From the NCBI GenBank assembly GCA_021604725.1, contig BQJN01000042.1, forward strand, positions 1 to 37,039: a stretch of 37,039 nucleotides of DNA, given 5' to 3'. This stretch comes from Lysobacteraceae bacterium (lineage in GTDB: Bacteria > Pseudomonadota > Gammaproteobacteria > Xanthomonadales > BQJN01). The notes beneath the pieces were generated by a model. The model had not been told where the DNA came from. It made no database searches and saw nothing but the letters and a program-made list of their open reading frames with translations. How positions within the stretch are numbered: position 1 is the first letter of the stretch; each line of letters opens with the position of its first letter. Position numbers and translations under genes: made by a program. Positions 1 to 37,039 of this stretch are shown here, in pieces.

Positions 1-1
1 C

Positions 2-3000
2 ATGTCGGGTGCACCGATTGGCCTGTTGATGGGCACGTTCTGGCCCTGGGCCTCTCCCGAACTGTTGGGGCCCACCGAACTTGCGCACTACGCGATTCCA
101 TACCTTGCGGTCGTTGTTCCATCGCTGCTCGCCGTATCGGCCATCCTGTTCGCGATAGTCGCCATGACTCGTAGCCTGATCTTCAGCTATATAGCGGCCA
201 TGGGTTTGATGGCCATGTATGCCGTGGTGTCGTTACTTGAAAGCACCTCGCCCATGCTTGACCCATTCATGTACCAGCTGTTCGAGCAAAAAACCCAGTA
301 CTGGACAGCCGTCGAACTCAATACCCGCGTCATCGCCTTCGACAGCAAGGTGTGGCTGAATCGACTGACCTGGTTGGCGCTAGCGCTAATAAGCTACCTA
401 ACGGCGTTTTTTCTATTTTCATTCCGGGTGGCCGCCAAAAAAGGCGACGCCAAAAATAAGGTCTCGCATCAACCAAGGTCGGTCGAGACCGGGCCAAGGC
501 ATGATGGAACGCCGCGTTGGACCAAGCATACGGCCTGGTACCAACTCGGCACCCGGTTGGCGTTCGAAATAAAGTCCATTGCCAAAAGCGCACCGTTCGA
601 AATTTTGATGGTACTCAGTGCGGTGGTGTTGTTTCTGAGCCTGGGCAACCGCGAGGTGATGTACGGCGTCAACGCACTGCCATTGACCTACCTGCTGGTC
701 GACTCACTCACCTTTTTGACCTTGCCAATGTTGATAGTCTCTGCTTTTTACAGTGCCGAGATTTTCTGGCGCGAACGTCAGGCCGGATTTAGCGAGGTGA
801 TTGACGCCACGCCCACCCCTGATTGGGTATTTGTGCTGGCCAAGGTTGGCGCCCTGGTGTTTATTCTACTGAGCATCACCTTGCTTGGATTGGTGATGGC
901 GTTGGGCTTTCAAATAGCTGCCCATCACTACGACTTTCAGCTCGGTCTTTACCTGCACCAAGGTCTGATCATTCACCTGCTGCCGGTGGCATTCATCGCT
1001 GTTCTTGCCTGCCTGTTCCAGGTGATCACCAATCACCGCTATGGCGGCATGCTGCTGTTCGGCCTGTTCATGCTCGCCGTGATCACTTCACGGGACTTGC
1101 TGTCCTGGGAGCATCCCTTGCTGAGTTATGGCTTGCCGGTGATCGGAGTAGCCCTATCGGAGATGAACGGCATCGACCGGTTTGCTGATCTGGCGTACTG
1201 GATTCGCGCCTATTGGGGCGCGATCGCCGGACTGTTTCTGGTGCTGACTTACGTGCTGTGGAGCCGCGGTACCACACAACCAATGAAGCTTCGCCTGCGC
1301 CAGCTTCAGGCTTTGACCGAACCGGCTGCCAAATGGCCCATTCTTGCACTATGCGTTGTGGGCCTCGCCAGTGGCGGTTTCGTTTTCTACAACACCAACA
1401 TCCTAAATGACTACGTCACCCAACCCGAGGTCGAAGCGCTGCAGGTCGCCTACGAACAGCGCTATGGTCAATACCAGGCACTGCCCATGCCCAGAACGGT
1501 TGCCATCGACATGCAAGTTGACCTTTTTCCTTCGCAAAGACGAGTCGAGGTACGCGGATCGCATGTACTGGAGAACCAAAGCGGTCAGGTGATCGACACG
1601 GTCCATGTGGTGTTTGACCCTGGCACCGATGTGCTTGATATCAAGCTGGACGGAAGCGGCTCTATCAGTCGAGAAGACGACCCATTCAACTACTACATCA
1701 TCGACCTGGCAAGCGCCATGCAGCCCGCCGAGCGACGCACCTTGACGTTCCAGCAACAAACGGTGACCGCAGGATTTCCTCACGACAGGCCTGATTCCAC
1801 CCTGGTCAGCAACGGCACCTTCATCAGCAATGAGCAACTGGCACCACACATTGGATTTCAACCCAATTATCTGCTTGATGTCCCCGCAGCGCGGCAAGCG
1901 CATGGTCTGCCGCCCCTGCCTCGTCGCCCTCCCCTGGAGGATCAAAACCAGCAACACAACAATGTCTTGCGCCAGGACAGTGATTTCATCGACTACAAGC
2001 TCACCTTGTCCACCGAACAGGGACAACTTGGGGTCGCGCCGGGCTATCTGGTCAGGCAGTGGAACGACGGTGACCGCCGCTACTTTGCCTACGAAATGGA
2101 CGTGCCAATTCGAAACTTCTACAGCGTGCTGTCGGCGGACTATGCCTCATACACTGACCGCTGGAATGACGTTGAGCTGGAAATCCTGCATCACGCAGCA
2201 CACGATCAGAACCTCGACCGCATGATGTTGGCAATCAAAGACAGCCTGGGCTATTTCAGTCAGGCCTTCAGCCCGTACCAATACCGGCAACTTCGTATCG
2301 TCGAATTTCCAGGCTACAGAGCCTATGCACAATCCTTCCCCAACACCATTCCGTATTCGGAGGACATTGGCTTTGTCGCAGACGTCAAAGACGGTGATCT
2401 GGACATGCCGTACTACGTCACAGCGCACGAAGTGGCCCATCAGTGGTGGGGTCACCAGATCAGTGCGGCCAATGTCCAGGGCGATGGTCTGATTCACGAG
2501 ACGCTGGCGCAATATTCGGCCTTGCTGGTGATGGAACGTCGCTACGGTCGCGATGGTGTGAGACCGTTCCTTAAATACGAATTGGACCGCTACCTCAAAC
2601 AGCGCAGTAATGAGGTGATCGCTGAACTACCGCTGTACCGCGAAGAGGACCAACCCTACATCCACTACCGAAAAGGCACCGTCATCATGTACGCCCTACG
2701 CGACTACCTGGGCGCGGATCTGGTCAATCGCGTACTGAAGCGACTCATTGAACTTAGAGCCTATAGCTCACAACCCTACGCAACCTCGCTGGACTTTCTT
2801 CGATTGCTAAAAGAAGAAGCAGGCCCAAAACATCTGGCCATGATTGAAGACTTCTTTGAGCGGGTCACGCTGTATGACTTGAAGCTTCTTAAAGCCGATG
2901 TATCCCCACGAGCCGATGGCCGATTCGATGTCACTCTGCAAATCGATACGGGCAAATACTATGCCGGCAATGGCGGCATAGAAACACCGGCCCCCTTTGA

Positions 3001-3220
3001 CCTGGCCGTGGACATTGGTTTGTTCGCGAAAGACCCGGCGGAGACCGACTTCACCGCCAACGATGTGATTGAACTTGACAAGCATCACGTCGAGGACGGT
3101 GTATCAACCCTGAAAATGACGGTGGACCAGGCACCCGTGTTTGCCGGCATTGACCCTTACAATAAACTGATCGACCGAGATTCAGAGGACAATTTGGGGA
3201 GAGTTAGGGGGGACTATTAG
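2..3220 (+). CDS. ABC-2 type permease fused to M1-family aminopeptidase (5' partial)
   Basis: The first 470 or so residues hold about ten hydrophobic helices arranged like two ABC-2 permease halves. The remainder is an external or periplasmic M1 peptidase domain. The zinc motif HEVAH is at about residues 809-813, in the context HEVAHQWWGH, with the third ligand Glu in HETLAQYS about 20 residues later. The usual GxMEN aminopeptidase motif is not present; the equivalent place reads YSEDIGF (about residue 785). Members of this fusion family are usually near 1200 residues and the frame is open to the window edge, so the first ATG here is probably internal and the N terminus is missing. A partner ABC ATPase gene would be expected just upstream. 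Known family: permease/M1 fusions of proteobacteria with no settled substrate. The architecture call is secure; the transported or cleaved substrate is unknown. Confidence 0.9.
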   Translation: MSGAPIGLLMGTFWPWASPELLGPTELAHYAIPYLAVVVPSLLAVSAILFAIVAMTRSLIFSYIAAMGLMAMYAVVSLLESTSPMLDPFMYQLFEQKTQYWTAVELNTRVIAFDSKVWLNRLTWLALALISYLTAFFLFSFRVAAKKGDAKNKVSHQPRSVETGPRHDGTPRWTKHTAWYQLGTRLAFEIKSIAKSAPFEILMVLSAVVLFLSLGNREVMYGVNALPLTYLLVDSLTFLTLPMLIVSAFYSAEIFWRERQAGFSEVIDATPTPDWVFVLAKVGALVFILLSITLLGLVMALGFQIAAHHYDFQLGLYLHQGLIIHLLPVAFIAVLACLFQVITNHRYGGMLLFGLFMLAVITSRDLLSWEHPLLSYGLPVIGVALSEMNGIDRFADLAYWIRAYWGAIAGLFLVLTYVLWSRGTTQPMKLRLRQLQALTEPAAKWPILALCVVGLASGGFVFYNTNILNDYVTQPEVEALQVAYEQRYGQYQALPMPRTVAIDMQVDLFPSQRRVEVRGSHVLENQSGQVIDTVHVVFDPGTDVLDIKLDGSGSISREDDPFNYYIIDLASAMQPAERRTLTFQQQTVTAGFPHDRPDSTLVSNGTFISNEQLAPHIGFQPNYLLDVPAARQAHGLPPLPRRPPLEDQNQQHNNVLRQDSDFIDYKLTLSTEQGQLGVAPGYLVRQWNDGDRRYFAYEMDVPIRNFYSVLSADYASYTDRWNDVELEILHHAAHDQNLDRMMLAIKDSLGYFSQAFSPYQYRQLRIVEFPGYRAYAQSFPNTIPYSEDIGFVADVKDGDLDMPYYVTAHEVAHQWWGHQISAANVQGDGLIHETLAQYSALLVMERRYGRDGVRPFLKYELDRYLKQRSNEVIAELPLYREEDQPYIHYRKGTVIMYALRDYLGADLVNRVLKRLIELRAYSSQPYATSLDFLRLLKEEAGPKHLAMIEDFFERVTLYDLKLLKADVSPRADGRFDVTLQIDTGKYYAGNGGIETPAPFDLAVDIGLFAKDPAETDFTANDVIELDKHHVEDGVSTLKMTVDQAPVFAGIDPYNKLIDRDSEDNLGRVRGDY

Positions 3221-3240
3221 TCGTTGGGAGGGTTCGACTT

Positions 3241-3436
3241 ACCCTCATCCGGCCTTGCTCCGCGCAGCCACCTTCTCCCGTAGGACGGGAGAAGGAACAA
3301 AGGGCTCTTCTCTACCTGATGGCTGTAGTTTCGCGACAGCCTCGAATCGGGAGAGGGGCTCGGGGTGAGCAGTCAGGACATTTCCGAAAAATAGGCTCCC
3401 CTCTACCGTTTTCGGGAGAGGGGCTGGGGGTGAGGG
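3241..3436. repeat. REP-like intergenic mosaic with inverted repeats
   Basis: The 390-base gap 3221-3610 has no convincing gene. It contains a perfect 10-base inverted repeat (CCTTCTCCCG, 3271-3280, against 3286-3295, loop 5) just after the permease/M1 gene. A second hairpin (3398-3408 against 3413-3423, one mismatch, TTTT loop) follows. The half-motif GGGAGAGGGGCTSGGGGTGAG occurs at about 3349-3368 and again at about 3415-3434, and the left edge begins with its complement (ACCCTCATCC). This is the layout of short palindromic intergenic repeats common in gammaproteobacteria. The first hairpin could also help end transcription, but no T-run follows it. Confidence 0.6.
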
Positions 3437-3610
3437 CAAGATAGCTTGCTTTTTCGTTCACCACCGGCTGGGTACCTTGGGGCACCCCACCGGGGCGACC
3501 TAGAATATAGGGTTTCAACGAAATTCAAGCGTTTCGCCATGGATGGCTGCTTCGGTACTACCTACGCAGCACGTTGGTCGCGGAGCATAAGGCGCGCCCC
3601 CAACCAAGCA

Positions 3611-4486
3611 TCAAACCAATCCCGCACGGAGGGCATCAATTCGCTCATCCTTGGCCTGCCACAACGAATCGGCCCAACTGGCCAACCTTTCCCTGAAGTC
3701 TGCGTCACCTGAGTCCTGTCCCAACAGATTGCCATCAATCGCAAGACGGCGCACATCGACCAACACCTGTGGAATTCGACCGCACAACAGTTGCCACAGT
3801 GTCGGTGCCTCGCCCTTGTAGACGATGGTCACATCGACCACGCCTTTCAGGCTGTCAGCCATGGCGTGGAACACCTGAGATACACCACCAACGCGGGGCA
3901 GCAACAGGTTCCGATACGGCGAGCCTTGCCTTTTCTGTTTCGCTGCTGTCAATCGCGTGCCTTCCAGGAAGCTCATCATTGACGTCGGCATGTCCCGAAA
4001 CTTTTCGCAGGCGCGCCGAGCTGTTTCCAGGTCCTTACCCTTCAACTCCGGCTTTTTGCGAACTTGCTCGCGGCTGTAGCGACGCATGAACGGAAAATCC
4101 AGCGCCCACCAGGCCAGCCCGATCACCGGCACCCAAATCAACTGCTGCTTGATGAAAAACCGCATGAACGGAATTTTGCGATTGAGCACGCGCTGCAATA
4201 CCAGAATATCTACCCAGGATTGGTGGTTGCTGACCACCAGGTAACTTGAATCGCGATCAAGTCCTTGCGGCATGTCAACGCCCCATCGCGTGCCGGTGGT
4301 GGATATCAACGCGTTGTTGATCCCGATCCAGCCTTCTGCAATGGACTCGGACAAGCTGCGCACCCAGCGCTTGACACTGTGCGCTGGCATGGCCTTGAAC
4401 GGTGCCAGAATAAACAGCCCAACAGAGGCCAAAACCGTATTGATCGATACCAGCAATAGCCGTATCGCACCGAGGATGGTGGACAT
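3611..4486 (-). CDS. 1-acylglycerol-3-phosphate O-acyltransferase family protein (PlsC/YihG-like)
   Basis: A membrane-associated acyltransferase expected to move an acyl chain onto lysophosphatidic acid or a related lysolipid. It shows the family catalytic HX4D motif as NHQSWVD (H88, D93) and the acceptor-binding EGTR motif at 175-178. One N-terminal hydrophobic segment covers about residues 8-30, and a second hydrophobic stretch (WVPVIGLAWWALDFPF) follows the active site, as in the YihG-type subgroup of about 300 residues. The ATG at 4486 is chosen; an in-frame TTG two codons upstream (4492) is the alternative. The Shine-Dalgarno sequence is weak. It appears to be transcribed alone. The family is clear; the exact lipid substrate is not. 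Confidence 0.88.
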   Translation of the reverse strand: MSTILGAIRLLLVSINTVLASVGLFILAPFKAMPAHSVKRWVRSLSESIAEGWIGINNALISTTGTRWGVDMPQGLDRDSSYLVVSNHQSWVDILVLQRVLNRKIPFMRFFIKQQLIWVPVIGLAWWALDFPFMRRYSREQVRKKPELKGKDLETARRACEKFRDMPTSMMSFLEGTRLTAAKQKRQGSPYRNLLLPRVGGVSQVFHAMADSLKGVVDVTIVYKGEAPTLWQLLCGRIPQVLVDVRRLAIDGNLLGQDSGDADFRERLASWADSLWQAKDERIDALRAGLV

Positions 4487-4582
4487 ATTCAATCTACATT
4501 GCTTGTCAGCGGGCCAGTATAGCCCGTGCGTTGGTCGGATTCAGAGCAAGCGTTTGGCCATTCGATCTGACCGGCCGCGCAG

Positions 4583-5161
4583 CTAGTCCGTTGGCAACAC
4601 CATGGCCGGCATATCCTCAGCCGGGTACAGGATATTGCTTCGCCCACCGTCCGGCAGACTCAGTGCGCGAATATTGAAGCGCAATGTCCATTGACCTCCG
4701 CCAAATCGCGCCTTGCTGATCTGCATCTCCCGCGCTTCAGCATTTTTGAAGTTGATTTGTGGTGGATCGGACTCATCATCCATGCCGTTCATCCACACTA
4801 CGTTCGATGTCCAGCCAGATATTTCCCACCACTGGTCACTGTTTCCGCTCTGTGGTGCCGAATCTGGCTCGTCTGCTGGCCATTCGCCCAGCTGAGCAGA
4901 AACGTGTAGGTTGATGGCACGCTCAAGCTTGGGCGTATCAAGCTCCAGATCAAGCGTTCCGTAACTGCCTTCCAGGTAGTCATAGCATAACCAGACATAG
5001 TGTTCGTCGATGTAGTGATGCAGGGTCACACCGGCACCCAGCTCAATGCTTTCATTTTCCGCGTAACTCGCCTCGCTGCAGCGACCATCGACCATAGGGG
5101 GTGGATTGGCTGCTGCCGTGCCAACAAATGCAACCGTTACCAAAAAGACGCTTATTCTCAT
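4583..5161 (-). CDS. Secreted hypothetical protein with beta-sandwich (CBM9/DOMON-like) look
   Basis: I do not recognise a named family. The start at 5161 is preferred because it gives a clean signal peptide (MRISVFLVTVAFVGTAAA) and has GGTGA a few bases upstream; the open frame extends upstream to 5308. The mature part (about 170 residues) opens with VDGRCSEASY and continues with VTLHHYIDEHYVWLCYDY and LDLELDTP. That pattern resembles carbohydrate-binding/DOMON-type beta-sandwiches, where a small 'test' module is displayed outside the cell. Two cysteines near the N terminus of the mature form could pair. Exported location is well supported; ligand and role are unknown. Confidence 0.7.
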   Translation of the reverse strand: MRISVFLVTVAFVGTAAANPPPMVDGRCSEASYAENESIELGAGVTLHHYIDEHYVWLCYDYLEGSYGTLDLELDTPKLERAINLHVSAQLGEWPADEPDSAPQSGNSDQWWEISGWTSNVVWMNGMDDESDPPQINFKNAEAREMQISKARFGGGQWTLRFNIRALSLPDGGRSNILYPAEDMPAMVLPTD

Positions 5162-5324
5162 ACCGTTCACCGAAAAGACAGTTGAAGATTTCAACAATAC
5201 TGATGGATCTAACGGCTGTGATACAGGTCCCTGAACTCGGTTTAGCCCGCCACTGAGGCAGACCATGGTTTCGACGCGACGAGGTTCGCGATCGTTTGCA
5301 ATCGCCATCTATTGACGGTCGAGA

Positions 5325-6044
5325 TCAGCTTGGTTGGCCGCGACGTCGATAGACGCGATACAGCGGCATCCACACCATCAAAAGGCTGAAGGCAAAGCCG
5401 GCGAACGGCACCTGAGGCGCCGGTATGACCCAGGCCAACAGTATGCAGATCACCCCCGCCAATGATGTGCCTAACCATAGATACTGGCGGGTGTTGGTTT
5501 CGTATATTTCGCGCGCATTCAGTCGCAGCGCATGTTGGCAGGATGCTGCATGGCGATACATGGCAACAAACACCAAACACAGGGCGATAAAGCCCGTGCC
5601 AAGGAAGACAAACATGTCGGCCAATTGATCATAGGAGCTCAAGGAGAAGTTGGCTGGAAAATAGTCGCCACTGACCCAGGAAAAGAAGCCCTGGGCCATG
5701 ATGCGCATGGGGTAGATGTAAACCAGCACGACGATTAACAGCGCCGTGCTTAGCACCACGGTCTTGGCATCGTCGAGTCCATAGCGTCGACTCCACCGAT
5801 TGTGCGTATACCAGATCCAGACCAACTGCATCACCGCGACAATGAAGGCCGGAATGCCCTTGATCGCGACGATAATTTCGTCGTAGTTGGTAGGAATCGA
5901 GTCGAAAGAAATCACCAGCATGGTGACCGCGAAAGCAAACGCTGCATCGACAAACACCTCGGTGCGCGTCATCTCCAGGCCGCGCATGCGGAATCCGTCC
6001 TCGAGCGGACAGCTATCGAGGAAGGTCTGGTCGATTGCTTTCAA
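5325..6044 (-). CDS. TMEM175-family (DUF1211) potassium-channel-like membrane protein
   Basis: The first helix carries the family signature RTEVFVDAAFAFAVTMLVIS (compare R-xxx-F-S/V-D-xx-FA-xxx-T), which lines the selectivity filter in TMEM175 channels. About six membrane segments follow, including PAFIVAVMQLVWIWYTHNRW and VVLSTALLIVVLVYIYPM. Bacterial members have one six-helix repeat and act as tetramers. The longest start is a TTG at 6044; an ATG at 5987 would give MRGLEMTRTEVF. I keep the longer form because the upstream residues read like a normal cytoplasmic lead-in, but the start is uncertain. It is a single-gene unit between two secreted proteins. Conductance and ion choice are inferred from the family only. 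Confidence 0.8.
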   Translation of the reverse strand: MKAIDQTFLDSCPLEDGFRMRGLEMTRTEVFVDAAFAFAVTMLVISFDSIPTNYDEIIVAIKGIPAFIVAVMQLVWIWYTHNRWSRRYGLDDAKTVVLSTALLIVVLVYIYPMRIMAQGFFSWVSGDYFPANFSLSSYDQLADMFVFLGTGFIALCLVFVAMYRHAASCQHALRLNAREIYETNTRQYLWLGTSLAGVICILLAWVIPAPQVPFAGFAFSLLMVWMPLYRVYRRRGQPS

Positions 6045-6164
6045 ACAGACTGTCCGCCGGCGCGCAACGACGGGCGCAAGTTCAGCGCCCGCCGACCATT
6101 GGCGACTACAGCAGTCACGCCCCGTTCAGCACAAGCCCGATGCAGGTAGCGGAACTGAGCACCG

Positions 6165-7085
6165 TCAATCGATGGTAAATGACTGCAAATCAACCGGAGT
6201 CATCGGGTTCGAGGTAAACCCGTTGTCATAAAATTGCGCTAGCGTCATTTCACTGAGAAATGTCGGCGAGTTCAACCAACCGGTCATCAGCTCAAAAGCC
6301 ATGTCGTTTACCCCGTCGGTGATACCAACGAGCCCGCCGCCGCCGAGTACCTCATTCCAGTGTCCGTCAGCGGTCCCTGCGCCACCCTCGAGTTCGACGT
6401 CCGGTGTCCCCATCTGGCCGAATTCACTTTGCCAGCGAGCGGTGGCTGCTGCACCGATGAACTCGCCACTACCTGTCGTGTAAAGAGGAGTCCCAGCACC
6501 AGCACCAAAGCCACATCCATTTGCCGTATTGGGATCTGGATTACAACCCCAGAGTGTTCCAAAGCCAAGCACATGCCCCATTTCGTGGCGAATAACCTCC
6601 TCCAACTCACCAGACATCTCCAGGACAGCGACATCGGCGGAGTCAAAGCTCATACTTCCGGTTGTTGTGAGAACAAATCCACCCTGCTGCGACGCGGCAG
6701 TTGGACCCGCGGAGCCTAATACGCCTCCTGGTCCATCAATGGCCGGAGCATCGGCGTCAATCGTCACACTTCCCACCAAGATGGCATCGCGATAGCCAGT
6801 CAGCACTGCTTCCCAGAATGCTTCGGCGTTGGTAAAGGCCATTTGTTGGCTGGCGGTTAGGCTCATGTCTGGAAAGTTGACAACAATATTGAAACCAGGG
6901 ACACGAGCCGCGTCAGGTGGCCCCTTGATCATTGTTTTGATCTCGGGTCGCGTGAAGTTCAAGTGGAGAGCACCCTCTCCATTCTGCGCGAACGCACCCA
7001 GCGACATGGTTCCGCTGACCACCCCCAAGAACATCCCCACGGACCGCTGCGTCCATGATCGCTGAAAACTTGTTGATCCCTTCAT
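6165..7085 (-). CDS. Leishmanolysin-like (M8) secreted zinc metalloprotease
   Basis: A metzincin protease predicted to be exported. The N terminus is basic and hydrophobic, ending in a likely signal-peptidase site after SLGAFA. The zinc motif is HEMGHVLGFGT (H167, E168, H171). A third distant His ligand lies in DGHWNEVLGGG (about 243), and the Met-turn is in FELMTGWLNSP; this spacing fits the leishmanolysin group rather than the compact HExxHxxGxxH metzincins. The C terminus ends LQSFTID with no anchor. The ATG at 7085 has a good Shine-Dalgarno GAGGTG eight bases upstream. Bacterial M8 homologues are common in marine proteobacteria; substrates are not known. Confidence 0.87.
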   Translation of the reverse strand: MKGSTSFQRSWTQRSVGMFLGVVSGTMSLGAFAQNGEGALHLNFTRPEIKTMIKGPPDAARVPGFNIVVNFPDMSLTASQQMAFTNAEAFWEAVLTGYRDAILVGSVTIDADAPAIDGPGGVLGSAGPTAASQQGGFVLTTTGSMSFDSADVAVLEMSGELEEVIRHEMGHVLGFGTLWGCNPDPNTANGCGFGAGAGTPLYTTGSGEFIGAAATARWQSEFGQMGTPDVELEGGAGTADGHWNEVLGGGGLVGITDGVNDMAFELMTGWLNSPTFLSEMTLAQFYDNGFTSNPMTPVDLQSFTID

Positions 7086-7199
7086 CTATCCACACCTCGT
7101 GTTCGTTTGATTAACCTACCACTACTGCCAACCCATTTTTTTGAGCTAGTCGTTGTTTCAATGGCTGACTCCAGCAACCAAAGAGCTTACACCAAAACA

Positions 7200-8420
7200 T
7201 TACCTTCCGGCGATAACATCATGATTTTGCCCATCTAATCTAGCCAGGTACCAGTCAACAAAGCGGCTGGCAAATACTTCCATTGAGGTAAACGGACCCG
7301 GCCTATAGTAGCGCGAGCTGACACCCAATTGATTCTGCTCGATGATCGTCTTGTCCTCTCGGGTGGTGGTGTCCCACAGCCAGATCAGTTTTGGCAACGC
7401 ATAGTCCTGCCCTTCCCTGGCGCCTGCCCGAACCAGCCAGCTCACCTGACATACTGTTTCTGCCACTGATACCGGCAGGAATCGGTAAAGCACTGCATGG
7501 TCGCTGTAAATCAAACCGAACAGATTCGGGCCCAACTGGAAATCGGTGGCCAGTGCGACGGGGGCTTGTAATGACCCAATCAACGGCGCCACCGGTTGAC
7601 CATCCTCGCTACCGGTCACATGCCCATTGACCAGCGGGTAGTGCGCATACTGACATTCAAGACCCGCTTTGGGCGCGTTCAGCCAGGTACCATCAACCAT
7701 CTGGGAAAAACCGGAGGCCTTCGCCAATTGATTGGCCTGGGCTTGTCCCTCAAGCCATTGGTCACGCGGTACCGCCAACTGATGCCCTTTGGAGTAGGCC
7801 TTGTGCGAAGGTCGGCAGTGATAACACTCGCAGTAATTCTCGACCGCCAGCTTCCAGTTGGCATTGATTGAGTAATCGATGGAATGCGCGACCTTCAGGT
7901 CGGCCAGCCCGTGCGCCTTGAGCGCACCACCCATACGATGACGCAAGATACGAAACGGCGACGGCTTGGCAGCGAAATTGATGAACAGCAGTCCCTCAAT
8001 TTCATCCAAAGCCACTCGTTTCAATCCCAGCCTGGATCGATCGACTTCGTCCGACAGTTCAGCCGCGGCCAGCAATTCACCGCTCAGGGCATACGACCAA
8101 CCGTGATAGGGACAAACCAGGCGCTTTGCCTGTCCTTGTTGCTGTTGGCAAATTCGCGAGCCACGATGCCTGCAAACGTTGAGCAAGGCTCGATAGCCAG
8201 CCTCGCTCCGGACCACAATGACAGACTCACCGGCCATCTCGAATAAAAGGTAGTCGCCAATCTTGGGCAGTTGGCTGACATGCCCTGCATACTGCCATCC
8301 GGCAAGAAAGATTTGTTGCAGGTCACGCTCGAAAATTTCGGCATCATGGTAAAACCCTGCGGGCAAACCATGTCCCGATTTGCGCGCCGCCACCAATGCA
8401 TCGACAGGGCTCTTGCTCAC
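7200..8420 (-). CDS. Rieske non-heme iron oxygenase, alpha subunit (ring-hydroxylating / quaternary-amine type)
   Basis: The N-terminal Rieske domain binds a [2Fe-2S] cluster through C83-x-H85 (CRHRG) and C103-xx-H106 (CPYHGW). The catalytic domain has the mononuclear iron site ECYHCRPSH (H201, H206) with a distal Asp expected near WLWDTTT. Length (406) and the NWKLAVENYCECYHC context match the group that includes choline, glycine-betaine, carnitine and stachydrine monooxygenases as well as ring-hydroxylating enzymes. It starts with a GTG that shares four bases (GTGA) with the stop of the TetR gene upstream, so the two are translationally coupled. No ferredoxin reductase subunit is seen in the window; electrons must come from elsewhere or from a neighbour. 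The family is firm; the substrate is inferred from context to be an N-methylated compound. Confidence 0.93.
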   Translation of the reverse strand: MSKSPVDALVAARKSGHGLPAGFYHDAEIFERDLQQIFLAGWQYAGHVSQLPKIGDYLLFEMAGESVIVVRSEAGYRALLNVCRHRGSRICQQQQGQAKRLVCPYHGWSYALSGELLAAAELSDEVDRSRLGLKRVALDEIEGLLFINFAAKPSPFRILRHRMGGALKAHGLADLKVAHSIDYSINANWKLAVENYCECYHCRPSHKAYSKGHQLAVPRDQWLEGQAQANQLAKASGFSQMVDGTWLNAPKAGLECQYAHYPLVNGHVTGSEDGQPVAPLIGSLQAPVALATDFQLGPNLFGLIYSDHAVLYRFLPVSVAETVCQVSWLVRAGAREGQDYALPKLIWLWDTTTREDKTIIEQNQLGVSSRYYRPGPFTSMEVFASRFVDWYLARLDGQNHDVIAGR

Positions 8421-9052
8421 CGATTGGCTCCTGACGAAGGAAAGTGATTGGGGAACATGCCGGCAAGGTAATCATCAATAACCTGCTTGGCGCCATCACG
8501 ATCGAGGCGACCGGCATCCATCAACATGCTGAGCCATAGCCCGCTGCCCATGGATGACAGCCCCCTGGAGACAGTTCGCCAATCGTGATCATAACCACCC
8601 TCGCCAATCAATTGGCGACACACTTCAGCGACAGTGGCGCGATACTCGTCATCGATTTGTGAGCATAGTTTTCGATAGATGGGCCTGGACTTGCTCTCAC
8701 CCCAAAATGCGAACCACACCGCCAATTTGTTGCGCTCACAGATAGGCTTCTCGAAGTCGACATGCGCCAGTGTACGAAGCCGATCAACACAATCGGTTCC
8801 GGCGTCCGCGTAGGCGCGCTGCCAGCTATCACGGTACTCGGTAGAAAGGTGCTCCAAGGTCGCCACCAGCAGACGCTGTTTGCTTTGAAAATGCAAGTTG
8901 ATAATGCCCTGACTGAGCTTTGCCTCGCGCGCCACGGTAGCGATCGTGGTAGCTGCAAGGCCATGCCGCGCGATCGACCGAATGGTGGCCTTGATCAACT
9001 CCTGTTGCCGCTGTTGTTTGGGTGCGGTTCTGGGTTTCTTGCTATCGACCAT
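8417..9052 (-). CDS. TetR/AcrR-family regulator (BetI-like)
   Basis: A helix-turn-helix domain occupies about residues 15-60 (IARHGLAATTIATVAREAKLSQGIINLHFQSK in consecutive helices), followed by an all-helical ligand-binding domain. The 'SQGIINLHF' recognition-helix context is like BetI, the choline-responsive repressor. The start at 9052 (MVDSKK) is preferred, with an ATG at 9082 possible; neither has a strong ribosome site. The gene overlaps the Rieske oxygenase by four bases and is divergent from the FAD-oxidoreductase gene, the usual place for a local repressor that responds to the pathway substrate. A large palindrome at 9104-9135 is the likely operator. Confidence 0.9.
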   Translation of the reverse strand: MVDSKKPRTAPKQQRQQELIKATIRSIARHGLAATTIATVAREAKLSQGIINLHFQSKQRLLVATLEHLSTEYRDSWQRAYADAGTDCVDRLRTLAHVDFEKPICERNKLAVWFAFWGESKSRPIYRKLCSQIDDEYRATVAEVCRQLIGEGGYDHDWRTVSRGLSSMGSGLWLSMLMDAGRLDRDGAKQVIDDYLAGMFPNHFPSSGANR

Positions 9053-9103
9053 GTTTCTACAGACTAAAGGTACTGACCTCATATTAGATCGTTTTTCAGA
9101 CCT

Positions 9104-9135
9104 TATCCAATGACTGAATAATTATTCACTGGATA
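9104..9135. promoter_or_regulatory. Candidate TetR operator: nested palindrome in the divergent promoter
   Basis: The centre is a perfect 14-base palindrome, TGAATAATTATTCA (9115-9128). It is flanked by TATCCA (9104-9109) and its complement TGGATA (9130-9135). TCCARTGA can be read inward from both sides (TCCAATGA from the left, TCCAGTGA from the right strand). A site of about 30 bases between a TetR gene and its divergent target is typical of BetI/QacR-like operators bound by two dimers. Binding is inferred. Confidence 0.6.
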
Positions 9136-9193
9136 TGGACAACACGACCACGTTGTGACAACCTCTCAGTCTTGCCCGCAATACCCAAGAACA

Positions 9194-10810
9194 GTGAGCA
9201 ACTACGACGCTATTGTCATCGGTGCCGGCCACAACGGACTGACCAACGCCGCCTATCTAGCCAAGTCCGGTTTGAAGGTCCTGGTGGTCGAGCGCAACCC
9301 CTACATCGGTGGCGCCACCGTCAGTCGTCAACTGCATGAAAACTGGACCTACTCCAACTGCTCCTACGTTTGCAGCTTGCTACGTCCGGAGATCTACCGC
9401 TCACTGAACCTGGCCAAGTACGGTCTACAGGTCGTGCCCTATGGCGGCAGCGTTTCCATGCACAGCAATGGCGACTATTTGGGCGGCTACGTCGATGCCG
9501 ATGTAAAACGGCGAGAGATGATGCGGCACAGTCCGAAAGACGCCGCGGCTTACGCTCGTTACTCGCGCGACATCATGCGCCAATGCAAGATCATTCGTCC
9601 TTTTCTGATGCGCACGCCGGCCGACCCCACATCGTTGAAGCCGCGCAATGTTCTCGAATTGATCAAACTGATGCAGGATGTGGGCAATATCCCCGAGCGC
9701 GTGTTGCATGACACCATCCGATTCTATTCGTTGAGTATCGCCGACTACCTCAACGAGTATTTTGAGAACGACTTCATCAAGGCGGCTTTCGCTGGCTCCG
9801 GCATCATTGGCACAGCGATGGGCGTGATGTCACCGGGCACCGCCTATGTGTTGCTGCACCACGCCATGGGTGATGTCGACGGCAATATGGGCGCCTGGGG
9901 TTTTGCCCGCGGTGGCATGGGTGCCATCTCCAGAGCCATGGCTGATTGCCTGGTCGATCACGGCGGTGAAATCAAAACTGGGCATGGCGTCGGTCAAATC
10001 ATTGTCGACAACGGCAAGGCGACCGGTGTCGCCCTTAACAATGGCGATGAGTTCTACGCCGACACCATCGTTTCCAACCTGGACTTCAAGCGAACCTTTC
10101 TAGACATCATTGAAGAAAAGGAACTGCCAAGCGACTTCGTTAAACGGGCAAAAAACTTCAAGATTCGCGGCTCTTCCGGCAAGCTCAATATCGCTCTGGA
10201 TGGTCTACCACACTTCCCTGCACTGGGCGACGACCACCCCCTGATGAGTGGTGACATGCATTTCATCGACACCGTCGAGCAGCTGGAAATGGCCTACGAC
10301 GACTGGAAGGCCGGCCAGTGGTCACAGAACCCCTACATCGACCTGCTGATCCCAACCATGACCGACCCGACCATGGCACCGCCGGGCAAGCACTACATGT
10401 CGGTGTTCGTGCAATACGCGCCCCCCAAACTCAAGGGCAAAGATTGGACCGATGCAGATCGCGACGCCTTCGGCCAAAAGGTGATCGACAAAATCGCCCG
10501 TTACAGCCCCAACTTCAAAGACCTGATCCTGCACGCCGAGGTGCGAACGCCGCGCGAGATCGAAAATGAGGTGGGCTTGACCGAAGGCAACATCTTTCAG
10601 GGCGAGCTGTCGATGGACCAATTGTTCTTCAATCGCCCAATTCCTGGCTATGCTCAGTATCGTGCTCCGATTCGTGGACTGTACATGTGCGGCTCCTCAA
10701 ACCATCCCGGCGGTGGCGTGATGGCCGCACCTGGGGCCAATGCTGCCCGAGAAATCTTGCGCGACCTGAAGCGTGAGAATACGGTGCCCGCTGGGTGGGT
10801 GGACGATTGA
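9194..10810 (+). CDS. Phytoene-desaturase-like FAD-dependent oxidoreductase (first copy)
   Basis: An amine-oxidase/CrtI-fold flavoprotein. The Rossmann motif YDAIVIGAGHNGL lies at the very N terminus, followed by VVERNPYIGGAT, and the C-terminal FAD-closing motif is MCGSSNHPGGGVMAAPGANA. Length (about 540) and the STATUS of these motifs match the PYROXD2-like branch rather than true carotenoid desaturases, and no carotenoid genes are nearby. GTG 9194 is preferred because it places the Rossmann strand directly after the start; a GTG at 9155 would add 13 residues. It is the first gene of the plus-strand half of the cluster, facing the TetR/Rieske pair across the palindrome. Predicted role: oxidation or desaturation of a pathway intermediate. 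The substrate is unknown. Confidence 0.9.
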   Translation: MSNYDAIVIGAGHNGLTNAAYLAKSGLKVLVVERNPYIGGATVSRQLHENWTYSNCSYVCSLLRPEIYRSLNLAKYGLQVVPYGGSVSMHSNGDYLGGYVDADVKRREMMRHSPKDAAAYARYSRDIMRQCKIIRPFLMRTPADPTSLKPRNVLELIKLMQDVGNIPERVLHDTIRFYSLSIADYLNEYFENDFIKAAFAGSGIIGTAMGVMSPGTAYVLLHHAMGDVDGNMGAWGFARGGMGAISRAMADCLVDHGGEIKTGHGVGQIIVDNGKATGVALNNGDEFYADTIVSNLDFKRTFLDIIEEKELPSDFVKRAKNFKIRGSSGKLNIALDGLPHFPALGDDHPLMSGDMHFIDTVEQLEMAYDDWKAGQWSQNPYIDLLIPTMTDPTMAPPGKHYMSVFVQYAPPKLKGKDWTDADRDAFGQKVIDKIARYSPNFKDLILHAEVRTPREIENEVGLTEGNIFQGELSMDQLFFNRPIPGYAQYRAPIRGLYMCGSSNHPGGGVMAAPGANAAREILRDLKRENTVPAGWVDD

Positions 10811-10850
10811 TATGAGGCTCGCTTCCTTTCTGTTGCTGAAAGTATCAGAA

Positions 10851-10922
10851 CTATCACGCACAAGCTCAACACAAACGTCACCCCGGGCCCGGACCCGGGA
10901 TCCAGAAGCGCGTAGCGCCAAA
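10851..10922. repeat. 72-base direct repeat, copy 1
   Basis: Runs from CTATCACGCACAAGCTC to GCGCGTAGCGCCAAA and differs from copy 2 at two positions. Its core, GGGCCCGGACCCGGGATCC, is a near-palindrome that would fold into a very stable hairpin. The GTCATCCCGG...CCGGGATCC core is a known style of dispersed palindromic repeat in proteobacterial genomes. Confidence 0.8.
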
Positions 10923-11126
10923 GTGAAAAATCACGTTACTGCAGTAAGAATATCTCGCGCAAAGAAGCAAAGTCGCAAAGGGGACACGCTAGCGCGTGCC
11001 TTGAAGTCAAAAGAAAATAAGCACAATGAGAAAAGGAGATCAATGAGGTCGCGACTGCGACTTGGAACGAAGAAAGAAAGGGATAACCCGCTATCGAGTC
11101 GCTTGGGGGCCGCCAAGCCGATTCGA

Positions 11127-11198
11127 CTATCACGCACAAGCTCAGCACAAACGTCATCCCGGGCCCGGACCCGGGATCCAGAAGCGCGTAGCGCCAAA
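11127..11198. repeat. 72-base direct repeat, copy 2
   Basis: Same length and orientation as copy 1, with two substitutions (A to G in CTCARCAC, C to T in GTCAYCCC). The copies are 276 bases apart start to start. The near-identity points to recent duplication or selective maintenance. Confidence 0.8.
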
Positions 11199-11365
11199 TC
11201 GAGAGTGCACGTACCCGAAGGGCACACTGTACGCGAAGGGGCACGTTGACGCGTGTTTCAAGAAAAGTTGAACCACAGAGTTCAGGGAGTTCAGAGAGGT
11301 TGCTAGCGCAATATTTCCAGCGGCTTCAGGGCTGCGGTTATCAAGCAAATGTGGGCTAAATAGGG

Positions 11366-12925
11366 ATGCCGATGTACGACGCTATTATTATCGGTGCGGG
11401 TCACAATGGCCTGGTTTGTGCCGCTTACCTGGCCAAGGCTGGGCGCAAGGTGTTGGTCCTTGAGGCTAATGATCGAGTGGGTGGTGCCGCGATCACGCGC
11501 TCGTTCGGGACCGGGTTCAAAGTATCCGCCGGGGCGCATTTGATCAATTTGCTTGACCCTGTAGTCATTGATGAACTGAAACTAGAGTCGCACGGCCTGG
11601 ACCTGGGGCAGAAAACCTTGAAGACGGTCAGCCTCAGCCACAAGGGCCAACATTTGGTCATTGATGGCGACCAACTCACAGGTCAGGTGAGCGACGAGGA
11701 CCGATCTGCCTTCGCCGACTACAAAGCTCAGATGACCCGTTTTTCTCGCCTGCTAAACAAACTGCATTTGCGACCGCCGCCCAGGCTGAAACCCGGCAGG
11801 TTAAGCGACTACTTGGACCTGCTCCGTGTCGGCGCTGGTTTGCGGCGATTGGGACAACGAGATATGCGCGACTTTTTGCGCATTGCCGGCATCAATATCT
11901 ATGACGTACTGGAAGAGCACTTCGACAACGAGTTGCTGAAAGGCGCGTTGGCATTCGACGCTGTGCTTGGCAATCACCTGGGGCCACGTTCCAACGGCAG
12001 CGTGCTCAATGCACTGCATCGCTCCAGCGGCCGGATCAATGATGACAACGGCACCTTTGCAAGTCCGCCAGGCGGTGTGGGTGCCGTCAGCGAGGCGCTG
12101 GCCAAAGCGGCAGTGGCCCTTGGTGCAAAGATTCGCACAGGCGCCCCCGTAGAACAGCTGATGTTCAACGGCGATACGGCCTGCGGCGTCCGGCTGCAGT
12201 CTGGCGAACAAATCGAAGCGGAAACCGTTGTTTCCAACGCTGACCCGAAACGCACCTTCCTTGACTTGGTCGGCGCTCGCCACCTTGAAGCTGAGTTTGC
12301 GCAATCGATTCACCGCACACGGTGCAGCGGCAACGTTGCCAAGCTACATCTGGGGTTGAAAAGCTTGCCGCGCTTTACCGAACTTGACCCGACTTTGGCC
12401 GGCGAGCGCTTGTTGATCGCACCCTCGGCTGACTACCTTGACTTGGCGTTCAATCAAGCCAAATACGGCCATTGTTCCGATCATCCAGCAATGGAAATCA
12501 CTATACCTAGCGTTGCCGACCCAAGCCTTGCCGATGAAGGTCATCACGTGTTGTCCGCCATCGTGCAATACGCGCCTTACCGGTTGAAAGGGGGTTGGGA
12601 ACACGCGCATGAGCCCTTTAAGAAGACCTTGATCGACCAGTTGGATCAGTACGCTCCTGGTTTGTCGTTACAGGTGATCAGCAGCGAGTTACTCACCCCG
12701 GCAGATATTGAAGCCGAGTTCGGCATCACCGGCGGCCATTGGCATCACGGCGAGATGACGCTCGATCAAGCCTTTATGCTCCGACCCGCGCCGGGTGCTG
12801 GACGCTATGCAACACCGATTGACGGGCTGTACTTGTGCGGAGCCGGCTCGCACCCAGGCGGCGGGGTGATGGGGCTGGCCGGACGCAATGCGGCCCAGAC
12901 CGTGCTGAGTGGAGGCAAGACATGA
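11366..12925 (+). CDS. Phytoene-desaturase-like FAD-dependent oxidoreductase (second copy)
   Basis: Same fold as the upstream flavoprotein: MYDAIIIGAGHNGLVCAAYL at the start, LEANDRVGGAA after it, and LCGAGSHPGGGVMGLAGRNA near the C terminus. The two share motifs all along (NADPKRTFLD against NLDFKRTFLD; VQYAPYRLKG against VQYAPPKLKG). They are clearly paralogues but too diverged to be a recent tandem copy, so each may act on a different intermediate or they may form a heterodimer. The stop overlaps the start of the aminomethyltransferase gene (ATGA). The start at 11366 follows TAGG closely; a second ATG two codons later is possible. The substrate is unknown. Confidence 0.9.
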   Translation: MPMYDAIIIGAGHNGLVCAAYLAKAGRKVLVLEANDRVGGAAITRSFGTGFKVSAGAHLINLLDPVVIDELKLESHGLDLGQKTLKTVSLSHKGQHLVIDGDQLTGQVSDEDRSAFADYKAQMTRFSRLLNKLHLRPPPRLKPGRLSDYLDLLRVGAGLRRLGQRDMRDFLRIAGINIYDVLEEHFDNELLKGALAFDAVLGNHLGPRSNGSVLNALHRSSGRINDDNGTFASPPGGVGAVSEALAKAAVALGAKIRTGAPVEQLMFNGDTACGVRLQSGEQIEAETVVSNADPKRTFLDLVGARHLEAEFAQSIHRTRCSGNVAKLHLGLKSLPRFTELDPTLAGERLLIAPSADYLDLAFNQAKYGHCSDHPAMEITIPSVADPSLADEGHHVLSAIVQYAPYRLKGGWEHAHEPFKKTLIDQLDQYAPGLSLQVISSELLTPADIEAEFGITGGHWHHGEMTLDQAFMLRPAPGAGRYATPIDGLYLCGAGSHPGGGVMGLAGRNAAQTVLSGGKT

Positions 12926-14115
12926 AGCTCGACAAAGACCACTACAAGACAGCTGTGTACCCAAGCCCTTTCCACGCCAAAACCAGCGTACTGAACGAAA
13001 CACGCGAGTTCGAACGCTGGCACGACTACATGTCCGCCACGCGCTACTTTGACGTGTCCATGGAGTATTTTTCCTGTCGCAACAGCACCGGCGTGTTCGA
13101 TCTCACCGCCATGTGCAAATACCGCATCACCGGTGTCGATGCGCTGGACTACTTGAATCGCCTGATGACGCGTGATGTCAGCAAGATCAAGGTCGGTCGT
13201 GTCGGCTACGGCGTCTGGTGCGACGATGCCGGGCAGGTCGTAGATGACGGCACCGTGTTCCATATCCGCGATGGTGAATACTGGCTGTGCGCACAAGGCC
13301 GTCAATACGATTGGCTGCTAACCTCGGCACTCGGCTTTGATGTGGTCATTGAAGACATCTCTCATCAAATGACCTCGCTCGCCGTGCAGGGGCCGACCAG
13401 CTGCGCCACCCTAAAAGCAATGGGGCTGGCCGAGATCGAGACTTTGAAGCCATTCGGCTTGCGTCATTATTCGATCGAGGACGGCGAACTGACCGTTTCC
13501 CGCACCGGGTTCACCGGCGATCTGGGCTACGAACTGTGGATGAAACCTGAATTGGCCGAGCCGGTCTGGGATGCGCTGTTTGCTGCCGGACGTTTGCACG
13601 GAATCAAGCCGATGGGTGAACGCGCTTTGGCGATGGCACGACTTGAAGCAGGGTTCATTCAGGCCTGGCACGATTTTCTTCCTGCCGACAAAGCGGTGCG
13701 CACCACCCACACGCGCTCACCATTCGAGTTGGACCTGCACTGGCTGGTCGATTTCAAAAAGCCCAACTTCACCGGCCGCCGTGCGCTGCTCGAAGAAAAA
13801 CGCAACGGCTCGCGATACCGCTTGGCTAGACTGGACATTGACGGCAACAAACCAGCGCACCATGCCTTCGTTTACAACAGGCAGAACAAGGTGATCGGCA
13901 TTGTCACTTCAGCAATGTGGTCGCCTTCGGCAAAGGCCAATATAGCGTTGGCTTCCCTCGACGTTCCCTATGGTGAACCAGGAGACGAGTATCTGGTCGA
14001 AATTTACTACCAACGTGAACTGGCGTGGAACCGAGTGATGGCCCCCTGCCGTGTGGTCAAGGGCGCGTTTTTCGACCCCCCACGCAAAAAGCAAACGCCA
14101 CCCGCCGACTGCTAG
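12922..14115 (+). CDS. GcvT-family aminomethyltransferase (folate-dependent demethylase type)
   Basis: Resembles the T protein of the glycine cleavage system and its demethylase relatives (dimethylglycine, sarcosine, DMSP). The tetrahydrofolate-binding GcvT domain covers about residues 45-260 (NSTGVFDLTAMCKYRITGVD; LAVQGPTSCATL; RTGFTGDLGYELWM) and the C-terminal barrel domain follows (GRRALLEEKRNGSRYRLA onward). No glycine-cleavage P or H genes are near, so a catabolic demethylase role is more likely than glycine cleavage. The ATG at 12922 overlaps the preceding stop by four bases and has GGAGG seven bases upstream, which fixes the start. Inferred reaction: transfer of a methyl or methylene carbon from an N-methyl (or S-methyl) intermediate to tetrahydrofolate. 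Confidence 0.9.
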   Translation: MKLDKDHYKTAVYPSPFHAKTSVLNETREFERWHDYMSATRYFDVSMEYFSCRNSTGVFDLTAMCKYRITGVDALDYLNRLMTRDVSKIKVGRVGYGVWCDDAGQVVDDGTVFHIRDGEYWLCAQGRQYDWLLTSALGFDVVIEDISHQMTSLAVQGPTSCATLKAMGLAEIETLKPFGLRHYSIEDGELTVSRTGFTGDLGYELWMKPELAEPVWDALFAAGRLHGIKPMGERALAMARLEAGFIQAWHDFLPADKAVRTTHTRSPFELDLHWLVDFKKPNFTGRRALLEEKRNGSRYRLARLDIDGNKPAHHAFVYNRQNKVIGIVTSAMWSPSAKANIALASLDVPYGEPGDEYLVEIYYQRELAWNRVMAPCRVVKGAFFDPPRKKQTPPADC

Positions 14116-14121
14116 CGAACT

Positions 14122-14577
14122 ATGGTCAAGGTACGCCCCGCCCAAATTGCAGACCTTCCCACCTTGCTCGAGTTCGAACAAGGCATCATCGCCGCTGAAC
14201 GCCCGCTTGCCAGAGACTTGAAATCGGGCCACATCAATTACTACGACCTCGAACAATTGATTCAATCAGACTCCGCCGTGGTGGCGGTGGCCGAGACCGA
14301 AGGCCGCCTGGTCGGCTCAGGCTACGCAAAAATCATACAGGGCAAATCTTACGCCAAAAACCCGCGACGAGCCTACCTTGGCTTTATGTACGTTGATCCG
14401 GCGTTGCGCGGTCAGGCCATCAATCAGACAGTGCTGGATTTTCTTGAGCAATGGAGTCGCGACCAGGGCATCAAAGAATTGGTGCTTGAAGTGTACAACG
14501 GCAATCAGCCAGCGCTTCGTGCCTATGAGAAAGCCGGCTTTGCAAAGAACTTGATCCAGATGCGCAAAGAACTGTAG
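14122..14577 (+). CDS. GNAT-family N-acetyltransferase
   Basis: A small single-domain acetyltransferase (151 residues). It starts VRPAQIADLPTLLEFEQ, has the acetyl-CoA loop in LGFMYVDPALRGQAINQTVL and the C-terminal NQPALRAYEKAGF motif, all standard for GNAT. The Q/RxxGxG/A loop is diverged (RGQAIN). It begins six bases after the aminomethyltransferase stop, so it is the last gene of that operon. In this setting it could acetylate an amine product or intermediate, or protect against a reactive one; nothing in the sequence decides which. Confidence 0.88.
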   Translation: MVKVRPAQIADLPTLLEFEQGIIAAERPLARDLKSGHINYYDLEQLIQSDSAVVAVAETEGRLVGSGYAKIIQGKSYAKNPRRAYLGFMYVDPALRGQAINQTVLDFLEQWSRDQGIKELVLEVYNGNQPALRAYEKAGFAKNLIQMRKEL

Positions 14578-14714
14578 ACGCTGCCGTAGTTCACAAAGTC
14601 AGCGCGATTCCTCAAATTTTCAGCGAAATTTCAGAGCCCTTTCCGCGGTAGGTCAAGCCATTTCAGGCCACTTCGCTCAGGCTGGTGCTGCATCACTACC
14701 TGAGGGACAAAAAA

Positions 14715-16358
14715 ATGCGGCAACTATTCGTAATCCTATTGTTAACGTCGACGACATTCGCTCGCGCGGCGACCTTTATCGTTGGCGACAACTCGCCCGA
14801 ATGCACACACCAGACTCTGCAGTCCGCCATCACCGCCGCTGCGGTCAATGGCCCTGATCTGGATTTAATCTATGTGACGCAAGCCATCGACTACAACAAC
14901 ATCGGGATCAATATTTCAGACCAGAGCGTTTGGCTATTTGGCGGCCACACCGACTGCACGCTCGACACCCAGGATGGGCGCACTTCGATCAATGGTGTGG
15001 GCATCAACTCGCCGAACCCGGACTCAGTCTTTGAGTTGTTTAGCCCGGGGCCCGACGTTCCTGGCGACCATCAAATCATACTGCAAAACCTAACCATCGC
15101 ATTTGGTGCCACAGATTTAGATGGGGGCGGCGGAATCGAATTGGCCGGCACCGGGATGGACCTGATCATGATTAACAGTGTGCTGGGTCTGAATGCGTCA
15201 AATCATGGCGGTGGCCTGTTTATCTACAACAGTGATGAAACTGTAGAGGTATTCATTCGCGACAGCGGTTTCTTCGGCAATTTGGCCTCCGATAACGGCG
15301 GTGCCCTGTCATGTATCGGCGGCGCAATAATTTCCATGACCGGCCAATCTGAAATCGTCAGCAACGACGCTGATAGAGGTGCTGGTATTCACCTCGATGG
15401 TTGTGAGCTCAGTGTCGAGGACAGTTTTCGAGCCGAAGACAATATTGCGCAGTCCGACGGCGGTGCCTTGTTGATTGAAAACGGCGGCCGCTTTCATGAC
15501 CTCGACCATGCTGGCAGTCAAGGCGCTGCCGAGTTCATAAGCAACCAGACAGGACACCGCGGCGGCGCCGTGGCCATCTCAGGTCTGGGCTCATCACTGA
15601 CACTGCACGGTCCGGCCTTTATTGGCAACCACGCCGTCCATGGCGGCGGCGTTGCCGCCTTCGATTCGGCTACCGCGTTTGTTGCCGCCGCTCCATCACA
15701 GGAGGCGCGGTGCGAATTGAACCAGGTCAGTTCACTTGGCGCATGCCTCTATTTGTCGAACGACGCGTCAGCTGTTCTGGCTCAAGCCAGGGTGATTGGC
15801 AATGCAGGCACATCGATTGGCGGAACCATGTACTCCGGACCCGATAGTTTCATCTTTGCAGAATCGCTTGTCATCGCGGGTAACAGTACTGGCGCATTCG
15901 GGGCCAACAACGGCGAAGGCATCGCCTACTTTCTAACGGTTGCTGACAACTCGGAAACGGCCTTCAGCTTGTGGAACGAATCCTCCCTGGAGCTTCACAG
16001 CAGTATTGTAGAAGACCCAGGGCAAGCGCTCTCCTCTGTTGAGGCTGGCAGCACCTTCAGCAACCGCTGTGTTGCATCGCGTGATGGTCAAGGCTTGCAA
16101 GGAGGTAACGAAAATCAGGTCATACCGGTCGGCGAGGATATCCCATTCATCGACCGCCTTGCCGGTAACTACCGACTGAACCTGACTGATCCAGAAGCAA
16201 CTTTCTATGTCGACTACTGCGACGGCCCTGCTCCTGGCTTTGCCGATCTTGATGGGGTCAGTCGTCCCTTTGACCTGGATGCCGTTGCCAATGGCATCGG
16301 TCACTACGACCTTGGTGCCTACGAAATCGGCGACCTGATATTCGTCAGCGGTTTTTAG
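14715..16358 (+). CDS. Secreted right-handed beta-helix protein (choice-of-anchor Q type)
   Basis: The signal peptide is MRQLFVILLLTSTTFARA. The body is made of about 20-25 residue beta-helix turns rich in GGG/GGA, N and S (for example NHGGGLFIYNS, DNGGALSCIGG, GHRGGAVAISG, HGGGVAAFD), as in Pmp-like and pectate-lyase-fold surface proteins. Near the end GVSRPFDLDAVANGIGHYDLGAYE matches the choice-of-anchor Q ending, followed by the short tail DLIFVSGF. ATG 14715 is chosen: GAGGGA lies seven bases upstream and the signal peptide begins there. It is exported and probably surface-bound or secreted. No enzyme motif is visible; it may bind polysaccharide. Confidence 0.82.
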   Translation: MRQLFVILLLTSTTFARAATFIVGDNSPECTHQTLQSAITAAAVNGPDLDLIYVTQAIDYNNIGINISDQSVWLFGGHTDCTLDTQDGRTSINGVGINSPNPDSVFELFSPGPDVPGDHQIILQNLTIAFGATDLDGGGGIELAGTGMDLIMINSVLGLNASNHGGGLFIYNSDETVEVFIRDSGFFGNLASDNGGALSCIGGAIISMTGQSEIVSNDADRGAGIHLDGCELSVEDSFRAEDNIAQSDGGALLIENGGRFHDLDHAGSQGAAEFISNQTGHRGGAVAISGLGSSLTLHGPAFIGNHAVHGGGVAAFDSATAFVAAAPSQEARCELNQVSSLGACLYLSNDASAVLAQARVIGNAGTSIGGTMYSGPDSFIFAESLVIAGNSTGAFGANNGEGIAYFLTVADNSETAFSLWNESSLELHSSIVEDPGQALSSVEAGSTFSNRCVASRDGQGLQGGNENQVIPVGEDIPFIDRLAGNYRLNLTDPEATFYVDYCDGPAPGFADLDGVSRPFDLDAVANGIGHYDLGAYEIGDLIFVSGF

Positions 16359-16483
16359 GGTCACGATGCCTGAGTTCGAGCATGCGAGGTTGCGATACAA
16401 TCGGGTCAGCGCTACGGTCCACTGGCTTTGCCACGACCGTAGTGCGTGGCACACAGCCCCTGACCCAAGGACCAGAGCACAGC

Positions 16484-18280
16484 ATGGCGGAATACCGGAT
16501 CGACCCGTTAATCATCGACAGCGAGAACTACTCAGTGGTGACTGAAGACGGCGATGTGGTGCACGTAACGCCAAAAGTATTTGATGCCTTGCTGCTATTT
16601 TGTCAGGAACGCAACCGTGTGCTGACCAAGGAAGAGTTGATGCGTCGCTTGTGGCCCGACACGCACGTGACCGAATCTTCGTTGTTCAAGGTTATTCAGG
16701 AAATCCGCAAGTTATTGTCAGACGCCGGCTGTGAAGGCATGGAGTTGCGCAACATTCCCGCCCGAGGCTATGTATTGTCGGGAGCGGTCGGGGATGCCTC
16801 GAACGATGAAGTTTCAGACTGGGAGCCCATCGAACAACCATCAGAGAAAGGGCCAACGCAATTTCGTCTATGGTTGGGAGCATTGATTCTCGTGCTGCTG
16901 GGGCTCGTGTCCTGGGTCGTGCTCACGCTCGAACCTTCGACTTTGAACCATCAGGAACGTCAACAAGTGCAGGCCATGATCAAGGAGGCACCCGATGCGG
17001 CACTGGAAGTCCTAAACGGGTGGTCCAGCAGCACGATAAGTGATGCCATGGCATGGTGGCACGCCCATCATTTGGGTGTGGCCCATTTACAACTGGGTCA
17101 TCTGGACCAGGCACAGCTGGCCTTTGAGCGGGCGCTTGAGAGCCCAGAGCTTGGCATCGACCAGAGATTGAAGTCGACGGTGCAGCTAGCCACGGTTTTC
17201 GACCAGAAGAGCATGCCGCAACGTTCCATCGCCATACTGGAACCGGCGCTTGAGCTCGATAAAGATCGTACCCAGTTCACGGCATTGAGCCTGGCATTGG
17301 CCAATGCCTATCAAGACTCAGGCCAACTCGACGAGGCCACGGCGATTCATCGCTCCTTGCTCGAACACGCAACAAAAACCAACAACGAATCCATTCGCCA
17401 GCGAGCACTGGGTAGCCTCGGCAATATCGCCTACCGAACCGGTGATCGAGCGCAAGCCATCGAGTATTTCGAAGCAGCACTCGACGTTGCGTTGGGTCAG
17501 TCAGATTCGATGTCGGCTGGCCGACTCCAGGGCAATCTTGCCAATCTATTCCAGCAAAACGCGGACTATCAGACCGCCGCGCGCTACTACGCCCAAGCCT
17601 ACTCATTGATGGCTGAAAGTATGGAGGTCAGACAAGCCGCGATTCTCGTGGTCAACTTTGCCAACACCTATATGGAGGCTGGAAAATTCACCGTCGCGGA
17701 GTATTACTATGATCGTCTTGAGGCGTGGGCCGAACAACGCGGATTCAAGCTCGTCAGTTGGACCACCCAACTCAACTCTGGTATTGCTGCCTACCGGCAA
17801 CAGAAGCTAACCGAGGCGGAAGTTATCTTTACGAAACTGCTGGCCGAGACGGAGTCAGCGCAGGCCATGCAGTTCGGAGGCTATGCAGCTAGCTACCTGG
17901 CACGCACATTGGCATTGGCTGAAAAACCTTTGCAAGCGCTGGAACTGGCCAATGACTCATTGCAAATTGCCGAGCAGACGCAAGACCACGAGATCCTGAT
18001 ATTCAGCCTGCTGGCCAAGGCCAGAGCACATCTCGAATTGAATACCTACGCACAAAGCGTTGAAGCCCTCGAACATGCTGTCGAACTTTGCGGCGACCGC
18101 ATCGACTGGGAGCGACTCGAAGTTTTGGAGTTGGCAGTTCTTGCCTACGCCGCCAACAACGACATGGGCAGCGCTCAATCGGCACAGCAACAGGCCGTCA
18201 CATTGCGTCGCCAATTGGAGGCGGCGCGCGAAGCGTTTGTCTATCGCCCAAATCAGCCTCTGCAGTTACCGGGACTCTGA
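16484..18280 (+). CDS. CadC-like membrane regulator: winged helix, one TM, TPR repeats
   Basis: An OmpR/PhoB-type winged-helix DNA-binding domain spans about residues 1-105 (HVTPKVFDALLLFCQERNRVL; LWPDTHVTESSLFKVIQEIR; RNIPARGYVL). A single transmembrane helix follows at about 125-147 (LWLGALILVLLGLVSWVVL). The rest, predicted periplasmic, is a long run of tetratricopeptide repeats (ALANAYQDSGQLDEATAIH; LGNIAYRTGDRAQAIEYFEA; NFANTYMEAGKFTVAEYYYD). This is the CadC/ToxR layout, where an outside signal is read directly by a membrane-anchored transcription factor. ATG 16484 is chosen because it precedes the domain directly; the open frame continues upstream to 16382. The neighbouring beta-helix gene is a possible target. 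Confidence 0.85.
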   Translation: MAEYRIDPLIIDSENYSVVTEDGDVVHVTPKVFDALLLFCQERNRVLTKEELMRRLWPDTHVTESSLFKVIQEIRKLLSDAGCEGMELRNIPARGYVLSGAVGDASNDEVSDWEPIEQPSEKGPTQFRLWLGALILVLLGLVSWVVLTLEPSTLNHQERQQVQAMIKEAPDAALEVLNGWSSSTISDAMAWWHAHHLGVAHLQLGHLDQAQLAFERALESPELGIDQRLKSTVQLATVFDQKSMPQRSIAILEPALELDKDRTQFTALSLALANAYQDSGQLDEATAIHRSLLEHATKTNNESIRQRALGSLGNIAYRTGDRAQAIEYFEAALDVALGQSDSMSAGRLQGNLANLFQQNADYQTAARYYAQAYSLMAESMEVRQAAILVVNFANTYMEAGKFTVAEYYYDRLEAWAEQRGFKLVSWTTQLNSGIAAYRQQKLTEAEVIFTKLLAETESAQAMQFGGYAASYLARTLALAEKPLQALELANDSLQIAEQTQDHEILIFSLLAKARAHLELNTYAQSVEALEHAVELCGDRIDWERLEVLELAVLAYAANNDMGSAQSAQQQAVTLRRQLEAAREAFVYRPNQPLQLPGL

Positions 18281-18401
18281 ATTATCCATTCAGTGATCCG
18301 TGACAAGTTGCGGCACCTTACTTCCCACACACACACCATTCACACCAGATCGGGTAGACTGCCAGCCCTTTGCGGTTTTGATCCGCGTCCGGAGTTCGAT
18401 A

Positions 18402-19103
18402 ATGAACCGCATTGTGCGCCTGCTGGCACCCCTCTGTGTCGTGTTTTTTGTCGTGCATGTTGAGGCTGCGGAGGCTGAGCCCGCGCTGTCACAGCTCGTC
18501 GTCGACGACGGCACCGGCGCGAATGTTGTGCTGACACCGGCTTTTTCGCCTTCACATCTGACCTATTCTGCGGCAGTGGCCAGCGACGTCTATCGTGTGC
18601 AGCTGCTTGCAGCGCCGTCCAGCGACGAAGTTGTGCGTATTCGCGGGCGTGCACTGCAAGCGGACACCACACATTCCATAGACTTGCCGTTCGCCGGCAC
18701 CGCGTACCCGGTACCCATTGAAGTCATCGGTCCAGGCCTCAAGTCAGTGACCTACCAACTGAGTGTACGCCGACTGGAGGGCTGCGCTGAACCAAACCGA
18801 ATTGTATTGGCCAACGGGTCGCTGCGATCCGAGTTCGACGTCGAGGAGACCAAGTACCAAGGCGTTGTTCCACCCGGTGAGGACACTGTTCAGGTCATTG
18901 CCTTCAGCCCATGTGCCTACTCGAAACTGAGCATCGAAGGATCAAATGAACGATTCGGGCAAGCCTCCCGGCCGATACCTTTGAATGACGGGAAAACGAT
19001 CATTGAGGTGACCGCCACGGCAGAAGACCAGGTGCGTGCCAACACGTACCAAATTACGGTGGAGCGTGGCTCAGTTCATTGGCAAGACTTTTCAGTCGAA
19101 TAG
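18402..19103 (+). CDS. Secreted protein with two cadherin-like beta-sandwich domains
   Basis: The signal peptide is in MNRIVRLLAPLCVVFFVVHV, ending near EAAEAEP. Two repeats with the 'cadherin-like beta sandwich' pattern follow: LSQLVVDDGT...LTPAFSPSHLTYSAAV, and RIVLANGSL...FDVEETKYQGVVPPGEDTVQV. The second ends TYQITVERG. Such domains appear in extracellular adhesion or sensing proteins. ATG 18402 has GGAG seven bases upstream. The product is about 233 residues. Nothing suggests an enzyme. Confidence 0.75.
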   Translation: MNRIVRLLAPLCVVFFVVHVEAAEAEPALSQLVVDDGTGANVVLTPAFSPSHLTYSAAVASDVYRVQLLAAPSSDEVVRIRGRALQADTTHSIDLPFAGTAYPVPIEVIGPGLKSVTYQLSVRRLEGCAEPNRIVLANGSLRSEFDVEETKYQGVVPPGEDTVQVIAFSPCAYSKLSIEGSNERFGQASRPIPLNDGKTIIEVTATAEDQVRANTYQITVERGSVHWQDFSVE

Positions 19104-19199
19104 AGTGCGCATCAATATGATCGTCGCCGCTGTCCCGCATTCACTGCGTGTTCACGGCTTGCAGCGCATGCTCGGATTCCACCAACCCTCGGAAGTCTC

Positions 19200-19481
19200 A
19201 TGAAAGCAACTTGGAATGGCGTGACTATCGCTGAATCCGACGACACTGTAGTAGTCGAAGGCAACCACTATTTCCCCGAGTCATCGCTGCACACTCAGTA
19301 CCTGGTCGAGAGCGACCACACTTCGTTCTGCCCCTGGAAGGGAACGGCCCACTACCACTCTTTAGTGGTTGGCGGAGCCACCAACATCAACTGCGTTTGG
19401 CACTACCCAGCCCCGAAGTCAGCGGCCATACAAATCAAAGGTCGAGTTGCTTTCTGGCGCGGCGTTGAAATAACGGACTGA
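19200..19481 (+). CDS. DUF427 domain protein
   Basis: A short protein (93 residues) that covers one full DUF427 domain: MKATWNGVTIAESDDTVVVE, YFPESSLHTQYL, the conserved CPWKGTAHYHSL, WHYPAPKSAA and IKGRVAFWRGVEI. The CPWKG and YP-P motifs are family hallmarks. The biochemical role of the family is unknown. It appears to be a single-gene unit, convergent with the LysM-FecR gene that ends 45 bases away. Confidence 0.88.
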   Translation: MKATWNGVTIAESDDTVVVEGNHYFPESSLHTQYLVESDHTSFCPWKGTAHYHSLVVGGATNINCVWHYPAPKSAAIQIKGRVAFWRGVEITD

Positions 19482-19525
19482 GGAGCCGGGCACGCTCTCT
19501 CGAGCTTGCCTTGTTGAACATTCGC

Positions 19526-20854
19526 TCACTCCGCAACGACCTCCAAACTGTGGGTCGGGCTTTTGTTGCCCAACATGTCTTCGGCAAAAAACTCGATGCG
19601 ACCGGGCTTCGGTTCAAGTTCCTCACCATCCCACACTTGCCATTCTGTGCCCTGACGGAACCAAATGACGACGCCTCCTGCCGCATCATCCATGCTGTGA
19701 AAGATTACCCTGGATTGCTTGCCAACACGAAGCTCACCTCCTTCTCCGGAAATGGCACCGCCGACGACTTCAGCGACAACGCCAGGCCCAATGTCATCAC
19801 GCCAGTCCCGGGTTATCGAGAACTTCTTGGCTGAGCTCGAGTACCCAAGCAAGCCTGACGCACTATAGGCGGCAACTCGCCAATAGAACTGCCCTAGTCC
19901 TAGCGAAGGTGCATGCCACCTGGTGTCGTTTACGGTACCCGATTGTGCCAACGGTTCGGCGCACTCTGGGTCGGCGCAGACCTCTGCGTTGTAACTTGCG
20001 GCGTTGTCCAGTGCTTCCCAGGTCAACATAGGATTGTTGTAATTGAGCGCACTATCATCGAGCGGGGACATCGTTACTGGTGCCTTTAATAGGCGTTCGG
20101 GCTTTCCAGGTTGCCCACCATCGGGGACCGCGACCCCAAGGCCCTTGCTTAGGTTGACGCTGGCACCGCCTGCTTCCACTTCGCCACTACCTTCATACAT
20201 CGACAAGCGCGCGCTGCGGTCGTCCGTGGTCGCTGCGTGCAAACTGACTCCGGATGCCTGTGCTCGAGGAACCGTCACGGCCGACCCGGTCACCAGCGTC
20301 AATTCAGTTTGCGGTCGGCGCACCGAAATAGGATTCCACTTCAAATCAGCGCCACCACTCACCACCTCGATGGTACCCCGATCGACGCCACGCAGTGTCG
20401 TCTCACGCCCACGCAGAAAAACCTGCGAGTACTCGTCAAGGTAGAGCGTCGACTCGGCGTTGAACTCCAGATTGGCAGAGGAGTCAGCGAGCGTCCTGAC
20501 CCCTTCACTGGCGCCAATCTCGTCCCCATCAACCGCATCAACCCAGCCTTCAGTCTTGGCTGATTTGTCTACCTCAGCAACGATATTTTTGACCAGCGCG
20601 CTCTGTGCTTCGATAGTGCGTGTTTTGATGACCTTCAAGCGCTGACCAATGCGCAACATATGCGGGTTTTTTATCTGTGGGTTTAGCTTCCAGTTTTCGC
20701 GCCACAAGAAGTCGGTACCGAGATACTTTCTGGTAATTCGCTCCAGGGTATCACCTGGTGCGACCACGTGTTCAACGTACTCGTCAACGACTTCTTGAGC
20801 CGACAAAGTCACGGTAACGACAAGCAGAAGCAGACTGACCATGATTCGTTTCAT
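19526..20854 (-). CDS. Secreted LysM-FecR domain protein
   Basis: The signal peptide is MKRIMVSLLLLVVTVTLSA. A LysM domain (HVVAPGDTLERITRKYLG ... MLRIGQRLKVI, about residues 28-80) should bind peptidoglycan. It is followed by a FecR-like beta domain (about 115-245: LYLDEYSQVFLRG, GTIEVVSGGADL, LSMYEGSGEVEAGG) and a fibronectin/Ig-like domain (LTWEALDNAASYNAEVC ... FYWRVAAYS). FecR domains in classical systems pass signals to ECF sigma factors; here the protein is soluble and probably wall-anchored. The ATG at 20854 overlaps the upstream stop (ATGA) and has GGGTGA nearby. Third gene of an overlapping operon with the kinase. Confidence 0.85.
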   Translation of the reverse strand: MKRIMVSLLLLVVTVTLSAQEVVDEYVEHVVAPGDTLERITRKYLGTDFLWRENWKLNPQIKNPHMLRIGQRLKVIKTRTIEAQSALVKNIVAEVDKSAKTEGWVDAVDGDEIGASEGVRTLADSSANLEFNAESTLYLDEYSQVFLRGRETTLRGVDRGTIEVVSGGADLKWNPISVRRPQTELTLVTGSAVTVPRAQASGVSLHAATTDDRSARLSMYEGSGEVEAGGASVNLSKGLGVAVPDGGQPGKPERLLKAPVTMSPLDDSALNYNNPMLTWEALDNAASYNAEVCADPECAEPLAQSGTVNDTRWHAPSLGLGQFYWRVAAYSASGLLGYSSSAKKFSITRDWRDDIGPGVVAEVVGGAISGEGGELRVGKQSRVIFHSMDDAAGGVVIWFRQGTEWQVWDGEELEPKPGRIEFFAEDMLGNKSPTHSLEVVAE

Positions 20855-21882
20855 TTTGCAATCACCCGCCATTGCTGCTGCGACTCGTTGCCAAGTTTGT
20901 CAACTAGAAACGCACGTATGACATATGCGCCACGGTCTGCGAACAGCAGAGATTCCGGTAATTCGCGCAGTGATCGACGGTTGTATCGATAGCGTGCCTG
21001 TTCCAGGCCTGCCCCTTCGTCGGTCACGGAAAATGTCACTGAGTCACCGCGCTTTAGATGCACCGTTTCGCGATGTGAGTAGGCCGCACCATCAAATTCG
21101 ATTGTGGCCACGGGCCCCTGTGTATCGTAACGCCACTGTTGTTGCTCGCTGGATGTATTGCCGAGAGCGTCGACAGCGGAAATAGCGATGCCTTGTTCGT
21201 TCCACCGTACATCTTGAGTCTTTGCGAGGTTTAGTACGTCGGGTTCAACGGCGACCACGTCGACGTGCTCGTCGTCGATCGCAATGCGAAGCTGGGCTGG
21301 AAAATGACTAAACGCAGGGTTGTTGCCCAGCCGATTCAGTAGTTCGATGTTGATGTTTGGCCCCTCGTCATCAATCAGCAAACTCACCGTTTTTCTAGCA
21401 CTATTGCCAAGCCGATCGGTAGCAACGACGTCAATCCGACTAAGGTCAGCAGGCAGTGGGGAGGGCAATTGAGACACGGTAACGTCGCGATCCATGACAT
21501 AACGAACCTGTGCCACACCCGAGCCATCATTCACCTCGGTCATTGCTTTGGTTTGAGGACCAACTATGGTTTTGTCGGTCAGCCGCTGCGCAGCACCAGA
21601 CCAGGTCAGCTGGATCGCTGGCCCATCAAAGTCCAACACCAGCGGTGCGGTTGACGCTGAGCTAGCGTGGCCGCGCTCCAGATACCAGTGCAGCTGTCCG
21701 TCGGTGCGCACGACGCGCCAACGGCCATCGCCACTGTCTGTCTGCGCTGCATTGACCACCCCGCCATCGACAACAACAGCCTCTGCTGCCGGAGGGTCGC
21801 CCAAATGCAGGCTGGCTCTATCATTGGCTTCAGCTTCAGCTAAAGCTGGTAGTAGGAACCATGGAATTAGCAATAACCTCAT
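20851..21882 (-). CDS. Secreted Ig/OmpL47-like beta-sandwich protein
   Basis: The signal peptide is MRLLLIPWFLLPALAEAEA from ATG 21882; ATG 21906 is also possible and would extend the N terminus by eight residues. The rest is three or more beta-sandwich modules of the kind found in OmpL47/bacterial Ig proteins: VSLLIDDEGPNINIELL, WRYDTQGPVATIEFDG, SVTDEGAGLEQARYRYN. No catalytic motif is visible. The 5' end lies inside the 3' end of the kinase gene (47 bases) and the 3' end overlaps the LysM-FecR gene, so the three products are made together. A structural or ligand-binding partner of the kinase sensor domain is a fair guess. Confidence 0.72.
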   Translation of the reverse strand: MRLLLIPWFLLPALAEAEANDRASLHLGDPPAAEAVVVDGGVVNAAQTDSGDGRWRVVRTDGQLHWYLERGHASSASTAPLVLDFDGPAIQLTWSGAAQRLTDKTIVGPQTKAMTEVNDGSGVAQVRYVMDRDVTVSQLPSPLPADLSRIDVVATDRLGNSARKTVSLLIDDEGPNINIELLNRLGNNPAFSHFPAQLRIAIDDEHVDVVAVEPDVLNLAKTQDVRWNEQGIAISAVDALGNTSSEQQQWRYDTQGPVATIEFDGAAYSHRETVHLKRGDSVTFSVTDEGAGLEQARYRYNRRSLRELPESLLFADRGAYVIRAFLVDKLGNESQQQWRVIAK

Positions 21883-23782
21883 CACGTGCACCGGAATCCT
21901 TCTCATCAAGAATTGAATTGATATCTAGCCAGTCATCTTCCCACACCACCGGCTTCGACCAAGCGCCAAGCAATGCCTTCAGCGCATCGTCAGCGGCAGG
22001 TCGGCGTTCCGGGTCCTTGTCCAGCAAGGAGCCGATAACTCTGGCCAACACCGGATCGATGTGGCGCAAGTACGGTTCATCGAACGACACATCAACACTG
22101 GTCGTTCGGGTCATGGTCTGGTGCATATTTTTGCCACGGAATGGCGACACACCAGTCAGGCATTCAACAATGACCACGCCAACTGAGAATACATCGCTCT
22201 TCGGGCTGAACTGACCACCGATAATCGATTCCGGAGCGACGTAGCCGGCCGTACCTGACAATGTGGCGCGCAATTGTGTGCCGAGAGTCACCGGCGCTGC
22301 GGTGCCAAAGTCGGCAATCTTTATGTCGCCATTCTTGTCGAGCAACACATTTGCCGGCTTGATATCCCGATGCACCATGCCTTTGTCATGGGCGGCTGCC
22401 AATCCACGCAACACCGCGACTGCGATAGGTAGAACGATCCGTATCGGAAGCCGTCGTCGACGTGCCAACACGCCACCGAGCGACTCCCCATTGACCAGCT
22501 CCATTGCAACGAACACCGCCGCGTCAGACTCAATGATGTCAAACACGCCAACAAGGTTGCGATGGGCAAGACTGGCCGCCACCACCGCTTCCTCTCGCAA
22601 TCGTCGCAATGCCTGCGCTCGCTCAGCACCGTCCAATGTTTCAAAGTTCAATGTCTTCAACGCAACATATCGATGCAGCTTTGGATCCCAACCCAGATAG
22701 ACAGAACCCATGCCCCCGAAGCCTATTCGCCTAAGCACTTGATAGCGGTCGACAAAGACCCGGCTAAGGGCCTCGCGCTCAGTCACATGCCGCTTCATGG
22801 CGGCAAAGGCATCATTGAGCGCTGAAATCTCGTTTCCGCTCGACACATTGGGAGAAACGCCCGCCAGTTTGCGCTGCTCCACAATCAGGTGTTTGATCGG
22901 CTTTACGATTTTCAGGTAGGCCAGCGCCAGAATCAGCAGGACAATCACACTTACCGCGAAAAAGGCGCGCCATGCTGTGCCCCGCAGCTCCCGTGACAGT
23001 GACTCTGCTTGTGGCAGTGGTTGCCGCGAAATTACCGTCAACGATGTGCCCTGGATGGCGGAGAATGCTGAAACGGCCATACCAATATCAGGCCATTCAA
23101 GCTGCCGGGCTCCGGATCTGATCAGGTCCTGGGTCGCAAGTTCAGCCAACACCGGTGGAAGGGCATCAACGCCGGGGGGGCCGAGCAATACTTTGCCCTG
23201 ATCTGTATCGGCGAGAAATATTTGCGCCGCGTTTCCGAGCTCCTCGGGTGCCAGCAATGAGGCCAACTCTCGATCCTCAGCGTAGGCCGTGAGCCAAACG
23301 TTGGGCCGAGCCGTTTCCCTGGCCACAACCATAATGACTCGACCGTCGCGGCGGCCCAAAGATAAACCCAGTTGCAATGGCGATGGCAGTTGCGTCGTCA
23401 TCTCCGGGTCAAACTCTGCCACTTGAGCCCGAAAAACAAGCTCTTCGCTGTCATCTTGAACTAGCGTCAGGTTTATAGCCAGCACGGCAGGCTCGGCCTG
23501 TACTGCACTGGTGATCAGTTCCTGAGCCGCGGTGGAGCCCGGGTCCAGATACAGTTGATTGAAGTTGCCCAGGGTCTCCAACAAGCTTCCGAGGTTTGAC
23601 AATCGCGCCTCCAGCCGCTCGGAAGCTGTTTTCGCTGCGAGCAAGTGAGAGCGCTGGACCTGGTCAACCAGGCGCGTTCGACTCTGGTCGATCTGATACC
23701 AGGTCAGAGCGAATGGAAGTGAACAAACCAAGCCCAGGGCAAGTAGCAGCCAGGCCATGATCGGAGAAAAAAAATGCCGCAT
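21836..23782 (-). CDS. Membrane-bound Ser/Thr protein kinase with external sensor and HAMP-like linker
   Basis: Layout: TM1 (about 6-28), a periplasmic Cache-like domain of about 240 residues, TM2 (about 269-290, FFAVSVIVLLILALAYL), a HAMP-like linker, then a complete Hanks-type kinase domain from about residue 348. Visible kinase motifs are GFGGMGSVYLG (P-loop), VALKTL (catalytic Lys), HRDIKPAN (H471-D473), DFGTAAP and GYVAPES, so it should be active. The order sensor-HAMP-kinase is the layout of histidine kinases with the output swapped for a Hanks kinase. It is the first gene of a three-gene overlapping operon with secreted partners. Confidence 0.92.
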   Translation of the reverse strand: MRHFFSPIMAWLLLALGLVCSLPFALTWYQIDQSRTRLVDQVQRSHLLAAKTASERLEARLSNLGSLLETLGNFNQLYLDPGSTAAQELITSAVQAEPAVLAINLTLVQDDSEELVFRAQVAEFDPEMTTQLPSPLQLGLSLGRRDGRVIMVVARETARPNVWLTAYAEDRELASLLAPEELGNAAQIFLADTDQGKVLLGPPGVDALPPVLAELATQDLIRSGARQLEWPDIGMAVSAFSAIQGTSLTVISRQPLPQAESLSRELRGTAWRAFFAVSVIVLLILALAYLKIVKPIKHLIVEQRKLAGVSPNVSSGNEISALNDAFAAMKRHVTEREALSRVFVDRYQVLRRIGFGGMGSVYLGWDPKLHRYVALKTLNFETLDGAERAQALRRLREEAVVAASLAHRNLVGVFDIIESDAAVFVAMELVNGESLGGVLARRRRLPIRIVLPIAVAVLRGLAAAHDKGMVHRDIKPANVLLDKNGDIKIADFGTAAPVTLGTQLRATLSGTAGYVAPESIIGGQFSPKSDVFSVGVVIVECLTGVSPFRGKNMHQTMTRTTSVDVSFDEPYLRHIDPVLARVIGSLLDKDPERRPAADDALKALLGAWSKPVVWEDDWLDINSILDEKDSGARDEVIANSMVPTTSFS

Positions 23783-23952
23783 CGGTTCTTTGACAGCAAG
23801 ATCAGCGCCTACTATAGCTCAAGCGGAGATTGTCGCTGGTAAATATCGGTGACGCGGGTCAGGAGCGGCCGAAACGGCGGTCGAAAGTCAGAGTACTGTC
23901 TGAGGACAGGTGCACATCCCTGTGCGATGGGGAGTCCTGTGAGGAGAGAATT

Positions 23953-24492
23953 CTATTGAGTAAGCACCTGCTTGTATTCGGGCATCAACACCGAATCGAT
24001 GAAGTACACATCGCCATTGGTCGTGCTCACGCCCTGACAATCGACCGCTGCGTTATTGACACGTGCCGCGCCATTGTTGCGGTGGAAGAAAACATTCTGA
24101 CCGTTCAGGGTGTCACGTCGCACGGTAGTCAAAAACTTGCGCGGGTTTAGACGACCTGGGCTGACGTGATACACAAGCACATCGGTTAGCGATGGAACGT
24201 CGGCCAGCAAATCACCAAGAATGTCGGCCGGAATGGCACCGAAAGCATCATTCGTCGGTGCGTAGACAGTGACGTCGTCGATGGTATCGAGTGTATCGAC
24301 AAGATCAGCCGCGCTCAGCGCTGTGACCAATGTACTTAGCTCCGGCGTAGCTAGGGCCGCATCAACGATGGTGCCGTCGAACTGGATGAGATCTGTCGAT
24401 ACGCAGTCGGCGAATGATTGAGCGTTAGCGTTGATGGCGAACGATGAGGCGAGGGCAAAACAACCGGCAGCAATTGCGTTTCGTAGCGTCAT
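23953..24492 (-). CDS. Secreted fasciclin (FAS1) domain protein, first copy
   Basis: The signal peptide is MTLRNAIAAGCFALASSFAI, ending near NANAQS. One FAS1 domain follows: TIVDAALATPELSTLVTAL, VTVYAPTNDAFGAIP (H1 motif), DVLVYHVSPGRLN (YH motif) and VYFIDSVLMP (H2). Two cysteines (in ADCVSTD and VDCQGVS) are unusual for a FAS1 domain and may form a disulfide. AGGAG lies seven bases before ATG 24492. FAS1 domains mediate adhesion in matrix and surface proteins. It sits between an ECF sigma gene and a kinase operon on the same strand, so it may be their target. Confidence 0.9.
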   Translation of the reverse strand: MTLRNAIAAGCFALASSFAINANAQSFADCVSTDLIQFDGTIVDAALATPELSTLVTALSAADLVDTLDTIDDVTVYAPTNDAFGAIPADILGDLLADVPSLTDVLVYHVSPGRLNPRKFLTTVRRDTLNGQNVFFHRNNGAARVNNAAVDCQGVSTTNGDVYFIDSVLMPEYKQVLTQ

Positions 24493-24553
24493 GAGAGACT
24501 CCTGTTTGCGTCTAAGTGGATACTGGACCTACAAGGTATCCCGCTCTGCTTCG

Positions 24554-24575
24554 AAATCTCGTGAACACGAGATTT
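24554..24575. promoter_or_regulatory. Perfect 22-base inverted repeat between sigma and fasciclin genes
   Basis: AAATCTCGTG (24554-24563) and CACGAGATTT (24566-24575) are exact complements with a two-base centre. No T-run follows on either strand, so it is not a classical terminator. Next to it AAATCT is repeated once more on the minus strand. It sits 62 bases upstream of the fasciclin start, where an operator or an RNA-stabilising hairpin is expected. Confidence 0.5.
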
Positions 24576-24616
24576 GATAGATTTCACGCTTCATTCACAC
24601 TGAGTCAAACGTTGCT

Positions 24617-25204
24617 TCAGTCTGCCGCCAACGCCAGCCCCAACCAGGCCTTGGCTTTAGCCCAATCGCGACGCACGGTTCGCGTATCGACCGCCAGCAA
24701 CTGAGCTATTTCGGACTCGGTGAGTCCACCAAAAAACCGGTATTCAACCACCTTTCGCGCTCGTGGCTGAAGTCGTCCTAGCCGTTCCAGCCCATCATTG
24801 ATGATCAGCAGTCGTTCGGCTTGCTCGTCAGCCTGAAGCTGCTCAGGGTCAAGCGAAACCTGCCGCGCCTGTCCGCCCCGCTTTTGGCGTAGGCGCCGCT
24901 TGGCTTCATCAAGCAACACATGCCGCATTGCGGTCGCCGCAACAGCGTAAAAGTGATGTCGGTGGTTGTACGCGTGAGATGCTTTTCCTGCGAACTTAAG
25001 GTAGGCCTCATGTAATAGCCCGGTGGTGTCCAAAGTCGCCGAATCAGTGTTTCGGTATCGTTGACCACGTGCGATGCGGCGCAACTCGTTATAAACCAGC
25101 GGAAACAGTTCATCCAACGCGGCTTGTTCACCAGCCGCCAGCTTGTCCAACAAGACAGTGACTTCGCCAACGCTTGGCGCACCCGTGTTTGATTCCCTAG
25201 TCAT
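24617..25204 (-). CDS. ECF sigma factor, TIGR02999 (Sigma70_ECF) type
   Basis: Sigma region 2 (LDELFPLVYNELRRIARGQR; DTTGLLHEAYLKF; FYAVAATAMRHVLLDEAKRR) spans about residues 25-110. Region 4 (PRARKVVEYRFFGGLTESEIAQLLAVDTRTVRRDW) is at about 148-183. This subgroup is often found beside Hanks-type kinases rather than anti-sigma factors, and that is the case here: a Ser/Thr kinase-TPR gene is divergent, 80 bases away. Control by phosphorylation is a plausible model from the family, not shown by the sequence. No anti-sigma gene is evident. Confidence 0.93.
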   Translation of the reverse strand: MTRESNTGAPSVGEVTVLLDKLAAGEQAALDELFPLVYNELRRIARGQRYRNTDSATLDTTGLLHEAYLKFAGKASHAYNHRHHFYAVAATAMRHVLLDEAKRRLRQKRGGQARQVSLDPEQLQADEQAERLLIINDGLERLGRLQPRARKVVEYRFFGGLTESEIAQLLAVDTRTVRRDWAKAKAWLGLALAAD

Positions 25205-25284
25205 TTGATCGCAGACAATATGTCCGGCATTGTTTAAAACACGACACGAGTGACAATAGCACGGAACCCATCGATACGGCGTCC

Positions 25285-27789
25285 ATGACTAAACCGAAAG
25301 ACCAAGCTAAACGCGACCTTGAGCACTGGCGTGCCATCGAAGAGGAGTTTGACGCAACAAGCGAATTGGAAGACCGAACCGAGCCCGACCAGGGCAAGCA
25401 TGTGCTGGATCGACCCATGGCCGAACAATTCGTGGATCTCGTAGACTCGGCGATGCGCTCACATGGACAATCAGGGCTGAGCGTTGGCGACCACGTGGGC
25501 GCGTATCGCATTTCCGCACGGGTCGGGGAAGGCGGTATGGGTACGGTGTTCCAGGCCACTCGCGATGATGGCAATTTCGATCAAGTGGTCGCGTTGAAGG
25601 TGCTACACCGTGGTCCCGCTGATGAGCAGGCACACCATCGCTTCGTGCAGGAGCGCCAAATTCTGGCTGGGCTCCGGCACCCCAATATTGCGAGGCTGTT
25701 GGACGGAGGCGTAGTCCAAAGTAGCCCCTACCTTGTGATGGAGTACATTGAAGGCGAGGCGATCACCGAATACTGCACTCAAAACCACCTCGGGCCCGAG
25801 CAAAGAATTCAATTATTTCTGCAGGTCGCCGCTGCGATCCGCTATGCGCACAAACAGGGAATAGTTCATCGTGACATCAAGCCCTCAAATCTCCTAATCG
25901 AACAAGGTGACGGCGAGCGGGCACGAGCCGTCGTTCTAGACTTTGGTATCGCATTGATCGAAGACGGCTCGAAACTGGTAACCTCTACCGGGCAGGTCAT
26001 GGGCACTCCAGGCTACATGTCGCCGGAGCAGTCAGTAGGTGAAAGGACACAGGTCGATCGACGCACTGACATCTTTTCGCTGGGTGTCATTCTGTATCAA
26101 CTTCTCACTGATCGCCGGCCGTTTGAGGGGTCAGACATCGGTTCGGTATTGGTCGCTGTATTGCATGAGGAACCTATACCTATACAGCGCCACTGGCCCA
26201 GTATTCCTGCCGACCTGGCGACCATTGTGCACACTTGCCTAGAACGCGACCCCGGCGGACGCTACCCGTCTGTGCGTGCATTGGAAAATGATCTCAAGTG
26301 TTATCTCGATGGCAGTCCAATAACGGCCCGACCGATCGGTTTGACTGCGCGATGGCTGCGCCGAGCACGACAACGTCCGAAAACCGCCGCATTGGTGGTC
26401 TGCTTGATCGCTGTATTGCTGACATCGGTAGCCGCGTTTGCCCTAGTGGGCATCAAACATGCACGCGCCCTCGAGTCTGAACGGAATCTAGCAGTAGCCG
26501 CCAGACAGGAAGCGGAAGGCTTGATGGACTTCATGCTGGCCGACCTTCATCAGGGGTTGGATAAAGTTGGTCGATTGGATCTACTCCTGGACGTCGCGCA
26601 ACGTACCTTGGTCTACTATGCAGGCCATCCAGAGATTGTTTCTATTGAGGACTTGAAGCGCCGATCCCTGGCTCTGGTTAATGCTGGTCAGATACTGGAA
26701 GAGCAAGGCCGAATTGAACTGGCACTGAACGCTTATCAACAAGATCAGGTCGCGCTGACCGATTGGCTTTCACGAACCCCTGCAGCTGATCTCAGCGCTG
26801 AACTGATCCGCAACCACAACGCTATGGCTGGCGCGTACATCGCCGGCGGCGACATCGAGGAGGCCTTGCGAGAGACCAAAGTTGGTCTGGCCAAGTCGAA
26901 TCAACGCATTAGGGCTGCCGATACGACCAACCGGGACGCCAAAATCCACTTCGAATCGCTCACCTTGCGCGGATGGGTATTGCGAGAGGCTGGCAATATC
27001 GACGAAGCGATGAGCGTGCTGAGCGAAGCGGAATCACTAGCCCGTGTTCGCTCAGTTGTAGAGCCGAAATGGCGTCATGATCACGCTGTCGCGTTGTCCT
27101 ATATCGGCTTGATTCACTATCAACAGGGCGACCTCCGAGCGGCACTGGAATATTTCCTTCCAGCACGGGGCATCTGTGAGGCTTTGGTCGCTGAAGACCC
27201 CTCCAACACCGTATGGCGTGAGGAGTTGCAGCTGACGTTGGGGCGCATTGGTTCAACGTGGTTGGACCTGGGTGACAACTCAAAAGCCGAATCTGCATTG
27301 AACGAGGCCGGCCAACAATCGGATATCCTGGTGACGATGGAACCGGCCAATGCCAACTGGCTGCGAGAGCTAGCTGTGGTCCGTGCGACTTTGGCGGCCG
27401 TCTATCTGGATACCGGCAAGCTTGATGAGGCCTTAGCCAATATCCAGGGCAGTCTGCAAATCACTCAAACGCTAATTCAACGCTTTCCTGACAACCATTC
27501 AATCGGCAACGATCTTGCCTGGGACCTGTTGGACTACGGTCGCGCACTAGACCGGCTTGGTCGTACCGAGGAGGCAAAACAGGCATGGCGCGATGCCTTG
27601 CAAGCGATAAAAAAGGTACGTGAGCACGAACCCAGTGCTCACTACTACATGGACACTGAGGTTCAGATCCTGCTCGAATCAGGCAATATTGATCAGGCCC
27701 GCCCGTTGGTCAACACCCTTGTTGATTCAGGCTGGAAAGCCCCGGATTTCATTGAGCTGGTCACCAAACACGGCTTGATTGACAACTAG
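25285..27789 (+). CDS. Ser/Thr protein kinase with TM helix and C-terminal TPRs
   Basis: The Hanks kinase domain covers about residues 73-340: VGEGGMGTVFQA, VVALKVL, HRDIKPSN, DFGIALIE and GYMSPEQS are all intact, so it should be active. A transmembrane helix follows at about 368-392 (TAALVVCLIAVLLTSVAAFALVGI), and the outer part is a long TPR region (ALVNAGQILEEQGRIELALNAY; GLIHYQQGDLRAALEYF; YLDTGKLDEALANI). This is the common partner architecture for TIGR02999 sigma factors. The two genes diverge from a shared 80-base promoter region. The TPRs would sit in the periplasm and could sense protein partners. Confidence 0.93.
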   Translation: MTKPKDQAKRDLEHWRAIEEEFDATSELEDRTEPDQGKHVLDRPMAEQFVDLVDSAMRSHGQSGLSVGDHVGAYRISARVGEGGMGTVFQATRDDGNFDQVVALKVLHRGPADEQAHHRFVQERQILAGLRHPNIARLLDGGVVQSSPYLVMEYIEGEAITEYCTQNHLGPEQRIQLFLQVAAAIRYAHKQGIVHRDIKPSNLLIEQGDGERARAVVLDFGIALIEDGSKLVTSTGQVMGTPGYMSPEQSVGERTQVDRRTDIFSLGVILYQLLTDRRPFEGSDIGSVLVAVLHEEPIPIQRHWPSIPADLATIVHTCLERDPGGRYPSVRALENDLKCYLDGSPITARPIGLTARWLRRARQRPKTAALVVCLIAVLLTSVAAFALVGIKHARALESERNLAVAARQEAEGLMDFMLADLHQGLDKVGRLDLLLDVAQRTLVYYAGHPEIVSIEDLKRRSLALVNAGQILEEQGRIELALNAYQQDQVALTDWLSRTPAADLSAELIRNHNAMAGAYIAGGDIEEALRETKVGLAKSNQRIRAADTTNRDAKIHFESLTLRGWVLREAGNIDEAMSVLSEAESLARVRSVVEPKWRHDHAVALSYIGLIHYQQGDLRAALEYFLPARGICEALVAEDPSNTVWREELQLTLGRIGSTWLDLGDNSKAESALNEAGQQSDILVTMEPANANWLRELAVVRATLAAVYLDTGKLDEALANIQGSLQITQTLIQRFPDNHSIGNDLAWDLLDYGRALDRLGRTEEAKQAWRDALQAIKKVREHEPSAHYYMDTEVQILLESGNIDQARPLVNTLVDSGWKAPDFIELVTKHGLIDN

Positions 27790-27815
27790 GGAAGCTGTGA
27801 CCAGAGCTTCCCTAG
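27786..27815 (+). terminator. Hairpin at kinase stop codon, terminator-like
   Basis: CTAGGGAAGCT (27786-27796, including the TAG stop) and AGCTTCCCTAG (27805-27815) form a perfect 11-base stem with an 8-base loop. No T-run follows, so termination by this hairpin alone is doubtful; it may protect the 3' end of the transcript. Confidence 0.5.
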
Positions 27816-27919
27816 CAGGTTCTGATATTCAAAAAATGTCCTGTTTTCGTGGGCGTTGTCGTAATCCTGAGTGAACGGTGATTTTTCACCGCAGTTCTCG
27901 AAACTCAGGAGGTATAGCG

Positions 27920-29374
27920 ATGTACGTTCGATTTGGTGCAATTAGTTTACTGTTGTTTGTTTCTATATGGGGGTCGCCCGCCGACAGCGCAGTCATCCAG
28001 GTCAACACGACCGGAGACAGTATCAACATGGATACCCGCTGCACCCTGCGGGAGGCGATCATCGCCGCCAACACCGACACGCTATTCATGGGATGCCCCG
28101 CAGGCTCCGGCGACGATATCATCGAACTGGTACTGGACGGCCCCTACGTCATGACCGTGGCTGGTGCCAATGAAGACGGGGGCATTACAGGCGACTTTGA
28201 TGTTCGCTGGCACACGACGATCAGGCCAGCCAGCCCGACTGGCAAGCAAACTATCGATGCCGATGACCTTGATCGCGCATTTGAGGTGTTTGACGCCGCT
28301 CGCTTAACCCTAGAGCGCATCAATATCACCAATGGCAATGTCGTTGGCTTTGGAGGCGCGATCTTCAGTCAACACCCTCAGAGCGAAGTCGAGTTGATTC
28401 GTTCAGAGATTTACAGCAACCAGGCAACGCTGTTTGGTGGGGGCATCTACTCCGAGGGACCGCTGACACTGTCCCGCTCGTCGGTCGATTCGAATGACGC
28501 AGCCTTCGGTGGCGGCATCTATATGGGCACCGATGCGTTGCTGCTACTTACCGATAGTGGACTGCGAGGTAACGATGCGACTGCTGATGGTGCCGGTATC
28601 AATGCCATCAATATGATCATCGAATCGAGCACTATCGAAGGCAATGATGCGGCACGCTTTGGCGGCGGCTTGTATTGGCGCAACGACACCGCGAGTGACT
28701 TCAGCGCCGTGACAAACGCAACCATCGCCGAGAACAGCGCATTGGAACATGGTGGCGGACTCTATGTATCCAGTGGCGGCACCGTTGAGATTCGCAGCAG
28801 CACCATTGCCTACAACGGTTGTGACACAGATGAAAATGACAACGGCGATGGCTGTGGCCTATACGTTGACAGTGGCAACCTGATCCTGGCAAACACACTG
28901 GTTTCGTACAACGAAGACCTCAGCAGCCCTGGCAGCATCGCACCAGACTGCTTCGGCACTGTCGAATCGGCGGGCTACAACCTGATGTCAGCAATCGATA
29001 GCAGTGACTGCGTTATCACCGGCGACACCACAGGCAACCAGGTCGGCTCGGTGGCGAGTCCAATTGATGCCCAGTTGGATTGCCTGCAGGACAATGGTGG
29101 ATCGACCAACACCTACCTTCCCTTGGACACCAGCCCGGTGATTGATGCGGCGGCCCCCGCGGGGTGTTTCGACGCGTTCGGCCAAGTGCTCGCCATCGAT
29201 CAACGCGGTCATTTCAGGCATTGGGATGGCCCGGATGCTGGCGATGACCCACGCTGTGATATAGGTGCTACCGAATATGGCGCCGACGAGTTTAACGACA
29301 TCGTGATGTCTGACAGTTTTGGCGATGGTGCCCCCAAACAAGTCAAGGGTGACGGTGGATGCGATCCCGATTGA
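27920..29374 (+). CDS. Secreted CSLREX-type beta-helix protein
   Basis: The signal peptide is MYVRFGAISLLLFVSIWG, ending near PADSA. The mature N terminus carries the CSLREX motif in its variant form (TRCTLREAIIAANTD), followed by parallel beta-helix turns (NGNVVGFGGAIFS; NQATLFGGGIYSEG; NDAAFGGGIYMG; ARFGGGLYWRN). The end shows the choice-of-anchor pattern DDPRCDIGATEYG and a polar tail. ATG 27920 has AGGAGG seven bases upstream. It is the second beta-helix protein in the window. It is exported; function is unknown, with adhesion or polysaccharide binding as the family-based guess. Confidence 0.85.
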   Translation: MYVRFGAISLLLFVSIWGSPADSAVIQVNTTGDSINMDTRCTLREAIIAANTDTLFMGCPAGSGDDIIELVLDGPYVMTVAGANEDGGITGDFDVRWHTTIRPASPTGKQTIDADDLDRAFEVFDAARLTLERINITNGNVVGFGGAIFSQHPQSEVELIRSEIYSNQATLFGGGIYSEGPLTLSRSSVDSNDAAFGGGIYMGTDALLLLTDSGLRGNDATADGAGINAINMIIESSTIEGNDAARFGGGLYWRNDTASDFSAVTNATIAENSALEHGGGLYVSSGGTVEIRSSTIAYNGCDTDENDNGDGCGLYVDSGNLILANTLVSYNEDLSSPGSIAPDCFGTVESAGYNLMSAIDSSDCVITGDTTGNQVGSVASPIDAQLDCLQDNGGSTNTYLPLDTSPVIDAAAPAGCFDAFGQVLAIDQRGHFRHWDGPDAGDDPRCDIGATEYGADEFNDIVMSDSFGDGAPKQVKGDGGCDPD

Positions 29375-29507
29375 CGCTCTGGTGGCAAACGAACGATGCG
29401 GCTAACGATGTATACTTTAAGCTGAAAATAATGTTTTGTTAGAATTCACACTTACAAAACGCTATTGTATTGGATCAGAGGGGGCACTCTGCGTGTTAGC
29501 TCAGGTT

Positions 29508-29528
29508 GTCTGGTTGAAGAAGCCAGAC
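29508..29528 (+). other. Hairpin in the leader of the 183-residue protein
   Basis: GTCTGG (29508-29513) pairs with CCAGAC (29523-29528) around a 9-base loop, with extra partial pairing inside. It lies about 45 bases before the next start, in a 200-base gap with no gene. A leader structure is possible; there is no match to a riboswitch I recognise. Confidence 0.3.
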
Positions 29529-29574
29529 CGCTGACCTTCTCTGATTTTTTTCAGCAAAGAGGAGGAGGGTTCCT

Positions 29575-30126
29575 ATGAGCAGTTCAAACGTACCATTCAG
29601 TGTTCTGGCGCCAATGCAGAGCAACTACACCTTCGGCGTTTACATTGGTGACGACCGCGTGCCATCACCGAGTGGCACTGCGCCGAGTGGCGATGCCTAT
29701 TTGATCGTAGTTGTTAACCGATCCACGCTAAAGCCCGTTTACAACGAATACTGGACCCAACCAGATACCGCCCCACCAATACCGAGCGAGTACAACACAT
29801 CGGATTACATGTTGGTGGTCTTGACCTGGGCAGTTACCGGGCCTCACATGCCAACCGGGGCGTTCTATGACTTTTTGGTAGACAACGGAGCTGGCGATGC
29901 GTTGCGAGCTGCTGTAAATGCCAACAACCAGGTTGGTTGTGGCACCTTTGGTGTTATTTCTTACATTCTGGTAGGGCAGATGGGCGAAGGCCTGCCGTCA
30001 GCCTATCTCGGAGTCGAGTCCTTTTCTGCGACAGCCGGACCTGCCGGCATCTATCAACCAATGGAGTTGGTCCCGGCAGACATAAACGGCACCACCGTTT
30101 ACACACCATCCAGGCTCGCAGACTGA
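29575..30126 (+). CDS. Unrecognised 183-residue protein coupled to a glycosyltransferase
   Basis: I do not recognise the family. It has no signal peptide or membrane helix. The sequence alternates hydrophobic strands and polar loops (YTFGVYIGDDRVPSP; DAYLIVVVNRSTLKPVYNEY; YMLVVLTWAVTGPHMP; FGVISYILVGQMGEG), suggesting a compact beta or alpha/beta protein. The pattern of a short strand, 'VVVNRSTL' and later 'GAGDALRAAVN' is loosely like ILEI/PANDER-type domains, but this is weak. It has a very strong ribosome site (GGAGGAGG) before ATG 29575, implying high expression. The next gene, a glycosyltransferase, starts one base after the stop, so the pair may be enzyme and acceptor. Confidence 0.65.
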   Translation: MSSSNVPFSVLAPMQSNYTFGVYIGDDRVPSPSGTAPSGDAYLIVVVNRSTLKPVYNEYWTQPDTAPPIPSEYNTSDYMLVVLTWAVTGPHMPTGAFYDFLVDNGAGDALRAAVNANNQVGCGTFGVISYILVGQMGEGLPSAYLGVESFSATAGPAGIYQPMELVPADINGTTVYTPSRLAD

Positions 30127-30127
30127 G

Positions 30128-31396
30128 TTGACTGCGATACCGCCAACGCGCCAAAAACTGGTCTGCGTTGGCTGGTGGCGGCCGGGGACGGGTCTTACAA
30201 GGGTTGCGGCAGAAACACTGTCGCGACTCGCTGAACATTGGGACATTCATTACGCGGGGGTCGGCTATGCCGGCCCTGTCAAGCAAATTAATGGCTGGAC
30301 GCTGCATCCCACCGACTTCCAAACCAGAGATGCCTTTGGTGCGCATCGCGCCGCCGAGTTGGTACAGGAGCACCGACCTTCCGCAGTCATTGCGTTCAAC
30401 GACCTTTGGTTCCTCAATGGCTACCGGGTTGCCATTGAGCGAACTGGTGTGAAGCCACGCCTGATTGCCTACCTACCCCTGGATGGGGAATTGCATGATT
30501 CAAACCTTGCACAGCCCTTGTTGGGTTACGACGATGTGGTCGTTTACACGCAATGGGCTAGACGCCAGGTCGAAACAGCCATTGGCGAGCTGACCACACA
30601 AAAAAGCCCGAATGTTGAGGTCGCCGGACACGGTGTTGATCTGCAAGCATTCCGCCCGTCGAAGAAGCTCGTAGCAGCCGATTACCACTATTCAGGACGA
30701 GCCGCAGCCAAACGCCAGGTGTTTAAAGCGCTGCCCTCTCCGGAGAAGTCCTTCGTCGTCCTCAACGCCAGCCGGCCATCGCCTCGAAAGTGCATTGGGA
30801 TAACCGTTGATGGCTTTGCTCAGTGGCTGCAAAATATACCTGCCACCGATCGCGACCACTGTTACCTATGCTTGCACCAGGCCATCACCAGTGATGAGCA
30901 CACGCAGCCTATTGTCGACCAGATTGCGCAGCTTGGATTGCAACGAAACGTACTGATGCAGCCATTCCAATCAGGGCCGGTAAGCGATCAGGATCTAAAC
31001 CTCCTGTACAACGCCTGCGATGTCGGCATTAATAGCTCGAATGGTGAAGGCTGGGGTCTGGTCAGCTTTGAACACGCCGCCGCCGGTGGTAGACAAATCG
31101 TCCCTGACCATAGCGCATGTGGTGAATTGTGGACCGAGCACGGAATTCGCCTGCCCGTGCACCGCAAAGCCGTAGAGCCTTACTCGCCGCTTCGTTTGAG
31201 TCATGTTTCAGCTCAGAGTGTGTCAAACGCCCTGATGAAAAGCTTTCAACGGCGGCATGGTTCGGGACTGGCCGAACAACGCCTGTGGTGCCAGCGACCC
31301 CAGTTTAAGTGGGAAAGCGTTGCCGCGTCATGGCATCGGTTGCTGGCCAACGGCGATGATCTGGTGTCATGCAATAAAAAGCGAGCCACTCAATGA
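30128..31396 (+). CDS. GT4-type glycosyltransferase
   Basis: GT-B fold glycosyltransferase. The C-terminal sugar-nucleotide half shows VILNASRPSPRK-like text (FVVLNASRPSPRKCIGITVD) and the E-x7-E signature in GEGWGLVSFEHAAAGG, with the HSACGELW loop after it. The N-terminal half has VCVGWWRPGTGLTRVAAE, an acceptor-side glycine-rich loop, and VEVAGHGVDLQAFRP, a common GT4 linker. The best start is a TTG at 30128, one base after the preceding stop, which implies translational coupling; no other start fits as well. Donor and acceptor are unknown. No lipopolysaccharide or capsule genes are nearby, so a dedicated acceptor, perhaps the upstream protein, is worth considering. Confidence 0.85.
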   Translation: MTAIPPTRQKLVCVGWWRPGTGLTRVAAETLSRLAEHWDIHYAGVGYAGPVKQINGWTLHPTDFQTRDAFGAHRAAELVQEHRPSAVIAFNDLWFLNGYRVAIERTGVKPRLIAYLPLDGELHDSNLAQPLLGYDDVVVYTQWARRQVETAIGELTTQKSPNVEVAGHGVDLQAFRPSKKLVAADYHYSGRAAAKRQVFKALPSPEKSFVVLNASRPSPRKCIGITVDGFAQWLQNIPATDRDHCYLCLHQAITSDEHTQPIVDQIAQLGLQRNVLMQPFQSGPVSDQDLNLLYNACDVGINSSNGEGWGLVSFEHAAAGGRQIVPDHSACGELWTEHGIRLPVHRKAVEPYSPLRLSHVSAQSVSNALMKSFQRRHGSGLAEQRLWCQRPQFKWESVAASWHRLLANGDDLVSCNKKRATQ

Positions 31397-31405
31397 GCGG
31401 CTCGC
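31371..31405 (-). terminator. Intrinsic terminator of the second fasciclin gene
   Basis: On the minus strand GCGAGCCGCTCA is followed by its complement (one mismatch, inner loop of three bases) and then TTTTTATTG. The hairpin lies 34 bases after the fasciclin stop. It covers the stop codon (31394-31396) of the convergent glycosyltransferase gene, so it may serve both transcripts, though the T-run favours the minus strand. Confidence 0.8.
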
Positions 31406-31438
31406 CAGGGGTGCTGCCTCAAGGGGGGAGGAGGGGAC

Positions 31439-31921
31439 TTAGGGCAGCAAAACTGCGTCGATGACGTGGATTACACCGTTATCGGCCATGACGTCCGCGG
31501 CCACGACATTGGCTTTGCCAATCATTACACCGTTGGCGGTTGACACATCCAGGCTTCCACCTTGCAAAGTGGTGACCGAATCCAGGGTAACGACCGTCTC
31601 AGCGGTAGTCTTGCCGGCCGCGACGTGAAAGGTAAGGATATTTGCCAGCGCTTGCGGGTCGGCCAGCAGCGCTTCGACAGTGCCTTCAGGCAACGCTGCA
31701 AAAGCCGCATCAGTCGGAGCGAACACAGTGTACGGACCGTCGCCTTTCAACGTGTCGGTCAGGTCTGCTGCGTCAAGCGCGGCCAGCAAAGTGGTGAAGT
31801 TGCCATTCGCACTGGCGACGTCAACGATGGTGTTGGATTTCTTGCCGTAGTTGCCAGCCGGCGCTACTGCAACAATTCCTACCAGGGCGATCGCGCCGAG
31901 AAGTGACTTAACTAGTTTCAT
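31439..31921 (-). CDS. Secreted fasciclin (FAS1) domain protein, second copy
   Basis: The signal peptide is MKLVKSLLGAIALVGIVAVA. A single, near-canonical FAS1 domain follows: NTIVDVASANGNFTTLLAAL, YTVFAPTDAAFAALPEGTVE, ILTFHVAAGK and GVIHVIDAVLLP. At 160 residues it is the typical bacterial one-domain form, without the cysteines of the first copy. The start at 31921 has GAGGAAG seven bases upstream, and an intrinsic terminator follows the stop, so it is a monocistronic unit. It probably acts at the cell surface or in the matrix. Confidence 0.94.
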   Translation of the reverse strand: MKLVKSLLGAIALVGIVAVAPAGNYGKKSNTIVDVASANGNFTTLLAALDAADLTDTLKGDGPYTVFAPTDAAFAALPEGTVEALLADPQALANILTFHVAAGKTTAETVVTLDSVTTLQGGSLDVSTANGVMIGKANVVAADVMADNGVIHVIDAVLLP

Positions 31922-32275
31922 GGGTGCTTCCTCTAAATCGTTTCGAAGTGTGTGTTGTGAAGGGATAGTCTGACTGGGGCGCAGTGAAGGGGCGGTGAAA
32001 AGCCCGAAATACGTTGTTCACACGATATTCACGGCGCAAATACGAACTGGTGTTGGATCTTCACGCCGAGGCTTCTAGTGATCAACAAGCTGGGCTATGC
32101 TTCCCTTCTTTCGCCTAAAGTGAGCTCCGCATCCGTTGTGGCGCAGGCGGCCTAGCCTGCATGATTCATGGAGGATTGACTGGCAGGGCGTAGTTGGCTG
32201 GGCAAGCTGCAAAAGAGCGCCAGTTCTCTTAGGAGTTGATCAGTTGAGGGTGGTCGCCTTCGTGAATAATGCGGG
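31922..32275. other. 354-base intergenic region
   Basis: No gene is supported. It must hold the promoter of the fasciclin gene, but no clear -35/-10 pair stands out. A short hairpin (GCAGGC 32143-32148 with GCCTGC 32155-32160) could mark the end of the histidine-kinase transcript; no T-run follows. Confidence 0.4.
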
Positions 32276-34327
32276 CTAGCGCTGCACTGGCAGCAGAATG
32301 AACACCTCGGCACCGGGGCTGCGATTGACCACATCAACGCGGCCGTGCATGGCGCTCACCAACTGACTAACCAGGGCCAGCCCAATGCCGGTGCCAACCG
32401 TTTCCCGGGTTAGCTCGCTTTCGGGGCGGTAAAATAGTCTAAATACTTTGCGCATCTGGTCGCGTGGGATGCCAGGGCCGTAATCGCGAACACTGATTCG
32501 AACATCGCGTCCCCCTTCCCTGGCCAGCTTTAGGTCAATTTGCTTAACCTCACCCTTGGCCGAGAACTTGATGGCATTGTCGACCAAGTTGATCAATACC
32601 TGAGTCATGGCATCTGTATCGACCATCACCCTGGCATCAGGATCTTGCATATCAATCGCCAACTCAAAGCCAGCGTGCTCAACCTGACTTGAGATTTTGG
32701 AGGCGATCATGTCAGCCATCTGATTGAGTGAGACCGGCTTTGCATCCAGTAGCAGCTCGTTTCGACTCATCCGAGCCAGCTGCAAAACATTGGAAATAAG
32801 CCTGGACAGTCGCTCACTCTCATCATGAATAAAGGCATAGTAGCTCTGCTTTTTGTCCTCGGGTGCCCAGCCTTCACGCAGCATCTCACCATACATGCGA
32901 ATGGAGGTCAGTGGTGTCTTCAACTCATGGCTGACAGACGACACGAAGTTCTGCTGCTGCCGCGCCAGTTCAATTTGGCGCAGCCCGGCGCGATACATCA
33001 GTGCGAAGCCGCCGACCATCACAAGGGCCAAGGCCGCTGTCATCCATGACAACACCCAGCCGCCCGGCCCAATGGGCAGGTGGCGTACTGAGTAGATCAA
33101 CTCCAGCCCGGACAACGGTGCCGACAAACGCGCTTGATACAGCAACTCGCCGCGTAACTCATCGGCCCGTGACAAATACTGACCAGACCCGTCGGCATTG
33201 CGTACCAGCAAAACATCACCACGATAGGCGACAACCAGGTCACTCATTTCCGATACCGACGTGTCATCAAAGGCGTTTGCAATGATTCCTTGAACAAAGG
33301 TGTCAGCATCAATCAGCACACCCTGTACCGTCCGTTCGCCGTCGCGCCACACTTTTCTGGTCAAAACGAAATGCCCGGAGGCCAGCCGACTGAATTCAAA
33401 CGGATCAAGCTCACTCTCGAAGGTACTCACCCGTACATCAATCGGCGACGATGCTGCAGCCAAACGAGGCAGCGCACTAAGCTCCTTGCGCGCACCTGCA
33501 CGTTGCTCCAAAAGCTGCCGGTTCTGCGCAGAGGGCTCAGGCGCGGCCACTTGATCTTGCTGCAAGTAGTTCGAATCAATCTGCAGATCGCCGACCTTGC
33601 CGAGACTCTTTCTTTTATATTCAGCGTCATCTTTCGATTGCAGACCAACGGCATCTGAGTTCAATTGTCCGGCAGTTTCTTGCGACCGTTCCCGTTGTGG
33701 CTGCCGGGCCAGAGCATCGCCATCAGTCGACAGCGCCTCTTCGACCGCAATCGCCTCCATTGGCAGCATTTCCAGTTCTGCTGTTACCTCAAGCTTGTCG
33801 GTCTCGTCGACATCGATAGGCATATCGAAGCGATAGCGGTCCGAATCGCTGACCAAGGCATTGTCTGACAGGACTGTGAGTAGCTGATCATGCACCGCCA
33901 GCCGGCGGGACAACTCGCTGCTGCTTAAGCCCGCACTATCAACGTCAGCCGGCAGCGCAGGCGTACTGAATCGCCCATCCGCATCAACTTGAAAATAGCC
34001 GATAACACCGGGAATATTGGTCTCGACCGGGACCGAACTTAAGGGGGAGCGGCGCAGAATGGAGTTTTGCTGTTCGCCCTCCAGCAACAAAAAAGCGTAG
34101 TCGGCGAAAGCTCGCGCCTGTTCAGCATTGACCCACTGAATCAAGCGTCCATCGATTCGTGACGACAGCTCCGCCGCCAGCGACTGGTACTGGTGAAAGG
34201 TTTCCCACTGCAACTGACTAATCGCCTGCCTAACCAACACAACGGTCGGTATCGCCATTAGCAAAAAAAAGGCCAGCAAGCCCCAGCGTAGCGAACGCCT
34301 GGTCCAACCATCTGCAGGTCTGCGCAT
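32276..34327 (-). CDS. Sensor histidine kinase with very large external domain
   Basis: TM1 is at about 13-32 (LLAFFLLMAIPTVVLV) and TM2 at about 431-453 (WMTAALALVMVGGFALMY), leaving about 400 residues outside, much longer than usual. The middle of that region (about 185-280) is rich in Q, E, S and D and looks disordered. The cytoplasmic part has the H-box SHELKTPLTSIRMY (phospho-His about 467), N-box LVDNAIKFS, G-boxes DYGPGIP and GTGIGLALV, and no separate HAMP domain is obvious. ATG 34327 shares one base with the regulator stop (TGATG); a TTG one codon upstream is possible. It forms a two-component pair with the next gene. Confidence 0.92.
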   Translation of the reverse strand: MRRPADGWTRRSLRWGLLAFFLLMAIPTVVLVRQAISQLQWETFHQYQSLAAELSSRIDGRLIQWVNAEQARAFADYAFLLLEGEQQNSILRRSPLSSVPVETNIPGVIGYFQVDADGRFSTPALPADVDSAGLSSSELSRRLAVHDQLLTVLSDNALVSDSDRYRFDMPIDVDETDKLEVTAELEMLPMEAIAVEEALSTDGDALARQPQRERSQETAGQLNSDAVGLQSKDDAEYKRKSLGKVGDLQIDSNYLQQDQVAAPEPSAQNRQLLEQRAGARKELSALPRLAAASSPIDVRVSTFESELDPFEFSRLASGHFVLTRKVWRDGERTVQGVLIDADTFVQGIIANAFDDTSVSEMSDLVVAYRGDVLLVRNADGSGQYLSRADELRGELLYQARLSAPLSGLELIYSVRHLPIGPGGWVLSWMTAALALVMVGGFALMYRAGLRQIELARQQQNFVSSVSHELKTPLTSIRMYGEMLREGWAPEDKKQSYYAFIHDESERLSRLISNVLQLARMSRNELLLDAKPVSLNQMADMIASKISSQVEHAGFELAIDMQDPDARVMVDTDAMTQVLINLVDNAIKFSAKGEVKQIDLKLAREGGRDVRISVRDYGPGIPRDQMRKVFRLFYRPESELTRETVGTGIGLALVSQLVSAMHGRVDVVNRSPGAEVFILLPVQR

Positions 34328-35019
34328 CAATCCAGCGCCAGGCGGTAGCCCGCCCCCCGGACCGTCAACAAGTATTCTGGCGCAGCTGCGTCGGCCTCGA
34401 TCTTGCGTCGCAGTTTGGCGATGTGAATATCAATTGTGCGCGTCTCAAGGTCGACGTTTTCCGCATACCCCCAGACCTTGTTCAGCAACTCGTCGCGCGA
34501 TACGGCGCGTTCGGAATTTGCAGCCAGGTGCAACAACAGGTCCATCTCGCGGCGAGTGAAAGCGACCTCTCGCCCGGCCCGCTCACCGCTCAAATTCAAT
34601 GGCGTGATCGTCATCGCCCCAAGCTGCAACTGGTCTGGGGTGGACGGAAGGGCTCGCCGCAACACCGCCTGTATGCGCAGCACCAACTGCGCCACCGAGA
34701 AAGGTTTGGCAACGTAGTCGTCAGCGCCAAGGGTCAGACCATGAATAATGTCCTCATCCGCTGTTTTCGCGGTCAGCATGATGATGGGTTGATCGCGACT
34801 GGCCTCGCGAACTCGATTGCAAATCTCAAAGCCATCGACGCCCGGCAACATGACGTCTAGCAATAACAGATCGAAGCGGTCATTGAGCGCCAACTCAAGC
34901 CCTAAACGCCCGTCTGCAGCCGCGGTCACTTCAAAGCCATGGTAGACCAGAACGTCGACCAGGCCAGTTCGAATGGCGGCTTCGTCTTCAACGACCAATA
35001 TGGATGGTTTGCGATTCAC
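34327..35019 (-). CDS. OmpR/PhoB-family response regulator
   Basis: The receiver domain has the acidic pair ED (11-12), phospho-acceptor D55 in LLLLDVMLPG, T in MLTAKTAD and the conserved K in YVAKPFS. The C-terminal winged helix reads TRREMDLLLHLAANSERAVSRDELL, ETRTIDIHIAKLRRKIE and VRGAGYRL. The start is uncertain: GTG 35019 gives VNRKPSILVVEDE, the normal length, while TTG 35043 adds eight residues. It is the first gene of an operon with the histidine kinase and faces the PspA operon across a 150-base promoter region containing a CpxR-like box, its probable binding site. Confidence 0.93.
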   Translation of the reverse strand: MNRKPSILVVEDEAAIRTGLVDVLVYHGFEVTAAADGRLGLELALNDRFDLLLLDVMLPGVDGFEICNRVREASRDQPIIMLTAKTADEDIIHGLTLGADDYVAKPFSVAQLVLRIQAVLRRALPSTPDQLQLGAMTITPLNLSGERAGREVAFTRREMDLLLHLAANSERAVSRDELLNKVWGYAENVDLETRTIDIHIAKLRRKIEADAAAPEYLLTVRGAGYRLALD

Positions 35020-35054
35020 CCTGACAAGGGTACCAGCTGCCAAAGGTCCGGCCT

Positions 35055-35091
35055 GTAAATTTCATGTAAACCGAGCAGCCACAAGATTTAC
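35055..35091. promoter_or_regulatory. CpxR-like box: GTAAA direct repeat plus inverted third copy
   Basis: GTAAA at 35055-35059 and 35066-35070 lie in the same orientation, one helical turn (11 bases) apart; TTTAC at 35087-35091 is an inverted third copy. OmpR-family regulators, CpxR in particular, bind GTAAA direct repeats of this kind. The site is between the regulator gene and the PspA operon, so it could control both. Binding is inferred. Confidence 0.55.
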
Positions 35092-35169
35092 AAAATCATG
35101 GCAGCACCGCAGCAGCGGCCTTTCTAAGCTGATGGCTCATCACTGAAGCGACAAAGGAGCTAGCAACCG

Positions 35170-35706
35170 ATGGCCTTGATTTCCCGACTTACCCAACTGG
35201 TACGTGCCGACTTTCATGCCGTGCTCGATCGTGTTGAAGAACCCGAACTGTTGTTGCGGCAAGCCGTTCGAGACATGGAACAGGAGCTGGCCCATGCGCA
35301 GTCGCGCATCGAGCGACTCATCGCTCAGACCGAGCAACTGAACGCGCGGTCTGAATCCTTGAGCAGCTCGTTAAGCGACATTAACGCCGAACTGGATCTG
35401 TGTTTCGAAACCGACAATGAATCGCTGGCTCGTCACCTGGTCAAGAAAAAGCTGACGACGGCGCAGCTGATGCAAGCGGTCAAACAGAAACTGGCCGAGG
35501 CCGATCGCAAGTTGGCCATTGAGAAAAAGACACAGGCTGAAAACCGACTTCGCTTTGAGTCGATGCGCCAAAAAGCTGATGTTCTTGCTGCCGATGAGCG
35601 CGACGCCAATGATGCTCAGGAGGCATTCGACGACCCAGCAACGATTCGCGATGAAGATGTCGAAATCGCTTTTCTGCGAGAAAAACAGCGGCGGGCGAAA
35701 TCATGA
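35170..35706 (+). CDS. PspA/IM30-family membrane-stress protein
   Basis: The N terminus is an amphipathic helix (MALISRLTQLVRADFHAVLD), the membrane-binding part of PspA, followed by a long coiled coil (EPELLLRQAVRDMEQELAHA onward to about 160). At 178 residues it is shorter than E. coli PspA (222), lacking part of the C-terminal helices. PspA proteins form ESCRT-III-like coats that hold damaged inner membrane together. AAGGAG lies ten bases before the ATG. The stop overlaps the next start (ATGA). No PspF, PspB or PspC gene is present; the two-component system next door probably replaces PspF. Confidence 0.88.
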   Translation: MALISRLTQLVRADFHAVLDRVEEPELLLRQAVRDMEQELAHAQSRIERLIAQTEQLNARSESLSSSLSDINAELDLCFETDNESLARHLVKKKLTTAQLMQAVKQKLAEADRKLAIEKKTQAENRLRFESMRQKADVLAADERDANDAQEAFDDPATIRDEDVEIAFLREKQRRAKS

Positions 35707-36260
35707 AGTCGCTGGGATTCATACCCGGAGTCGCGGCGGCTTTAGGTTTGAGCGCTGTTGGTGCGCTCGGATTCATCGCTATCAACACTGTGATAGATAC
35801 CAGCACCGCATTGCGTCTCATCATCAGCGCGGTAGCAACGGCCTACTTGTTGCTTGTGCTCAGAGCGAGCACGGTACGGACCGGACGAGTTTTCACGGTC
35901 ATGGCGTGGCTTGCCGCAACAGCGTGCCTTTGGCTGTGGTGGCCTTCGCTGGCAGGCTACTGCGCAGCCTATGTGGTGGCCATCTGGCTGGCTCGAAGTC
36001 TTTACTTGCATAGCTCGTTTCTGGCGGTTGTCGGTGATCTAGTGATCGGCATCCTGGCATTTACAGCAGCCATTCTTGCCGCTGCTCACACCGGAAGTCT
36101 GTTTCTCGCCCTTTGGAGCTTTTTTCTAGTCCAGGCCACTTACGTCTGGCTGCCGGGTGGCCATCAACGGTCCGCCACAGCGCACTCACTCGACCCGTTC
36201 AACCACGCCTATCGGTCCGCGCAATCTGCGCTGCACCGCATCGCGTCCACAACCGATTGA
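35703..36260 (+). CDS. Multi-pass inner-membrane protein of unknown family
   Basis: About 185 residues with five or six membrane helices ([89 protein letters not shown]). There is a polar C-terminal tail with no motif I know. Its four-base overlap with PspA suggests it is the membrane partner that recruits or signals to PspA, as PspB/PspC do elsewhere, but there is no sequence likeness to those proteins. Confidence 0.75.
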
Positions 36261-36289
36261 GCTTCAGCTCAGCAATTGGAGATATCACC

Positions 36290-37039
36290 ATGAATACACG
36301 ACTTACCGCACTAACCCTGTTTACCATTACAGCTGCCGCTGTTGGGCTGTACCCGGCGACACAAGGTGCCATCACCTCGCCACCGGACAAACCACCCGGT
36401 CAAGTAACCCATTTAACGAGGCCACCGATCGCAGAACAGACACCGAAAATCGATGTTGTTTTCGTGCTCGATACTACCGGCAGCATGGGCGGCTTGATTG
36501 AAGGTGCCAAGGAGAAGATCTGGTCCATCGCCAGCAGCATGGCGCAGGCCAAACCGGCACCGCTAATTCGCATGGGTCTGGTCGCCTACCGAGATCGCGG
36601 CGATGACTACGTCACCAAAGTGGTCGATCTATCTGATGACCTTGACTCTGTTTACGCCACACTGATGGACTTTCAAGCTGACGGCGGCGGGGATGGTCCA
36701 GAGAGCGTTAATCAGGCGTTGCACGACGCTGTCAATCACATGTCCTGGAGCAGCGACCAGCAAACCTACAAGGTGATGTTCCTGGTCGGTGACGCCCCAC
36801 CCCACATGGACTACCAGGACGACGTGAAGTACCCACAAACGCTGGCCAAGGCCGTTCAGCAGGGCATCACCGTAAATGCGATCCAGTGTGGCAACGACAG
36901 CAGCACTCTGCCGATCTGGCAGCAGATTGCGAAGCTGGGTAGTGGTCAATCATTTCAGGTCGACCAGTCGGGCGGCGCTATCGCCATCGCGACGCCATAT
37001 GACGAGCGTATCGCAAGCTTGTCTTCTTCCCTCGATGAG
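36290..37039 (+). CDS. Secreted/membrane VWA-domain protein (3' partial)
   Basis: The frame is open from ATG 36290 to the window end (250 codons), so the C terminus is missing. A likely signal peptide ([20 protein letters not shown]) is followed by a von Willebrand A domain. Its metal-ion-dependent adhesion site is complete in its first part: DTTGSMGG (D-x-S/T-x-S variant), then the conserved YRDRGDDY and a [10 protein letters not shown] loop. Such DTTGSM-type VWA proteins of about 300-400 residues or more occur with MoxR or PspA systems. GGAG lies eight bases upstream of the start. The third gene of the PspA operon. Confidence 0.85.

Follow-up and report, generated by a model that had tools for sequence, protein, structure and literature searches.

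Do a transmembrane Ser/Thr kinase and two predicted exported proteins, encoded by three overlapping genes of a Lysobacteraceae bacterium, form one signalling unit, and could such a unit report on the state of the cell wall? The genes lie in the window, which is the whole stretch of 37,039 nucleotides that was analyzed (contig BQJN01000042.1, positions 1 to 37,039), and an earlier note on this DNA had described them as an operon encoding a putative wall-sensing complex. PASTA receptor kinases (PknB, PrkC and StkP) are transmembrane Hanks kinases thought to read cell-wall state, and little is known of how Gram-negative bacteria devoid of such kinases could couple wall state to Ser/Thr phosphorylation. 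With its wall-binding partner encoded apart from the kinase, an obligate three-gene unit would offer a compact and testable system.

Results

Organization of the three genes

The three open reading frames of the operon described in the earlier note were all found on the minus strand of the window, in the transcription order kinase, Ig-like, LysM-FecR. The first gene (21836..23782, minus strand) encodes a transmembrane Hanks-type Ser/Thr kinase of 648 aa, the second (20851..~21891, minus strand) an Ig-like/OmpL47 protein of ~346 aa predicted to be exported, and the third (19526..20854 or 20872, minus strand) a LysM-FecR protein of 442 aa from the ATG at 20854 or 448 aa from the ATG at 20872. 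In the window, the kinase and Ig-like genes share 47-74 nt, according to which start codon is taken. The likeliest start of the Ig-like gene is a GTG at 21891, with AGAAGG 6 nt upstream and an overlap of 56 nt with the kinase gene, and an ATG at 21882 is a possible alternative. For the LysM-FecR gene, the most likely start is the ATG at 20854, located in a 4-nt ATGA overlap with the Ig-like stop codon; starting from the upstream ATG at 20872, the overlap would be 22 nt. Nine homologous loci besides the window have this 4-nt overlap, and the rest have a gap or an overlap of at most ~12 nt. The overlaps are real and conserved across homologous loci, and they support translational coupling. They say nothing about fixed ratios between the proteins, so that the earlier claim of such ratios was an over-reading. 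Promoter and terminator scans at the locus returned patterns no better than those of shuffled sequence.

Catalytic domain and sensor of the kinase

The kinase combines a first transmembrane segment (TM1) within a long helix (residues 7-72), a predicted periplasmic double-Cache region (~30-255), a second transmembrane segment (TM2) followed by a HAMP-like linker (~256-340) and the kinase domain (347-602). The Pfam Pkinase family matched residues 347-602 with an E-value of 7.6e-54, the motifs GFGGMGSV, VALK, HRDIKPAN, DFG and GTAGY-APE were all intact, and nearly all kinase motifs were present in 13 homologues. By fold and motifs, the protein fits a Hanks-type Ser/Thr kinase with predicted activity, in agreement with the identity first assigned to it. 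We rejected a PASTA/PknB identity: the best score of the kinase domain was against the PknB/Stk1 model, with 233 bits for a cut-off of 450, and no PASTA domain was matched. In contrast to PASTA kinases, the sensor of the trio kinase is an N-terminal dCache region between two transmembrane segments, and the putative wall-binding part is carried by a separate protein. Regarding the kinase complement, the genome G000 contained 27 Hanks-kinase matches for one PP2C_2 phosphatase match, which makes a large kinome and a very small complement of PP2C_2-family phosphatases.

The Pfam dCache_1 family was matched by 12 of the 16 sensors of the family (best E-value 3.2e-9), the window copy being below the gathering score, so that the Cache-like input domain anticipated for this kinase proved right at the family level. 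An AlphaFold2 model of residues 1-340, built from a two-row alignment (mean pLDDT 70.5), presented a long N-terminal helix and then two beta-rich modules ahead of TM2. When this model was compared to the PDB with Foldseek, the matches were mostly dCache ligand-binding domains of chemoreceptors (E-values of ~1e-8 to 1e-6), with modest TM-scores for a model that includes the membrane helices. Searching the PDB by sequence with the profile of the sensor returned no convincing match. By profile comparison, the whole sensor, TM2 and the linker aligned over 311 columns (E-value 3.4e-10) to dCache-HAMP histidine kinases encoded next to FecR proteins. Taking the profiles and the model together, the sensor of the kinase is assigned as a double Cache (dCache) domain. 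Its conserved residues include QxQxxH (41-46), SxQ (252-254) and E260. The HAMP-like linker of the earlier note stands as a resemblance, with this alignment onto the HAMP of FecR-linked histidine kinases as its sole basis, and a HAMP domain in the Pfam sense was not matched. The fusion of dCache_1 to Pkinase is known but rare, with 25 of 15,569 dCache_1 proteins in a 2016 census (PMC4822843). These proteins resemble the trio kinase in having a dCache joined to a Pkinase domain, and what the census gives for them is domain counts only.

Among other hits of the sensor profile, its end was matched in many genomes of family f12 by proteins of ~290-340 aa, similar to a membrane protein of 317 aa that carries a CxxCH motif, has a HAMP-like end and, at the locus L131 (784-2424, minus strand), lies beside a TIR-like protein.

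The two predicted exported partners

The Ig-like protein matched the NCBIfam OmpL47-domain model NF047446 with 51.8 bits (cut-off 40), as did seven of seven members of its family, which bears out the description of the protein as Ig/OmpL47-like. The full-length equivalog model of Leptospira OmpL47 gave a score of 31, below its cut-off of 250. The putative signal peptide ends near ALAEA and no lipobox cysteine was seen in the sequence.

The LysM-FecR protein of the window matched Pfam LysM with 28 bits (cut-off 20.9) and Pfam FecR with 18.7 bits, under the cut-off of 24. All seven aligned family members matched both LysM and FecR (best FecR E-value 1.1e-6), and the name given to the protein in the earlier note can be kept for the family as a whole. 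Its layout consists of a signal peptide, LysM, FecR, an Ig/FN3-like region with an invariant cysteine pair (EVCADPEC) and an OmpL47-homologous C-terminal domain. In the Ig-like protein, its homologue is the C-terminal OmpL47 domain (profile match with an E-value of 1.6e-8 over 92 columns), indicating that the two proteins have a building block in common. Export of both partners is predicted from signal peptides read by eye and with hydropathy, and, judging from its LysM domain, the LysM-FecR protein is probably bound to peptidoglycan by that domain. An AlphaFold2 model of the LysM-FecR protein, also from a two-row alignment, had a pLDDT of 41.7 and was unusable for judging an interface. We also considered a FecIRA-type anti-sigma system. 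The periplasmic FecR domain is a shared feature, but in the trio it is LysM that accompanies FecR, on an exported protein that lacks an anti-sigma part. This candidate was discarded, since the protein begins with a signal peptide and then LysM, with no transmembrane anti-sigma FecR and no FecI or FecA gene adjacent.

Conservation of the trio

We surveyed 399 genomes of the same order by three separate profile searches, with matches at E-values of at most 1e-140 for the trio-type LysM-FecR protein, 1e-41 for the Ig-like protein and 1e-66 for the kinase sensor. The three were found in the identical 15 of 399 genomes, distributed over five families, and the genes were adjacent and in the same order in 13 of these 15 genomes. 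In G025 and G112, the matches to the sensor and to the LysM-FecR protein fell on different contigs, the genes being located at contig ends, which is consistent with assembly breaks. A sixteenth copy was present in Pseudomarimonas arenosa (Lysobacterales), the only match of a contig scan with a single LysM-FecR protein; from this copy, the order surveyed is taken to be Lysobacterales/Xanthomonadales. Overall, the order kinase, Ig-like, LysM-FecR and the adjacency of the genes were observed in 14 of the 14 loci in which all three were read together, Pseudomarimonas arenosa included, for kinases from five families that are ~32-38% identical to the window kinase. A TGA inside the copy of G033 was set aside as an interruption: it disappears when the match starts further downstream and is probably upstream of the real start codon.

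The earlier note had suggested a neighbourhood survey as a check on the trio, and had held that exported proteins occurring as a rule without the kinase would speak against it. As described above, the trio is kept across five families, well beyond close relatives, and neither the Ig-like nor the trio-type LysM-FecR protein was ever found without the kinase among the 399 genomes of the order. The trio was not found outside the order in the 312 genomes from the class and the 219 from the phylum that we searched. Within 4 kb of the locus, no flanking gene was common to distant families, sharing being limited to close relatives; since the flanks differ between distant families, what is conserved as a unit is these three genes and nothing else. 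A secretion, polymerisation or adhesin gene was not found as a conserved neighbour either. The trees of the three proteins recovered the same family clades, with distance-matrix correlations of 0.92-0.96, an agreement that could partly come from the common species history.

Distant relatives of the LysM-FecR protein

In the LysM-FecR searches, a sharp score gap below the trio type was followed by a second class of proteins with E-values of ~1e-20 to 1e-32. For more distant relatives, 45 of the 48 neighbourhoods read had the LysM-FecR or FecR gene next to a transmembrane sensor, with the sensor domains checked by Pfam for a subset. The arrangements included CHASE2-GGDEF, CHASE2-PAS-GGDEF-EAL, CHASE2-histidine kinase, in some cases with a receiver, a split form in which separate genes encode a histidine kinase, a LysM-FecR protein and CHASE2 alone, and a dCache-HAMP-histidine kinase with a REC-GGDEF regulator after it. 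The split form, with CHASE2 on a stand-alone membrane protein, was observed at L206, L210, L211, L212, L215, L216, L218, L222 and L223, all in family f12, with a hybrid-type kinase in L211. At L189, L197, L198, L200 and L201, genes for a FecR protein, a dCache-HAMP histidine kinase and a REC-GGDEF protein are in a row, as the nearest two-component counterpart of the trio; the FecR protein of this set, in the one that was scanned, matched FecR and not LysM.

The earlier reading needs a correction on this point: in the wide sense, LysM-FecR proteins are not specific to a kinase of this type, the rule being CHASE2 or dCache sensors with other outputs. Because these distant relatives adjoin sensors with varied outputs, the most fitting reading of the trio is that of a Hanks-kinase branch within a modular system made of a LysM-FecR protein and a membrane sensor, to which an Ig-like protein is added. 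It differs from the wider systems by the position of the LysM-FecR gene, last in the trio and before the sensor gene elsewhere, by the additional Ig-like gene and by Ser/Thr phosphorylation as the predicted output.

Such a module has been described in part only in the literature found, for biofilm control in Burkholderia. The BiofilmReg operon encodes a response regulator, a LysM-FecR protein (COG4254), a CHASE2-PAS histidine kinase and a DUF4136 protein (PMC5192318). Like the trio, it is a tight operon in which an exported LysM-FecR protein is encoded with a transmembrane sensor kinase, and distant homologues of the trio LysM-FecR protein occupy similar operons in our survey. However, BiofilmReg has a CHASE2 input and a histidine-kinase output whereas the trio has a dCache input and a Ser/Thr-kinase output, the gene order is opposite, BiofilmReg has no Ig/OmpL47 gene and the trio has no conserved response regulator or DUF4136 gene. 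CHASE2 was not found in the genome of the window.

Discussion

The identical distribution in 15 genomes, the adjacency and kept overlaps of the genes, the unshared flanks, the agreeing trees, the dCache sensor and the relatives encoded beside sensors lead us to consider that the three genes probably encode one transmembrane signalling unit, with the LysM-FecR protein as a wall-linked co-receptor and the Ig-like protein as a second partner. A wall-linked receptor kinase is a reasonable model, for which contact, ligand and substrates are our inferences. The kinase would cross the inner membrane twice and expose its dCache sensor to the periplasm, where both exported proteins would act, the LysM-FecR protein being held to peptidoglycan through LysM and either anchoring the sensor there or signalling the state of the peptidoglycan. 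The LysM-FecR protein and its Ig-like partner may contact the dCache domain and shift its conformation or dimer state with the condition of the envelope. A change in the dCache domain would then reach the cytoplasmic kinase by way of TM2 and the HAMP-like linker, and the kinase could autophosphorylate on its activation loop and subsequently phosphorylate its targets.

The dCache domain could alternatively sense a small diffusible ligand alone, the exported proteins being co-expressed envelope or surface effectors, downstream or in the same pathway, and not co-receptors. The Foldseek matches of the sensor to chemoreceptor ligand-binding domains agree with this explanation, dCache domains can sense small ligands without partner proteins, and OmpL47 and Big domains occur in surface and adhesion proteins too. 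SMc02177 of Sinorhizobium, a FecR-domain protein whose gene lies near cyaD1, an adenylate cyclase gene, is needed for output and dispensable for perception, and is a pathway output (PMC5498481); the LysM-FecR protein of the trio might by analogy have such a role, the likeness being that of the FecR domain. However, LysM-FecR proteins track sensors that have either CHASE2 or dCache as input and that differ in their outputs, which is easier to understand if they are part of the input, and the strict 1:1:1 co-occurrence and the overlaps fit an input role better while staying compatible with effectors. We regard an effector role as rather unlikely, although it deserves attention.

We give still less credit to a structural assembly of the LysM-FecR and Ig-like proteins at the wall or surface, regulated by the kinase via cytoplasmic targets and with sensing as a secondary function. 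LysM and tandem Ig/OmpL47 domains suit anchoring and the C-terminal domains of the two proteins are homologous, but the neighbourhoods hold no conserved secretion, polymerisation or adhesin gene and proteins related to LysM-FecR are encoded beside purely signalling proteins, so that such an assembly appears improbable. Finally, overlapping genes are common in bacteria and the promoter and terminator patterns did not exceed those of shuffled sequence, which would fit three unrelated genes that are co-transcribed by chance. This explanation is refuted by the survey, given the same 15 genomes, the adjacency in five families with different flanks and the congruent trees, and we attribute a negligible probability to it.

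Beyond the wall-linked signalling unit, the CHASE2 and dCache relatives point to a broader module in which the LysM-FecR input is constant and the output enzyme varies. We tentatively suggest, with somewhat more doubt than confidence, that LysM-FecR proteins are general wall-tethered co-receptors for interchangeable CHASE2 or dCache sensors, feeding the envelope state into c-di-GMP, His-Asp or Ser/Thr phosphorylation signalling. In the trio, as the Ser/Thr branch, a portion of the Ig/OmpL47 region would have been transferred to a second, separate protein. The open-licence literature that we searched gave no account of a Hanks kinase partnered by LysM-FecR or OmpL47 proteins. The ingredients are each known; their combination and strict conservation appear to be new.

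Another receptor Hanks kinase, from what we take to be the same order, is PknS of Xanthomonas citri, a protein of 833 aa with an N-terminal kinase and C-terminal periplasmic TPRs, which targets the ECF sigma factor EcfK (PMC13147305). Both PknS and, by prediction, the trio kinase are controlled by a periplasmic region, but their layouts are opposite and the trio has no conserved sigma-factor neighbour. The window itself contains a pair with the PknS/EcfK layout (PMC13147305), made of an ECF sigma factor (24617-25204, minus strand; TIGR02999, 194.7 bits) and a divergent gene (25285-27789, plus strand) for an 834-aa kinase-TM-TPR protein, a pair whose adjacency to the trio is not conserved elsewhere. 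Just upstream of the trio and on the same strand, a gene at 23953-24492 (minus strand) encodes a small exported fasciclin-type protein (Pfam Fasciclin, E-value 5.4e-26). The upstream fasciclin and ECF sigma genes were rejected as members of the unit in spite of their common strand, no flanking gene being common to the other families. A second small fasciclin-type protein, which appears to be exported as judged from its sequence, is encoded near the first at 31439-31921 (minus strand).
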